A DNA stretch of 64,000 nucleotides from an uncultured Paraprevotella sp. (GTDB lineage Bacteria; Bacteroidota; Bacteroidia; Bacteroidales; Bacteroidaceae). Numbering within the stretch: the first letter of the stretch is position 1; each line of letters begins with the position of its first letter. Position numbers and translations under genes: made by a program. The notes beneath the pieces are model-generated. The model worked only from the letters and a program-made list of their open reading frames with translations. It did no database searches and was not told the DNA's origin. This document shows, in pieces, positions 1 through 64,000 of this stretch. The DNA lies in assembly GCA_944320775.1 (NCBI GenBank), contig CALUIV010000003.1:64253-128252 (forward strand), in the 5' to 3' direction.

Positions 1-2
1 AG

Positions 3-50
3 AAAAACATGGTAAGCACCGTAAAATCGGAGTTACCATGTTTTTATTTT
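3..50. terminator. Bidirectional intrinsic terminator
   Basis: A 13-bp perfect stem (3-15 with 33-45) is followed by a T-rich run on the plus strand and by T's on the minus strand. It lies just beyond the stop of the minus-strand CNNM/CorC gene, and would end that transcript and any plus-strand transcript entering from outside the window. A small palindrome (GTCTGT...ACAGAC) follows at 63-77. Confidence 0.8.
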
Positions 51-90
51 CTATAATCACCGTCTGTTTTACAGACAGAAAACCGATTAT

Positions 91-1395
91 TTAGTCAACA
101 ACTTCATTATCGTCCGTACCAACCGAAAGCTTCTTCACAAGCACTTTATCTATACGGGCACCATCCATATCAACAACTTCGAACGAAAACATCTTCCATG
201 TCAACCGTTCACCACTAGCCGGAATAAACCCAAGCTGATTGATGATCAGACCGGCAAGCGTCGTATAGTCGGCATTTTCATAGAGTTCTTCCAATTCAAA
301 ATAAGTCAAAAAGTCATATAGCGTACAACGACCGTCGACCAGCCAGCCATCACCATCTTTTCGAGGAACTATACTCGGTTCGTTTCCCGGTTCATCGTTT
401 ACCATACCGATTAATCCTTCAAGAATATCTTTCAACGTAATAATACCAATACAAGCACCAAATTCATCGCAAATTAAGCCACGACTGACATTATGGGCTT
501 TCATCTGTTCCAACACCTTATATACATTCGTATTTTCATAGAAATAGGTTGCCGGACGAATCAGATCATTCAGATTAAAATCAGGACGATCCAAAGTAAG
601 CACCAAATCCTTTAGAGTGATGATTCCTTTGACATGGTCCAAATCTCCCTCCGCAATCGGATAAACCTCATACAGATCCTTTTTCAACACCTGACGAACT
701 TCACGAGCATTCATGGAGGCATCCAGCCAGACAATCTCACTCTTGTGGGTCATGATTGAATCAACACTCAAATCACCCAAAAGGAAAACCCGTTCCACGA
801 TATCCTGTTCGACAGGTTGCACCTCACCTCCCTCAGTTCCTTCCTGTATAATCGATTTAATTTCTTCTTCCGTCACCTTATTTTCACCCGACTTAATCCC
901 CAACACACCAAACATAACTGACGTACTTTTCGAAAGCAACCAAACAAAAGGCGAAGCAATCACCGAAAGGTAATACATCGGCCGTGCCACTACCTTAGCA
1001 GCCTTTTCAGCCACACTCATACCAATTCGTTTTGGAACCAGTTCACCGAAAATCAACGTCAGATAAGTTACGATGACCACAATCAGGGTTTGTCCTATAG
1101 CAAAAGCATAATTACTACCAATCCCTAAAGAAGCCAGCCATTCCCCGAAAACAACAGCTATTGTATTTCCCGAATAAATACCCGTTAAGATACCTATCAA
1201 CGTAATGCCAATCTGCACAGTCGAAAGAAAACGATCGGGCTCATTAGCCAGCTTTAAAGCTACTTTAGCCGCACGGTTTCCTTTTTTGGCATCCGTATTC
1301 AGACTGGACTTACGGGCTGAAATCAGCGCTATCTCAGACATGGCAAAAACACCATTCAACAAGATAAGCCCGATAATAATAAACAATTCACTCAT
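91..1395 (-). CDS. CNNM/CorC-type (hemolysin family) membrane transporter
   Basis: A 434-residue inner-membrane protein. The first ~200 residues form the DUF21/CNNM transmembrane domain (signal-anchor MSELFIIIGLILLNGVFAMS, then further hydrophobic helices including a GELVPKR motif). A paired CBS region follows (about 205-340, with two GIITLKD motifs), then a C-terminal CorC_HlyC domain (about 350-425). The family is linked to Mg2+ or other cation efflux; the name 'hemolysin' is historical. The start is the first ATG and opens directly into the first helix. The calcium-type ATPase upstream on the same strand is 72 bp away, so the two may share a transcript of cation transporters. The family call is secure; the ion is not determined by the sequence. 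Confidence 0.9.
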   Translation of the reverse strand: MSELFIIIGLILLNGVFAMSEIALISARKSSLNTDAKKGNRAAKVALKLANEPDRFLSTVQIGITLIGILTGIYSGNTIAVVFGEWLASLGIGSNYAFAIGQTLIVVIVTYLTLIFGELVPKRIGMSVAEKAAKVVARPMYYLSVIASPFVWLLSKSTSVMFGVLGIKSGENKVTEEEIKSIIQEGTEGGEVQPVEQDIVERVFLLGDLSVDSIMTHKSEIVWLDASMNAREVRQVLKKDLYEVYPIAEGDLDHVKGIITLKDLVLTLDRPDFNLNDLIRPATYFYENTNVYKVLEQMKAHNVSRGLICDEFGACIGIITLKDILEGLIGMVNDEPGNEPSIVPRKDGDGWLVDGRCTLYDFLTYFELEELYENADYTTLAGLIINQLGFIPASGERLTWKMFSFEVVDMDGARIDKVLVKKLSVGTDDNEVVD

Positions 1396-1426
1396 AAAAT
1401 TCTATATTCATATTTACTGATAAATC

Positions 1427-1454
1427 CGTAATCTCCCGAAAATGGGAAATTACG
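1427..1454 (-). terminator. Hairpin between ATPase and CorC-type gene
   Basis: An 11-bp stem with one mismatch (1427-1437 with 1444-1454) and a six-base loop lies just after the ATPase stop codon. It lacks a strong T run, so it may only attenuate transcription into the CorC-type gene. Confidence 0.4.
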
Positions 1455-1467
1455 AATATATCGTCTA

Positions 1468-4155
1468 TTATTCAACAGTTTTTTTTGCAAACAACCGGAA
1501 CAATTCTCCAATCCACAAGACCAAAGAAGTTACTCCAAAAATCGTCAGCCAATCAGTCCAAGGCAATGGAATGACATTAAACATCGTACCTCCGAAAGTG
1601 ACTATCAGGTACTGTCCAATCAGAATCAGTAAAGAAACCCACAGAAAACTCTTACAGTTTTTCAAATCGGCAAAAGCAGACCGACCGGTCAGATAAGCTT
1701 TCGCATTAAACATGTTCCAAAACTGCAAGAAGACAAAGAATGTGAAGAAGCACGACAAGTCATGCGCATTCAATCCGTCAGCTGCATGATAATAGAACAG
1801 TAAAGCCATTAACACCAGAACAAAAACAATACCTACCCCAAAGATATTCCAGGTCATCTGTTTCGTAATGATAAAATCGCCATTTTCACCACTCTTACGC
1901 GGTTTGTCTTTCATCACCTGTTCGCTTGGAGGCAAAGAGGCCAACGCACCTGCCGCAAAAGTATCCATAATGAGGTTTACCCACAACATTTGCGTAATAG
2001 TCAACGGCGATTCAGTACCCAGCAGAGAGCCCAGAAGAACTATCAGACAAGCTGCGACATTGATTGTGAGCTGAAAAAGTAAGAAACGCTGGATGTTCCG
2101 ATACAAGGAACGTCCCCACATGACAGCCCGGGTAATACTGCTGAACGAATTGTCGATAATCGTAATATCACTGGCTTCCTTAGCCACAGAAGTTCCATCC
2201 CCCATAGACAAGCCGACTTGTGCAGCCTTCAGAGCTGGTGCATCATTCGTACCATCTCCGGTAACAGCTACAACCGCACCCTTCTGCTGCAACAATTGCA
2301 CGAGACGTTGTTTGTCGGTCGGACGGGCACGACACATGATTTTCAGATCAAGTACTCGTTCCAGCGCCTCTTCGTCCGTCAAAGCCTCAAATCCAGGACC
2401 GGTAATAATATTACGTTCGGTATCGTTTTCGGTCCAGGTTCCGATCTGACGACCGATTTCCTTCGCCGTACCCGGAGTATCTCCCGTGACAATTTTTACA
2501 TCAATACCTGCATCCCGACAACTGCGCACTGCTGCCGGAACATCCGCACGAACCGGATCCGAAATAGCTACAATACCCAAATAAGTCAAATCGACCTGCC
2601 GGGTCAGGCGGCCATCGGCATAAGGTGCCACATCGTCTCCGTCATTCAGGATCTGGCAAGCAAAACCCAACGTACGCATAGCCTGATTCTGGTAAGCCAA
2701 CAGCTGTGCTTCAATCTCCGACTTACACTCTGCCACAGTCCTCATCGTACCGGACATGGCTACCCGATTACAATGAGCAAGAACGATTTCAGGAGCTCCC
2801 TTTACATAAAGTACCTTTTTACCAAGCAATGGTGAATCAACCACCGTAGCCATATATTTGCGCTCCGTAGAGAAAGTCAACTGACTGAGCACAGACGCAG
2901 ACTCACGCAATTGCAGATAATCCTTTTGCTGACTGTTTAACCATAGCAATAAAGCAGCTTCCGTCGGATTTCCTAAAGTCTTAACTTTGCCGTCCTCCAG
3001 GTCCAGATTTGCCGTAGAATTAACGGCAATCCCTTCCATAACCAAACGGCTCAGCTCATCATCAGTCAGTTTTTGGTCTGTCAGATTATAGAAACGGGTC
3101 TCATAAACCTGCATCTGGTTTTGCGTCAGCGTACCGGTTTTATCCGTACAGATCACCGTTGTCGCTCCCATCGTCTCACAGGCATGCATTTTCCGGACCA
3201 GATTATTCGTTTTCAGCATACGGTTCATGCTCAACGCCAAACTCAGCGTAACACTCATCGGCAAACCCTCAGGCACTGACACGACAATCAAGGTCACAGC
3301 AACCATGAAATAATTCAGCAAATGAGAGATAATATCCATCGTGGTCATCCCTTCCAGATGCAACAACATTTTCAGAGTCAATACGGCAAACGTAATTCCA
3401 GCTATGGCATATCCGGCCTTGCTGATCACTCCCGCAAGTCCTTTCAACTGAATCTGCAACGGAGTATCTATGTTATTATCGATCTGCGATCCTTCATACA
3501 CTTTTCCGTAACCGGTTTCATCACCGACCAAATCTACCCGCATCACACCATGACCATCTACAACCGTCGTTCCGCGCATCACTACGTTGGACGGATATGT
3601 TGCCTCAGGATCAAATTCAGCTTCGTCTGTTGTTTTTCCAATCATAGGCTCACCGGTCAAGGTAGATTCATTGACTTGTAAAGAAACGGCCTCAAGCAAA
3701 GTTCCATCGGCAGGTATTTCTTCACCGGTATTCAGCAGTACAATATCCCCAACGACCACTTCACGACGGGGAACCTGATGAATTTTCCCGTCGCGGATTA
3801 CCGTAACGGCAATATCATCATTCACCGTATTCAAAACATCAAACGCACGATTTGCCTTGACTTCAAAAATAAAACCGGTCGTACTTGCCAGCACAATGGC
3901 AAAGAAAATGCCAAGTGGTTCCAAAAAGGCACTAAAACCGGCTGCATCCGGTCCCCAACAATGCACTCCGGCTATAACCATAGATAAAAGCCAGGCCAAT
4001 AACAAAATACGAATAATCGGATCTTCAAACTTTTCCAGGAACTGTTTCCATAATGGAACTTTTTCGGGTGGTGTCAAAATGTTCTCACCATGTTTACGCC
4101 TGCTCTCTTCCACTTCGGCAGACGTCAAACCTTGATAATTCTGTTTTGTACTCAT
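1468..4155 (-). CDS. Calcium-translocating P-type ATPase (PMCA type)
   Basis: P2-type cation ATPase of about 895 residues in the inner membrane, expected to export Ca2+ using ATP. Visible in order: the N-terminal cation-ATPase segment (from NYQGLTSAEVEESRRKHG), the actuator-domain TGEP motif, the M4 motif PEGLP that binds Ca2+, the phosphorylation motif DKTGTLT with the phospho-Asp at about residue 338, the nucleotide-domain KGAPE, the hinge TGDGTNDAPAL, and the C-terminal helices M5-M10. The open frame runs 17 codons further upstream to 4206, but I start at 4155 because MSTKQNYQGL begins the conserved domain and the upstream residues resemble nothing in the family. It is full length. No consensus promoter was seen upstream. 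Confidence 0.92.
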   Translation of the reverse strand: MSTKQNYQGLTSAEVEESRRKHGENILTPPEKVPLWKQFLEKFEDPIIRILLLAWLLSMVIAGVHCWGPDAAGFSAFLEPLGIFFAIVLASTTGFIFEVKANRAFDVLNTVNDDIAVTVIRDGKIHQVPRREVVVGDIVLLNTGEEIPADGTLLEAVSLQVNESTLTGEPMIGKTTDEAEFDPEATYPSNVVMRGTTVVDGHGVMRVDLVGDETGYGKVYEGSQIDNNIDTPLQIQLKGLAGVISKAGYAIAGITFAVLTLKMLLHLEGMTTMDIISHLLNYFMVAVTLIVVSVPEGLPMSVTLSLALSMNRMLKTNNLVRKMHACETMGATTVICTDKTGTLTQNQMQVYETRFYNLTDQKLTDDELSRLVMEGIAVNSTANLDLEDGKVKTLGNPTEAALLLWLNSQQKDYLQLRESASVLSQLTFSTERKYMATVVDSPLLGKKVLYVKGAPEIVLAHCNRVAMSGTMRTVAECKSEIEAQLLAYQNQAMRTLGFACQILNDGDDVAPYADGRLTRQVDLTYLGIVAISDPVRADVPAAVRSCRDAGIDVKIVTGDTPGTAKEIGRQIGTWTENDTERNIITGPGFEALTDEEALERVLDLKIMCRARPTDKQRLVQLLQQKGAVVAVTGDGTNDAPALKAAQVGLSMGDGTSVAKEASDITIIDNSFSSITRAVMWGRSLYRNIQRFLLFQLTINVAACLIVLLGSLLGTESPLTITQMLWVNLIMDTFAAGALASLPPSEQVMKDKPRKSGENGDFIITKQMTWNIFGVGIVFVLVLMALLFYYHAADGLNAHDLSCFFTFFVFLQFWNMFNAKAYLTGRSAFADLKNCKSFLWVSLLILIGQYLIVTFGGTMFNVIPLPWTDWLTIFGVTSLVLWIGELFRLFAKKTVE

Positions 4156-4313
4156 ATAAACATTAAAAGTTACAATGCTGATAAATAGAGTGTGGAAGAT
4201 AATCAAATATGCTTATATATAAATAGGTATAAAGCCGCTTTGTAGTATTTTCCACTATAAGCTGCATATTAAAAGTTTATTTGTTACAAACTTGTTACAA
4301 AAAGAGTCAATAT

Positions 4314-4355
4314 ACAAAAAAACGGTCTTTTTCTCTGTATGAGAAAAAGACCGTT
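4314..4355 (-). terminator. Terminator of rubrerythrin transcript
   Basis: A 15-bp perfect stem (4321-4335 with 4341-4355) has a five-base loop. On the minus strand it is followed by seven T's (the A run at 4314-4320 on plus). It sits 25 bp past the rubrerythrin stop. Confidence 0.85.
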
Positions 4356-4379
4356 ACCTTTTAATCAGATCAATAAGTC

Positions 4380-4931
4380 TTATTTATCACCGAAATAACG
4401 GTTGTATAATCCCTGGAATCCACGTCCATGGCGAGCCTCATCCTTAGCCATTTCATGAACGGTATCATGAATAGCATCCAAATTCTGAGCCTTAGCCATC
4501 TTGGCGATTTCCATCTTGCCTGAGCAAGCACCGCTTTCAGCTTCCATTCTCTTCTTCAAGTTTGTCTTGGTATCCCATACCATATCACCGAGCAATTCGC
4601 AGAAACGTGAAGCGTGATCAGCCTCCTCTAAAGCATAACGCTTGAAAGCCTCGGCAATTTCAGGATAACCTTCGCGGTCAGCCTGACGGCTCATAGCCAA
4701 ATACATACCAACCTCAGTGCACTCACCTTCAAAGTTTGCAATCAAACCTTTCTTGATTTCCGGATCAACGTCTTTTGCAATGCCGATTACATGTTCTGTA
4801 ACGAAAGAAAGTTCTGTCTCAACCAGTTCTTTAAATTTGCTGGCAGGAGCCTTACACTGTGGGCACTGTGCTGGAGCCTCATCACCTTCATGAACATAAC
4901 CACATACGGTACAAACAAATTTCTTAGCCAT
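4380..4931 (-). CDS. Reverse-type rubrerythrin (N-terminal rubredoxin domain)
   Basis: Cytoplasmic peroxide-scavenging di-iron protein of 183 residues. The rubredoxin domain comes first (residues 4-36, FeS ligands C7, C10, C23, C26 in CxxC-x12-CxxC spacing), followed by the ferritin-like four-helix domain. Di-iron carboxylate/His motifs are visible as [17 protein letters not shown] and AKDEARHG. This order is inverted relative to classical rubrerythrin and matches the 'reverse rubrerythrin' NADH-peroxidase group. The gene lies 99 bp downstream of perR on the same strand, and I see no promoter of its own, so co-transcription and peroxide control are likely. The rubredoxin domain is almost the same as the extra domain fused to NqrC at 22469-23326. 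Confidence 0.93.
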
Positions 4932-5030
4932 TTTCTTAGAATTTAATTTAGTTATTAGTTTTTTTATTATTTCTGTTATTGACAGAATATGATTTCATCA
5001 TAATACATTTTGAGAGAAGCAACATATACC

Positions 5031-5459
5031 TTAGCAGTCTTTAAGCTCTGCGCAGGCCTTACACGTCCCCTTGAAGTAAAGATGAGCTTCATCCACTTCG
5101 AAACCTTCTGACACATTCGGACGGATCGTCTGTAAAAAGGAATCTTCCAAATGCAAGTCAAAAACCCGGCCGCATTTCTTACACATGAAATGTGCATGCG
5201 GTGTTACATCACCATCAAAGCAAACCTTACGTTCATCAATCGTAAGCATCTGAGCAGCACCGTGTTCCGAGAACAAACGCAGCGTATTGTAAACCGTTGT
5301 CTTGGATAAGGTCGGAATCTCCTTATGAAGTGCAACGTAAACTTCATCTACCGTCGGATGCGTATGATGCTTCAAAAGATAATCCATAATGGCGATACGC
5401 TGGACAGACGGGTGAATACCATAATCCAGCAATGTGTTTAAAGCATTTTTTGTCGTCAT
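5031..5459 (-). CDS. perR: Peroxide-responsive Fur-family repressor PerR
   Basis: A 142-residue Fur-family regulator: winged helix at about 8-75 and a dimerisation/metal domain at 80-142. Every regulatory-metal ligand known in Bacillus PerR is present at a constant offset of three residues: H34, D82, H88, H90 and D101. The structural Zn site is C93, C96, C133 and C136. Asp at positions 82 and 101 is what separates PerR from Fur and Zur, so a peroxide sensor is the best call. Rubrerythrin lies directly downstream. A consensus promoter is at 5492-5523, and an AT-rich imperfect palindrome between the -7 box and the ATG (5464-5481) could be its own operator. Confidence 0.88.
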   Translation of the reverse strand: MTTKNALNTLLDYGIHPSVQRIAIMDYLLKHHTHPTVDEVYVALHKEIPTLSKTTVYNTLRLFSEHGAAQMLTIDERKVCFDGDVTPHAHFMCKKCGRVFDLHLEDSFLQTIRPNVSEGFEVDEAHLYFKGTCKACAELKDC

Positions 5460-5463
5460 TGAG

Positions 5464-5481
5464 AATTATAAATATGTAATT
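5464..5481. promoter_or_regulatory. Possible PerR operator (imperfect palindrome)
   Basis: An 18-bp sequence with AATTA/TAATT ends, 7 of 9 base pairs symmetric, lies between the perR -7 element and its ATG. It broadly resembles the AT-rich PerR/Fur boxes of other bacteria, but the match to the Bacillus consensus is only partial. Confidence 0.3.
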
Positions 5482-5491
5482 GTTACAAGTG

Positions 5492-5523
5492 CAAAAGTAG
5501 AATAAACTTTTGAAGTAAACAAA
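5492..5523 (-). promoter_or_regulatory. perR promoter
   Basis: On the minus strand, TTTG (5520-5523), a 20-bp spacer and TAnnTTTG (5492-5499) fit the Bacteroidales consensus exactly. The predicted start lies about 25 bp before the perR ATG. Confidence 0.75.
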
Positions 5524-5573
5524 TAAAAATCATCTTTTTTGGGTAAAAAACCCATTTTTTACATTCGTTATAT

Positions 5574-5581
5574 TATCTTTG
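5574..5581 (+). promoter_or_regulatory. nadE -7 promoter element
   Basis: TATCTTTG matches TAnnTTTG 25 bp before the nadE ATG. No good -33 TTTG is visible at the right spacing. Confidence 0.5.
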
Positions 5582-5606
5582 CGTGAAGAATTAGTACCTG
5601 AAATAT

Positions 5607-7538
5607 ATGAATTACGGTTTTGTAAAAGTTGCTTCGGCTATTCCTAGTGTCCGGGTAGCCGACTGCAGATACAACATCCTGCAGATTGAAAGCCTGATTA
5701 TCCAGGCAGAAGGAAAAGGAGTAGAAATCATCTGTTTTCCGGAACTGTCCGTTACAGCCTATACCTGCGGAGACTTGTTCGCCCAACAACTGTTGCTCGA
5801 CGAGGCCGAAATGGCTCTATATTCCCTGCTCGATTTCACCCGTTCGTTGAACATCATTTCCATTATCGGTATCCCACTGGCTTATCGGGGAACTTTGCTC
5901 AACTGCGCGGCAATCGTTCAAAAAGGAAAAATCCTGGGATTGGTACCCAAAACATTTCTTCCTAATTATAAAGAGTTTTACGAACAACGCTGGTTCACAT
6001 CCGGCAGAGCTTTACCAATGGGCTGCATCAAGCTTTGCGGACAGCAGATTCCTGTCGGTCCAAAAATGCTGTTCCATACTCCCAGCTGTTGTTTTGGCGT
6101 AGAAATCTGTGAAGATGTCTGGGCTCCTATTCCTCCGAGTTCCGAACTGGCTTTGAACGGAGCTGAAATCATCTTCAATCTGAGTGCCGACAATGAAGGC
6201 ATTGGCAAACATACCTATCTGAAATCTTTGATTTCACAACAAAGTGCGCGTTGTCTGGCAGGTTATGTATTCTCTGGATGCGGTTTCGGAGAAAGCACAC
6301 AAGATGTCGTTTTTTCAGGTAAAGCCATGATTTATGAAAACGGTGTTCTTCTGGCTCAAAGCGAACGTTTCTCGATGAAGGAACAGATCATCATCAGTGA
6401 AATCGACGTAGAACGTCTGCGCATGGAACGCCAAGTGAATACAACGTTCGCTGCCAATATGCAATTTTGCGACCTGACACAGACCAAGCATGTAGACACG
6501 GACCTGAACGTACCGGCCGAACTGCATCTGACACGTTCTTTTGATCCTCATCCTTTCGTACCAAAAGGAAAAGAACTGGACGAACGGTGCGAAGAGATTT
6601 TTGCCATACAGACAGAAGGACTGGCCAAACGTATCGTGCATACGCATGCCGAAACTGCCGTAGTCGGTATCTCCGGTGGACTGGATTCCACTTTAGCTCT
6701 TCTGGTCTGCGTCAAAACCTTTGACCGTCTGGGTATCTCTCGTAAAAATATTGTGGGCATCACAATGCCCGGATTCGGTACAACCGACCGCACATATACC
6801 AATGCATTGATGTTGATGAAATCTTTAGGCGTAACCATCCGCGAAATCAGCATCAAGGCAGCATGTCTGCAACATTTCAAAGATATCGGTGCCGATCCTT
6901 CGGTACACGACGTAACTTACGAAAACAGTCAGGCACGCGAACGCACACAAATCCTGATGGATGCAGCTAACCAAATGAATGGAATCGTTATCGGTACCGG
7001 CGACCTGTCGGAGCTGGCCTTAGGTTGGGCAACCTACAACGGAGACCACATGAGCATGTATGGCGTGAACGCTTCCATACCTAAAACGTTAGTCAAACAT
7101 CTGGTAGCCTGGGTAGCTTACAAACAATTAGAAGACGAAGAAGGAAAAGCTACATTACTGGATATTGTAGACACCCCGATCAGTCCGGAACTGATTCCGG
7201 CCGACGAAACAGGCAATATTCAGCAAAAAACAGAATACCTGGTCGGTCCGTACGAACTGCACGACTTTTTCCTCTACTACACGCTTCGCTTTGGTTTCCG
7301 TCCGTCAAAGATTTATCTGTTAGCACAGAAAGCATTTGAGGAAACCTATGATGAAGGAACCATAAAGAAATGGCTGACGACTTTCTTCCGCCGATTCTTC
7401 GCACAACAATTCAAACGCTCTTGCCTGCCCGACGGCCCCAAGGTAGGCAGTTGCTCACTCAGTCCACGCGGTGACTGGCGTATGCCAAGCGATGCTTCAT
7501 CAGCATCTTGGATGGAAGAATGCAACAATTTGCAATAA
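5607..7538 (+). CDS. nadE: Glutamine-dependent NAD+ synthetase
   Basis: A 643-residue two-domain enzyme that makes NAD+ from nicotinate adenine dinucleotide, ATP and glutamine. The N-terminal nitrilase-like glutaminase domain (about 5-280) shows the Glu-Lys-Cys triad at E46, K115 and C168 (FPELS, VPKTF, VEICEDVW). The C-terminal NAD synthase domain has the ATP pyrophosphatase loop SGGLDS near residue 357 and the conserved GTGDLSELALGW and YGVNASIPKT motifs. Length and architecture are standard for the long glutamine-using form. The gene is transcribed divergently from perR and converges on the YigZ gene through a strong terminator. Confidence 0.95.
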   Translation: MNYGFVKVASAIPSVRVADCRYNILQIESLIIQAEGKGVEIICFPELSVTAYTCGDLFAQQLLLDEAEMALYSLLDFTRSLNIISIIGIPLAYRGTLLNCAAIVQKGKILGLVPKTFLPNYKEFYEQRWFTSGRALPMGCIKLCGQQIPVGPKMLFHTPSCCFGVEICEDVWAPIPPSSELALNGAEIIFNLSADNEGIGKHTYLKSLISQQSARCLAGYVFSGCGFGESTQDVVFSGKAMIYENGVLLAQSERFSMKEQIIISEIDVERLRMERQVNTTFAANMQFCDLTQTKHVDTDLNVPAELHLTRSFDPHPFVPKGKELDERCEEIFAIQTEGLAKRIVHTHAETAVVGISGGLDSTLALLVCVKTFDRLGISRKNIVGITMPGFGTTDRTYTNALMLMKSLGVTIREISIKAACLQHFKDIGADPSVHDVTYENSQARERTQILMDAANQMNGIVIGTGDLSELALGWATYNGDHMSMYGVNASIPKTLVKHLVAWVAYKQLEDEEGKATLLDIVDTPISPELIPADETGNIQQKTEYLVGPYELHDFFLYYTLRFGFRPSKIYLLAQKAFEETYDEGTIKKWLTTFFRRFFAQQFKRSCLPDGPKVGSCSLSPRGDWRMPSDASSASWMEECNNLQ

Positions 7539-7560
7539 TCCTCAATAATAATATAGAACA

Positions 7561-7611
7561 AAGTGTGCCTTGTATTTTCGAATGATCCGAAAAAGCAAGG
7601 CACACTTGTTT
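7561..7611. terminator. Bidirectional terminator between nadE and YigZ gene
   Basis: A 12-bp stem (7561-7572 with 7596-7607) contains a second inner stem (7575-7580 with 7588-7593) and is followed by TTTT on plus. It lies between convergent genes. Confidence 0.8.
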
Positions 7612-7651
7612 TATAATCCAAATTCTGAGATTGTCTAAAAGGCAACTGACA

Positions 7652-8257
7652 TCAATCTTCCTGAAAACGGAGCGTTTCCACTTTCGACAACCTTTCCTTC
7701 AACCGCGGCATCCTACTACGACGAATGCGAAGTGTCATACTGCAATCATGATCATACCCTTGACTGACCAACATCGGCTCTTCCTCCTTAACAATCCGCA
7801 TTACACTGTTCATAAAAGGATATTCAAAAAAGAAAGATACCTCTTCATCAATAGTCTTTTCTATAATCGTAGCAGCCTGAATTGCTTCGGAAGCTGCCTG
7901 CCGGTAGGCAACAATCAGTCCGCTCGTCCCCAGTTTGATCCCGCCAAAATAACGGATGACGACAATCAGAATATCGGTCAGTTCGTGTGAGTTGATCTGC
8001 CCTAAAATTGGTTTTCCCGCCGTTCCCGAAGGTTCGCCATTATCATTTGCCCGAAATTCCTTACGCTCAGGTCCGAGCATATATGCATAACAACAATGGC
8101 GCGCATCATAATATTTCTTCTGATAAAACTCAACCAGTTCCTTAACTTCGTCAACAGAATGAACAGGATGAGCAAAAGCCAGAAATTTACTTCGCTTTTC
8201 ACTATATTCGCCTTCTGACAATCCGGCTATGGTCTTATATACGTCTGACTGATCCAT
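7652..8257 (-). CDS. YigZ/IMPACT family protein (UPF0029)
   Basis: A 201-residue cytoplasmic protein. The N-terminal UPF0029/IMPACT domain (about 15-125) carries the diagnostic motifs DNGEPSGTAGKPIL and RYFGGIKLGTSGL; the C-terminal part (about 135-195) corresponds to the DUF1949 ferredoxin-like domain. The biochemical role in bacteria is unsettled; eukaryotic IMPACT binds GCN1 in translation control. Length and start fit the family. A -7 element (CAAAAATA on plus at 8311-8318, i.e. TAnnTTTG on minus) lies about 53 bp upstream of the ATG. Confidence 0.9.
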   Translation of the reverse strand: MDQSDVYKTIAGLSEGEYSEKRSKFLAFAHPVHSVDEVKELVEFYQKKYYDARHCCYAYMLGPERKEFRANDNGEPSGTAGKPILGQINSHELTDILIVVIRYFGGIKLGTSGLIVAYRQAASEAIQAATIIEKTIDEEVSFFFEYPFMNSVMRIVKEEEPMLVSQGYDHDCSMTLRIRRSRMPRLKERLSKVETLRFQED

Positions 8258-8899
8258 CTATATTTCTTTATAAAAACTATCAAAAATGACAGGTCGTAAA
8301 ACATTGCCTGCAAAAATACTACAAAAAACAGAAATTCTCGAAAAATATTCCCTTATACATAACAAAATAACATTTTGACACATTGACAAACCAAGTATTC
8401 CATACTTGCGTATTTACGACCTTTATATAGTTCGAACGTAAATTCATCAATCCTGAACACTAAATTTCCTTTTATTAATCTATAAAACAACAAATTACCC
8501 TCGATTTCCGGACCGACAAAAAAGGCTATTCCAGATAAAAAATGACTTCCCAAAACAACAAAAAACGGAAATGGTCAACTAATTTACCTCAGATCAGCAA
8601 CACAAGACCACGAGAACAGGAACATTTTTTTCATTTATAATCGATAATCAGGAACCATTCAGAAATATAGAATGAATAAAAAATGAAAGAGCCGATTAAG
8701 AAATAAATCTTATAAAAAGAATATTCGAACAAAGTTAATTTTCAGGTTCGGGAAAAAGCAAAAACATGCAAGAAAGCAAAAAACGATAAAAACAATCAAA
8801 ATGTCAGTTTGGACAAAAAAAGACACGCAACCTGCATCACTACAGATCACGCATCACTCCTTACTAAAAACCAATTCTATACAATATGAAAAACTTTCT
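8258..8899. other. 642-bp AT-rich non-coding region
   Basis: This lies between the YigZ gene start and the DUF1015 gene stop. Apart from the YigZ -7 element at 8311-8318 I see no promoter pair, terminator hairpin or credible ORF; the small open frame at 8353-8553 lacks family-like sequence. It is rich in A runs on the plus strand. There is no sign of an insertion element or tRNA. Confidence 0.6.
8311..8318 (-). promoter_or_regulatory. YigZ gene -7 promoter element
   Basis: The minus strand reads TATTTTTG here, a match to TAnnTTTG. The -33 position is only weakly matched. Confidence 0.45.
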
Positions 8900-10150
8900 T
8901 TAACTGTCAAACTGATGAATAACCAAGCCACTGCGTAACTTCGGTTCGAACCAGGTAGCCTTGGGCGGCATGACCTCTCCTAAATCGGCAATACGCATGA
9001 TATCCGTCATTTCGACTGGATACAAAGCCAATGCCAGCGCCATTTCACCACTGTCACAGCGTCGGGACAATTCTTCCAACCCACGCAAACCGCCGACAAA
9101 TTCAACGCGTTTATCTGTTCTTAAATCATGAATGCCCAATAATTTATCCAAAATCAACCGGCTACTGATCGTCACATCCAACTGTTCGACCGGATCATCT
9201 GCTACTGTACACTCAGAGCGCAACCGCAACCGATACCAGTTTCTCTCCAGATAAATGGAAAACTCATGTTTACGGGTCGGCTTATAAGGAACACCTCCCA
9301 TACAACACACGTCAAAACAGTCAGACAATGCATCCAGAAACTGCCCGGAATCCATACCGTTCAAATCACGGATCAGTCGATTATAATCCAAAACAGTCAA
9401 CTGGCTGGCCGGAAAACAAACGGCCATAAAATAATTATATTCTTCCGCACCCGAATGCTGGGGATTATTATGGGCCAATTCCAGTCCGACACGGGCCGAA
9501 GCTGCCGACCGGTGATGTCCATCAGCAATATATAATGCCGGAACGGAATCAAAAATCCGCGTTACCTGCTCAATATCCTCATCCCGGTCAATCAGCCAGA
9601 ACCGATGTCTGAAGCCATCTACCGGCGCTACAAAATCATATTCAGGTTCCATATCAGTATAGCGAGCCACAAGTTCGTCCAGTTCCGGACGGTCTGGATA
9701 GGCAAAAAATACGGGCTCAACATGTGCGTTCAGATTCCGAATATGTTTCATCCGGTCTTCTTCCTTATCCATACGGGTCAGCTCATGCCGTTTAATGACT
9801 CCGGAAACGTAATCAGCCACAGAAGCAGCAACAACGATACCAAACTGCGTCCGGCCGTGCATGGTCTGTGCATAAATATAATACATCTCCTTGCTGTCCT
9901 TGAGCAACCACCTCTGTTCCTGAAACATTCTGAAATTATCGACAGCCTTTTGATAAACACGAGAATCGTGTTCGTCCGTACCTTCCGGAAAATCTATTTC
10001 CGAACGAATAATGTGATACAAAGACATTTCGTTACCAGCAGCCTCTGTTCTAGCCTCTTCCGAATCCAGCACATCATAAGGTCTGCTTTCCACCCGCTCC
10101 ACCAGTTCACGGGGAGGACGAAGTCCGCTGAAAGGTTTTATTCTTACCAT
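8900..10150 (-). CDS. DUF1015 family protein, serine-operon partner
   Basis: A 416-residue cytoplasmic protein of the DUF1015 family. The N-terminal opening IKPFSGLRPP and the central motif YIADGHHR are hallmarks of the family. The reaction is not known to me. It is the third gene of the serC-serA-DUF1015 run, and the same association with serine biosynthesis genes is seen widely, so a role tied to serine or phosphoserine metabolism is an inference from context. The start is 108 bp after the serA stop and no terminator is visible between them. Long antisense open frames cover this gene on the plus strand, but they have no protein-like features. Confidence 0.88.
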   Translation of the reverse strand: MVRIKPFSGLRPPRELVERVESRPYDVLDSEEARTEAAGNEMSLYHIIRSEIDFPEGTDEHDSRVYQKAVDNFRMFQEQRWLLKDSKEMYYIYAQTMHGRTQFGIVVAASVADYVSGVIKRHELTRMDKEEDRMKHIRNLNAHVEPVFFAYPDRPELDELVARYTDMEPEYDFVAPVDGFRHRFWLIDRDEDIEQVTRIFDSVPALYIADGHHRSAASARVGLELAHNNPQHSGAEEYNYFMAVCFPASQLTVLDYNRLIRDLNGMDSGQFLDALSDCFDVCCMGGVPYKPTRKHEFSIYLERNWYRLRLRSECTVADDPVEQLDVTISSRLILDKLLGIHDLRTDKRVEFVGGLRGLEELSRRCDSGEMALALALYPVEMTDIMRIADLGEVMPPKATWFEPKLRSGLVIHQFDS

Positions 10151-10258
10151 AATTTTTCTCTATGCTGTGTTGTGTTGATTATCAAAAGTATAAGATTGTC
10201 GTGTTTATTTATGTGCTGTGTTGTGTGCTATTTATCTAGCATGGGAAAGTTTACATTT

Positions 10259-11182
10259 TTATTTGTTGACCTGAAAACGAGTACAACCGTCTTGGAAAAA
10301 AGCAACAATCTGGCGTGCTGCCGCAATTCCAGCATTTGTATTCGCCTCCAAAGTCTGTGCACCCATTTTTTTCGGCGTGGCAAAATAGCGTCCAGTACAC
10401 TGTTCCGTAAAAGCATTATGGGTGGCAGGTTTCACATCTGTCAGATACTTCAGATCGTGACGCTCATTCATGGCACGCAACAATCCTTCCTCGTCCACAA
10501 CTTCCTTCCGCGCCGTATTAATCAGGACAGCCCCTGGCTTCATCTTCATAATCAAATCATAATGAATGCTCTTTACAGTTTCAGGAGTTGCCGGTATATG
10601 TAAGGATACTATATCACAAGTGGCAAACAAATCTTCCTGTCCGGATACAGGCTGAACACCGACAGCTTCCATAACGTCAGACGGACAGAAAGGATCGTAA
10701 GCACAAATTTCCATACCAAATCCCCGGGCTATACGCGCCACATTACGCCCAACATTACCAAACGCCAGCAAACCCAGCTTTTTACCCTGAAGTTCTTTTC
10801 CGGAGGAGCCATCATAAAAATTACGATAACCAAAGACCAGCAAACCCAAAACCAGTTCTGCCACTGCGTTGGCATTCTGACCCGGAGTGTTCATCACCAC
10901 AATGCCCCGACGCGTTGCTGCTTCCAGATCCACATTATCATATCCGGCACCTGCCCGGACAACGATTTTCAAATTAGAAGCTGCCGCAAAAACCTCATCA
11001 TCAATCTGATCGCTACGGATAATCATGGCGTCACAATCAGCCACAGCCTGCAACAATTGCTCGCGGCTTGTGTATTTCTCCAAAAGAGCCAGTTCCAAAC
11101 CGGCTAGACCGACAACTTCTTTTATTCCATTCACCGCTATCGCGGCAAAAGGCTTCTCTGTAGCTACTAAAATCTTTTTCAT
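10259..11182 (-). CDS. serA: D-3-phosphoglycerate dehydrogenase, short form
   Basis: A 307-residue NAD-dependent 2-hydroxyacid dehydrogenase catalysing the first step of serine synthesis, with no ACT or ASB regulatory domain. Visible: the nucleotide-binding segment LLAFGNVGRNVARIA (about 138-152), the catalytic Arg in NTARKEVVDEEGL (R225), and an active-site segment ATPKKMGAQT (268-277) where most relatives have ATPHIGA. The catalytic His is thus replaced by Lys (about K271). From memory, the Bacteroidales and Entamoeba short enzymes share this substitution, so it marks a subgroup and not a broken gene. The gene follows serC by 49 bp and precedes DUF1015. Confidence 0.92.
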   Translation of the reverse strand: MKKILVATEKPFAAIAVNGIKEVVGLAGLELALLEKYTSREQLLQAVADCDAMIIRSDQIDDEVFAAASNLKIVVRAGAGYDNVDLEAATRRGIVVMNTPGQNANAVAELVLGLLVFGYRNFYDGSSGKELQGKKLGLLAFGNVGRNVARIARGFGMEICAYDPFCPSDVMEAVGVQPVSGQEDLFATCDIVSLHIPATPETVKSIHYDLIMKMKPGAVLINTARKEVVDEEGLLRAMNERHDLKYLTDVKPATHNAFTEQCTGRYFATPKKMGAQTLEANTNAGIAAARQIVAFFQDGCTRFQVNK

Positions 11183-11231
11183 CGTATTTTCATTTTATGG
11201 TTGTTGTAACAAACAGAGGCCAACCTCACAA

Positions 11232-12299
11232 TCAAAGCTTCGCCTCGAAATCTTTCATGCTCTGTGCCAAAGCCTGCACCGCCGACATCGTCTGCGCATT
11301 ATAGCAAGAAGCGCGGAAACCTCCGACACTGCGATGTCCTTTAATTCCTTCGATACCACGTTCGGCAGCAAAGGCCAGAAAATCAGTTTCCAAATCCTTA
11401 TATTCCTCATTCATAACGAAGCATATATTCATTAAAGAACGGTCTTCGGATCTGGCAGTACCTTTAAACAGACGGTTCCGGTCGATTTCATCATACAAGA
11501 TATTCGCACGTTCGTGTGCATTACGCTCCATGCCTGCGACACCGCCATGCGCCTTGACCCACCGCAGATTCAACATAGCCGTATATATCGGAACTACCGG
11601 TGGTGTATTGAACATGGAACCGCCCTGTACATGCGTCATATAATTCAGAATTGAGGGAATCGGACGGCTCACCTGTTCCAAAGCCTCATCCTTAACGATC
11701 AGCACATTTACTCCGGCCATGGAAACATTCTTCTGCGCACCGGCATAAATACAATGATAACGACGGACATCTACAGGCCGGGAAAATATGTCGGACGACA
11801 TATCTGCAATCAATGGCACCGGACTTTCAGGATCAGTGCGCAATTCCGTTCCATAGATTGTATTATTAGTCGTATAATGGAAATAATCGGCATCCGACGG
11901 TATACTATAGTTTTTAGGGATGTAAGAATAATTCTGATCTGCCGATGATGCAACCTCAACAACTTCACCAAACATCCGGGCTTCTTTTATTGCTTTTTTA
12001 GCCCATGTTCCTGTATTTAGATATGCAGCTTTCTTTTCCAAAAAATTATAAGGTACCCGACAAAACTCCATACTGGCTCCACCACCCAAGAACAATACAG
12101 AATAGCCTTCCGGCACATCCAACAACTCTTTTACCAGTGCTACAGTCTCTTCCAATACAGGCTTGAACTGAGCAGAACGATGACTGATCTCCATTATCGA
12201 AAGGCCGCATCCGTTAAAATCAAGACATGCAGCCGCTGTTGCTTCCATAACCTCACGCGGCAGTTTTGAAGGACCTGCATTAAAATTAAACTTCTCCAT
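11232..12299 (-). CDS. serC: Phosphoserine aminotransferase
   Basis: A 355-residue class V aminotransferase that converts 3-phosphohydroxypyruvate and glutamate to phosphoserine and 2-oxoglutarate; many homologues also act in pyridoxal phosphate synthesis. It opens with FNAGPSKLP, typical of SerC. The PLP-binding Lys is K190 in [11 protein letters not shown], and the C-terminus has the family [15 protein letters not shown] segment. It is the first gene of serC-serA-DUF1015. A promoter (12359-12389) overlaps the downstream edge of the helicase terminator. Confidence 0.95.
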
Positions 12300-12358
12300 G
12301 TGCTCTATTTTATTAATGTGTGTTATTATCTTTATTCTTTTATTAAATATCTCAAAAG

Positions 12359-12389
12359 CGAAAGTATAAAAAAATAATCAGTTAACAAA
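12359..12389 (-). promoter_or_regulatory. serC operon promoter
   Basis: On the minus strand, TTTG (12386-12389), a 19-bp spacer and TACTTTCG (12359-12366; one mismatch to TAnnTTTG) lie about 60 bp before the serC ATG. Confidence 0.55.
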
Positions 12390-12391
12390 CT

Positions 12392-12427
12392 AAAAAGCCC
12401 ACAAATTTTAAGTTTGTGGGCTTTTTT
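12392..12427. terminator. Bidirectional terminator after helicase gene
   Basis: A 14-bp perfect stem (12392-12405 with 12413-12426) with GC-rich core GCCCAC and flanking A/T runs on both sides. It ends the minus-strand helicase transcript just before the serC promoter. Confidence 0.88.
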
Positions 12428-12474
12428 AGTGACAAATTATCAAAAACAATGCTTTACAGCAGACATTTTATCAG

Positions 12475-13800
12475 TTATAAAGCTTCTTCTATAATACATT
12501 TTATACCTTTGATCTTTTGACCACGGATATTCTGCAACACGCTTTTCAATTTTTTCCTGCTGACCGCAACGAAAGAATAGTGTTCTTTGACATCTATACG
12601 GCCCAGTTCCTCTCTTCCCAAGCCACCTATTTTCGAAAGAAAACCAACGATATCTACCTTATTGATTTTATCTTTCTTCCCTTTTCCTATATATAAAGTA
12701 ACCCAATTGGGCTGGACAGGAGCCGGCAACTTGCCATCAATACGATACGTCTCCACCTCATCACGGATATATTCCGGCATTTTTTCTTCCGGTCCAAGAA
12801 TCATGTAGGCACGTCCTTCTGCATCCCAACGAGCCGTACGACCATTACGATGAATATAAGCATCTTCATTCAAAGGTAAATGATAATGAATAATCTGTCC
12901 GATATCAGGAATATCCAGACCTCTGGCAGCCAGGTCGGTAGAAACAAACACATTGCAAGACCCGTTGCAGAATTTGTACAGCGCACGTTCACGATCTTTC
13001 TGCTCCATACCTCCATGGAACAATTCACAATAGATACCGCGCTGCTTTAAATAATTCCCGACACGCTCCACACTCTCCCGATAATTCACAAACACCAGAC
13101 TACTTGTAGCTCCCGACTTCCGGATCAGTCGTTCAAGTGTTTCCAATTTGTCTTTCACCGGAGAGAATACTTGATAAAGGCTCACCCGATCAACAGTCTG
13201 TTCATCTTCTGAAAGATAATTCAATTTGACAAAATGATTGGGAGAAACAAAATTCGGAATTTGAGGTGCATCCGTAGCAGAAAGAAGAAAACGCCGTTTC
13301 AGTTTCGGTAATTTACTGATTACCTGACTCATTTCCTCTTGAAATCCCAATTCCAGACACTTGTCAAACTCATCAATGACCAATGTAGAAATGTTTTCAA
13401 CCGGAATATTTCCTTTCGACAGATGATCGTTCATACGGCCGGGAGTAGCAACAACGACCTGAGGCTGAACACTTCGTAATGTGCGATGCTCATCCATTGC
13501 TGGCCGGCCACCATAGCAACTGACCACCTTGTAAGCTGTTCCCATTGACTTAAACACCTGCTCCGTTTGCAAAGCCAACTCGCGCGATGGAACCAGAACT
13601 ACGGCCTGCACTCCTCCGCGAGCAGAATCAAGATGTTGTACCAAAGGAATCAGATAGGCCAAAGTCTTGCCGGAACCTGTCGGCGAAAGCAAAACCAGAT
13701 CATCCCCTTTCCGATAAGCCTGAATTGTCTCTTCCTGCATCGGGTTCAACGACTCGATGCGAAGTTTCCATAAAATTTCGTGTAAATCAATATTGTTCAT
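12475..13800 (-). CDS. DbpA-type DEAD-box RNA helicase
   Basis: A 441-residue ATP-dependent RNA helicase. Visible motifs are motif I SPTGSGKT, motif Ia PSRELA, TPGR, motif II DEFD (in place of DEAD), motif III SAT, and C-terminal helicase motifs STDLAARGLDIP and HRNGRTAR. A C-terminal RNA-binding domain of the DbpA type (about 365-440, with a VDIVGFLSKIGGL segment) suggests binding to 23S rRNA and a role in 50S assembly. The promoter -7 box ends only 4 bp before the ATG, so the transcript may be nearly leaderless. Confidence 0.92.
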   Translation of the reverse strand: MNNIDLHEILWKLRIESLNPMQEETIQAYRKGDDLVLLSPTGSGKTLAYLIPLVQHLDSARGGVQAVVLVPSRELALQTEQVFKSMGTAYKVVSCYGGRPAMDEHRTLRSVQPQVVVATPGRMNDHLSKGNIPVENISTLVIDEFDKCLELGFQEEMSQVISKLPKLKRRFLLSATDAPQIPNFVSPNHFVKLNYLSEDEQTVDRVSLYQVFSPVKDKLETLERLIRKSGATSSLVFVNYRESVERVGNYLKQRGIYCELFHGGMEQKDRERALYKFCNGSCNVFVSTDLAARGLDIPDIGQIIHYHLPLNEDAYIHRNGRTARWDAEGRAYMILGPEEKMPEYIRDEVETYRIDGKLPAPVQPNWVTLYIGKGKKDKINKVDIVGFLSKIGGLGREELGRIDVKEHYSFVAVSRKKLKSVLQNIRGQKIKGIKCIIEEAL

Positions 13801-13804
13801 AGAA

Positions 13805-13836
13805 CAAAGATAAGCAAACCACTGTAACGAAACAAA
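13805..13836 (-). promoter_or_regulatory. Helicase gene promoter (near-leaderless)
   Basis: On the minus strand, TTTG (13833-13836), a 20-bp spacer and TATCTTTG (13805-13812) give a full consensus. The -7 box is immediately adjacent to the ATG at 13798-13800, leaving almost no 5' leader. Confidence 0.75.
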
Positions 13837-13941
13837 TCAGGCTGCAAACAAATTCGAATTTTCTTATAACGCTTAAACGAATCTAAAAATCTGTCCAAAA
13901 ACTACAGCAATATTTAAAGTATATAGAACATCATGAAGAGG

Positions 13942-13973
13942 TTTGAACAGAGAAATAAAAATTCTTATTTTTG
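13942..13973 (+). promoter_or_regulatory. Tyrosine recombinase gene promoter
   Basis: TTTG (13942-13945), a 20-bp spacer and TATTTTTG (13966-13973) give a full consensus. The expected start is about 90 bp before the recombinase ATG, leaving a sizeable leader. Confidence 0.75.
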
Positions 13974-14072
13974 TAACAACAACAAAAACAAGAAAACTAA
14001 ACAATATGGACCTATAATTCAAGAAGAACATATTGCAAGTATCTCCCATCACAGAACACAACTACGGACAAG

Positions 14073-15080
14073 ATGAATTTTATAGACTTCTTCAAAATAG
14101 AAATAGCCAAAAAAGAACAATTAGGTAAAAAGAAAACAGCGACGAACTATAAGTCAACTTTAAAATCATTTACAGAGTTTCTTCGTTTAAAAAAACAAAT
14201 TAATAAAATAGAGTTAAATCAGATTACCTATGAACTTCTGTCAGACTACGAAATATATTTAACCAACGAACGCAATATTTCCAGAAACAGCAGTTCCTTC
14301 TACTTCCGCCAAATCAGAGCTGTCTATAAAAGAGCCTGCGCTGAATCGGAAACTTATACGGCCGACCCTTTCAGAAAAATCTATACCGGAGTAGACAAAA
14401 CAATCAAAAGAGCACTCGATTTGGAAACTCTCAGAAAAGTCATTGAATTTCTACCCAAAAACAAACATCTGGAATTCAGTAAAGATATCTTCATTTTCTG
14501 TTTTTTTGCTCGCGGCATGTCATTCATTGACTTTGCAAAACTAAAAAAACAGAATATTTCGAACGGTAGAATTAATTATTATAGAAGTAAAACACAAAGA
14601 TTTATATCAATAAAAATAGAACCACCTATGCAGGCCATCATCAACAAATACCAACAAAAAGACACAGATTATATCTTTCCGATTTTCCAGGGAAATATTC
14701 AGGAAGAACGTATCTACAACAATGCTCTACGTTTGTATAATTTGCATCTGAACCAAATCGGAAAAGCCATTCGAAAAGACATACACCTCACATCTTACGT
14801 TGCCCGACACTCTTGGGCAACAATAGCAAGAGCAGAAAATGTTCCAATAGAAATCATCAGTGAATCATTAGGACACAGTAATCAACAAACCACTAGCATA
14901 TACATCAAATCATTGAACAACATAGTTGCTGACTCAGCAAACAAAAAAATAATAAATAAACTAAAAAAAGAAAAGAAGCTCAAAAAGAACAATACCAATT
15001 ATGCTTACTGCTTTTATCAGGATTTCTATATATCAACGAGAGAAGAACAGATAGATTTTACATACACGCTCGAATATTAA
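14073..15080 (+). CDS. Tyrosine site-specific recombinase, candidate promoter invertase
   Basis: A 335-residue tyrosine recombinase. The N-terminal SAM-like core-binding domain covers about 1-105 and the catalytic domain about 110-290. Catalytic residues: R147 (ARGMS), K173 (SKTQR), R245 (YVARHSWAT), H268 (LGHS) and Y277 (TSIYIKS). Box II reads Y-V-A-R where phage integrases have H-x-x-R; as I recall this is usual in the Bacteroidales chromosomal invertase group. A basic, Tyr-rich C-terminal tail (300-335) is longer than I expect. All active-site residues are present, so the gene should be functional. It is about 4.4 kb from the inverted repeats upstream of the lipoprotein, whose inversion it may catalyse. 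I see no phage or conjugation genes nearby. Confidence 0.88.
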   Translation: MNFIDFFKIEIAKKEQLGKKKTATNYKSTLKSFTEFLRLKKQINKIELNQITYELLSDYEIYLTNERNISRNSSSFYFRQIRAVYKRACAESETYTADPFRKIYTGVDKTIKRALDLETLRKVIEFLPKNKHLEFSKDIFIFCFFARGMSFIDFAKLKKQNISNGRINYYRSKTQRFISIKIEPPMQAIINKYQQKDTDYIFPIFQGNIQEERIYNNALRLYNLHLNQIGKAIRKDIHLTSYVARHSWATIARAENVPIEIISESLGHSNQQTTSIYIKSLNNIVADSANKKIINKLKKEKKLKKNNTNYAYCFYQDFYISTREEQIDFTYTLEY

Positions 15081-15106
15081 AAAACAAAGAAAACTAATTT
15101 CTTCTA

Positions 15107-15128
15107 TAAGGGAGGATAACCTCCCTTA
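15107..15128. terminator. Hairpin after recombinase gene
   Basis: A 9-bp perfect stem (15107-15115 with 15120-15128) with a four-base ATAA loop lies between the convergent recombinase and transposase-like genes. AT-rich sequence follows, but no clean T run. Confidence 0.6.
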
Positions 15129-15201
15129 ATATTTATAGGGTTCAACAAGAATAAAAACACTTACAAGTATATTCATTTACAATACAGCAAGTATTAAGTT
15201 G

Positions 15202-16164
15202 TTATTTTTTATAATAATTCCAGAGATTTATTCTCGTTTTTTCCCATTCAGAAAACAAACTATCTGATTTACCACGAATCTCTAAAAAATAATAATAAAC
15301 AATTGATTTAACTATTTCATCAGAAGGAAAAGATAACCGAGATTTTATATATCTTCGGATTCTTTCCCCTAGTGGTACAACATAATCTAACTTACATATT
15401 TGTTTCCGTAAATTAAATGGTATCTTGAAAAATAGATTTAAATCTTCAAGGTTATCATTCCACAACCGCATCGCATAAGGATATATATTTCTCCAATGAA
15501 TATATAACAAATTTAATTTTTCCATAGCTTCGGTATTGTTTCGAGCTTCAAAAATATTTTGCATATCCATTCTATATGCCTCTCTATCGCCTGAAACAAC
15601 AAAATGGCATGAATTTCTTAATAAATTTAAAACATAAATTGGTCGACAAGATGACGGAAAGTAACACTTAAGACACTCTGGAAGTCCTGAAATCTGATCT
15701 GAAAAAAATAACAAAATATCTTCAACTCCTCTTTTTTTTAAACACTGAAATATTTCTTCGCAAAAATCTACATTTTCAGTCAGACTTGTCCACAGACCTA
15801 GCATTTCTAGCTGACCATCATCCCTTAGTCCCACACACAAACAAATTATTCGTTCAGTAATCCGACCATTATCAGATACTTTAAAAACTAAAGCATCTAA
15901 CCATACCACCCAATAAAAAGATTCCAAAGGGCGCTTCAACCAATCAGCAGCTTTTTTCTGTTGCACATTCAAAATATCAGCAATCACAGGCTCGGAGAAA
16001 TTCGAATATCCCATATGTTTTAGTTCATCTCGAATATCAGAGAGACTCATACCATTTGCATAACGAGAAATTACCAATTCTTCCAGTGAATGAATATTTC
16101 GTGAACACTCAACAGTACCCTTATCGGTTTCCTGCTCAAATATAATTTTATCATTTATAGCCAT
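15202..16164 (-). CDS. Degenerate Mutator/IS256-type transposase homologue
   Basis: A 320-residue protein clearly related to Mutator/IS256 transposases but shorter at the N-terminus (they are usually ~400 residues). The DDE core is recognisable: YWVVWLDALVFKV gives the first Asp (D90), FFSDQISGLPE the second (D156), and SRLSFPSDE (275-283) aligns with the conserved RGSFPSDD segment. The catalytic Glu expected about 14 residues before that, in the 'IESLNR' position, is Val/Pro (about V263-P264). The Cys/His of the usual QRCWVHK motif are also gone. No terminal inverted repeats or target duplications flank it. The frame is intact. It may be a decayed copy or a domesticated DNA-binding protein; its place between recombinase and phase-variable lipoprotein is suggestive only. 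Confidence 0.75.
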   Translation of the reverse strand: MAINDKIIFEQETDKGTVECSRNIHSLEELVISRYANGMSLSDIRDELKHMGYSNFSEPVIADILNVQQKKAADWLKRPLESFYWVVWLDALVFKVSDNGRITERIICLCVGLRDDGQLEMLGLWTSLTENVDFCEEIFQCLKKRGVEDILLFFSDQISGLPECLKCYFPSSCRPIYVLNLLRNSCHFVVSGDREAYRMDMQNIFEARNNTEAMEKLNLLYIHWRNIYPYAMRLWNDNLEDLNLFFKIPFNLRKQICKLDYVVPLGERIRRYIKSRLSFPSDEIVKSIVYYYFLEIRGKSDSLFSEWEKTRINLWNYYKK

Positions 16165-16180
16165 AATTATTGCAAAAAAT

Positions 16181-16218
16181 AAAGAATACGGAATTCTGTT
16201 AGAAACTCCGTATTCTTT
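16181..16218 (-). terminator. Terminator after coiled-coil lipoprotein gene
   Basis: A 12-bp perfect stem (16181-16192 with 16207-16218). On the minus strand it is followed by a T-rich run (plus-strand A run at 16174-16179). It separates the lipoprotein from the transposase-like gene. Confidence 0.8.
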
Positions 16219-16248
16219 TATCTAGACATTTTTAATTATGTAAATTTC

Positions 16249-19200
16249 TTATTTCAGACTTACAACAACCGGAACTTCCACTTCATAAGCCGTCTTTGAC
16301 TGATTAAGTGTCAAACCAGAAAGTTCACCCCACTTCGGTTTAGCAACTGTCATTTTAAGAGTTACCTTGTATTCTCCTGAATAAGTGTAATCCTGTCCCT
16401 TAGCGGTCAATTGAACAGTACCATTTGTATATTCAACAAGTCCATTCGGATCTTCAATAACGAATGTCGGCTGGCTCATTGCATACACGCTAAACGGATT
16501 ATTTGCAAAGTCATATTTAACATCTGCTGTATTTGCTCCATATGCAGCAACCTTACCATTCTCCCACAACAAACGTCCATCTTTATCCGTCCACTTAAAT
16601 CCAGTTAATGCTACCGGTGCAGTCTTACTTGTAATTGTAATCTGGCTATTGTTAACAACCAAATTTCCAGCCAAATCAGCGATAGACACATCATAAGTAG
16701 ACGTAGTAACATTGCTACCATAAGCAACTTTCACTTCCAGTTTGATAGCGGTTCCATCGTAAGAATCCTTATTAACAACAAACTTAGTCGTCGTAGATGA
16801 ACCTGTTGAACTATAATTTGCATTAGTAGTTGCGCCAGTAGTCGTCATCGTAACAATACCACCATTTGCCTTAATAGCTGTAATCTGATCATCAAAGTTA
16901 TCAAACAGAGTCTTGGCATCCATTTCGATAATCAAATCACCAACATGGGTATTGTTGTCAAATCGAGTAGCCATCTGTACTGTCTTTTGATCATTCCAGA
17001 AAATCATATCCTGACTCAATGAACCAGTTGTCGGATAATCAGTCTTTGCTATAGGAATTGTAATGGTATATTCTGTTCCTGCCAACGTACCTGTGCTACC
17101 AGTATTATCCTTCAATGTAATGTCAATATTTGCAGCATCTGACAATTCTGTTCCTTGTGCAATAGTTACAACAAGGCCATTAGTTCTATCAACGGTCACT
17201 CCAGCAGGAACTCCTGATACAGTACACATTGAACTTGCAAGCAACGTCTTTAAGTCATTCACTGACATCTTAAATGTATTAGCAATAGGAGCCAAATCGA
17301 TTGTAGTAGCTTTAGATGCTGCTGCAACATCCTTCCAACTATTGCCAATTGTTGCATGACTATATGAAACAACAGCTTTAATAACCTTAATGGTAACCAT
17401 ATCATTTGTCAGATACTTATACCCACCAAGAGAAACTGTAGCATCTACAGTAGCAGTCTTACCAATATTACTTGAGGCATTCTGGTCAGCAACACCAACA
17501 ACACCATTATCTATGGTAAATGCAGCCTTATCACCACCATCTAATGCATAAGACACAACAGAAGGGTCAATGCCGAATTCTGTCACCATATCGTCAACGA
17601 CAGTGTTTCCTGCATTATTCTTTCCTATCAATTTAAATCCTTCTTTCATGTCATATTTCTCTGCACTATTCCAAGCGAGTTCTTTTGTTCCGGTATAACT
17701 TGAAACAACCTGAACATTAGAAACAACAACATCTTTATGTGCAGCAAGGAAATAATCAGAAGCAACTTCTGTTAGATTCTGTGTTCCGTCTTCTGGATTT
17801 GCATTTTTGGGAGTTACACGTGCAGACAAACAATATGTACTATTAGAAGCTAAAACATCATTCTTTGATACAGTGAAAGCAACAACGCCACGTTCCAGAT
17901 CGCTCTTCGCTTCATTATATTCTGCATTCAGATAATTAGCAGCAGCTCTAGTATTTGTAACTTTATATCCTTCAAAAACAATGTTGTAATTCTCGGCAAA
18001 ATCCTTCGCAGCAGCAATTGGAGTAATACGGAAACGTACAACACTCGTCTTATTTTCTGTTACAACTTTATATTTACTACTTTCAGTAGGATCTGTAGGA
18101 TCAGCTACCTGAAGCGTATTGAAGCCTAATATTTTAGAAACTACACCACTACCTGAAGTAATATAATCTGGTTCATAAACAATGCTTTGAATCATAATAC
18201 TCAGCATTGCTTTCAGATCTTTCTCAAGTTCTTCTACCTCAGCACCTAGATCAGCAACATTCTGTTTTAAAGTTGCAAAATCGCCATTTTCTGCGAACTT
18301 AGCTTCTAAATCACTTACCTTACCTTCCAAGGTTGAAATTCTAGTCACTGCGTTAGCCAAATCTGAGGCACTAGCCTTGCCTGCAAGTGCAGTTTGTAAA
18401 GCATCATCTTTATAATTTTCTAAAGCCTGAACGCGAGAAACCAAATCGGTAAAAGTTGGATCGTTCTTCGTAATATAATTAGCCAACTTACCGTCTACAG
18501 TCTTTATTTGGTTTGCTAGCTCTGTGCTATCACTTGCCATCTCGGCAATTACTTTATCTAATTCAGTGGATATTTTTGCAGATAAAGTAGCATTCAATTT
18601 GCTTACTTCGGCATCTGTATAACCTTTCAAGGTTACCTCAAGAGTTTCAAGACTTGCAATACGAGTTTCTAAAGCGGCAATCTGCTCTCCAAATTTTGCA
18701 TCTTCAATAGCTTTCAAACTATTCAGAGCCTGAGCTAACTTATCATTCGTAGTTGCCAAAGTTCCTTCCAAAGTTTCAATTTTATTTTTAAGCGCGTCAA
18801 CATCTGCCTGAGAAGCATTACCATCCAACTGAGCCTTCAATTCATCCAACTCTGCTGACAGATTGCCCTGCTCTGTTTCCAATGCACTGATTTTGTCACC
18901 TAACTCGGTCTTAGCTGCATCCAAAGATGAAGCAACAGATTGATCAAGCTCATCAATAATTCCCTTCAGCTCGTTAAATTTAGACTCAACAGTTGCTGCA
19001 TCAGCCTTACCGTCGATACTAGCCTGCAATTCTGTAGTCTTGTTGGCGATTTCAGTCTTCAATGTTTCAATATCAGCAGCATTACCAGAAGCTAATGCCT
19101 GAAGATCTGCCACCTGCTTGTCGACAGCTGTCTTCAAAGCCTCAACTGAAGAATTGATTGCAGCAGTCAATTCTTCCTTAGAAACATCTAATTTAGAAGT

Positions 19201-19326
19201 AACACCATCAATCTGTTCCTGAAGATTTTTGATGTCGTCATCATAATCTGCACATCCGACAAATGCTGTAGACGAGGTCAATGCCAAAGCACAGATTACA
19301 GACACTTTAATAAACCTTTTTCTCAT
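16249..19326 (-). CDS. Large coiled-coil surface lipoprotein, likely phase-variable
   Basis: A 1025-residue lipoprotein. The signal peptide ends in a lipobox with C25 (TAFVGC), followed by ADYDDD, the acidic pattern that sends Bacteroidales lipoproteins to the cell surface. Residues ~30-375 are a long Ala/Leu/Lys/Glu-rich coiled coil with repeated heptads. A short SIVYEPDY segment (about 380-388) then leads into ~640 residues of Thr/Ser/Val-rich sequence that looks like tandem beta-sandwich domains. From memory this order, and especially the IVYxPDY hinge, resembles the S-layer-like phase-variable proteins of Bacteroides and Parabacteroides; I could not search. In this orientation I find no promoter reading into it. 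The invertible promoter 100-300 bp upstream faces away, so the gene should be OFF here. Confidence 0.85.
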   Translation of the reverse strand: MRKRFIKVSVICALALTSSTAFVGCADYDDDIKNLQEQIDGVTSKLDVSKEELTAAINSSVEALKTAVDKQVADLQALASGNAADIETLKTEIANKTTELQASIDGKADAATVESKFNELKGIIDELDQSVASSLDAAKTELGDKISALETEQGNLSAELDELKAQLDGNASQADVDALKNKIETLEGTLATTNDKLAQALNSLKAIEDAKFGEQIAALETRIASLETLEVTLKGYTDAEVSKLNATLSAKISTELDKVIAEMASDSTELANQIKTVDGKLANYITKNDPTFTDLVSRVQALENYKDDALQTALAGKASASDLANAVTRISTLEGKVSDLEAKFAENGDFATLKQNVADLGAEVEELEKDLKAMLSIMIQSIVYEPDYITSGSGVVSKILGFNTLQVADPTDPTESSKYKVVTENKTSVVRFRITPIAAAKDFAENYNIVFEGYKVTNTRAAANYLNAEYNEAKSDLERGVVAFTVSKNDVLASNSTYCLSARVTPKNANPEDGTQNLTEVASDYFLAAHKDVVVSNVQVVSSYTGTKELAWNSAEKYDMKEGFKLIGKNNAGNTVVDDMVTEFGIDPSVVSYALDGGDKAAFTIDNGVVGVADQNASSNIGKTATVDATVSLGGYKYLTNDMVTIKVIKAVVSYSHATIGNSWKDVAAASKATTIDLAPIANTFKMSVNDLKTLLASSMCTVSGVPAGVTVDRTNGLVVTIAQGTELSDAANIDITLKDNTGSTGTLAGTEYTITIPIAKTDYPTTGSLSQDMIFWNDQKTVQMATRFDNNTHVGDLIIEMDAKTLFDNFDDQITAIKANGGIVTMTTTGATTNANYSSTGSSTTTKFVVNKDSYDGTAIKLEVKVAYGSNVTTSTYDVSIADLAGNLVVNNSQITITSKTAPVALTGFKWTDKDGRLLWENGKVAAYGANTADVKYDFANNPFSVYAMSQPTFVIEDPNGLVEYTNGTVQLTAKGQDYTYSGEYKVTLKMTVAKPKWGELSGLTLNQSKTAYEVEVPVVVSLK

Positions 19327-19430
19327 AAATCAATAATTTTAATTAGAAAAACATGATGTATATTTCAAATTCGATCTCATTCTCTCAATCTCAATTTATC
19401 ACCCTATCCTATAATTAGACTACAACATAC

Positions 19431-19453
19431 TTTTTCTTTCTCTATGTAAGAAA
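19431..19453 (+). repeat. Left inverted repeat of invertible segment
   Basis: A 23-bp repeat whose core is CTATGTAAGAAA. Its reverse complement matches 19650-19672 at 22 of 23 positions. Confidence 0.85.
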
Positions 19454-19649
19454 GAGAAAAAACAAGCAGATAAACATTACGAACGAGTTTCTATCCCATA
19501 CAAACAAGCTAATAATACATATCATTGTATAAAATAAAGATTCCGTCAGAAATCAAAACAGAATTTCATAGCAAGTTATCGTGTTTTTTTTATAAGTTTT
19601 TTTGTTTTTTGTTTGGTGATTCAACTATTATACCTATCTTTGCATCGTA
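19454..19649. promoter_or_regulatory. Invertible promoter segment (OFF orientation)
   Basis: A 196-bp AT-rich segment between the two inverted repeats. It holds one full consensus promoter near its right end, pointing right, and T-rich tracts upstream of it. I find no TAnnTTTG on the minus strand here or between the left repeat and the lipoprotein gene. Inversion would put the -7 box next to the left repeat, pointing at the lipoprotein ATG with a leader of roughly 120 bases. Confidence 0.82.
19612..19642 (+). promoter_or_regulatory. Consensus promoter inside invertible segment
   Basis: TTTG (19612-19615), a 19-bp spacer and TATCTTTG (19635-19642). Transcription would begin about at the right inverted repeat and read rightwards into the terminator at 19721-19782. 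Confidence 0.8.
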
Positions 19650-19672
19650 TTTCTTACATAGAAAAAGAAAAA
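19650..19672 (-). repeat. Right inverted repeat of invertible segment
   Basis: The 23-bp partner of 19431-19453 in opposite orientation, with one mismatch. It contains TTTCTTACATAG. Confidence 0.85.
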
Positions 19673-19720
19673 CAGTCCCGAGAAAATAAGGGTACAGCAA
19701 TAAGTAAATAAATTAATTCC

Positions 19721-19782
19721 TATACCAATAAAAAACTCCTTATCAGGAATAAATCCTTGATAAGGAGTTTTTTATTGGTATA
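19721..19782. terminator. 25-bp perfect-stem bidirectional terminator
   Basis: Bases 19721-19745 and 19758-19782 are exact reverse complements, with a 12-base loop and a six-T run inside the 3' arm. This is unusually long. It insulates the nqr operon from the invertible promoter. Confidence 0.88.
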
Positions 19783-19798
19783 TATACTTTTCTAAAGT

Positions 19799-19838
19799 AA
19801 AAAAGGAACTTCCTTTTTCAATCGGAAGTTCCTTTTTT
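19799..19838. terminator. Terminator of nqr operon
   Basis: A 15-bp perfect stem (19799-19813 with 19824-19838) flanked by A and T runs lies 23 bp beyond the nqrF stop. It works for the minus strand and could also act on plus. Confidence 0.88.
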
Positions 19839-19860
19839 CTTTAATTATATAACAGACTGA

Positions 19861-21135
19861 TTAGCCACCGAAGTTGTCATACATAATGCTTTCCGGTTCA
19901 ACACCCAGACTGTCGAGCATGTTAACAACAGCTTTTGACATCGGGCCAGGACCACACATGTAGTATTCGATGTCTTCCGGAGCTTCGTGATTCTTCAAAT
20001 AGGTCTCGTAAATCACCTGATGAACAAATCCCGGAGTGTACTTCACACCAGCTGCATCTGCTGCTGGATCCGGACGGTCGAGTGCCAAATGGAAACTGAA
20101 ATTCGGGAAATCTTTCTCCAACTGCAGGAAGTCTTCCAAATAGAACACTTCGTTCAAGGCACGGGCACCATAGAAGTAAGACATCTTACGATCTGTAGTC
20201 TTCAAAGTCTTGGTCATGTGCATAATCTGAGCACGCAATGGAGCCATACCGGCACCACCACCAACCCACATCATTTCCTTCTTAGAGTTGAAAATTGGAT
20301 GGAAATCTCCATAAGGTCCACTCATGGTCACTTTATCACCTGGTTTCAACGTGAAGATATAAGAAGAAGCGATACCAGGCATGACATCCATAAAGCCCGG
20401 ACCCTGATCTTTCGGTTTGAACGGAGGCGTAGCGATACGCACGGTCAACATGAAACGGTCGCCCTCTGCAGGATAGTTGGCCATTGAGTATGCACGGATT
20501 GTTTCTTCCGTGTTCTCACACTTCAGACCAAACAAACCGAATTTTTCCCATGCCGGCAAATATTCCGGACCGATCAGATCCTTGTCGATGTCCTTATCGT
20601 AATCCATCTTATATTTAGGAATCTTGATCTGAGCATAAGAACCCGGGATGAAGTCCATGTGAGCGCCCTTAGGCAGCTGCACGATAAACTCCTTGATAAA
20701 AGTTGCGACGTTCTTGTTTGATATAACCTCGCACTCCCATTCCTTAACACCCATTACTGATTCAGGAACAGTGATTTCGAGATCGCCCTTAACCTTGCAC
20801 TGACAACCCAAACGCCAGTTGTCCTTGATCTGCTTACGGGTGAACTGACCTTTTTCTGAATCAAGAATCTCACCACCACCGGCTGGAACCTGACATTTGC
20901 ACTGACCGCAAGAACCCTTACCACCACAGGCAGAAGGCAAATAAATGCCCTGCTCAGCAAGGGTTGAAAGCAGACTGCCACCTTGAGCGACAGACACCTT
21001 CTTGTCACCATTAATAGTAATTGTTACATTGCCGCTTGGAGACAAATACTTTTTCGCTACGAGCAGAATGATCACCAAAAGGAGAATCGTCACGAGGAAT
21101 ACCCCAATGCTCGTAAAAATAAAATTCATATCCAT
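19861..21135 (-). CDS. nqrF: Na+-NQR subunit F, NADH-oxidising
   Basis: A 424-residue subunit that takes electrons from NADH into the Na+-translocating NADH:quinone oxidoreductase. An N-terminal membrane helix (about 6-27) is followed by a plant-type [2Fe-2S] ferredoxin domain with C70, C76, C79 and C111, the same positions as in Vibrio NqrF. A ferredoxin-NADP+ reductase-type FAD domain (RAYSMANYP, about 227-235) and NADH domain (GGGAGMAPLRAQI, YYMCGPGPM) come next. It is the last gene of nqrABCDEF, 18 bp after nqrE. Confidence 0.97.
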   Translation of the reverse strand: MDMNFIFTSIGVFLVTILLLVIILLVAKKYLSPSGNVTITINGDKKVSVAQGGSLLSTLAEQGIYLPSACGGKGSCGQCKCQVPAGGGEILDSEKGQFTRKQIKDNWRLGCQCKVKGDLEITVPESVMGVKEWECEVISNKNVATFIKEFIVQLPKGAHMDFIPGSYAQIKIPKYKMDYDKDIDKDLIGPEYLPAWEKFGLFGLKCENTEETIRAYSMANYPAEGDRFMLTVRIATPPFKPKDQGPGFMDVMPGIASSYIFTLKPGDKVTMSGPYGDFHPIFNSKKEMMWVGGGAGMAPLRAQIMHMTKTLKTTDRKMSYFYGARALNEVFYLEDFLQLEKDFPNFSFHLALDRPDPAADAAGVKYTPGFVHQVIYETYLKNHEAPEDIEYYMCGPGPMSKAVVNMLDSLGVEPESIMYDNFGG

Positions 21136-21153
21136 TGTTTTATTCCTTTCCTT

Positions 21154-21780
21154 TTAAATTTTCAAACCTGAGAAACACATAAATGCCATGGCCATCAAAC
21201 CTACCGTAATAAAGGTGATACCCAATCCCTGCAAAGGTTTTGGCACATTGGTATAGGCCATTTTCTCACGGATTGCAGCCAAAGATACAATAGCCAGCAA
21301 CCAACCGATACCAGAACCAAGCGCGTAGGCAATAGAATCCCAAACACTACCGATAGCCTGAGAGCTCGTAGCCGGATCCATCTGAATGCGCTGCTGCATG
21401 AACAAAGAAGCACCCATGATGGCACAGTTTACGGCAATAAGCGGAAGGAAAATACCCAAAGCGGCATAAAGCGAAGGAGAGAAACGTTCTACAACCATCT
21501 CTACCAACTGCACGATACCAGCAATCACTGCAATAAACAGAATGAATGCCAGATAAGTCAAATCCTGGCCCAAAATTCCATCTTCAGACAGAACCTTAGT
21601 CTGCAATAAATAGTCAACCGGAACAGTCACCAACAACACGAACGTTACGGCAACGCCCAATCCCAATGATGTCTTTACATTCTTGGATACGGCCAGATAA
21701 GAACACATACCCAGGAAGAAAGCAAATATCATGTTGTCCACAAAAATTGAACGGACAAACAAACTCAATAAATGTTCCAT
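21154..21780 (-). CDS. nqrE: Na+-NQR subunit E
   Basis: A 208-residue integral membrane subunit with six predicted helices, pseudo-symmetric with NqrD. Cys26 (LGMCSYLAV) and Cys119 (AVNCAIMG) match the conserved pair that, with the NqrD pair, holds a [2Fe-2S] cluster in the membrane core of NQR. It sits between nqrD and nqrF, with 34 bp and 18 bp spacing. Confidence 0.96.
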
Positions 21781-21814
21781 AATCTTCTTTAATAATTAAA
21801 TGTATGCGTTCTGA

Positions 21815-22450
21815 TTACTTCTTGTTTTCTTTCTTTTCCAAAGCAGCACGCTGAGCCCAAATGAAGCAACCTAAGAGAATCAATGCCATTGCAGGCATAG
21901 TCATCATACCGTTGTTCATATAACCCATATCATAGAAGCTTTGTGGAATAATCTGGAAGCCCAACAAACTTCCGTTACCTAAAAATTCACGGATAGCTCC
22001 AACGACAACCAAAACAAAAGCATATCCCAGACCGTTACCGATACCGTCGAGAAAGCTTTCCCAAGGACCGTTCATCATGGCAAAAGCCTCAAGACGACCC
22101 ATCAGGATACAGTTGGTAATAATCAAACCGACATAAACGGAAAGCTGTACACTCACATCATAAGCGAACGCCTTCAAAAGCATACTTACGATTGTAACCA
22201 AAGCGGCAACGACTACCAACTGTACAATGATACGGATACGATTGGGAATCGTATTGCGAATCAATGAGATGATGACATTGGAAAATGCTGTAATAACTGT
22301 TACAGACAGTCCCATGACAATAGCCGGCATCAACTGAGATGTAACGGCCAAAGCAGAACAGATACCCAATACCTGAACAGCAACCGGGTTGTTCACATTT
22401 AGAGGTGATGAGAGTACCTCTTTATTCTCTTTAGAAAATAATTTGCTCAT
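21815..22450 (-). CDS. nqrD: Na+-NQR subunit D
   Basis: A 211-residue integral membrane subunit homologous to NqrE. Cys31 (LGICSALAV) and Cys114 (ITNCILMGR) are the expected ligands of the intramembrane [2Fe-2S] cluster shared with NqrE. A short charged N-terminus and a Lys-rich C-terminus face the cytoplasm. The start is 18 bp after the nqrC stop. Confidence 0.96.
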   Translation of the reverse strand: MSKLFSKENKEVLSSPLNVNNPVAVQVLGICSALAVTSQLMPAIVMGLSVTVITAFSNVIISLIRNTIPNRIRIIVQLVVVAALVTIVSMLLKAFAYDVSVQLSVYVGLIITNCILMGRLEAFAMMNGPWESFLDGIGNGLGYAFVLVVVGAIREFLGNGSLLGFQIIPQSFYDMGYMNNGMMTMPAMALILLGCFIWAQRAALEKKENKK

Positions 22451-22468
22451 TTTTCGTTACCTCCTCAA

Positions 22469-23326
22469 TTATTCGTTAGTAGTTAAAAAAGTCATGTAGC
22501 GGGCCAGACAGTCATGAAGCATGGCATTCACACCATCACAAGTCAAAGTAGCTCCGGTAATCGCATCACAACGGCTGTCGTCCGTCAAGCCTTCAACGAA
22601 CTTACCTTTCTTAGCAACACTGATGGCAATACCAGACTTGTCGGCATTCAAAACTTTCTTGCCTTCAAACTGTTTCTGGAATTTCTCGTATTCTGTGATA
22701 ATTGCTCCCAAACCGGCAGTTTCACCCTTATGTGAGAAATATACTCCATAAATCGTATTCTTGTCGGCATTGACAGCAACATACCCCCAAATAGCATCCC
22801 AAAGTCCCTTACCGGTCAAAGGCATCACATATTTGGTTTCACCATTTACCTGACAGATATATAAAGGAAGATTTTCTGCAGAAATATTCTTATCCTCAAC
22901 AGTAAAACCATCCTGATCCTTCGAAGTTCCTTCTTTTACAACAGAACCATCAGAAGTAATGATCTGATCAGCAACAATAACATCGCTATAAGTAGACTCT
23001 ACGGCACTTTTATCCAAGTCACGGATATTCAAAGCGGCCAGAATCTGGCTTTTCTTGTCAATACGTACATTTGCCATTGACTGTGGTTCCAAAGCCTTTG
23101 AGAAGAAAGCAAGCAAGAATGCTACGATAATAACGACAACAGAGGCGTAAATAATCGTATAAGCATTGCTGCTGGTATCGATTCCTTTCTTCTTTGGCTG
23201 CTCGCCAGCCTCAGTTACTTCTTCAAACTCAGAAGCTGGAGCCTGACATACCGGACATTTGGCAGGCGCGGCATCACCTTCATGTACATAACCGCATACC
23301 TTACATTTAAATTTCTTTGTAGCCAT
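22469..23326 (-). CDS. nqrC: Na+-NQR subunit C with fused N-terminal rubredoxin domain
   Basis: A 285-residue protein, about 50 residues longer than usual NqrC. Residues 4-37 are a rubredoxin domain (C8, C11, C24, C27; CxxC-x12-CxxC). A linker (38-52), one membrane helix (about 55-76) and the FMN-binding domain follow, with the flavin-transfer motif ITGATLT carrying FMN on about T260. In NqrC the N-terminus is cytoplasmic and the FMN domain periplasmic, so the rubredoxin should face the cytoplasm near NqrF. About 25 of 34 residues are identical to the rubredoxin domain of the rubrerythrin at 4380-4931. The frame is continuous from the ATG, 9 bp after the nqrB stop, so this is a genuine fusion in this sequence. 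Confidence 0.93.
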   Translation of the reverse strand: MATKKFKCKVCGYVHEGDAAPAKCPVCQAPASEFEEVTEAGEQPKKKGIDTSSNAYTIIYASVVVIIVAFLLAFFSKALEPQSMANVRIDKKSQILAALNIRDLDKSAVESTYSDVIVADQIITSDGSVVKEGTSKDQDGFTVEDKNISAENLPLYICQVNGETKYVMPLTGKGLWDAIWGYVAVNADKNTIYGVYFSHKGETAGLGAIITEYEKFQKQFEGKKVLNADKSGIAISVAKKGKFVEGLTDDSRCDAITGATLTCDGVNAMLHDCLARYMTFLTTNE

Positions 23327-23335
23327 ATTCCTTTA

Positions 23336-24511
23336 TTATTTTTTAATTGCACGTTTAGCTCGCTTGTCGATATTGCTCTGAACTACGAAGTAGTCAATCA
23401 ATGGAGCAAACAAGTTCATCAACAGGATAGCAAGCATCATACCTTCTGGATAACCCGGGTTGAGCACACGGATAATAATCGCCATGGCACCAATCAGGAA
23501 TCCATAAACATATTTACCACACTCCGTACGGGCAGAAGTTACCGGATCGGTCGCCATAAATACGGCACCGAAGCAGAAACCTCCAACCACCAGATGCTGA
23601 TACCAAGGCATCATAGCTACGGCATTGTTTTCCGGACCGAACTGATTGAATACCAATCCCATTACGATACCGCCAACGAATACGCTGAACATCGTTTTCC
23701 AGCTGGCAACACCGCTCCACAATAAGATTACGGCACCAATAGCGATGGCAATCACACTGGTTTCACCAATAGAACCCGGAATCAAACCGATCACCTGATC
23801 ACATACAGATGAAGTACATGCAGCACCTACTGCAGCTTCTCCAAGAGGAGTAGCCATAGTAAAGCCGTCTGGCAAGTCATAACCCAAGCCACAAATACTT
23901 TCCGTAGCCACCCAACAAGCATCACCACTCATCACCGTAGGATAGGCAAAGAACAGGAACGCACGAGTAATCAAGGCTACATTAAAGATATTCATACCGG
24001 TACCTCCAAAAATTTCCTTGGCAAAAATTACAGCAAAAGCACAAGCTACTGCAATAACCCAAAGCGGAGCACCCACAGGCACAATCAAAGGTACGATCAT
24101 ACCCGTTACCAAATATCCTTCATGAATTTCCTCATTCTTCCATTGAGCAACTATAAACTCAATACCAAGACCTACAACATAAGAAACAATGATTTTAGGT
24201 AATACGGCCAAGAAACCATAACCAAAAATCTCCCAGAATGTAGCTTCAGCCAATTTTCCAGCTGCAGCGTAATTCTGATAACCTACGTTGTACATACCGA
24301 ACAGCAATGCCGGCATCAATGCGATAACAACAAACGACATGATTCGCTTGCTGTCAATGGCATCGTGTACGTTTACTCCACTCTTAGACGTTGCATTCGG
24401 TACAAACAAGAATGTCTCGAAACCATCGAATACAGAACGGAAAGCGTGAAGTTTGCCTCCTTCTTCAAAGTTAGGCTTTATCTTATCAAGATATTTTCTT
24501 AACGCGTTCAT
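23336..24511 (-). CDS. nqrB: Na+-NQR subunit B
   Basis: A 391-residue integral membrane subunit forming the Na+ path and quinone site, with about ten hydrophobic helices. It carries covalent FMN on the Thr of MATPLG (about T221), the usual site, and has the conserved GxNP-like and DPVTSART segments (MATDPVTSAR near the C-terminus). Start and length are standard. It lies 32 bp after nqrA. Confidence 0.96.
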   Translation of the reverse strand: MNALRKYLDKIKPNFEEGGKLHAFRSVFDGFETFLFVPNATSKSGVNVHDAIDSKRIMSFVVIALMPALLFGMYNVGYQNYAAAGKLAEATFWEIFGYGFLAVLPKIIVSYVVGLGIEFIVAQWKNEEIHEGYLVTGMIVPLIVPVGAPLWVIAVACAFAVIFAKEIFGGTGMNIFNVALITRAFLFFAYPTVMSGDACWVATESICGLGYDLPDGFTMATPLGEAAVGAACTSSVCDQVIGLIPGSIGETSVIAIAIGAVILLWSGVASWKTMFSVFVGGIVMGLVFNQFGPENNAVAMMPWYQHLVVGGFCFGAVFMATDPVTSARTECGKYVYGFLIGAMAIIIRVLNPGYPEGMMLAILLMNLFAPLIDYFVVQSNIDKRAKRAIKK

Positions 24512-24543
24512 TTATTAAATCTGATTTTAGTGATATTAAAATA

Positions 24544-25893
24544 TTAAGCCATTTCCTTGCGAAGCATATCCAAACCTTCACGCACGATACGCTGCAATTC
24601 CAACTTAGAAGAGTCAATAAACTCACAGATAGCAAAATCTTCTGGAGCAACTTCATAAATACCTAAAGCCTCCATCCGGTCAATATCTCCGGTAATGATT
24701 GCTTTCACCAATTGCTCAGGGAAGATATCCATCGGGAAAACACGATCATATTCATTGCTCATGATCATGTGACGCTCACCACCTTTAATACGTGCATCCA
24801 AAGTGTATTCCTTCTTACCACACAACCAGCTGAAGTAAGAACGGCTAGATGAATACTGATTGAAACGCGGCATAATCCAACCTAACATTTCATGAACATC
24901 ATCACCTTCTGGAATCACGTTTACTTCTGTTGCGTGAGCAGCAAGGAAACCGTCCTGCGTTGTCTTGACTCCTGTCATCACATTACCGTTGATAATACGC
25001 AATGTCTTTCCTGCAGTCAGATTACCGGCAAGCATTGTAGTTAATTGCTGTCCCACTTTCATCTCGCAATAAGCCGGTTTCTTCACTTCAGATCCTGCCA
25101 ATGCGACTACACGAGTCAGATCTACCTTACCGGTATTGAACAAGTGGCCGATGAAAATAACTTCTTCAGCACCGAGAGTCCAAACCACTTCTCCCTTATT
25201 GATCGGATCTACATGATTGATCTGAACACCTACGTTACCAGCAGGAGCCGGTCCGTCGAAAATTGTAACCACTACATTCTTTGCTGCAGTCAAAGCAGCA
25301 GCTGTCTGCTTGGCACTCACACCTAAATGAGTTTTCGCAATTCTTGCCAACGCATTCAGACCTGTTTGGAAATCAGCTTCCCGACCAGCCAATACATACT
25401 CAAAGTCAGCAGCCAATGGCATAGAATTGAAAGCGGAAACGAAAATAGCTTTCGGCATGACATCAGGTGTTGCCAGAATGTCATAAGGACGTTGCTTGAA
25501 GAAAGCAAAAAGTCCGGATTCAAGCAATGCCTCCTTAACGGCTTCACCAGAAAGCGTAGAAACATCCCGTTTTCCAAAATCCACATACTGCTGTTCAGAG
25601 TCAGCCTGAACCTGAACGCTTAATACTTTACGACGTTCGCCACGCTCAACAAGCGATACTGTACCGCTTACTGGAGAGACAAACTTCACTGATGGATGTG
25701 CTTTGTCCACGAACAAAGCTTCGCCTGCCTTCACACGATCACCCTCTTTTACAAGCACTTTCGGCTTCATTCCAGTAAAGTCATCAGGAACCAAAGCATA
25801 CAGTCCCGGACAAGCTACTTGAAACTTCTCCTTAGTGGCTTTTCCCTTGAGGTTGACATCAAGGCCTTTGCGTAATTTAATTACATTTGCCAT
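24544..25893 (-). CDS. nqrA: Na+-NQR subunit A
   Basis: A 449-residue peripheral cytoplasmic subunit of NQR, first gene of the operon, related to the RnfC fold but without iron-sulfur cysteine motifs. It begins VIKLRKGLDVNLKGKA as usual, has a biotinyl-like hammerhead near PKVLVKEGDRVKAGE, and ends with the conserved FPMDIFPEQLVKAI region. The divergent tamB gene lies about 120-180 bp upstream. A -7 element at 25935-25942 probably serves the operon. Confidence 0.96.
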   Translation of the reverse strand: MANVIKLRKGLDVNLKGKATKEKFQVACPGLYALVPDDFTGMKPKVLVKEGDRVKAGEALFVDKAHPSVKFVSPVSGTVSLVERGERRKVLSVQVQADSEQQYVDFGKRDVSTLSGEAVKEALLESGLFAFFKQRPYDILATPDVMPKAIFVSAFNSMPLAADFEYVLAGREADFQTGLNALARIAKTHLGVSAKQTAAALTAAKNVVVTIFDGPAPAGNVGVQINHVDPINKGEVVWTLGAEEVIFIGHLFNTGKVDLTRVVALAGSEVKKPAYCEMKVGQQLTTMLAGNLTAGKTLRIINGNVMTGVKTTQDGFLAAHATEVNVIPEGDDVHEMLGWIMPRFNQYSSSRSYFSWLCGKKEYTLDARIKGGERHMIMSNEYDRVFPMDIFPEQLVKAIITGDIDRMEALGIYEVAPEDFAICEFIDSSKLELQRIVREGLDMLRKEMA

Positions 25894-25934
25894 ATATTTG
25901 GATTATATAAAGAATGGTTTTAATTAAAACGCGG

Positions 25935-25942
25935 CAAAAATA
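25935..25942 (-). promoter_or_regulatory. nqr operon -7 promoter element
   Basis: The minus strand reads TATTTTTG, matching TAnnTTTG, 42 bp before the nqrA ATG. The -33 match is weak. Confidence 0.5.
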
Positions 25943-25986
25943 CATAAAATAACAGAAAAAATAAAGGATTTCAAGGAAGAAAATCG

Positions 25987-25994
25987 TAATTTTG
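25987..25994 (+). promoter_or_regulatory. tamB -7 promoter element
   Basis: TAATTTTG fits TAnnTTTG and would start transcription near 26000. That leaves only a short leader before the likely non-ATG start of tamB at 26016. Confidence 0.45.
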
Positions 25995-26072
25995 TGTTAC
26001 TAAATCTGTATTTCTATAAAAAAACCAAGAAAAATAACCCGTTGGCTATTAGGGACACTTGTCACCTTATAT

Positions 26073-29000
26073 TTGCTATTCTTACTACTGCTGAACCTGC
26101 CAGTAGTACAGAAATCTATATCCATTCTCGTAACCAACGAACTAAAGGATTTATTACAAACAGAAGTACATATCGGTAATATTGATCTGGGGCTTCTGAA
26201 CCGTATTATTGTCGATGATATAAAAATTGAAGATCAAGAAGGTGAAGATTTGCTTACGATTGCTCGATTGGCTGTAAAGCTGGAAATCTTACCCCTGTTA
26301 CAGGGTCAAATCAGCATTTCTAATATACAGATATTTTCCTTTAAATTAAACACTTATCAGAAGAACGAAAATCAACCCATAAATTGTCAGTTCATACTAG
26401 ACAAGCTAACGCCTGACAACAAAAAGGAAAAAGGAAATCTCAATTTACGAATCAACGCAATTCTCATGAGAAGAGGAGAAATGTGTTTTGATAAAAAATA
26501 CATAACTGAAACTCCAGAGCGTTTTAATCCGGCCCATATTCATATATCCAACATTTCAACCAATATTGCTTTAAAAGCATTCCAAAAGGATTCATTAAAT
26601 CTTGCTGTTAAACGTCTTAGTTTAAAGGATAAATCAGGATTAACATTAGATAATCTCCGTTTCAAAATTACAGCGAATCAAAATACAGCCCATCTGACAG
26701 ATTTTGAATTAAAATTACCCAACAGTAACATTCAATTGGACAGTTTATGGGCCTACTACAACAATCTTCCTTTTAATCAAAGCGATTCTTCATGGTTAAA
26801 AAAAATGGAAGCACACAGCGAAATCGTATCATCAACAATCAATTTAAAAGATTTATGCTGTTTTATTCCTAATTTCAAAGACCTTGATTTTCCATTTTAT
26901 ATTAAAACATTTTTTCATTACGAGAATCAAAAAGCCACTATAGATAAATTTCAATTATATTCAAAAAATCAGGAATGCAGATTAAAAGCCCACGCTTCCT
27001 TTCAACAGGCTATAGAAAAACAAAAAAACGATAGCGCAACAATAAATATTCAGGAACTAGAAATAAAACCTACAATCAAAAATTTATTAGAACAGATTTT
27101 CCCTAAAGCCAATCAGGTATATTATAAAATGTTAGAACAGTCAGGATCTAATCACCTGACTGCATACCTTTCATATCATAATAAGTTGGAAACAAATCTC
27201 AACCTGAAAAATAATTGTGGAAATCTTTTCGTAACCGCTGAATTGGATCAGCAAAAAAGATTTCGTAGTAGAATCCATACCGATGCTTTTGATTTCAGTG
27301 TTCTAGATTCGCTAAAAACAGATTTAGGGAAAATCAGTCTTAATCTATTCTTGAATGGAACATTTGACCAAGAAAAAGAAAGCAAACAAAAAATCAAAGA
27401 CCTTCATATCAAGGGTAATATCAACAACTTAGAATTAAAAAAATATAATTACCAAAAGATCCTGCTCGATGTCAAACAGAGAAACCAAACTTTTTCGGGT
27501 AACATTTCCATGAATGATCCTCATGGTTCATTTAATGCAGAAGGAACCCTAACCTCTTCTAATCACAAAGGTTTAAAAGCCAAACTTTTAATATCTCTAA
27601 AAGATTTCTCTCCAAACACGCTAAACTTAACCAAAAAATTCAAGAATACAAGATTTTCAACAAATTTGGAAACTGATTTTGACTGGAAGTCTATAGATCA
27701 GGTTTCCGGATACCTGAATCTTACAGATCTGATCATTACGAAAGACACAACTTCGAAAAAGATCAATCTTATTGCCTTCAATTGTACCGATGAAGAAGGC
27801 AATAGAAAAATTCTGTTTTCCAGTGACTTCTTGTCTGCAGAAATTAACGGACAATTTAAAATAAACCATCTGATAGCAAGTCTAGAACGAACTGTATATA
27901 AGTACTTACCCTCATTAAAAAGTAATTCAAAAACAGAAGATTATTCTCTCCAAGAGAATAACTTCACCATGCGAATTAATGTAAAAGACACAGAACTGTT
28001 ACCCTATTTGCTTGACATACCACTTACAATAACTAAACCAGCCTATTTTTATGGTGTTTATCGTAGCAATCTAAATAATTTACAGATCAATTGTGCAATA
28101 CCAGATATTCATTATGGTACCCAATATTTTAAAAATATCTCATTAAATTGCGTTGGTAACCATCATCTGATTCAAGGAAACTTTGAAGGTAGCAAAATAA
28201 CCACTAAAAAAGAAACTCTTTTCCGCATGAATTTGAATGCCGAAAAGGATACTGTTAGCACCAGTATCAAATGGCTATCACCGGATGATAATATATTTAA
28301 TGGTAATTTTGAGTTCAGTACATCCTTTCAAAGAAACGAACAAAACAAAATCAATACAAATATACGTATCTTGCCTAGCCAATTCACACTAGATAATTCC
28401 CAATGGAATGTCCATGCATCGTCCATTAATATTGCTCCAGAAAAAGTCCGCATAGAAAATTTTCTTATTGAACAACCTGGAAAACATCTAGAAATAGGAG
28501 GTATTGTTTCCCAAAATGCCAAAGATTCAATCATTGCCGACCTAAAATATATAGATTTGCAATATATTTTTAATCTGATAGCATTTGATGCCGTCCAATT
28601 CGGTGGACATGCGACAGGAAAAGTCTTTGCGACTGATTTATTTAAAAATCCGAATATAAAAGCTCTGTTAGATGTTCCTGATTTTACTTTAAATCAAGGG
28701 AAAATGGGTAGTCTAAATATTTTCGGGAAATGGGAAATGGATACAAAATCCATTTATTTGAATGCCATGATGAATGACCCTTTGAAAGAAAGTATTACAC
28801 GTGTCTCCGGAAACATTACACCTGGCCATACGTCAAAATCTGGAATTGATCTGAAAATTATGGCAAACCGGACCAATCTTTATTTTCTGAATAAATATAC
28901 CGAAGGTATTTTCACAAACCTCCAGGGAAGAGCAACAGGAAAAGCCCGGGTATTTGGCCCATTCCAGAAAATTAATCTTGAGGGAGATCTGCTTGTCAAC

Positions 29001-30527
29001 GAGGCTGATATGCATATAGATATTTTGAACACTCACTATCGTCTATACAACGACTCTGTGATTTTACGCCCCGATAATATATGGTTCAACAATGCAGACA
29101 TCTACGATGACTACGGACAAGTAGGCGGAAATAAGCACTATGCATTAGTTACCGGACACTTAAAGCACGAGAATTTTTCAAACCTCAGTTATGATATCCT
29201 GATTAATGCACAAAATATTTTAGGATACGACCAGAAAGATTTTGGCGATAACGTATTTTGCGGAACAGCTTATGCCTCCGGAAAAGCGCACATCTACGGA
29301 AAACCCGGAAGATTAAATGTAGACTTAAATATTCATCCGGAAGAAAAAACAGAGTTTGTCTATAATCTATCCTCTCCGGATGTGATCACAGATACTCCTT
29401 TTATCCGTTTTGTCAATAAATCCAAAACATCAACAGATTCAACCCTTCAAACAAGAACAGAAAAAGAAGTATATCCTATCACAACCAATGCTCCAACATC
29501 GGACGTATACGTGAACTTTCAACTAGACATTACCCCTAAAGCAACCATGAAAATACTTATGGATGCAAAATCCGGCGACTATATTTCTCTGAATGGTTTC
29601 GGAAATATGCGTGCCACATTTTATAATAAAGGAAAATTTCAATTGTATGGTACGGCAAGAATCAACGAGGGAATTTATAAATTATCCCTTCAAGATGTCA
29701 TCAAAAAAGACTTTCAAATTACCCCCGGCGGCACTGTCACTTTTGGAGGAGATCCTGCAGAAGCAGAATTAAATCTACAAGCCGTATATACAGTACCATC
29801 CGTATCTTTAAACGATTTGAACCCTCAGGGAACATTCAGTCAAAGCAATGTCCGGGTTAACTGTCTGATGAATCTTACAGGAAAAGCGCGTCAACCTCAT
29901 ATTGCTTTTGACTTTGATATACCCAACGTGAATGAAGATGAAAAACAAATGGTAAAAACTCTTATCAGCACGGAAGAAGAGAAAAATCTTCAGACAATCT
30001 ATTTATTGGGTATTGGTCGCTTCTATGGTTATAACTATAATACCACGCAGCAGAACCAATCTTCGCTGGCCATGAATTCACTACTGTCATCCACTCTGAG
30101 CGGCCAATTAAATGAAATGTTGTCTAATATTATCGGTAGCAATAATTGGAATTTCGGAACTAATTTGAGCACAGGCGAAGAAGGCTGGAGTGATATGGAC
30201 ATTGAAGGACTGCTTTCCGGCAAATTAATGAACAACAGATTGTTAATTAACGGAAACTTCGGATATAAAGAAAATGCGACCTTAAATAAATCTTCTAATT
30301 TCATCGGAGACTTTGACGTTCAATGGCTATTAACCAAAAACGGAAATATACGCCTTAAAGGATACAGCGAAACCAACGACCGCTATTTTACCAAATCATC
30401 ATTAACAACTCAAGGTATTGGTATACAATTAAAAAAGGATTTCTCTTCCTGGCGCGAACTGTTTAATTTAAAATCCAAACAGAACAATACAGAAGAAGAG
30501 AAAAAAAGGAAAGCCGAAAAAAAATAA
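26073..30527 (+). CDS. tamB: TamB-family translocation/assembly module protein
   Basis: A giant protein of about 1,484 residues (about 1,503 from the upstream start), inner-membrane anchored and spanning the periplasm. TamB-like proteins form long beta-grooves thought to move lipids or help outer-membrane protein assembly. Visible: the N-terminal anchor, long stretches of short amphipathic beta strands, and the C-terminal DUF490/TamB domain (about 1,100-1,440, with GNMRATFYNKGKFQLYGTA). The coordinates use TTG at 26073, the first conventional start codon. This cuts through the anchor, however. The frame is open from 26004 and reads KKPRKITRWLLGTLVTLYLL before it, a textbook basic signal-anchor. 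The real start is therefore probably ATA at 26016 (or ATT at 26010). Confidence 0.88.
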   Translation: MLFLLLLNLPVVQKSISILVTNELKDLLQTEVHIGNIDLGLLNRIIVDDIKIEDQEGEDLLTIARLAVKLEILPLLQGQISISNIQIFSFKLNTYQKNENQPINCQFILDKLTPDNKKEKGNLNLRINAILMRRGEMCFDKKYITETPERFNPAHIHISNISTNIALKAFQKDSLNLAVKRLSLKDKSGLTLDNLRFKITANQNTAHLTDFELKLPNSNIQLDSLWAYYNNLPFNQSDSSWLKKMEAHSEIVSSTINLKDLCCFIPNFKDLDFPFYIKTFFHYENQKATIDKFQLYSKNQECRLKAHASFQQAIEKQKNDSATINIQELEIKPTIKNLLEQIFPKANQVYYKMLEQSGSNHLTAYLSYHNKLETNLNLKNNCGNLFVTAELDQQKRFRSRIHTDAFDFSVLDSLKTDLGKISLNLFLNGTFDQEKESKQKIKDLHIKGNINNLELKKYNYQKILLDVKQRNQTFSGNISMNDPHGSFNAEGTLTSSNHKGLKAKLLISLKDFSPNTLNLTKKFKNTRFSTNLETDFDWKSIDQVSGYLNLTDLIITKDTTSKKINLIAFNCTDEEGNRKILFSSDFLSAEINGQFKINHLIASLERTVYKYLPSLKSNSKTEDYSLQENNFTMRINVKDTELLPYLLDIPLTITKPAYFYGVYRSNLNNLQINCAIPDIHYGTQYFKNISLNCVGNHHLIQGNFEGSKITTKKETLFRMNLNAEKDTVSTSIKWLSPDDNIFNGNFEFSTSFQRNEQNKINTNIRILPSQFTLDNSQWNVHASSINIAPEKVRIENFLIEQPGKHLEIGGIVSQNAKDSIIADLKYIDLQYIFNLIAFDAVQFGGHATGKVFATDLFKNPNIKALLDVPDFTLNQGKMGSLNIFGKWEMDTKSIYLNAMMNDPLKESITRVSGNITPGHTSKSGIDLKIMANRTNLYFLNKYTEGIFTNLQGRATGKARVFGPFQKINLEGDLLVNEADMHIDILNTHYRLYNDSVILRPDNIWFNNADIYDDYGQVGGNKHYALVTGHLKHENFSNLSYDILINAQNILGYDQKDFGDNVFCGTAYASGKAHIYGKPGRLNVDLNIHPEEKTEFVYNLSSPDVITDTPFIRFVNKSKTSTDSTLQTRTEKEVYPITTNAPTSDVYVNFQLDITPKATMKILMDAKSGDYISLNGFGNMRATFYNKGKFQLYGTARINEGIYKLSLQDVIKKDFQITPGGTVTFGGDPAEAELNLQAVYTVPSVSLNDLNPQGTFSQSNVRVNCLMNLTGKARQPHIAFDFDIPNVNEDEKQMVKTLISTEEEKNLQTIYLLGIGRFYGYNYNTTQQNQSSLAMNSLLSSTLSGQLNEMLSNIIGSNNWNFGTNLSTGEEGWSDMDIEGLLSGKLMNNRLLINGNFGYKENATLNKSSNFIGDFDVQWLLTKNGNIRLKGYSETNDRYFTKSSLTTQGIGIQLKKDFSSWRELFNLKSKQNNTEEEKKRKAEKK

Positions 30528-30574
30528 TACCAAGGAATACCGGCATACAGCGTCACGCTACAGATAACACACAA

Positions 30575-31453
30575 TCATTCCAGTAACTCATAACTACTGA
30601 TCTGATTCGGCAGATCCAAATTATGCAACACTTTTTCAAGCATAATACCATCCATGTTATTATATTCATAACCAAAAGTGGCTCTAATGCCTTGAAGAAT
30701 AAACTGTGACGCACGATCTAAAGCAATCGGCAAGCTATCCCCCTGCATCAACGAACCAGTAATTACACTGGTAAAAGCATCACCCGTTCCAGGATAATGA
30801 GCCGGCAAATAGGGACAAGTCACCTTCCAAAAACGTCCACCACAGCGGTTGTAAGCATAAACCGAAGTCATGTGTGGCTGATCCATGACCGGAACACTAG
30901 TGACAATAACTATTTCCGGTCCCATTTCGGATAATTTCATCAGCAACTGTTTCAAAGTTCCATCTGTCACATGTTCGGTATTCGATTCACCCAAAAGTAA
31001 AAACAACTCGGTCATATTCGGTGTGATAACATCAGCCTTTTGAATAAGTTGCCGCATCCCAACAACCATTTCATCTGAAAAGCCTTTATACAATTTCCCG
31101 TTATCTCCTAAAACAGGATCAACAACCACCAAATCTGACTCTCTTCGAAAATCAGAAATAAAATGCTCCACAATCCGAATCTGTTGTGGTGATCCTAAAT
31201 ACCCCGTATAAAATGTATCAAACCGGAAATCATATTTCTTCCATTGGTCTATAATCCGTTGCATTTCTGAAGTCAAATCCAAAAATGTAAAAGACTGGTA
31301 TTGTGTATGCGTTGAAAGTACAGCCGTAGGCAAGGCACAAACCTGAAATCCCATAGAAGAAAGTATGGGAATGACCGCCATTAATGACACACGCCCTACT
31401 CCGGACAAATCATGTACAGCAACGACTCGTTTACTCTGATTTTGTATTTGCAT
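30575..31453 (-). CDS. Pyridoxal/pyridoxamine kinase
   Basis: A 292-residue ribokinase-fold enzyme that phosphorylates vitamin B6 vitamers in PLP salvage. It shows the N-terminal HDLSGVGRVSLMAVIPIL, the substrate-site ALPTAVLSTHT, DPVLGD, and the C-terminal anion-hole/catalytic motif YPGTGDAFTSV. These features identify the PdxK/PdxY group; the two are not separable by eye. It stands alone, convergent with tamB with only 47 bp between stops, and a -7 element at 31470-31477 precedes it. Confidence 0.9.
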   Translation of the reverse strand: MQIQNQSKRVVAVHDLSGVGRVSLMAVIPILSSMGFQVCALPTAVLSTHTQYQSFTFLDLTSEMQRIIDQWKKYDFRFDTFYTGYLGSPQQIRIVEHFISDFRRESDLVVVDPVLGDNGKLYKGFSDEMVVGMRQLIQKADVITPNMTELFLLLGESNTEHVTDGTLKQLLMKLSEMGPEIVIVTSVPVMDQPHMTSVYAYNRCGGRFWKVTCPYLPAHYPGTGDAFTSVITGSLMQGDSLPIALDRASQFILQGIRATFGYEYNNMDGIMLEKVLHNLDLPNQISSYELLE

Positions 31454-31469
31454 GATAGATAATTTTCTG

Positions 31470-31477
31470 CAAAACTA
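31470..31477 (-). promoter_or_regulatory. Pyridoxal kinase gene -7 element
   Basis: TAGTTTTG on the minus strand, 16 bp before the ATG. No -33 TTTG is visible at proper spacing. Confidence 0.4.
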
Positions 31478-31526
31478 CGAATTTCAAAAAAATTATCCGC
31501 ATCAGACAAATAAAATCTATAATTAT

Positions 31527-31557
31527 TTTGCAGTTCTATTGGAATTTCATACTTTTG
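31527..31557 (+). promoter_or_regulatory. Promoter of GYF_2-CD225 / DUF2752 genes
   Basis: TTTG (31527-31530), a 19-bp spacer and TACTTTTG (31550-31557), with a start about 17 bp before the ATG. Confidence 0.75.
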
Positions 31558-31580
31558 ATTCATAAGAAAAAAACATCAAT

Positions 31581-32018
31581 ATGAGTTACTTCATTTGCAA
31601 CGGTCCGAAAGAAGGACCATTCGAACTGGAAGATCTGAAACATCATCATCTGCAACCAGACACACTTGTTTCTATTGATGATTCAGGCAAATGGCAAAAA
31701 GCGGATGAAATCGAAGAATTAGCTCACCTATTGAATCACGAAAAAGAACAAGATGCGCCAATGCAAACGACTATGCCTAAAACATGGCTTGTCGAATCTA
31801 TATTGGCTACACTATTGTGTTGTATGCCTTTTGGTCTTGTAGGACTAATCAAAGCAGCGAATGTCAGCACCCTCTATAATGCCGGAAAATATGCGGAAGC
31901 TACTGTTGCCAGTCAGGAAGCCGGCAAATGGACAAAAATCAGTGCTGCAGTCGGCATCATCTTTGCATTGCTCTATTTAGCCTTTTGGGGAGCTGGATTT
32001 TTATACTGTCTCATATAA
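31581..32018 (+). CDS. GYF_2 (DUF4339) - CD225/dispanin membrane protein
   Basis: A 145-residue membrane protein. The N-terminal GYF_2/DUF4339 domain (1-50, starting MSYFICNGPKEGPFELEDL) is a likely peptide-binding module. The C-terminal CD225/dispanin domain (about 65-145) has two hydrophobic helices around the family pattern LVGLIKAANVSTLYNAGKY. CD225 proteins in animals (IFITMs) are restriction factors acting on membrane fusion; the bacterial function is unknown. Twelve bases separate it from the DUF2752 gene, forming a two-gene unit that recurs in Bacteroidales. Confidence 0.88.
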   Translation: MSYFICNGPKEGPFELEDLKHHHLQPDTLVSIDDSGKWQKADEIEELAHLLNHEKEQDAPMQTTMPKTWLVESILATLLCCMPFGLVGLIKAANVSTLYNAGKYAEATVASQEAGKWTKISAAVGIIFALLYLAFWGAGFLYCLI

Positions 32019-32029
32019 GCCAACAAAAA

Positions 32030-32395
32030 ATGAAAAGGGGCATTTGGATTTCATATTCCATCAGTGCGCTTGGCCTATTATTTTTTTTCTTTAACCCAAG
32101 CAATACAGCACTTTTTCCCAAATGCCCTTTTCTTTTACTTACAGGATGGAAATGCCCTGGATGTGGAAGTCAACGTGCCATACATCATTTGTTACATCTG
32201 CAAATTTCTGAAGCTTTTTTAGATAATGCTCTACTAATTATTCTGCTTCCATTCCTACTGGTTTTCATGGTCATTGAGTACGGAAGAACATCATTAAGCC
32301 GATTACGAAAAAAAATAAACCACCCTCTACTTATATGGTTGTTATTATCAATAATTGGATTTTGGTGGATATTCAGAAATATTTATTCTTTCTAG
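32030..32395 (+). CDS. DUF2752 membrane protein
   Basis: A 121-residue protein with three hydrophobic helices. The second segment has the DUF2752 signature, a CPxCGSQRA-type motif (KCPGCGSQRAIHHLLH), suggesting a metal or thiol site at the membrane. I start at the ATG at 32030, 12 bp after the upstream stop; the open frame continues into the upstream gene but without relevant sequence. Function unknown. It pairs with the GYF_2-CD225 gene, and some relatives are called protein-disulfide or polyprenyl-related by context only. Confidence 0.85.
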   Translation: MKRGIWISYSISALGLLFFFFNPSNTALFPKCPFLLLTGWKCPGCGSQRAIHHLLHLQISEAFLDNALLIILLPFLLVFMVIEYGRTSLSRLRKKINHPLLIWLLLSIIGFWWIFRNIYSF

Positions 32396-32516
32396 GAAAA
32401 ACAACAATACGAAACAAAAATAGACAACATAAATATCAAAATAAAACAAAAACACAAGAAAATAGAAACAAATTGTAATCAAATCCAATTATAACAAACA
32501 TTAAATAAGAGAAGCG

Positions 32517-32547
32517 TTTGATAAAATTAACCGATTTGCTATATTTG
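32517..32547 (+). promoter_or_regulatory. dapL promoter
   Basis: TTTG (32517-32520), a 19-bp spacer and TATATTTG (32540-32547), 60 bp before the dapL ATG. A full consensus. Confidence 0.75.
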
Positions 32548-32606
32548 CACCAACCAACATAAATATTAAAAATATACCAGAAAACAAACATCAAATAAGG
32601 AACAAT

Positions 32607-33839
32607 ATGGCATTGGTGAACGAACATTTCCTTAAACTGCCCGGCAACTATTTCTTTTCAGACATTGCAAAGAAAATCAATGCCTATAAGGTAACACACC
32701 CCAAAAACAAACTTCTCCGAATCGGAATAGGTGATGTCACCCGTCCTATGCCAAAAGCTTGCACACAAGCAATGATTCAGGCTGCCGAAGAACTTTCCAG
32801 ATCTGAAACTTTTCGCGGTTATGGCCCAGAACAAGGATACGATTTTCTGATCGAAGCCATCATCAAAAACGAATATTCAGTCAAAGGAATCAGTTTCTCC
32901 AGTTCTGAAATATTCATTAGTGAAGGAGCAAAAAGCGACACAGGTGGAATTGTTGATATTTTACGCCACGATAATAATCTGGGAGTAACAGATCCTACCT
33001 ACCCCGTTTATATTGACAGCAACGTCATGTGGGGACGTGCCGGTATATTGGAAAAAGAAACAGGAAAATGGAGTAATGTTACGTATATCCCCTGTACGGA
33101 ATCCAATAATTTTATACCAGATATCCCGAAACAAAGAATCGACATTCTTTACTTATGCTATCCCAATAACCCTACCGGAGTCTCCCTCACAAAAGCAGAA
33201 CTCAAAAAATGGGTGGACTATGCCTTAAAGAACGATACCTTAATTCTCTTTGATGCTGCATACGAAAGATTTATCACCCGCCCAGAGGTGCCCCATTCCA
33301 TCTATGAAATACGAGGTGCCAAAAAGTGTGCCATAGAATTCCGGAGTTATTCTAAAACAGCAGGTTTTACGGGGGTACGTTGTGGATATACCGTAATTCC
33401 CAAAGAATTGTTTGCCACAACCTTATCTGGTGAAAAGATTTCACTCAATCAATTATGGTTACGCCGACAAAGCACAAAATTCAATGGTACATCGTATATA
33501 TCTCAGCGAGGCGCAGCTGCAATTTATACACCCGACGGGATTAAAGAAGTCAATGAAAACATTGCCTATTATATGAAAAATGCCCTTTTCATGAAAAATA
33601 AAATTCAGGAAATCGGACTAAATGTATGGGGTGGTATTGACTCCCCTTATCTCTGGGTAAAAACACCGAACGGTGAATCCTCCTGGAAATTCTTTGAACG
33701 TATGCTTTACGAAGCTAATGTCATCGTTACTCCAGGTATAGGTTTTGGTCCCGGTGGTGAAGGATTTGTCCGTATGGCTGCTTTCTGCAGTATGGAAGAA
33801 AGTGAAGCTGCACTGGAGAGAATTGCCCGATCCATATAA
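32607..33839 (+). CDS. dapL: LL-diaminopimelate aminotransferase
   Basis: A 410-residue PLP enzyme that turns tetrahydrodipicolinate and glutamate directly into LL-diaminopimelate, for lysine and peptidoglycan synthesis. It opens VNEHFLKLPGNYFFSDIAKK and has GIGDVTRPMP, YPNNPTG, and the PLP Lys at about K250 in FRSYSKTAGFTG. These identify the DapL class among class I/II aminotransferases. It is monocistronic here; in many relatives dapF is adjacent, but not in this window. Confidence 0.95.
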   Translation: MALVNEHFLKLPGNYFFSDIAKKINAYKVTHPKNKLLRIGIGDVTRPMPKACTQAMIQAAEELSRSETFRGYGPEQGYDFLIEAIIKNEYSVKGISFSSSEIFISEGAKSDTGGIVDILRHDNNLGVTDPTYPVYIDSNVMWGRAGILEKETGKWSNVTYIPCTESNNFIPDIPKQRIDILYLCYPNNPTGVSLTKAELKKWVDYALKNDTLILFDAAYERFITRPEVPHSIYEIRGAKKCAIEFRSYSKTAGFTGVRCGYTVIPKELFATTLSGEKISLNQLWLRRQSTKFNGTSYISQRGAAAIYTPDGIKEVNENIAYYMKNALFMKNKIQEIGLNVWGGIDSPYLWVKTPNGESSWKFFERMLYEANVIVTPGIGFGPGGEGFVRMAAFCSMEESEAALERIARSI

Positions 33840-33971
33840 AAAAATTCGGTCAACTGTTTTATATGATACGCACAAAATCATCTGAACGCTAAAAAAAGCA
33901 AACACGTGGAATAATCTGTTATTTTATGAAATACAGAATATGCCAATAATGGTAAAATCAAATGAAAGATG

Positions 33972-33979
33972 TATCTTTG
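33972..33979 (+). promoter_or_regulatory. -7 element that fixes the BACON lipoprotein start
   Basis: TATCTTTG lies inside the upstream extension of the open frame, 31 bp before the ATG at 34010. It therefore argues against a start at 33962. Confidence 0.5.
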
Positions 33980-34009
33980 TCTGCAAATCAATACAAATCA
34001 CAGAAGAAG

Positions 34010-34723
34010 ATGAAAAAAGTTTTTATGCTTGTTGCCTCGGCAGCACTGATGTTTAGTTCTTGTATCGAAAACGACGGTACTCATTACACAGAAATCCTCT
34101 ATCCTTCTGAAGGAGGGAAAGTCTTGTACGCAGACCAGACCAATGATTCACTGAAATTTATCACGTTTGATCCTTGGTCATTGGACACGATTTACAGATT
34201 TACTTCAAAATTATGGCTTAATCTGGATCCTTCCGACCTAGCCGGTGGTGACGTACCAAGTGGATATTATGTAAACAAAACAATCAAATTTACCTTCGAA
34301 CCCAATACCAGCGACACGATCAAAGCAGTTTCTTTAGTCCTGACCTCTAACAATTACAAGTTTGAATCGATGTTCTATCAGGTGAATTACCTGAATATAG
34401 ACAGACCGGTCATGGATAAGAATTACAATTTTGAACTTACGGATTCTGCAACAACCACACGCGACAGCATCAGTTTTGTAACCTACGGTGATTGGAATCT
34501 GGAAGTAATCAATCCAGAAACAACAGACTGGATTACTCTGACCAAAAACAACGGTAGCAAAGGAACTCACACAGTACCTTTGAAATTAAAAGAAAACGAA
34601 AGTGAAGCTGCCCGTCTGGCAACATTAAAACTGACAAGCAACGGTGCCAGCACACAAATTTTAGTAAAACAAATGGCTGGAAAAAAGATTAATCCCCTCA
34701 TTAAAAACGATCCTGTATCTTAG
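34010..34723 (+). CDS. BACON-domain lipoprotein
   Basis: A 237-residue lipoprotein. The signal peptide MKKVFMLVASAALMFSSC gives an acylated Cys at position 18. The C-terminal half (about 145-228) resembles a BACON domain, with DWITLTKNNGSKG and a terminal TLKLTSNGASTQILVKQ strand pattern; the N-terminal half may be a related beta-sandwich. BACON domains are taken to bind glycans or mucin or act as spacers. I start at 34010, not 33962, because the signal peptide and the promoter -7 box both fit. The sulfatase gene follows 47 bp later. Confidence 0.8.
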   Translation: MKKVFMLVASAALMFSSCIENDGTHYTEILYPSEGGKVLYADQTNDSLKFITFDPWSLDTIYRFTSKLWLNLDPSDLAGGDVPSGYYVNKTIKFTFEPNTSDTIKAVSLVLTSNNYKFESMFYQVNYLNIDRPVMDKNYNFELTDSATTTRDSISFVTYGDWNLEVINPETTDWITLTKNNGSKGTHTVPLKLKENESEAARLATLKLTSNGASTQILVKQMAGKKINPLIKNDPVS

Positions 34724-34749
34724 TAGACCTACTACGATACAGAATTTTA
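34713..34749 (+). terminator. Hairpin over BACON lipoprotein stop codon
   Basis: A 14-bp stem with one mismatch (34713-34726 with 34729-34742) includes the TAG stop and is followed by AATTTT. It probably ends most transcripts before the sulfatase gene. Confidence 0.6.
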
Positions 34750-34770
34750 ACTCTTAATACAATCTATACC

Positions 34771-36354
34771 ATGACCTGCACATACAAACATTTCATATCT
34801 ATCGGCGCTTTATGTATCTATGCCGGCAACATCCCACTGTCGGCAAAACGCCATCTGACAAACGCCATGCCTAATGTCATTGTAATTATGGCCGATGATA
34901 TCGGCTATGGTGATTTAGAATGTTACGGCACAAAATCCATCAAAACTCCCAACGTCAACAAACTGGCCCGTAACGGCATTCGTTTCACAAATGCACATGC
35001 TGTAGCTGCAACAAGCACTCCATCACGTTATGCCCTGCTCACCGGAGAATATCCATTCAGGAAAAAAAATACAGATGTAGCAGCCGGAAATGCAGGCATG
35101 ATCATACGACCGGAACAATTCACCGCAGCCGACCTGTTCCGGAGCAAAGGTTACGCAACAGCAGCTATTGGAAAATGGCATCTTGGAATTGGTGACCAAA
35201 CAGCCCAACAAGACTGGAACGCACCGATTCCCTGTTCACCAAACGATCTCGGATTTGACTATACCTATATCATGGCAGCAACTGCCGACCGAGTCCCCTG
35301 CGTGTTTATTGAAAACGGTATAGTGGCCAATTACGATGCTTCCGCACCTATCGAAGTAAGTTATCAAAAAAACTTTCCAGGCGAACCGACAGGAAAAAAT
35401 AATCCGGAATTACTCTATAATCTAAAACCCAGCCATGGACACGATATGTCTATCGTAAATGGCATATCACGCATCGGTTATATGAAAGGGGGCGGCCAGG
35501 CACTTTGGAAAGACGAAAACATTGCCGATTCCATAACAAAACATGCCTTGGATTTTATCGAACGTCATCAGGATTCACCGTTCTTTCTATATCTCTGCAC
35601 TAATGATATTCATGTTCCGCGATTTCCACACAAACGTTTCCGTGGAAAAAGCAAAATGGGACTGCGTGGTGATGCAATCCTACAATTCGACTGGACCGTA
35701 GGTCAAATCACTGAAACACTGAAAAAATTAAAAATCGACAGCAACACGCTGATTATTTTAACCAGCGACAATGGTCCGGTTGTCGATGACGGATACGCAG
35801 ACCAGGCTGAAGAACTTTTGGGAGATCATAAACCGAGCGGACCTTTCCGTGGAGCTAAATATTCTGCCTTTGAAGGAGGAACAATGGTGCCATTTATTGT
35901 CAGCTGGCCAGAACGGATTCATCCGGGTAAAAGTAACGCCCTAATATCCCATATCGACTTTATAGCCTCCATGGCATGCATGCTTGATGGAACCATTCCA
36001 CAAAATATGGCTCCCGACAGTTATAACCAATGGAGTGCCTGGTATGGTATGGACCAGACAGGACGCCCCTGGGCCTTAGAACAATCTGCAAACCACACTA
36101 TTTCTGTACGGGCCAAACAATGGAAGTACATCGAACCAAACGACGGTGGACCAATGATCACTTGGGGACCTAAAATTGAAACCGGCAACAGCAAACAAAG
36201 TCAATTGTTCAACATAGAAAAAAATAAATATGAAGAAAAAAACATTGCCGAACAGCATCCTGATGTTGTAAAAGCCTTCTCAACCCTAATAGAAAACCAG
36301 AAGAATCATACTGGAACAGTCAATAGAAATCAAATCCCGGTATTAGATATCTAA
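34771..36354 (+). CDS. Ser-type secreted sulfatase
   Basis: A 527-residue exported sulfatase acting on a sulfated carbohydrate or other sulfate ester. A signal sequence occupies about 1-25. The metal-binding start VIVIMADDIGYGD (36-48) and the signature S82-T-P-S-R86 follow. The modified residue is Ser, so activation to formylglycine needs an anaerobic radical-SAM maturase, which is not in this window. Later motifs GKWHLG, NDIHVPRFPH and TSDNGP complete the active site. Substrate cannot be read from the sequence. No polysaccharide-utilisation genes flank it. Confidence 0.9.
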   Translation: MTCTYKHFISIGALCIYAGNIPLSAKRHLTNAMPNVIVIMADDIGYGDLECYGTKSIKTPNVNKLARNGIRFTNAHAVAATSTPSRYALLTGEYPFRKKNTDVAAGNAGMIIRPEQFTAADLFRSKGYATAAIGKWHLGIGDQTAQQDWNAPIPCSPNDLGFDYTYIMAATADRVPCVFIENGIVANYDASAPIEVSYQKNFPGEPTGKNNPELLYNLKPSHGHDMSIVNGISRIGYMKGGGQALWKDENIADSITKHALDFIERHQDSPFFLYLCTNDIHVPRFPHKRFRGKSKMGLRGDAILQFDWTVGQITETLKKLKIDSNTLIILTSDNGPVVDDGYADQAEELLGDHKPSGPFRGAKYSAFEGGTMVPFIVSWPERIHPGKSNALISHIDFIASMACMLDGTIPQNMAPDSYNQWSAWYGMDQTGRPWALEQSANHTISVRAKQWKYIEPNDGGPMITWGPKIETGNSKQSQLFNIEKNKYEEKNIAEQHPDVVKAFSTLIENQKNHTGTVNRNQIPVLDI

Positions 36355-36398
36355 CAGGAATCATATACCCCAAAGACAAACAGAACTTCTCAGATAAC

Positions 36399-36449
36399 AA
36401 AAAGTGCTATATCGTGGATTCCCCAATGAAGCCTGATATAGCACTTTTT
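36399..36449. terminator. Bidirectional terminator, sulfatase / OmpP1 genes
   Basis: A 15-bp perfect stem (36399-36413 with 36435-36449) with A and T ends lies between convergent genes. Confidence 0.88.
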
Positions 36450-36472
36450 AAATTTATACCTTCAAATAACAA

Positions 36473-38056
36473 TCAAAACTTATATCCTACAGACAAAGCG
36501 ACCTGATGACGACTTAAATCAACGCCAACCGGAGCTAAATAGGCATTTTTGTCACCTGTATAATGAGGATCATTTATCAAATCCATCATATAACTATCAT
36601 CAAAAGCATAAAAATCAGCCTTTTGCTGACGATATTTATATGCCAGATCTACATAAAATTTCTTCTTCTGATATCCCAATCCCACTGTAAACAGATTTAC
36701 AGCTCCTTTATTCATATAATCCGTAGCCACATTATAGGATAAGGCATACGAATCTATGCTTTGATCAAAACTGGCATATTGATTATATGCTTCAGAATAA
36801 TAATTATATCCGAAACGGGCGCTAAAAGCAGGATTAAACTTCACTTCCCAACCGACTTTCACGTTATGACCGCCCTTTAATGTACGTCGGGTCAACCCAT
36901 TCATTTCCCGGTCAGTGCCAGCTCCTCCCCAAGTATTATAGTCCAAATACCCCATCTTAGTCTTCGCGTAGTTTACATATTCATATTCAGCTCCAATCGC
37001 GAAATATTGCCCTAAGGTATGTCCCAGACTGAAACGGAACTTCCACGGAGTAGTCAGACTATAATCCAGATAATTTTCAGCCGGTCCGTCATAGCGGTAT
37101 AAACCATCCGGATGGTATACCCCATCTGCATCATAATGTGTTTCCATATTTACATAAGCAGCCGACTGCATCGTATAGAAAGTAGGAGTTTCAACAGTAA
37201 TTCCAAAACGGAAAGCAGAATACTGGAACGGCCGGACTATTATACCAAATTTAGCATTTACGCCCGTGCCAGAAACAGTCTGCTGATTATTCATATTATA
37301 ATCATAAAAATTCTTGTCGAGTTCATACAACTCCGTATAAGTTGTATAAGAACGGTAATCAATGTCTTCAAACCCCAATGTGGCTCCCAAATAGAACTGT
37401 TCGCTCAAATTGAAAGACAAATTCAAATCAAATGCATGCACACCTCCTTCTGTAATCCGACTGAATTGATTTCCCTGTGCCGGCTGACCATAAAATTTGC
37501 CTTGGTTCGTCTCCAACAAATAAGAAGAATAAGCAGTCGAAGCCAAGTCGCTTGGAAAATAATAGCCGTCTTCTTCCTCGTATGCATACAAATTACTCAA
37601 ATAAGCCAGCTGATCCGTCTGCGAAAGTCCCATGGTATTGGCATTGTCGGCAACAAGCACATGATTGAAATTATTCTTCTTTTGATAGTTAAATCCGAAA
37701 TTCAGAAATTTAAGCGTGGGTCCGTCCCAATGTTTGCTGATGACAAAACCCAAATTATCAAAAGACAGATGCGTATAATCCTCGCCAGACAAAGGCTTAG
37801 CTTTCTGAGTCAACACACTGATTGTACCTGCGATATCACTGCCCCGATAAAGTCCGATTCCGGCCGGATTGGCAGACATGACAGATATATCAGCTCCCAA
37901 AGCACCTAATGCACCACCCATGGAAACAAACCGGGCCGTACCATTAATATCTGAAAGGGTTGTCAAACGCTCATTGAGATAAGTATCTTGCGCCGAAAGA
38001 GATACAGGCGAAACAAGCAATGCGGCCCATATCCCCAAATGATAAACCTTTTTCAT
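36473..38056 (-). CDS. OmpP1/FadL/TodX-family outer membrane protein
   Basis: A 527-residue outer-membrane beta-barrel with signal peptide (about 1-22, ending SLSAQ). The N-terminal hatch-like GTARFVSMGGALGALGADISVMSANPAG block is typical of the Bacteroidales OmpP1 group, and the chain ends in an aromatic residue (VGYKF). FadL relatives import hydrophobic compounds; the substrate here is unknown. It is the second gene of a unit with the aromatic low-complexity protein, 65 bp downstream of it. Confidence 0.88.
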   Translation of the reverse strand: MKKVYHLGIWAALLVSPVSLSAQDTYLNERLTTLSDINGTARFVSMGGALGALGADISVMSANPAGIGLYRGSDIAGTISVLTQKAKPLSGEDYTHLSFDNLGFVISKHWDGPTLKFLNFGFNYQKKNNFNHVLVADNANTMGLSQTDQLAYLSNLYAYEEEDGYYFPSDLASTAYSSYLLETNQGKFYGQPAQGNQFSRITEGGVHAFDLNLSFNLSEQFYLGATLGFEDIDYRSYTTYTELYELDKNFYDYNMNNQQTVSGTGVNAKFGIIVRPFQYSAFRFGITVETPTFYTMQSAAYVNMETHYDADGVYHPDGLYRYDGPAENYLDYSLTTPWKFRFSLGHTLGQYFAIGAEYEYVNYAKTKMGYLDYNTWGGAGTDREMNGLTRRTLKGGHNVKVGWEVKFNPAFSARFGYNYYSEAYNQYASFDQSIDSYALSYNVATDYMNKGAVNLFTVGLGYQKKKFYVDLAYKYRQQKADFYAFDDSYMMDLINDPHYTGDKNAYLAPVGVDLSRHQVALSVGYKF

Positions 38057-38121
38057 AAAAATCTTTTTTAAAACATACTCCTTTTAATCATTCACTCTTG
38101 TGTCGAAATGATCAAACACAT

Positions 38122-39186
38122 TTATCTCCGTCCACGGCTGACACCTCCACCGCCGACACGGGCACCACGAGATACGCCACCTGTCGACTGGCGAATGACA
38201 CTACTGCCCGAAGAACGATTTACCCTAGATCCCGAAGGTGACACACGCACACCTTCCGTAGACTGCTGATAGGACCGGTTTGCACGATTCGGAGTACGAG
38301 TCGTCGTTGTACTACGATTCGGTACAACCGTCGTACTTCTGGTTGTTGTACGTGCACCGCGACCGGAAGTTGTATACGATCTGTTTACACGTGCACCACG
38401 CGTTGAAACACCCGCACTCGGACGACCGGAAACCGGACGACCAACTGCAGGACGGCCGACTCGGGTCGTCGGATGCATATTCCAAGCATAAGAATGATGA
38501 TAATGAGGGGGATAGTGCCAATAAGGATACCCCCAACCATAGTAAGGATAGCCCCAGCCAAATCCAAATCCCCAATAAGGACTGCTATAACGAAATGTCC
38601 ACCAAAATCCGGCATCCCAAGGAGCATAATACCAACTGTTCCAATAAGAAGGGAAAGCATATGCATAAAAACCGTCATTATAGACATTCCAATAAATTGA
38701 AGACGGACCATAACACAGATCCCAATATAACGGACTGCTTACGGGTATACCCACCGTAGGAGAACAGAATAACAAAATACGACGGGCACAGGCATAATCC
38801 TCATCGCTACCTTCAAAACCGTTCACCCAGCCACGTTCATCCAAAGAATCTTCACCAATCGCAGCACTATAATCAGCTTGTTCTTCTGATTGTTGTGCCG
38901 CATCAACAAGACGATAACGACGGTTATATTCATCTACATCCCGTTCATCAGAAGCAGCCGAATATGGTTGTTCATAAGAAAAAGAATATCCCGAAGAACG
39001 CCTTTCTACGCTGTCTTTCAATTGTTCCGGAGTTTTTTGAACCACCGTTTGCGTCTTGGTTTTTACTTCCTTCTTTTCTTTTTTGGGCACAAAATACATG
39101 TCATCCTGCTGTGCCAAACCGATCAAGGGAAACATCAGCCATACCAACATAATCCCAAACAATCTATCTCTTCTCATAATTCTCAC
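38122..39186 (-). CDS. Exported low-complexity aromatic/Arg-Gly-Ser-rich protein
   Basis: A 354-residue exported protein without a catalytic domain I recognise. Signal peptide ~1-25 (ending GLAQ); charged linker (26-130, Lys/Glu then acidic); a strikingly aromatic block (about 150-235), dense in Trp, Tyr, Phe, Gly and Pro and ending in a His cluster; then a basic tail (about 240-354) of Arg/Gly/Ser/Thr with repeated GRP, NRS and SRG units. Such proteins occur in Bacteroidales next to the OmpP1 gene, as here. Role unknown; surface or periplasmic binding or assembly is possible. ATG at 39186 or 39177 are both plausible. Confidence 0.75.
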   Translation of the reverse strand: MRIMRRDRLFGIMLVWLMFPLIGLAQQDDMYFVPKKEKKEVKTKTQTVVQKTPEQLKDSVERRSSGYSFSYEQPYSAASDERDVDEYNRRYRLVDAAQQSEEQADYSAAIGEDSLDERGWVNGFEGSDEDYACARRILLFCSPTVGIPVSSPLYWDLCYGPSSIYWNVYNDGFYAYAFPSYWNSWYYAPWDAGFWWTFRYSSPYWGFGFGWGYPYYGWGYPYWHYPPHYHHSYAWNMHPTTRVGRPAVGRPVSGRPSAGVSTRGARVNRSYTTSGRGARTTTRSTTVVPNRSTTTTRTPNRANRSYQQSTEGVRVSPSGSRVNRSSGSSVIRQSTGGVSRGARVGGGGVSRGRR

Positions 39187-39210
39187 TTTTAAGACCTACT
39201 CTCTCCTATG

Positions 39211-39242
39211 CAAATTTACTCGTAAAGTGCATCATTTACAAA
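39211..39242 (-). promoter_or_regulatory. Promoter of low-complexity protein / OmpP1 genes
   Basis: On the minus strand, TTTG (39239-39242), a 20-bp spacer and TAAATTTG (39211-39218). A full consensus, 25 bp from the first ATG. Confidence 0.75.
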
Positions 39243-39324
39243 GAAAAAGGCGTAATAAAAGTTACGGAATGTTCTTTTTGTGATAAAAAAAGAATTCAAA
39301 AAAATATATTCCCAAAAAAAGGTA

Positions 39325-39332
39325 TAACTTTG
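39325..39332 (+). promoter_or_regulatory. prmA -7 promoter element
   Basis: TAACTTTG, 31 bp before the prmA ATG, with no clear -33 box. Confidence 0.45.
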
Positions 39333-39363
39333 TTTCAAACTGACTTTAAACAAAAACAGCCCC

Positions 39364-40221
39364 ATGAAATATTTCGAAGTATCCTTTACGATCCGTCCTT
39401 ATTCAGAAACAGCTTCCGACATTCTTTGTGCACTTGCTGCAGAAGCAGGTTTCGAATCTTTTACAACAGAGAATGAGCTGCTTAAAGGCTATATCCAACA
39501 AACATTTTGGAATGAAGAATTACTCCAGGAACAAATCAGTCAGTTCCCTCTGCCTCAAACAGAAATCACTTATGAAACCAACGAGGCTGATTATAAAAAC
39601 TGGAATGAAGAATGGGAAAAAAATGGATTCGAACCAATCCGAATCGGCAATGAATTAATGGTCAGAGGAATCGGATACGAATCCGACTGTAACGTAAAAT
39701 ATAACATCCTATTAGATCCTCAAATGGCATTTGGCAGCGGAAGCCACCAAACCACACGTATGATGCTGAGCCGTCTGCTACATATGGATTTGAACGGAAA
39801 AAGAGTTTTAGATGCAGGATGTGGTACTGGAGTCCTTTCTTTAATGGCTGCACTAAGAGGGGCCACTGACATATTCGCTTACGATATAGATGAATGGAGC
39901 GTCAAAAACACGGAAACAAACAAAGCACTTAACCAACAGAACTGCATTACCGTAGTTCAAGGTGATGCCTCCATCTTAGAACATCAGAAACCATTTGATC
40001 TCGTTTTGGCCAATATAAACCGAAACATTTTGCTGGCTGATATGCCTCAATTCGTCCGTGTCCTCCGACCAAACGGACAATTATTGTTAAGCGGCTTTTA
40101 TATAGAAGATGCAGCAGTGCTAAAAGAACAGGCAGAATCGTTAGGACTGTACTATTGCGACCAGCTTGTAGAAGACGACTGGGCCTGCCTGAAATTCACG
40201 TTAAATACAGTTGCAGAATGA
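39364..40221 (+). CDS. prmA: Ribosomal protein L11 methyltransferase
   Basis: A 285-residue SAM-dependent methyltransferase that trimethylates ribosomal protein L11. An N-terminal ferredoxin-like substrate domain (1-~60), a linker and a Rossmann methyltransferase domain are visible, with motif I VLDAGCGTGVLSL (about 145-157), the upstream PrmA signature MAFGSGSHQTT and motif IV DLVLANINRNIL. Length and motifs are standard. The gene is monocistronic. Confidence 0.94.
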   Translation: MKYFEVSFTIRPYSETASDILCALAAEAGFESFTTENELLKGYIQQTFWNEELLQEQISQFPLPQTEITYETNEADYKNWNEEWEKNGFEPIRIGNELMVRGIGYESDCNVKYNILLDPQMAFGSGSHQTTRMMLSRLLHMDLNGKRVLDAGCGTGVLSLMAALRGATDIFAYDIDEWSVKNTETNKALNQQNCITVVQGDASILEHQKPFDLVLANINRNILLADMPQFVRVLRPNGQLLLSGFYIEDAAVLKEQAESLGLYYCDQLVEDDWACLKFTLNTVAE

Positions 40222-40632
40222 TACTTTTAAATGAATATCAATAACAAATTGACCATAAATACGCATATTTCATAACATCATAAAAAACAAAAAAAGATAT
40301 TCTGGAAAAGAAAAATGCGCATGTAATTACGAAAAACGACGTTAAAGCACGTTTTATTTCAGGCTAAAAACAGAGAAAGCCATGCCTGATAAACCATAAA
40401 TTTCATGCCGATCTGCATGAAACAAGTTGGGCAAATGAATAAATTGTCGTCCTCATCTGTTTTTTCTACTCCCGTCATCAGGGAAAAGAACTCTCTTTGA
40501 ACGTTTTACACGTACAAAAATAATAAGGATAAAAACCTAGGATACAGCCTCTTATTTCAAAAAACACGTCTGTAGAGACGTATTTTCAGAAATTAAATAA
40601 AATAAGGCAGTAAAAAAACGAATTTTGAACGA
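40222..40632. other. Non-coding gap between convergent prmA and GH25 genes
   Basis: About 410 bp without a credible ORF. It contains a perfect inverted repeat TTTCATGC/GCATGAAA with a 6-bp spacer (40401-40422), a second CATGCC copy at 40381, a small hairpin ACGTCT/AGACGT near 40566-40581, and a minus-strand -7-like box (TATTTTTG, 40515-40522) without a -33 partner. No obvious terminator for prmA was found. Confidence 0.5.
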
Positions 40633-40674
40633 CTTTTTCGACAAAGTGTCAAAATGATATTTTTGTCGAAAAAG
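40633..40674 (-). terminator. Hairpin at end of GH25 gene
   Basis: A 13-bp perfect stem (40633-40645 with 40662-40674) abuts the GH25 stop codon. The T run lies inside the stem. Confidence 0.65.
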
Positions 40675-40675
40675 A

Positions 40676-41647
40676 TTATCTGCCTTCTTCTAGGAAAATA
40701 TCCGTATCCTCTTCCTCCGGAATAACAAGTTCCATCAATTCGTCCATCGTACCATTGAAAATATTACAGTCAACCGGCCCCTTGATTCCAGCTACCTGAC
40801 CACAGTCTGTATACTGCCAGAAATGCCATTTTCCTCGATAAGCGAGTTTTTCCACATAATAATGTGCAATCCAGAAAGGATACTGATTAAATACCGAATC
40901 ACTGAGGTATTTCTGCTTGAACTTATAACCGGAATAAATTATCGGCTTCACTCCATATCGTTGCTCTACCAGATCCAGCCATTTCCTAACCTCCCGTTGC
41001 AACTGAGAAACAGTAAGCTCGCCCGCTTTTTCAACATCCAGAACCGGTGGCAGATCACCAGGCTCGAGATGCACCTGCTTCATAAAAAATTCAGCCTGAC
41101 GCCGTCCGTCAACATCCGGCGTGTAAAAATGATAGACTCCACGTAAAAGACCATTCTTACGCGATTCATAAAAGTTCAAATTAAAATTGTCGTCCACAAT
41201 AGAAACGCCTTCCGTTCCTTTCATGAAAACAAAACTTACCGGAACATTCTTAATATCTGCATTACGCAATATTTCCCAATCAACAATCCCTTGATAACGC
41301 GAAATGTCAATACCATGAACGGAATAGCCTGAAGGATAGACACCTTCACCATAAATAGCCTTCCACCGGAAAGAAAAAGGATCTATGAAGAAATAATAGA
41401 ATAATGTAACCAACAAAACAGCAAATAATATACCTCCTGCCAGCACAGACCAGGAAGGAATATGCAACAACCGAAAATGCCCCTTCGCCTTACGACGTGT
41501 TTTTCTCGGACGTGTCTTTCTTTGAGCGGACGCCGGCCGACGTTTTACAGAACCAGTTTCTACATTCCCTGTCTGTAACTCACTTCGACGACGCACGGTA
41601 ACTTTATTCGCCGATGCTGTACTTCGCTGTTGTCGTTCAGAATTCAT
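40676..41647 (-). CDS. Membrane-anchored GH25 lysozyme-like muramidase
   Basis: A 323-residue protein. The very basic cytoplasmic N-terminus (1-56) and one membrane helix (about 66-88) place the enzyme in the periplasm. The GH25 domain (about 108-310) shows HGIDISRYQG at its start, FVFMKGTEG, the catalytic DVEKAGE segment (PPVLDVEKAGE) and WQYTDCG. It should cleave the MurNAc-GlcNAc bond, in wall turnover or remodelling. An acidic tail ends the protein. PPi-PFK lies upstream on the same strand, separated by a terminator. Confidence 0.9.
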   Translation of the reverse strand: MNSERQQRSTASANKVTVRRRSELQTGNVETGSVKRRPASAQRKTRPRKTRRKAKGHFRLLHIPSWSVLAGGILFAVLLVTLFYYFFIDPFSFRWKAIYGEGVYPSGYSVHGIDISRYQGIVDWEILRNADIKNVPVSFVFMKGTEGVSIVDDNFNLNFYESRKNGLLRGVYHFYTPDVDGRRQAEFFMKQVHLEPGDLPPVLDVEKAGELTVSQLQREVRKWLDLVEQRYGVKPIIYSGYKFKQKYLSDSVFNQYPFWIAHYYVEKLAYRGKWHFWQYTDCGQVAGIKGPVDCNIFNGTMDELMELVIPEEEDTDIFLEEGR

Positions 41648-41687
41648 GAATATGATCCCTGTTATTTTTCAAGTAAAAACAATATAA

Positions 41688-41726
41688 AGAAAGTCCCTTT
41701 ACCGGAACCGGCATCTGGGACTTTCT
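41688..41726 (-). terminator. Terminator of PPi-PFK gene
   Basis: A 10-bp stem (41688-41697 with 41717-41726), followed on the minus strand by T-rich sequence including TTTTT. Confidence 0.75.
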
Positions 41727-41754
41727 GTATTTATCTCTTTTATCGTTTAGCAAA

Positions 41755-43392
41755 TTATTTTGCCTGCTCCAACTGCAGCGTCTTAGTTGGCTGATCACAA
41801 ACTTCAGACGGACCGAAGTACTGGATTGGACCAGGATATACGAAACAGGTCTCACGAGCCCATTTGTCGCGTTTAGCAGCAAATGTCTTGAATGGAGCAC
41901 CGTCAAGACGAACCAACGCCTTCTTGATAACCGGTTTCATTTCACCGTGACGACGTTCCATATTCATCATCATTGTGATAGGCACACCACCAGCAACCCA
42001 TTCAGCTGCAGGAGCTGTTGTATTTTTCACGATTGCCATGTAACCAGTCTTACCATTTGCCATCAACATAGCAGCACTAGTTCCCAAAGCATAGCAATAG
42101 TCTGCATCATAATTAGAAGGAGCTGCACAACGGCCTTCATAACCGAAGAAATGGTGCAATGGAGAGAACTTACCAACATACTTGCCTTCCTTCTTCCAGC
42201 CTTCCAACTTAGTAGCTACCATCTCAGACAACAATTTCTCTGTTTCGATCAAAGAAACCTGTACGTTTCCGTGTGGGTCACGCTCCAAAGTCAACTGAGC
42301 AGCAACACCTACAGGAAGTGATTCGTAAACAGCCTTGTTCTCAGCAGAAAGCTTGCCAAGAATCCACTCGCGCTGGCCTTCTTTGCTGACAGAAGCAGCT
42401 TCTGGAGTAGCCAACAAGTCGTTCAACTCAGCAATCAATTTCTTCATAACCGGGATGAACTCGATCAAACCTTCCGGGATCAAAACAGTACCGAAGTTGT
42501 TACCGTCAGCAGCACGGTTGGCAACAGCCTGAGCGATATAAGTTACAACATCGTCCAAAGTCTGGTTCTTTGCTTCTACTTCCTCAGAAACGATACATAC
42601 GTTAGGCTGTACCTGAAGGGCACACTCCAAAGCAATGTGAGAAGCTGAACGACCCATCAATTTGATAAAGTGCCAGTATTTACGTGCAGAGTTAGCATCG
42701 CGCTGGATGTTACCGATAACTTCGGCATAAGTCTTACATGCTGTATCAAAACCGAAAGAAGTCTCGATCTGCTCGTTCTTCAAGTCACCGTCAATAGTCT
42801 TCGGACAGCCGATTACCTGAATACCATAGTTCTTAGCTGCATAATATTCAGCCAAAACACAAGCGTTTGTATTTGAATCGTCACCACCGATAATGACAAT
42901 AGCCTTAATATTCAGTTCGCGCAAGATTTCAAGACCTTTCTCGAACTGTTCTTCCTTCTCCAACTTAGTACGTCCGGAACCGATCATATCGAAACCACCC
43001 GTGTTGCGATACTCATCGATGATATCGGCAGTCAGCTCTTTATACTTATGGTCAACCAAACCACCAGGACCCAAAATGAAGCCATACAACTTGTTTGCCG
43101 GATTCAAACGCTTCAAAGCGTCGAACAAGCCACAGATTACGTTATGACCACCAGGAGCCTGACCACCAGAAAGGATTACACCGACATTGATCGGAGCAAA
43201 CTCTTTCGCTTCACCCTGAACAAACTCGATCAAAGGCATACCATAGGTGTTCGGGAACAGTTTTTTGATTTCTTCCTGATCAGCAACAGACTGAGTAGGA
43301 GCACCTTCCTTAACACTTACGCTACCCTGCAAGCCCAATGGCAATTTTGGCTGATAAGCAGCTCTTGCGATTTGCAATGCACTTTTTTCCAT
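41755..43392 (-). CDS. pfp: PPi-dependent 6-phosphofructokinase
   Basis: A 545-residue cytoplasmic enzyme interconverting fructose-6-phosphate and fructose-1,6-bisphosphate with pyrophosphate. The long PFP form shows the N-terminal loop [14 protein letters not shown], the PPi-type GGDDSNTNA (Asp where ATP enzymes have Gly), KTIDGDLKN and [15 protein letters not shown]. The open frame runs 19 codons further up, but I start at [14 protein letters not shown] (43392): a promoter -7 box at 43447-43454 lies within the extension. Confidence 0.93.
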
Positions 43393-43446
43393 AATAAAAT
43401 CTTTATTTATAAGTAGATAATTAATAATCCCTATATTTTCGGGAAG

Positions 43447-43454
43447 CAAAATTA
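43447..43454 (-). promoter_or_regulatory. pfp -7 promoter element
   Basis: The minus strand reads TAATTTTG, a match to TAnnTTTG, about 55 bp before the chosen ATG. The -33 match is imperfect. Confidence 0.5.
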
Positions 43455-43525
43455 ATATTTTTCACGGACATACAGAAACTTATCCAATAAAATCATATTT
43501 TTTTCTCATTTAAATAGTGAAAACA

Positions 43526-43555
43526 TTTGGTTCATCCATTTTTTTACTATCTTTA
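43526..43555 (+). promoter_or_regulatory. Promoter of the 89-residue protein / acyltransferase unit
   Basis: TTTG (43526-43529), an 18-bp spacer and TATCTTTA (43548-43555; last base off consensus), 32 bp before the ATG. Confidence 0.5.
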
Positions 43556-43587
43556 CGACTGGATTTGTAACATTAAAATTTACGATT

Positions 43588-43857
43588 ATGGCAAACAGAA
43601 GAACATTGAAAAAAAATATCAACGGTATTTGTAGCGAACTCTTTTATGAATGTATTGCATTGATGCATTACAATATCAGCGTTAAGAAAGAAGACGTAGA
43701 CAATGTTATGACCAGAATATTGGTAATGCAGGATGATTTTATCCGCAGAATCAGCCATACGGAACCCGGAAACGTGAAATACTATTATAAGAAACTGAAA
43801 GAAGATTTCAGTGCACAAGTATCAGACATTATTGATTCATTAGGAAGCCTGAGCTGA
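43588..43857 (+). CDS. Small conserved-looking helical protein, unknown function
   Basis: An 89-residue soluble, probably all-helical protein (MANRRTLKKNINGICSELFY...). I do not recognise a domain. It has a promoter, a plausible start and a stop that overlaps the acyltransferase ATG by one base (TGATG), so the two are translationally coupled. A role next to phospholipid acylation is suggested only by this coupling. Confidence 0.7.
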   Translation: MANRRTLKKNINGICSELFYECIALMHYNISVKKEDVDNVMTRILVMQDDFIRRISHTEPGNVKYYYKKLKEDFSAQVSDIIDSLGSLS

Positions 43858-44411
43858 TGATACCATCTTTATGTCGCCTAATCCTTTTTAAATGGTGGAA
43901 GTGGAAAACTGAAATAACATTACCTGTACAAAAAAAATGTATTCTGGCCATTGCTCCCCATACGAGTAATATGGATTTTATTATCGGAATTCTATATAGT
44001 CGTGCTGTTGGTCTTAAAGCAAATTTTCTAATGAAAAAAGAATGGTTTTTCTGGCCTCTTGGTATCCTGATGCGACGCCTGGGCGGAATTCCAGTATACC
44101 GTAACAAGAAAATGAGCCTGACTGATCAATTGGCAGAATACGCCCGAAAATGTGAAACGTTTCAATTAGCCATCACTCCCGAGGGAACACGGTCGCGCGT
44201 TGAAGAATGGAAAAAAGGATTCTATTACATTGCATATAAAGCAGAAATTCCCATTATGCTTTTTGGTTTGGACTTTAAAAACAAACAAATTGTCTGTACA
44301 AAAGAAGTTCATCCAAACGGTGATTATGACGCTCAAATAATCGAAATCAAGAACTATTTTAGACACTTTGAAGGACGACATCCGGAGAAATTCAGTGTCG
44401 GAACTATATAA
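43857..44411 (+). CDS. PlsC-like 1-acyl-glycerol-3-phosphate acyltransferase family protein
   Basis: A 184-residue membrane-associated acyltransferase. The catalytic H-x4-D motif is HTSNMD (about 35-40), followed by GIPVYRNK and the EGTRS substrate motif (about 109-113). It is short compared with the usual 240-residue PlsC and lacks a long N-terminal helix, matching the small Bacteroidales group. The acyl donor and acceptor are not determined. It overlaps the upstream small gene and is followed 3-9 bp later by the amidase gene. Confidence 0.85.
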   Translation: MIPSLCRLILFKWWKWKTEITLPVQKKCILAIAPHTSNMDFIIGILYSRAVGLKANFLMKKEWFFWPLGILMRRLGGIPVYRNKKMSLTDQLAEYARKCETFQLAITPEGTRSRVEEWKKGFYYIAYKAEIPIMLFGLDFKNKQIVCTKEVHPNGDYDAQIIEIKNYFRHFEGRHPEKFSVGTI

Positions 44412-44414
44412 TGA

Positions 44415-47330
44415 ATGCCCATGAAATCTAAAACAATACTCCTGGCAGGATTCTTCCTGCTAGGATTTTCTGTATATGCACAAAATGATGCCACGGCAAT
44501 AAAGAGAGTTCTTAACGTTTATTTTCAAAACTGGAACACATCCTATACCACAGAAAACGAACGGTGTAAGATCGACAAAATCAATATCGACCGTAACAAA
44601 CGAATCATTCATGTTTACGGGAACGAACTTTTTGCAGCCCAACCATTTACGGTTGACAATACAACGCTGATATATAAAGAGCTCAAACGGTTACTTCCCA
44701 ACGATTATCACACCTATGACTTGATTGTATACGGAAAAGACTACCCGATCGAACAACTGATCCCAAATGCCATCAATGGCAAGCACAACAAGAATAAAAA
44801 GTGGGGGAATAAAGAATACGACGATCAACCCTGGACAAAAAACATGTCCCACCCCTACCGGATCACGAAAGGTTTGCAGAACAGACATTTCTGTGTATGG
44901 GCCAGTCATGGAAATTATTTCAAACAGGCTACGAATCGCTGGCAATGGCAACGTCCGAATTTATTCTGTACCAACGAAGACCTGCTGACTCAAACCATCG
45001 TTGTCCCTTACCTGATTCCTATGCTGGAAAACTCAGGTGCCGTCGTCTTTTCTCCACGGGAACGAGACTGGCAAAAACAGGAAGCTATCGTCGACAACGA
45101 CACACCAAGTCAAAACGGAATTTATACGGAGCGTAACAATAAATATAAGTGGCTTCGCGGAGGTATCGGTTTCGCCAAGACAAAAACAATCTATCAGGAT
45201 GGAGAAAATCCGTTTACAGACGGATCCTATCAGATGACGCAGACAGTAAACCGAAAATCGCAAGCTTCGGAAATCATCTGGCAACCAAACATTCCTGAAA
45301 AAGGCCAGTATGCAGTATATGTATCTTATGCCTCATTAGCTAACAGTATCGATGATGCCTCATATACCGTCAAACATGAAGGAACGGAAACAACAGTCCG
45401 GGTAAATCAAAAAATGGGTGGAGGTACATGGGTTTATTTGGGTTCCTATGAATTTACTCCCGATGATCCGGATAACAATCAAGTGAGACTCACAAATTTC
45501 AGCGAACAAAAAGGAATCGTAACGGCAGATGCCGTACGCTTTGGAGGAGGTATGGGAAACATTGCCCGAGGACTTCCCGGAAACCAACCGACAACAAGCG
45601 GACTACCCCGCTTCCTGGAAGGAGCGCGTTATAATGCACAATGGGCAGGTATGCCCGATTCTGTTTACAACGGAAGAAAAGGACAGAATGATTACGCAGA
45701 CGACATAAACACACGTTCTCTGATGACCAATGATTTGGCCGGCGGTTCCATATATCTCCCTTCGGAACCCGGTTTACAAGTTCCGATAGAACTCACTCTG
45801 GCCGTACACAGTGACGCCGGTGTCAGACGCGACAACAGCTTTGTCGGAACTCTTGGAATCTATACCACAAATACAAACGAGGGGTTATTGGACGCCGGTC
45901 TGTCCAGACTGACATCCCGGGATCTGTGTGACATGGTACAGACACAAGTAACCCAAGATATAGAGAAAACATACGGAGTATGGAAACGCCGACAGATGTT
46001 TGACCGAAATTATAGCGAAACCAGAATTCCTCAGATACCATCAATGATTCTGGAAACTTTGTCGCACCAGAATTTTACCGATATGCGTATGGCTCACGAT
46101 CCATATTTCAAATTTCTGATGGCTCGTGCCATTTACAAAGGAGTATTGAGATATACAGCAGCCCATTACGATCACAGTTATGAAATCCAGCCGCTCCCGG
46201 TCAGCAATTTCGCATCCCATCTGAATCTGGAAGATAACAAAATAGAACTGACCTGGTCGCCAACTGCCGATCCTCTCGAACCAACGGCATTACCCGACGG
46301 ATATGTTGTCTATACAAAAACTGAAGGAAAAGGATACGACAACGGCATCTATACCAAAAACACCCGTTTTTCCATTAAAGTGGAAAAAGACAAAATCTAT
46401 AGTTTTAAAATTACGGCTGTAAACGACGGAGGAGAAAGCTTCCCAAGTGAAGAACTGGCAGCCATGATTTCCAGTAAAGGGAAAGCATCTGTACTGATCG
46501 TCAATGGTTTTCAACGTTTGGCCGGACCACAGCCTATTAACACCGATTCCATTCAGGGATTTGACTTGCATTCGGATCCGGGAATTTATTATCAGAAATT
46601 CCCCGGATATTGTGGCTATCAACAAAATTTCAATAAGGTTGCTATGGGGAAAGAAGGTCCCAATGGTCTGGGATACAGTGATAATGAACTGACAGGAATG
46701 ATTATTGCCGGTAACACGTTCGACTACACCACCCAACATGGAAAAGCCATAAAAACAGCACGCAACTATTCTTTTGCTTCATGCAGCAGAAGTGCCGTCG
46801 AAAACAGAACCATCAACATGAATGATTACAACGTAGTGGACCTTATTCTCGGACTTCAGAAAAATGACGGGTATAGTAGTTTACAATATAAGACATTCAG
46901 TCTGGCTCTGCAAGATGCTATCAAAGAATATGTACGTCTGCATGGCAACCTTTTCGTCAGTGGAGCATATGTCGGAACAGACATGATGGGATATGACGAA
47001 CAGCAATTCACTCAAAATACCCTGAAATATTTCTGTTCAGGAAAAGTAGACATGCGCCTGATCAACAGTCTCCAAGGTATGAACACAGAATTTACGATTT
47101 ACAACAAACTGAATGAAAAGCAATATGCCGTGACTTGGGCAGACTGCATTATGCCTACCGACGAAGCCTTCCCGGTTATGCTCTACAACAATCAAATATC
47201 AGCTGGTATCGCCTACAACGGAAAAAACTACAAATGCATGATACTGGGCTTTCCATTTGAAAGTATTCAACAGGAAAGTATCAAAAATAAAATGATGACC
47301 GGCATCCTTAATTTCTTAACTGGAAAATAG
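44415..47330 (+). CDS. Secreted multidomain amidase_3 / golvesin-like protein ('xanthan lyase' group)
   Basis: A 971-residue exported protein with signal peptide (to about residue 22, YAQ). The Zn-amidase_3 ligands appear to be H165 (ASHGNYF), E216 (PRERD) and H465 (AVHSDAG), with catalytic E547 (ILETLSHQN). A golvesin-C-like beta domain (about 290-376) is inserted between the second and third ligand. An FN3-like domain (about 600-690) and a C-terminal alpha/beta domain (about 695-970, starting SVLIVNGFQR) follow. Relatives are often labelled 'xanthan lyase', but the residues point to cleavage of the MurNAc-L-Ala amide bond. The Met at 44421 is an equally good start. Confidence 0.8.
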   Translation: MPMKSKTILLAGFFLLGFSVYAQNDATAIKRVLNVYFQNWNTSYTTENERCKIDKINIDRNKRIIHVYGNELFAAQPFTVDNTTLIYKELKRLLPNDYHTYDLIVYGKDYPIEQLIPNAINGKHNKNKKWGNKEYDDQPWTKNMSHPYRITKGLQNRHFCVWASHGNYFKQATNRWQWQRPNLFCTNEDLLTQTIVVPYLIPMLENSGAVVFSPRERDWQKQEAIVDNDTPSQNGIYTERNNKYKWLRGGIGFAKTKTIYQDGENPFTDGSYQMTQTVNRKSQASEIIWQPNIPEKGQYAVYVSYASLANSIDDASYTVKHEGTETTVRVNQKMGGGTWVYLGSYEFTPDDPDNNQVRLTNFSEQKGIVTADAVRFGGGMGNIARGLPGNQPTTSGLPRFLEGARYNAQWAGMPDSVYNGRKGQNDYADDINTRSLMTNDLAGGSIYLPSEPGLQVPIELTLAVHSDAGVRRDNSFVGTLGIYTTNTNEGLLDAGLSRLTSRDLCDMVQTQVTQDIEKTYGVWKRRQMFDRNYSETRIPQIPSMILETLSHQNFTDMRMAHDPYFKFLMARAIYKGVLRYTAAHYDHSYEIQPLPVSNFASHLNLEDNKIELTWSPTADPLEPTALPDGYVVYTKTEGKGYDNGIYTKNTRFSIKVEKDKIYSFKITAVNDGGESFPSEELAAMISSKGKASVLIVNGFQRLAGPQPINTDSIQGFDLHSDPGIYYQKFPGYCGYQQNFNKVAMGKEGPNGLGYSDNELTGMIIAGNTFDYTTQHGKAIKTARNYSFASCSRSAVENRTINMNDYNVVDLILGLQKNDGYSSLQYKTFSLALQDAIKEYVRLHGNLFVSGAYVGTDMMGYDEQQFTQNTLKYFCSGKVDMRLINSLQGMNTEFTIYNKLNEKQYAVTWADCIMPTDEAFPVMLYNNQISAGIAYNGKNYKCMILGFPFESIQQESIKNKMMTGILNFLTGK

Positions 47331-47350
47331 AGGAAACATAAAAAAACATG

Positions 47351-47358
47351 TATATTTG
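47351..47358 (+). promoter_or_regulatory. -7 element before the 111-residue protein and YgiQ genes
   Basis: TATATTTG, 36 bp before the ATG. No -33 TTTG was found. Confidence 0.45.
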
Positions 47359-47393
47359 CATGAAATAATAACCCATAAAAAACAATCAAGACC

Positions 47394-47729
47394 ATGTACA
47401 AAATACAAACAAACCAAACCGGCAGCAGAGAAATGCTGATCACCGATGCTCATCTGAGAACCATTGAAAACAGAGCTTTGTTTAAAGATTTGGTAGACAG
47501 CACAGGAATCATTAATGAAGAAGTGCTGGAAAAATTGAAAATGAATGTCCGTGCTCTACTAGAACATGAAAAGGATGCTCACGATCTGATCGTATTCAGC
47601 CATGAAGTGCTGTTCCACGACAATATGAAAGCATTTGGTTTAGGACAGTTAATCAAATTATATACCAATTGGTTGAATACAAAGACAGAAGTAGAAAAAG
47701 CATATTTTGAAGATCCTTCCATTCTTTAA
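47394..47729 (+). CDS. Small helical protein of unknown function
   Basis: A 111-residue soluble, charged, mostly helical protein (starts MYKIQTNQTGSREMLITD). I do not recognise a domain. Start, stop and codon use look genuine; it precedes the YgiQ gene by 17 bp, so the two are probably one transcript. No signal peptide or membrane segment. Confidence 0.7.
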   Translation: MYKIQTNQTGSREMLITDAHLRTIENRALFKDLVDSTGIINEEVLEKLKMNVRALLEHEKDAHDLIVFSHEVLFHDNMKAFGLGQLIKLYTNWLNTKTEVEKAYFEDPSIL

Positions 47730-47746
47730 TAATCCGATAAAAAACA

Positions 47747-49753
47747 ATGAAAGAATTTCGCCTGACAGACTGGTTACCGACAACAAAAAAAGAAGTTGAG
47801 CTCCGCGGATGGGACCAATTGGATATCATCCTGTTCAGCGCCGATGCCTACATTGACCATCCGTCCTTCGGGGCAGCCGTTATCGGACGCATTCTGGAAG
47901 CTGAAGGGCTGAAAGTGGCTATCGTACCGCAACCCGACTGGCATGGCGATTATCGCGATTTCAAGAAATTAGGAAGACCAAGACTGTGGTTTGGTGTTGC
48001 CCCCGGTTGTATGGACTCCATGGTCAACAAATATACGGCAAACAGAAGATTGCGTAGCGAAGATGCCTATTCACCCGACGGAAGGCATGATTTGCGTCCG
48101 GAATATCCGACTGTCGTCTATACACAGATCTTAAAACAAATTTATCCAGACGTACCGGTTGTTTTAGGAGGAATCGAAGCTTCACTACGCCGCTTGACTC
48201 ATTATGATTACTGGAAAGAATGCTTCAAACCTTGCATTCTGTGCGAAAGCGGTGCAGACATGATTGTATACGGAATGGGCGAAAAACCTATTATTGAGCT
48301 GACCAACAAACTGACTCAGTTAATAGAACAGTCTGACGAAGATCTTGCCTATGATGAAAACGGACAATCCTATATCGGCATAAAAGCTTTCAGAAAGGCT
48401 CTGTGCCGTTCTTCAGAAATCAAACAAACTGTCGTTTTATATAAGAAAGAAGATATACCTGGAGGAATAACTGATCAGGATATCGTACTGCATAGTCACG
48501 AAAGTTGTCTGGAGAATAAAAGATTCCAGTCCGAAAACTTCAAACATATTGAAGAAGAAAGCAATAAATATCATGCCCAAAGAATTATCCAACAAACAGG
48601 GAACCGATATGTGGTCGTCAATCCCCCCTATCCGCCATTAACCCAAAAAGAACTGGATCATTCTTTTGATCTTCCATATACACGCCTTCCCCATCCCAAA
48701 TATAAAGGAAAGCGTATTCCTGCATATGAAATGATCAAGTTTTCTGTAAATCTCCATCGAGGATGTTTCGGAGGATGTGCTTTCTGTACTATCTCCGCAC
48801 ATCAGGGTAAGTTCATTATGAACAGAAGCAAAGAAAGCATTCTGAAAGAAGTTAAAGCTATTTGTGAAATGCCCGATTTTAAAGGTTACCTGTCTGACTT
48901 AGGTGGACCATCAGCAAACATGTATGGCATGCGCGGGAAAAAACTGGAAATCTGCGAGAAATGTAAAAAACCATCTTGTATTCACCCGCAAATATGCCCG
49001 AACCTGAATACGGACCACAGACCTCTATTGGATATTTATCATGCTGTCGATGCATTACCGGGTATTAAAAAGAGTTTTATCGGTAGTGGAGTACGTTATG
49101 ATCTCCTGCTTCATGATGCAAAAGACAATCAAATAAACCATGCGGCACAGCAATATACCCGGGAACTGATTACAAAACACGTCAGCGGAAGACTAAAAGT
49201 GGCTCCAGAACATACATCAGACTATGTCTTGAATCTGATGCGTAAACCGTCTTTCCGTCTTTTTGGTGAATTCAAAACAATATTCGACAGAATAAACCGG
49301 GAAGAAAATCTACATCAGCAAATCATTCCCTACTTCATCAGCAGTCATCCGGGATGCAAAGCTGAAGATATGGCTGAATTGGCAGTCCTGACCAAAGATA
49401 TGGATTTCCAACTCGAGCAAGTTCAGGATTTTACCCCAACTCCAATGACAGTCAGCACAGAAACCTGGGCTACAGGTTTTCATCCATATACATTGGAACC
49501 CGTATATTCGGCCAAAACGCCAAAAGAAAAATTGGCCCAACGTATGTTCTTTTTCTGGTATAAGCCGGAAGAACAAGGGAAAATACGCGCTGAATTACAA
49601 AAAATGAACCGTCCGGATCTGATCCAGCGTCTGTTTGACAAAAAAACAACTACAAATAGTTTTCCACGCCGGAAAACATATGAGGAAACACCTGTACAGA
49701 AAAACAAGAAAGAAAACGCTCACAAAAGAAAGTTTTCCCGTAAACAGAAATAA
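47747..49753 (+). CDS. YgiQ-family radical SAM protein
   Basis: A 668-residue cytoplasmic radical-SAM protein. An N-terminal YgiQ-specific domain comes first, then the radical-SAM core with the [4Fe-4S] motif C-x3-C-x2-C in GCFGGCAFC (about residue 340), a further Cys-rich stretch (CEKCKKPSCIHPQICPN), and a Lys/Arg-rich C-terminal tail. The substrate is unknown. Length and domain order are normal. A 12-bp hairpin (49760-49793) ends the gene. Confidence 0.92.
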   Translation: MKEFRLTDWLPTTKKEVELRGWDQLDIILFSADAYIDHPSFGAAVIGRILEAEGLKVAIVPQPDWHGDYRDFKKLGRPRLWFGVAPGCMDSMVNKYTANRRLRSEDAYSPDGRHDLRPEYPTVVYTQILKQIYPDVPVVLGGIEASLRRLTHYDYWKECFKPCILCESGADMIVYGMGEKPIIELTNKLTQLIEQSDEDLAYDENGQSYIGIKAFRKALCRSSEIKQTVVLYKKEDIPGGITDQDIVLHSHESCLENKRFQSENFKHIEEESNKYHAQRIIQQTGNRYVVVNPPYPPLTQKELDHSFDLPYTRLPHPKYKGKRIPAYEMIKFSVNLHRGCFGGCAFCTISAHQGKFIMNRSKESILKEVKAICEMPDFKGYLSDLGGPSANMYGMRGKKLEICEKCKKPSCIHPQICPNLNTDHRPLLDIYHAVDALPGIKKSFIGSGVRYDLLLHDAKDNQINHAAQQYTRELITKHVSGRLKVAPEHTSDYVLNLMRKPSFRLFGEFKTIFDRINREENLHQQIIPYFISSHPGCKAEDMAELAVLTKDMDFQLEQVQDFTPTPMTVSTETWATGFHPYTLEPVYSAKTPKEKLAQRMFFFWYKPEEQGKIRAELQKMNRPDLIQRLFDKKTTTNSFPRRKTYEETPVQKNKKENAHKRKFSRKQK

Positions 49754-49759
49754 GTATCT

Positions 49760-49793
49760 GGCAAAATGACGACCTGAAATCCGTCATTTTGCC
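49760..49793 (+). terminator. Hairpin after YgiQ gene, overlapping the next promoter
   Basis: A 12-bp perfect stem (49760-49771 with 49782-49793). Its 3' arm contains the TTTG of the symporter promoter. Confidence 0.6.
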
Positions 49794-49818
49794 ATGCTCA
49801 AAAAATGTCGTATCTTTG
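49788..49818 (+). promoter_or_regulatory. Alanine symporter gene promoter
   Basis: TTTG (49788-49791), a 19-bp spacer and TATCTTTG (49811-49818). A full consensus. Its start near 49825 supports an ATG at 49844 and not at 49805. Confidence 0.75.
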
Positions 49819-49843
49819 CAAAACTATTGTTTTCAAGATACAC

Positions 49844-51253
49844 ATGATGATTCTAAACTTTTTAAATGACATTCTCTGGGGATACGTACTGATTATCGCC
49901 CTGTTGGCTTGTGCCATATATTTTAGTATTCGCACCCGCTTTGTACAATTCCGTATGCTGGGAGAAACCATCCGACTCCTTGGCGATTCTTCTAACGACC
50001 GACAAACGAGTAACGACCCGGACAATCACCGCCATGTATCCTCATTTCAGGCATTTACAATATCTTTAGCCAGTCGAGTCGGTACAGGTAATCTGGCCGG
50101 TGTAGCGGCAGCCATAGCCGTAGGCGGACCGGGATCGGTATTCTGGATGTGGATTATTGCACTGATCGGTGCCAGCAGTGCCTTTATCGAAAGCACCTTA
50201 GCCCAACTTTATAAAACAAAAGGAAAAAATTCCTTCATTGGCGGACCGGCATATTATATGCTCTATGGTATGAAATGCAGATGGATGGGAATTCTTTTTG
50301 CCATACTGATTACGCTTACTTTCGGATTCGCTTTCAATTCGGTACAAAGCAATACGATCTGCGAAGCCATGAGCCAGGCATTTCAATGGAATAATTTATA
50401 TGTCGGTTTGGCACTTACATTACTGACATTGCTGATTATTTTCGGAGGTATACACCGGATTGCCATCGTCAGTAGTGTGATTGTACCTGTCATGGCATTA
50501 GGTTACATAATTCTTGCCTTATACATCGTCATCAGCAAAATACACATGCTTCCGGAAGTCATTTCAACAATCGTTTCACATGCACTGGGATGGGAACAAG
50601 TCATCGGCGGTGGTGTTGGCGCCGCACTCATGCAGGGAATAAAGCGAGGACTTTTCAGCAACGAAGCCGGAATGGGATCTGCTCCGAATGCGGCAGCTAC
50701 AGCTACTGTTACTCATCCCGTCAAACAAGGATTGATTCAGGCCTTAGGTGTTTTCACAGATACTTTGATCATTTGCAGCTGTACAGCTTTCATTATACTT
50801 TTCAGCGGCATTCCGATTAACAGCAGCGTGCAAGGCGTTCAACTTACCCAACAGGCTCTTCAGGCTGAAATCGGAAATTCAGGCAGTATTTTTGTAGCTG
50901 TTGCCATTCTGTTTTTTGCCTTCAGCAGTATTTTGGGAAATTATTATTACGGCGAAGCAAATATCCTTTTTATCACACGCCGTAAATGGGTTCTGAATAC
51001 CTACCGGATATTAGTAACCGGATTTGTATTATTTGGTGCTCTGGCCAGTCTGGAAACAGCATGGAACTTGGCTGATCTGATGATGGCACTGATGACACTT
51101 TGCAATTTGGTCGCAATCAGTATTCTTGCCCCGCAAGCAATCCTCCTGCTCAAAGATTACATCAGCCAAAAAAAGAATGGAATAAAGAGTCCGACATTCA
51201 ACAAAAACATGTTTGAGGAAAAAATCAGAAAAAATATTCCATATTGGGATTAA
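49844..51253 (+). CDS. Alanine/glycine:cation symporter (AGCS family)
   Basis: A 469-residue inner-membrane transporter with about ten to eleven helices, importing alanine or glycine with Na+. It shows the AGCS signature ASRVGTGNLAGVAAAIAVGG near residue 77 and GLFSNEAGMGSAPNAAA in the second half. I start at MMILNFLND because the promoter -7 box lies inside the longer frame that begins at 49805. It fits an organism with an NQR-generated Na+ gradient. MenA follows 83 bp later. Confidence 0.93.
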   Translation: MMILNFLNDILWGYVLIIALLACAIYFSIRTRFVQFRMLGETIRLLGDSSNDRQTSNDPDNHRHVSSFQAFTISLASRVGTGNLAGVAAAIAVGGPGSVFWMWIIALIGASSAFIESTLAQLYKTKGKNSFIGGPAYYMLYGMKCRWMGILFAILITLTFGFAFNSVQSNTICEAMSQAFQWNNLYVGLALTLLTLLIIFGGIHRIAIVSSVIVPVMALGYIILALYIVISKIHMLPEVISTIVSHALGWEQVIGGGVGAALMQGIKRGLFSNEAGMGSAPNAAATATVTHPVKQGLIQALGVFTDTLIICSCTAFIILFSGIPINSSVQGVQLTQQALQAEIGNSGSIFVAVAILFFAFSSILGNYYYGEANILFITRRKWVLNTYRILVTGFVLFGALASLETAWNLADLMMALMTLCNLVAISILAPQAILLLKDYISQKKNGIKSPTFNKNMFEEKIRKNIPYWD

Positions 51254-51287
51254 AGATAAGAAGGTCTGAAAATTTCTTTCTTTCGCT

Positions 51288-51318
51288 TTTGCAAATTGCC
51301 TCAGGCATCGTATCTTTA
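51288..51318 (+). promoter_or_regulatory. menA promoter
   Basis: TTTG (51288-51291), a 19-bp spacer and TATCTTTA (51311-51318; last base differs), 19 bp before the ATG. Confidence 0.6.
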
Positions 51319-51336
51319 CCAACAAGATTTTAATTT

Positions 51337-52242
51337 ATGACCAAACAAGACATTTCAACCAATTCGTTTAAGGCTTGGTATCTGGCATCGCGCCCGAAAA
51401 CATTAACGGGAGCAGCCGCACCAATACTGATAGCATTGTCTGCAGCATGGAAAGACCTGTCACTCGAAAACAGAGATTTTCTGTGGTTGCCCGGCCTACT
51501 CTGTCTGGCATTTGCTTTACTCATGCAAATTGATGCAAATTTCATCAATGACTATTTTGATTTTAAAAAAGGAGTAGATACCGAAGAAAGACTTGGTCCT
51601 AAACGAGCTTGTGCCCAAGGCTGGATCACACTAAAAGCCATGAAGTGGGGAATCATACTAACGACTGTACTCTCCTGTCTGATCGGACTTCCTTTAATAC
51701 AGTATGGCGGAATCGAAATGATCGGAATCGGAGCAATCTGTGTTGTCTTCAGTTTTTTGTATACAACAACTCTGGCAAGAAAAGGATTAGGCGATTTGCT
51801 TGTTATCTTATTTTTCGGAATTGTACCGGTCTGTATCACCTATTACATTCAGACCAAAAATCTGGATGCAACTGTTTTCGCTCTTTCTCTGGCCATAGGA
51901 ATTGCAACAGATGCATTGTTGATTGTCAACAATTACCGGGATCGGGAGACAGACGTACATTCTGGAAAAAAAACACTAGTCGTTTTAATTGGTTATAAAA
52001 CTACGGAACGACTCTATCTTTTTTTGGGTATTATCGCCTGCATGCTCTGTTTCAGTCTCTTTTGCAAAAATCAAGTATTCGGTGCGCTCCTTCCACTCCT
52101 CTATTTGTTTCCTCATATTCAAACATGGAAAGAAATGTGTCGGATACATAAAGGGAAACAACTGAATCAAACATTGGGCAAAACAGCCCGCAATATCTTT
52201 ATACTGGCTTTATTGACCAGTATTGGTATCTTAATCTCATAA
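51337..52242 (+). CDS. menA: 1,4-dihydroxy-2-naphthoate polyprenyltransferase
   Basis: A 301-residue UbiA-family membrane prenyltransferase that attaches the isoprenoid chain in menaquinone synthesis. Eight or nine helices. The first Asp motif is NDYFDFKKGVD, preceded by SRPKTLTGAAAPI; the second is NYRDRETD. These fit MenA. Menaquinone is the likely acceptor for the NQR encoded at 19.8-25.9 kb. ettA follows 33 bp later, probably on the same transcript. Confidence 0.93.
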   Translation: MTKQDISTNSFKAWYLASRPKTLTGAAAPILIALSAAWKDLSLENRDFLWLPGLLCLAFALLMQIDANFINDYFDFKKGVDTEERLGPKRACAQGWITLKAMKWGIILTTVLSCLIGLPLIQYGGIEMIGIGAICVVFSFLYTTTLARKGLGDLLVILFFGIVPVCITYYIQTKNLDATVFALSLAIGIATDALLIVNNYRDRETDVHSGKKTLVVLIGYKTTERLYLFLGIIACMLCFSLFCKNQVFGALLPLLYLFPHIQTWKEMCRIHKGKQLNQTLGKTARNIFILALLTSIGILIS

Positions 52243-52275
52243 AATCATTTCATTAATCTTATATATTTATCATCT

Positions 52276-53973
52276 ATGGCAACAGTGGACGACAAAAAGA
52301 TTATTTTCTCGATGGTAGGCGTTAGCAAAACCATCCAACAAACCAACAAACAAGTCCTCAAAGACATCTACCTGAGCTTCTTCTACGGAGCCAAGATCGG
52401 AATTATCGGTCTGAACGGTTCCGGAAAGTCAACGCTGATGAAAATCATTGCCGGACTCGACACAAATTTTCAAGGTGAAGTGGTATTCTCACCAGGATAC
52501 AGCGTAGGATACCTGCCTCAGGAACCACAACTCGATGACAACAAGACGGTAAAAGAGGTTGTAATGGAAGGCGTACAACAAATTGTGGATGCACTGACAG
52601 AATACGAAGAAATCAATCAAAAATTCGGATTACCAGAATATTATGAAGATGCGGACAAAATGAATGAACTGTTTGCCCGTCAGGGAGAATTACAGGATAT
52701 CATTGATGCAACAGATGCCTGGAATCTCGACAGTAAACTGGAACGTGCCATGGACGCACTACGCTGCCCTCCGGCAGACCAGATGGTCGCAAACCTCTCA
52801 GGTGGTGAACGCCGTCGGGTTGCTCTTTGCCGATTGTTGTTACAAAAACCAGATGTACTATTGCTCGATGAGCCAACCAACCATTTGGATGCTGAAAGTA
52901 TTGATTGGCTGGAACAACACCTGAACCAATACGAAGGTACGGTTATTGCCGTTACACACGACCGCTACTTCCTGGACGATGTTGCCGGTTGGATTCTGGA
53001 ACTGGATCGAGGCGAAGGCATTCCATGGAAAGGTAATTACAGTTCTTGGCTGGAACAAAAAACCAAGCGTATGGAACTGGAAGAAAAAGTGGCCAGCAAA
53101 CGAAGAAAAACCCTGCAACGTGAATTGGAATGGGTACGTATGGCTCCAAAAGCACGCCAAGCAAAAGGTAAAGCCCGTTTGAATTCATACGACAAGCTTT
53201 TGAACGAGGACCAGAAAGAAAAAGAGGAAAAACTGGAAATCTATATCCCAAATGGTCCGCGTCTGGGCAATAAAGTCATCGAAGCCATACACATGAAAAA
53301 AGCATTTGGCGACAAAGTGCTCTTCAACGATTTGAATTTTGTCTTGCCACCGAATGGTATCGTAGGTGTTATCGGACCGAACGGCGCCGGAAAAACCACG
53401 TTGTTCCGTCTGATTATGGGCATGGAAACTCCAGATGGAGGAACATTTGAAGTTGGTGAAACAGTTAAACTGGCATACGTAGACCAAAGTCACAAAGATA
53501 TTGATCCACAAAAAAGCGTATACGAAGTAATCAGCCAAGGTAACGAACTTATCCGTCTCGGCAACAAAGATGTCAATGCACGCGCTTACTTAAGCCGCTT
53601 CAATTTTTCTGGCGGTGATCAGGAAAAGAAATGCGGTGTGCTTTCCGGTGGTGAACGCAACCGCCTGCATTTGGCCATGGCACTCAAAGAAGAAGGCAAC
53701 GTGCTGCTGCTCGACGAGCCGACCAACGACATTGACGTAAACACGTTGCGTGCTCTGGAAGAAGGTCTTGAATCATTTGCCGGATGTGCCGTCGTTATCA
53801 GTCACGACCGCTGGTTCCTGGATCGTATCTGTACACACATTCTGGCTTTCGAAGGAGATGGCAACGTGTTCTTCTTCGAAGGAAGCTATTCTGAATACGA
53901 AAGCAACAAGATGAAACGTCTCGGACTTGAAGAGCCCAAGAGAATCCGATACAGAAAACTCATGGAAGACTAA
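52276..53973 (+). CDS. ettA: Energy-dependent translational throttle protein EttA (ABC-F)
   Basis: A 565-residue soluble ABC-F ATPase that binds the ribosomal E site and gates the first elongation step according to ADP/ATP level. Two ABC domains: Walker A GLNGSGKST, signature LSGGERRRVAL and Walker B LLLDEPTNHLD in the first; GPNGAGKTT, LSGGERNRLHL and LLLDEPTNDID in the second. An arm insertion lies in the first and a P-site tRNA linker between them. Length and motifs match EttA. Confidence 0.95.
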   Translation: MATVDDKKIIFSMVGVSKTIQQTNKQVLKDIYLSFFYGAKIGIIGLNGSGKSTLMKIIAGLDTNFQGEVVFSPGYSVGYLPQEPQLDDNKTVKEVVMEGVQQIVDALTEYEEINQKFGLPEYYEDADKMNELFARQGELQDIIDATDAWNLDSKLERAMDALRCPPADQMVANLSGGERRRVALCRLLLQKPDVLLLDEPTNHLDAESIDWLEQHLNQYEGTVIAVTHDRYFLDDVAGWILELDRGEGIPWKGNYSSWLEQKTKRMELEEKVASKRRKTLQRELEWVRMAPKARQAKGKARLNSYDKLLNEDQKEKEEKLEIYIPNGPRLGNKVIEAIHMKKAFGDKVLFNDLNFVLPPNGIVGVIGPNGAGKTTLFRLIMGMETPDGGTFEVGETVKLAYVDQSHKDIDPQKSVYEVISQGNELIRLGNKDVNARAYLSRFNFSGGDQEKKCGVLSGGERNRLHLAMALKEEGNVLLLDEPTNDIDVNTLRALEEGLESFAGCAVVISHDRWFLDRICTHILAFEGDGNVFFFEGSYSEYESNKMKRLGLEEPKRIRYRKLMED

Positions 53974-53995
53974 ACGCTTCTGAAGCATCAATCTG

Positions 53996-54040
53996 GCTGT
54001 TCGCAAAACGACATATCGTTTTACGAACAGCTCTATTTTT
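53996..54040 (+). terminator. Terminator of ettA
   Basis: A 16-bp stem with one mismatch (53996-54011 with 54016-54031), a four-base loop, and a TATTTTT tail. Confidence 0.85.
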
Positions 54041-54065
54041 ATCACGATAAAGACATTTTTGAACA

Positions 54066-54407
54066 ATGAATAACGGAAACGATTGGAAAAAACGCCTGGG
54101 TATGGTCTACTCGACTAATCCTGACTTTCAATTTGAAACCGAACAGGAAGAAGAGCGAGAGACACTGCCGAAACAACAACAGAAACTGCGCGTCAGCATC
54201 GAGAAAAAAAACAGAGGAGGTAAAACCGCGACGGTCATCAAAGGATTTGTGGGTTGCGAAGAAGATCTGAAAGCACTCGGGAAAATGCTGAAAACAAAAT
54301 GCGGTGTAGGTGGAAGCGCAAAAGAAGGCGAACTGATTATTCAGGGAGAATTCAAACAAAAAATCATAGATATTTTAATTAAAGAAGGTTATACCCAGAC
54401 AAAATAA
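54066..54407 (+). CDS. SUI1/YciH-type translation initiation factor
   Basis: A 113-residue protein with a charged N-terminus (1-40) and a SUI1/eIF1 fold (about 40-110; VSIEKKNRGGKTATVIKGF and CGVGGSAKEGELIIQG). Homologues may affect start-codon fidelity; bacterial function is poorly defined. It lies between ettA and a peptidase, after a strong terminator, so it should have its own promoter, which I could not find with confidence. Confidence 0.9.
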   Translation: MNNGNDWKKRLGMVYSTNPDFQFETEQEEERETLPKQQQKLRVSIEKKNRGGKTATVIKGFVGCEEDLKALGKMLKTKCGVGGSAKEGELIIQGEFKQKIIDILIKEGYTQTK

Positions 54408-54451
54408 ATTCTTTTTCTGTGTATAAACACACTATAATGGAATATTATTGT

Positions 54452-54459
54452 TATTTTTG
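54452..54459 (+). promoter_or_regulatory. PS-10 peptidase gene -7 element
   Basis: TATTTTTG, 45 bp before the ATG. No -33 TTTG at the right spacing. Confidence 0.45.
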
Positions 54460-54504
54460 CACAGAAATAAAACAATGAGAATATAAAAATAAAAATCCGG
54501 AACT

Positions 54505-55809
54505 ATGCGAACAAAACATTTTAATCTTCAATTATTGTTCGTACTGCTTTGTTTTTGCAGTACGGTTCTGTCTGCTTCCGACCTGACTGACAGACTGAAA
54601 ACCATTCAGGCAATAAGTCAGATTCAACCTATCGAAAATAAATGTTTCAGTGAAAAATATGTCATCAAGTTCCGGCACCCAGTTGATTATAACGATCCGG
54701 AAGGTATGACATTTGAACAACGCGTCGTTATCGGCCATGTCGGTTTCGACCGCCCGACAGTCATTGTTACAGAAGGATATGGCGGAGCTTATGCTCATAA
54801 CCCGGGATACACCGAAGAACTGGCTGAGATATTGAATGCCAACCTCGTCCATGTGGAGTACAGATATTTCCTTGAATCCACTCCAGAACCATGTAACTGG
54901 GAACATTTGACCGTGTGGAATTCCCTGAACGATTTGCATGAAGTAGTAACTGCCCTGAAGGATATTTATCCAGAAAAATGGCTGGCAACAGGTATCAGCA
55001 AAGGCGGTATGACTTGTATGTTTTATCGTGCCTATTTCCCAAACGATGTTGAAGTATCCGTTCCTTACGTTGCTCCACTCAACAAGGCACCTGAAGACGG
55101 CAGACACGAAACTTTTTTGGAAAAGACTGTTGGTACGCCCAAGGAACGGGCTTGTATCACAGATTTCCAAATTGAAATTCTGAAACGTAAAGACCGTCTC
55201 ATGCCATTATTTGACGCATTGTGCCAACAGAAAAACTATCAATTCAATGTGTCTACTCGAGAAATATACGATTATTGCGTGCTGGAATTTCCTTTTGCTT
55301 ACTGGCAATGGGGCAAGAAAGTCCATCAGCTTCCCGACCTGAACAATGCAAGCGATCAGGAGCTGTTCGACTTTTTTATTCAAAACAGTAGTCCCGATTA
55401 TTTCCAGCCTCTTACCGGAAATCTTTCCTTTTTTTATCAGGCAGCACACGAATTAGGATATTATGGCTACGATGTCAAACCGCTTAAACCATATATAGAA
55501 CTGAATAGCGCCAAGGACTATCTGACCCATGTTATGCTTCCAAAAGAATTACAAGAAACATCGTTCAGTAACAAAGTGTATAAATACACGGTGAACTATC
55601 TGAAAAAGAATGATCCGAAAATGATCTTTATTTATGGTGAGAACGATCCCTGGACAGCTTCCGGCGTTTGTACCTGGCTTAACTTTGATAAAAAAGAGAA
55701 TATGAAATGTTTCCTGGATCCATGCGGATCTCATGTCTCAAGAATCAATACACTACCGTCAACGCTGAGAAATGAAGTTATAGCGTTAATAAAAAAATGG
55801 ATGGAATAA
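54505..55809 (+). CDS. Secreted PS-10 (S37) family serine peptidase
   Basis: A 434-residue exported alpha/beta-hydrolase-type peptidase. A signal peptide (about 1-23) is followed by the catalytic domain; the likely nucleophile Ser is in GISKGGMT, the Asp in YGENDPWTASG and the His in CGSHVSRI. The family (related to Streptomyces tripeptidyl aminopeptidase) removes short peptides from protein N-termini. It probably works in the periplasm in peptide nutrition. Confidence 0.88.
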   Translation: MRTKHFNLQLLFVLLCFCSTVLSASDLTDRLKTIQAISQIQPIENKCFSEKYVIKFRHPVDYNDPEGMTFEQRVVIGHVGFDRPTVIVTEGYGGAYAHNPGYTEELAEILNANLVHVEYRYFLESTPEPCNWEHLTVWNSLNDLHEVVTALKDIYPEKWLATGISKGGMTCMFYRAYFPNDVEVSVPYVAPLNKAPEDGRHETFLEKTVGTPKERACITDFQIEILKRKDRLMPLFDALCQQKNYQFNVSTREIYDYCVLEFPFAYWQWGKKVHQLPDLNNASDQELFDFFIQNSSPDYFQPLTGNLSFFYQAAHELGYYGYDVKPLKPYIELNSAKDYLTHVMLPKELQETSFSNKVYKYTVNYLKKNDPKMIFIYGENDPWTASGVCTWLNFDKKENMKCFLDPCGSHVSRINTLPSTLRNEVIALIKKWME

Positions 55810-55848
55810 AAAATCAAGTTAATGCTGGGGATTTTCAAATTAATTTTA

Positions 55849-55856
55849 TATTTTTG
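55849..55856 (+). promoter_or_regulatory. Fasciclin lipoprotein gene -7 element
   Basis: TATTTTTG, 53 bp before the ATG, without a clear -33 box. Confidence 0.45.
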
Positions 55857-55909
55857 AAAGCAAAACCATGCAATACAAGTTATCACAAAAAATAATTACA
55901 ATATAGCCC

Positions 55910-58063
55910 ATGAAAACCTTAAAACATTTAAAAAAGACAGCCGGCGTTTTCTTTATAGGAACGTTGGCATTAACGAGTTGTCAAGAAAATATTGACACAT
56001 CAGATTTATATACATTTACCGGAGAGACCGTAAGTAGTCTGCTGTCTCAATCGGATTCTTTAGGTCACTATTACGAGTTATTGAACACGGTAAGGCAGAG
56101 TTCCAAAACAAACTCTACCATCGCAAGTTTACTATCCGCGAGAGGAAATTACACCTGTTTTGCTCCTTCAAATAATGCCATAAAGAATTATTTGGATACT
56201 TTGCGCCTGCAGAACAAAATTGAATCAGCAGATTTTGATCTGTTTATGGATTCATTAAAAAGTGAGTCTTTTGTTTACGATTCAATTGCCAAAGTAATTG
56301 TTTACAACAGTATTATAGACTGCGGTTCTTCGGAGGCATACGAAACCGCTGTATTCCCCAATGAAGGAGGTACTTTCATTTTGCCTAATATGAATGACAG
56401 GTATTTAACTGCGAGAGTTCAATCTACAAGCGGACAAAAAAATACTTATTACATTCAGGACGATGCAAAGGTAACCAGTCCGGACAATAAAGTTGAAAAC
56501 GGATATGTTCATTATGTATCAAAAGTAATAGCTCCATCTAATGCTACCGTTTACGAACTTTTGGGTGACATTGAAGATATGAAGATATTCAGCGAACTCA
56601 TCCAAAAAACAGGCTGGAGCGATTCATTGACGAAATATATCGATGAGGAATATGAAGAAGAATATTTAAATAATTTAAGCAGTACGCCTATTCCGGAACG
56701 TCCTGATGGTCTTGGAAACATTTTCATGCCAGAACATCGCAAATACGGCTTTACCATATTTGCAGAGCGTGACGCCGTCTTTGAAGAGGCTTTCAATAAT
56801 GCCGGTATCACTTCTGGTACGAACGTAGAAAAATTGGCAGCATATCTGGAAAAAACATACGGAACGAATGCGTCTTTTGCAGGATTGACCTATGGTACAA
56901 CCATTGAGGAATTACAAAAACCAACTAATGCTATCAACCGGTTTATTTCTTACCACTTGCTTCCAGTAAAGCTCCCTTCAAACCAACTGGTGATTCATTT
57001 CAATGAATATGGTTATGACTTGCAGGCCCATAAACAGCAAGGTTATGCAAACATCAGTGTTCCTGTATTCGAGTTTTATGAGACACTCAATGCAAAAGGC
57101 ATGCGCCGTCGTTTGCTGAAAATTACAGAAAGTAAGAATAGTGGTGGCATCCGTCTGAACAGAAAAATGAAAATGGATCCGAATTCTTATGAAGAGATAT
57201 TGGGTGTTGCAGAAAACATCGAAGGCGTTTTAGTAGACCGTTCAAATCTTGACGGTTACGAAACAGACGCGTTGAATGGTTATATTTATCCGATTGAAAG
57301 CATGTTGGTTTATGATGATGTAGCCATGAATGAAGTCTTCAATGATCGTATCCGTTTTGATATTGCTGCATTAATGTGGGAAATGATCAATCTGGGCTAC
57401 AGACGTCCGATGGGACTCTATCCGAACAACATGGAAAGCTTGTATTTCCCACAAGAGTTTAAGATGGCTAATATAGAAACTCAAGAGGGTACTATTTTCA
57501 ACTATCTGGCTGCATGGAATGCTAACGGATATGCTAATTTCCAAGGTGATGAAGTTAATATCATTGGAAACTACGACGTAACAATCAAGTTACCTCCAGT
57601 TCCTACAGCCGGAACATATGAAGTAAGATATGGTTATGGTGCGTTCCCATCAAGAGGTATGGCCCAAATTTATTTTGGAGAAAAAGGAAATGGAAAAGTA
57701 CCTCAACCAGCAGGTATCCCTATCGATTTAACAAAGAATGGTCTAACTTATGGTTGGCAGCCCAACACTGAACACGATGTGGAATTGACAACAGAAATCA
57801 ATAAAAACATGCGTAACAAGGATCATATGCTGGCAACACGCTATACTAATTACTGGGGTACTGGATATACTCTCGATCAACGTCCTAACGGAGAATCAAT
57901 GCGTCGAATAATTTATCGTGGAAATATGGATCCAGATAAAGAATATTATATCCGAATTAAATCCGTATTAGACGATAAAAACAAACAATTGTTCATCGAT
58001 TATATGGAATTAGTACCACGTTCTGTCTATGATAATCCAACAACACCAGAAGATGCATGGTAA
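55910..58063 (+). CDS. Fasciclin-domain lipoprotein
   Basis: A 717-residue lipoprotein; the signal peptide ends at ALTSC (Cys at about 24). A fasciclin-type domain is visible near 40-210 (SLLSARGNYTCFAPSNNAIK) and a second, more diverged one near 215-380 (YGFTIFAERDAVFEEA ... INRFISYHLLP). The C-terminal ~330 residues are beta-rich, perhaps a ligand-binding lectin-like domain. Fasciclin domains act in adhesion. In Bacteroidales such proteins often accompany SusC/SusD pairs, but none is here. A strong terminator follows. Confidence 0.85.
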   Translation: MKTLKHLKKTAGVFFIGTLALTSCQENIDTSDLYTFTGETVSSLLSQSDSLGHYYELLNTVRQSSKTNSTIASLLSARGNYTCFAPSNNAIKNYLDTLRLQNKIESADFDLFMDSLKSESFVYDSIAKVIVYNSIIDCGSSEAYETAVFPNEGGTFILPNMNDRYLTARVQSTSGQKNTYYIQDDAKVTSPDNKVENGYVHYVSKVIAPSNATVYELLGDIEDMKIFSELIQKTGWSDSLTKYIDEEYEEEYLNNLSSTPIPERPDGLGNIFMPEHRKYGFTIFAERDAVFEEAFNNAGITSGTNVEKLAAYLEKTYGTNASFAGLTYGTTIEELQKPTNAINRFISYHLLPVKLPSNQLVIHFNEYGYDLQAHKQQGYANISVPVFEFYETLNAKGMRRRLLKITESKNSGGIRLNRKMKMDPNSYEEILGVAENIEGVLVDRSNLDGYETDALNGYIYPIESMLVYDDVAMNEVFNDRIRFDIAALMWEMINLGYRRPMGLYPNNMESLYFPQEFKMANIETQEGTIFNYLAAWNANGYANFQGDEVNIIGNYDVTIKLPPVPTAGTYEVRYGYGAFPSRGMAQIYFGEKGNGKVPQPAGIPIDLTKNGLTYGWQPNTEHDVELTTEINKNMRNKDHMLATRYTNYWGTGYTLDQRPNGESMRRIIYRGNMDPDKEYYIRIKSVLDDKNKQLFIDYMELVPRSVYDNPTTPEDAW

Positions 58064-58108
58064 AAATAAATCAGCCATAATCTAATATTTATTGAAAAAC
58101 AACCTTAT

Positions 58109-58160
58109 AAAAGAAGATGGTTCAAAAATTTAAATATTTTTGCAACCATCTTCTTTTTTT
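58109..58160 (+). terminator. Terminator of fasciclin lipoprotein gene
   Basis: A 14-bp perfect outer stem (58109-58122 with 58144-58157) extended by an inner stem, then a run of seven T's. Confidence 0.9.
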
Positions 58161-58225
58161 GAATATACCCTAAATTGGGGATTGCATGAATTAAAAAAAT
58201 CAATTTACTTTGCCCAAAAAGAATT

Positions 58226-58882
58226 ATGAGATATAAAGTATTATTCAGTATTATAGCTATTTCCAGCTATATGTATGCAACAACATCAAGTTATAAACCT
58301 TTCATAAAAACATCAAACATGAAAATGACAAGTCAAGAAAACACTATTTTAAATACTAGTTTAGCAGAACCACAAGTAAAGAGTGAAACTATTTTTTTAA
58401 AAGGAAAACCTATACAGACAATCGGCTCTCTCCCTCAAAAAGGAACAGAGGCTCCTGATTTTACAGGAACAGACAAAGACCTAAACGATATCAGTTTAAA
58501 AGATTTTAAAGGAAAAACAGTCGTACTTAATATTTTCCCTAGTTTAGATACACCAACTTGTGCCGCATCCGTGCGTTATTTCAACGAAACTGCTTCTACA
58601 TTAAATCAAACAGTAGTTCTGTGTATTTCTATGGATTTACCTTTTGCACAACGACGTTTCTGTACAACAGAAGGACTAAACAATGTTCTGCCAATTTCTA
58701 TTTTCCGTAGTGATAGCTTCAAAAAAAACTATCCCATTCTAATCAAAGAAGGTCCAATGAAAGATCTATGTGCTCGAGCTGTTATTGTCATAGATGCCAA
58801 TGGGAAAATCATCTATACAGAACTAGTAAAAGAAATCAGCGAAGAGCCCAATTATGATGCCATACTTAAAATCTTGAAATAA
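58226..58882 (+). CDS. tpx: Thiol peroxidase (Tpx) with N-terminal signal-like extension
   Basis: A 218-residue atypical 2-Cys peroxiredoxin; usual Tpx is ~165 residues. The Tpx core begins near residue 53 (ETIFLKGKPIQTIGSLP) and has the peroxidatic Cys C112 (DTPTCAASVR) and resolving Cys C146 (RRFCTTEG), with an extra C133. The first ~20 residues (RYKVLFSIIAISSYMYA) look like a signal peptide, so the enzyme may reduce peroxides in the periplasm. Alternative internal starts (Met32, Met34) would give a near-normal cytoplasmic protein. It converges on the beta-galactosidase gene. Confidence 0.9.
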   Translation: MRYKVLFSIIAISSYMYATTSSYKPFIKTSNMKMTSQENTILNTSLAEPQVKSETIFLKGKPIQTIGSLPQKGTEAPDFTGTDKDLNDISLKDFKGKTVVLNIFPSLDTPTCAASVRYFNETASTLNQTVVLCISMDLPFAQRRFCTTEGLNNVLPISIFRSDSFKKNYPILIKEGPMKDLCARAVIVIDANGKIIYTELVKEISEEPNYDAILKILK

Positions 58883-58902
58883 ATTAATTCTAGAATTACA
58901 AA

Positions 58903-58936
58903 AAAATAAGAGAGTGGTAATGCACTCTCTTATTTT
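58903..58936. terminator. Bidirectional terminator, tpx / beta-galactosidase genes
   Basis: A 14-bp perfect stem (58903-58916 with 58923-58936) with A and T ends between convergent genes. Confidence 0.88.
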
Positions 58937-58989
58937 CATATAGAATCAATATGATCAACTAAAAATTACTTCATAAAATATCAATCTTT

Positions 58990-63072
<4,083 letters not shown>

Positions 63073-63089
63073 TTATTATAGGTTTTAAA

Positions 63090-64000
63090 TTATCGCGAAA
63101 AACGTTTGCGGATTCTTTCCAATATACTTGTATTGCGCCGCAAAACTCCAAACGATAAAAGCAAAGAGCCCAACAGCGCGACACTACCGAATGCATATTT
63201 CAACAAAATATTACTTTGCAGACAGCAATACAACGTCAGCAAAAGGACAACCAACTGACTCAAGAAAAACTTCAATACATTCCGTTCCAGCCGAAACCCA
63301 TATCGTTTGGAATAAACCCAATGAATCAATAGAAAATCAAACAATCCCGATATGGCTAAGGCAACACCAGTACCGAACAGCCCTCCTATCTGATATCCCA
63401 ATACAACCGCTATCACCATAAAAATGTAATACACCACATCCATAGACAGAAACATCAGCGAGTCTCCTTTGGAAAGCGCCAGATATGCGACCGGCAAAGT
63501 AGCCGCCTTAAAAAGCATATAAATAGCCGCACAAACTGCCATGTCAACCAATACCAAATAAGCTGACGAATAAAGTAAATACACAACCATGGGCATAGCC
63601 AACATAAAAAAGACCAAAATAGGCCCCATCAACATCACGCAGATTTCCAATTGCTGATTAACCGTACGATTACATTTCTCCAAATCATCACCTATTGCAG
63701 ACAAACGCGGATAATAATCAGCCTCCATAGCTACAAAAACCATACCTGCATAGGTAACAATCAAGCTATATCCCAAACGGTAAAAAGCCACATCTTCTAA
63801 AGAGCCCATACGAAAAAGCAACGATGGAATCATCAGTTCTGCCAGACTTCCAGCCACGGCAGCCAAAACAAAAGCCACCCCAAGGCGTACCATGTTTTTT
63901 CCTCGATAGAATACGTTATAATCAAACAGACTAATCTTCCATGGATAAACCTGAGCCGAATAATAAATGTGAATTGCAGCAAGAATAAAAGAACTGAACA
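63090..64000 (-). CDS. Oligosaccharide flippase / polysaccharide biosynthesis protein (partial, 5' end outside window)
   Basis: At least 303 residues of a polytopic inner-membrane protein of the MATE/Wzx fold. The frame stays open from the first possible ATG (63893) to the window edge, and the extra residues read as protein (YYSAQVYPWKISLF... then GKNMVRLGVAFVLAAVAG). The visible part is therefore the C-terminal part of a protein that should be ~480 residues. About eight helices are visible. It likely flips a lipid-linked oligosaccharide for capsule or O-antigen. No glycosyltransferases are in view, so the locus probably continues to the right. Confidence 0.85.
   Translation of the reverse strand, partial: FSSFILAAIHIYYSAQVYPWKISLFDYNVFYRGKNMVRLGVAFVLAAVAGSLAELMIPSLLFRMGSLEDVAFYRLGYSLIVTYAGMVFVAMEADYYPRLSAIGDDLEKCNRTVNQQLEICVMLMGPILVFFMLAMPMVVYLLYSSAYLVLVDMAVCAAIYMLFKAATLPVAYLALSKGDSLMFLSMDVVYYIFMVIAVVLGYQIGGLFGTGVALAISGLFDFLLIHWVYSKRYGFRLERNVLKFFLSQLVVLLLTLYCCLQSNILLKYAFGSVALLGSLLLSFGVLRRNTSILERIRKRFSR

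Follow-up and report, generated by a model that had tools for sequence, protein, structure and literature searches.

A pair of inverted repeats encloses a promoter just upstream of a large lipoprotein gene in the window, the 64,000-nucleotide stretch of uncultured Paraprevotella DNA analysed here. Do these repeats bound a switch that turns the gene on and off by inversion, and which enzyme would operate it? The features on which the question turns are as follows.

16249-19326, minus strand: S-layer-like surface lipoprotein, 1025 aa, intact frame
19431-19453: left inverted-repeat arm, the putative gene-proximal recombination site, matching the right arm at 22 of 23 positions
19454-19649: putative invertible segment, 196 bp
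19612-19642, plus strand: Bacteroides-type promoter TTTG-N19-TATCTTTG, directed away from the lipoprotein gene (OFF)
19650-19672: right inverted-repeat arm, whose minus strand reads TTTCT-ATGTA-AGAAA (by eye, two half-sites around 5 bp)
19721-19782: long hairpin of 62 bases, 48 nt past the right arm (RNA fold -38.0 kcal/mol, z -11.6)
19799-19838: second hairpin, before nqrF (-21.3 kcal/mol, z -6.7)

Inverted repeats, promoter and lipoprotein

The arm coordinates given in the initial annotation proved exact, with 22 of 23 positions complementary and 196 bp between the arms. The inverted-repeat search that the annotation had proposed was run on the window and returned this pair with a score of 19, the sole pair scoring at least 14 with arms 60-900 bp apart. 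Dinucleotide shuffling of the 800-bp region (500 replicates, best score 16) and shuffling of the whole window (20 replicates, best score 15) never gave that score. The arms read TTTTTCTTTYTCTATGTAAGAAA, and the left-arm core TCTATGTAAGA is similar to TCTATGCAAGA of Paraprevotella relatives, whose arms, CTCT-ATGCA-AGAG or an ACGCA variant, also appear by eye as two half-sites around 5 bp. Half-sites spaced in this way are the expected core site of a tyrosine recombinase. An exact match to the 17-base arm core is present in the window's genome at these two sites only. Near-matches with up to three mismatches are not commoner than those of a control pattern (64 versus 87), and at this background level no further targets of the recombinase were seen in the genome; one candidate pair, on contig C16 (54863-54925), was inspected and dropped as a short hairpin.

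The consensus promoter was located inside the arms and on the plus strand, facing away from the lipoprotein as annotated. The same consensus has nine matches across the window, and at least one match arose in 23 of 2,000 shuffles of the 242-bp segment. When the segment is reversed in silico, the promoter comes to lie 135-165 nt before the lipoprotein ATG. In the drawn orientation, no TAnnTTTG box faces the lipoprotein in the 480 bp before the ATG, and a scan for sigma-70-type sites across 19300-19870 returned zero, in agreement with the earlier claim that no promoter reads into the gene in this state; a degenerate promoter may do so. The description of the locus as captured in the OFF state holds for the direction of the promoter and is limited to the orientation present in the draft assembly. 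Two features expected of an inverton are present: a promoter that lies upstream of a gene and is flanked by inverted repeats, and a site-specific recombinase encoded in the window (14073-15080).

The locus can thus be read, with high confidence, as an invertible promoter (inverton) that phase-varies an S-layer-like lipoprotein and whose arms are recombined by the product of 14073-15080. The recombinase would be made from its own fixed promoter and would act on the two inverted sites, turning round the DNA between them. As drawn, the promoter of the segment would fire rightward, toward the strong hairpin, and the lipoprotein would be silent (OFF), whereas in the inverted orientation it would read leftward, crossing the arm and then a leader of about 130 nt before reaching the lipoprotein gene (ON). 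Inversion in this strain, the driving of the gene by this promoter, the identity of the acting recombinase, and transcription and its termination are all predictions from the DNA. The hairpin at 19721-19782 has A and T runs on both strands and lies between the inverton and nqrF; it is perhaps a two-way terminator that stops the OFF-state transcript before nqrF, and the hairpin at 19799-19838 is perhaps the terminator of the nqr operon. A terminator scan reported neither hairpin by its own rules.

The putative target of the switch begins with a signal peptide and a lipobox-like CADYDDD region, followed by a coiled coil (approximately residues 30-374) and then beta-rich domains. In the predicted structure (mean pLDDT 71, pTM 0.35), long helices precede the beta domains. 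The first fold matches of this model in the PDB are the S-layer proteins SbsB and Sap, at TM scores of 0.08-0.13 with cadherins scoring nearly as well. The 28 matches from a profile search against solved structures seem to reflect the coiled coil and were set aside. In the homologue search, 276 stretches fit a pattern and 181 were confirmed, of which the best 80 were kept, representing 78 loci. Among these best 80 of 181, homologues are found in Paraprevotella, Bacteroides, Phocaeicola, and Prevotellaceae, many of them matching via the N-terminus alone. One S-layer homologue was found in the window's own genome, a 2.82-Mb draft assembly of 61 contigs that is 91% complete.

Related loci in Paraprevotella

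Comparative analyses of five other Paraprevotella genomes identified eight loci with an S-layer homologue, and all eight have a promoter between upstream inverted repeats, of the type TTG-N17-23-TAnnTTTG within the arms. Seven of these are in the OFF orientation and one (L024, the same locus as L035) is ON; with the window included, the count is eight OFF and one ON. Two matches from further genomes, G017 and G013, were left out as coiled-coil matches (E 2e-4 and 4e-4, 24% identity, residues 26-169), L034 was swapped for L025, which is the same locus with the full gene, and L019 and L028 were treated as one locus. The relatives include P. clara YIT 11840, Ca. P. stercoravium, and uncultured Paraprevotella, and in most of them the lipoprotein is homologous to that of the window over almost its whole length. 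They also have the same promoter type, a similar arm core, and a recombinase of the same group. They differ from the window in that the recombinase, if present, is upstream, and in four loci its frame ends within the inverton. The arm pair of L019, the closest homologue, is 13 bp only.

Genome G012 carries two paralogous loci in opposite states, L030 (OFF) and L035 (ON). Their segments align in reversed sense (95.5% of 287 columns and 98.5% of 197 columns), whereas the leader and gene start align in the same sense (96.6% of 148 columns); on the far outer side, 27 bases match at the arm and none further. A reversed segment beside a gene side in the same sense is what a past inversion at the arms would leave.

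These relatives also bear on a reading in which nothing inverts. In the drawn orientation, the outward promoter and the hairpin (z -11.6) would yield an RNA of about 130 nt ending near 19782, and the arms could then be a hairpin or a regulator site. However, this reading has to contend with the reversed copy in the paralogue pair and with the same architecture in eight loci, and no Rfam match at gathering score was obtained across 13000-21000; it is very improbable. The proposal of the initial annotation, that promoter inversion controls the lipoprotein, instead gains support at the sequence level from the eight relative loci, the reversed paralogues of G012, and a recombinase of the matching group.

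Two of the related loci have additional features. At L026 (1403-7449), a 1398-aa S-layer homologue is followed by a small lipoprotein-like gene and then by a 367-aa barrel-like gene, a layout closer to that of BT1926-1927 of Bacteroides thetaiotaomicron. The ON-state inverton of L024 (5930-6580) has a 605-bp loop that includes approximately 170 bp of additional DNA, with a second pair of inverted repeats near the boundaries of this insert. No literature linking Paraprevotella to an S-layer inverton was found by search. The available portion of one report (PMC8748976) lists P. xylaniphila as carrying a resistance gene that is controlled by an invertible promoter, and by that listing inverted promoters have already been reported in the genus.

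The recombinase and the cassette around it

The candidate invertase lies beyond the 3' end of the lipoprotein gene, 4.35 kb from the inverton and on the opposite strand.

13942-13973, plus strand: predicted non-invertible recombinase promoter TTTG-N20-TATTTTTG
14073-15080, plus strand: tyrosine recombinase, 335 aa, intact frame, likely invertase of the switch
15202-16164, minus strand: divergent IS256-family transposase-like gene with its N-terminal part missing, between the recombinase and lipoprotein genes and directly downstream of the latter

The recombinase matches PF13102 (1.6e-18) and PF00589 (8e-12). Aligned by eye with a XerC/XerA-type enzyme, it has serine in place of the first catalytic arginine and tyrosine in place of the HxxR histidine, and retains the catalytic K, second R, last H, and Y. 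The recombinases of the relatives, also by eye, have alanine or serine at the first catalytic arginine. In the IntCTnDOT subgroup, according to the available text of PMC8138268, the first arginine is weakly conserved, and in the CTnDOT integrase it is replaced by a later arginine.

Similarity and distribution point to this gene as the likely invertase of the switch. Its product is 42-47% identical to five enzymes encoded upstream of the S-layer genes of relatives. Among 18 genomes including its own, only the five S-layer genomes yielded recombinases that score 283-310 bits against it, all located beside the promoters, and the best match in each of the five is the S-layer-linked gene; in the 12 genomes other than the S-layer ones, the best score is 242 bits. 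Random placement would give this co-occurrence once in 6188, or once in 252 with the 10 other genomes that are at least 90% complete. A 39-recombinase tree separates the six Paraprevotella enzymes linked to S-layer genes from the remaining 33 at 100/98. This tree is a 42-row tree minus the long-branched L052, L071, and L121. In the 42-row tree, the six are placed at 84/97 together with L052, a Prevotellaceae recombinase that adjoins another S-layer homologue, and the Paraprevotella group is split from the Bacteroides S-layer group (Bacteroides rows only) at 100/100.

Alternatively, the arms could be sites of another recombinase acting in trans, with 14073-15080 serving something else. Three further weak recombinase matches are present in the genome, and L021, L024, and L026 have no adjoining recombinase, so that action in trans would be needed at those loci. 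However, the three matches have 23-28% identity and E values of 8e-6 or worse, the sole close relative of the recombinase in its genome is itself, and both the tree grouping and the co-occurrence tie 14073-15080 to S-layer invertons. An enzyme in trans is therefore an unlikely operator of this switch.

The position of the gene raises another possibility. In five of the six Paraprevotella genomes with the gene, the recombinase is upstream of the inverton and in the same sense; the window alone has it downstream and reversed. The segment might then be a relic, locked OFF after a rearrangement of the cassette in which the recombinase was turned and displaced and the IS256-like gene was inserted. 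The amino-acid composition of the recombinase, which was flagged as unusual, also fits such a history. Set against it are the intact frames (335 and 1025 aa), the arms matching at 22 of 23 positions, the promoter that fits the consensus, and a recombinase with its own predicted promoter, and a relic is accordingly quite unlikely. Overall, the switch is very probably working, or was recently.

The surroundings of the cassette vary. The G+C contents of the recombinase (32.7%), IS256-like (31.9%), and lipoprotein (38.6%) genes compare with 43.5 and 46.2% in the flanking genes. The flanking helicase and nqrF genes are separated in G009 and G016 by about 4.5-7 kb containing other genes; the 14.5 kb examined in G015 and in G001 does not include the helicase, and in G016 the S-layer gene and nqrF are on different contigs. 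These comparisons indicate that the cassette is at different places in different species. The IS256-like gene matches NF033543 (4e-55) from profile position 58 and a Pfam profile from position 97 of 379. It was considered as a conserved partner of the switch and rejected, as a search of 17 other genomes of the genus yielded no match; a contig scan sensitive to close relatives only was also negative. Contig C19 of the window's genome carries two weak fragments of a similar gene.

Four of the five upstream Paraprevotella recombinase genes, that of L019 being the exception, have their stop codon inside their own inverton:

L020, 8239-9309: self-overlapping recombinase gene
L022, 8395-9615: self-overlapping recombinase gene
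L023, 7396-8613: self-overlapping recombinase gene
L025, 7839-8921: self-overlapping recombinase gene

The last 21-22 codons of these genes consist of inverted-repeat arm and promoter DNA. In-silico reversal removes 12-14 C-terminal residues in three of the four and replaces the tail in the fourth, and the OFF promoter faces antisense into the recombinase gene. It is conceivable, if doubtful, that S-layer invertases are wired to their own switch in this manner, with inversion altering the C-terminus and the OFF promoter antisense to the gene. If so, the rates of OFF-to-ON and ON-to-OFF switching could differ, and the window cassette, with its turned recombinase, would be a natural uncoupled control. 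The displaced recombinase and the self-overlapping genes of the relatives together allow a test of whether wiring in cis sets the switching bias. Separately, protein-level selection on the recombinase tail was considered and is unsupported, as non-synonymous changes affect 6 of 7 variable codons in the tail versus 194 of 302 in the body, numbers too small to distinguish tail from body. Nothing on invertase tails altered by inversion was evident on searching the portions of the literature available.

Comparison with known surface switches

The BT1927 class comprises the phase-variable S-layer loci of B. thetaiotaomicron, namely BT1926-1927 and seven similar loci. Like these, the window has a linked tyrosine recombinase and, ahead of a gene for a large surface lipoprotein, a promoter enclosed by inverted repeats, and loci of both kinds are mostly OFF. 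According to the available parts of the published accounts, the S-layer of BT1927 is visible by microscopy, is ON in approximately 1 in 1000 cells, and guards against phage and complement (PMC12548429, PMC12578637), and BT1926 is a putative anchor with an OmpA-type barrel (PMC12578637). By analogy, the Paraprevotella lipoprotein may form an S-layer-like coat that protects against phage or complement. No OmpA or beta-barrel gene is found beside the lipoprotein gene at this locus, and the best match to a Paraprevotella barrel-like partner in the 91%-complete genome covers residues 264-342 (E 4.8e-5); given that no counterpart of BT1926 adjoins the gene, a true lattice is not assured.

At the protein level, four Bacteroides proteins with BT1927-type arms were used to stand in for BT1927. 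The first 45 residues are common to them and the lipoprotein (98.9% probability, E 1.2e-17), and the lipoprotein profile has no detectable similarity to the four beyond residue 45. The likeness would thus be one of export end and switch. In four of the Bacteroides S-layer-like proteins (L093, L058, L064, and L092), a collagen-like GxxGxxG stretch follows the 45 shared residues, at the position taken by the coiled coil in the Paraprevotella proteins. Near full-length Bacteroides homologues also exist, in B. salyersiae (L029, residues 1-1022, E 6e-77) and B. xylanisolvens (L033, residues 1-1004, E 2e-48), and no upstream repeat pair was found for either. Many homologues from outside the genus likewise yielded no repeat pair: among the best 80 of the 181 homologues, 26 of 63 distinct upstream regions have a repeat pair scoring at least 12, of which at least five look unrelated; 16 of the 80 entries have less than 300 bp upstream. 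L044 of Xylanibacter rarus has perfect 22-bp inverted repeats around a promoter facing away, 56-247 bp before the S-layer homologue, and no recombinase match at E 1e-10 was found at that locus.

At the DNA level, the arms of eight Bacteroides loci fit or nearly fit, by eye, the arm consensus CCGTTACCTABVRAGTAAC given for the BT1927 class in the available text of PMC12118408, whereas those of the window do not fit it and are of the TTTCT-ATGTA-AGAAA type. The TAnnTTTG box is absent from all eight Bacteroides invertons, and their ON or OFF state was therefore not counted. The recombinase gene stops 6-10 nt before the arm in seven of the eight, the other (L062) having too little upstream DNA. In contrast to this placement directly upstream of the inverton, the window recombinase is displaced and reversed, and it belongs to a separate group.

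Invertible promoters and tyrosine recombinases also drive surface genes in Parabacteroides distasonis (surface glycoproteins) and at the capsule loci of Bacteroides. Those invertons have other targets and other repeats than the window, the capsule repeats being described in the same source (PMC12118408). Overall, the kind of switch is known from Bacteroides, and what is new here is that the recombination site differs, the recombinase belongs to a separate group, and its gene is displaced. The different site and the separate group suggest that lipoproteins of this kind have been combined with more than one invertase, and the locus would extend phase-variable S-layer-like coats from B. thetaiotaomicron to Paraprevotella.
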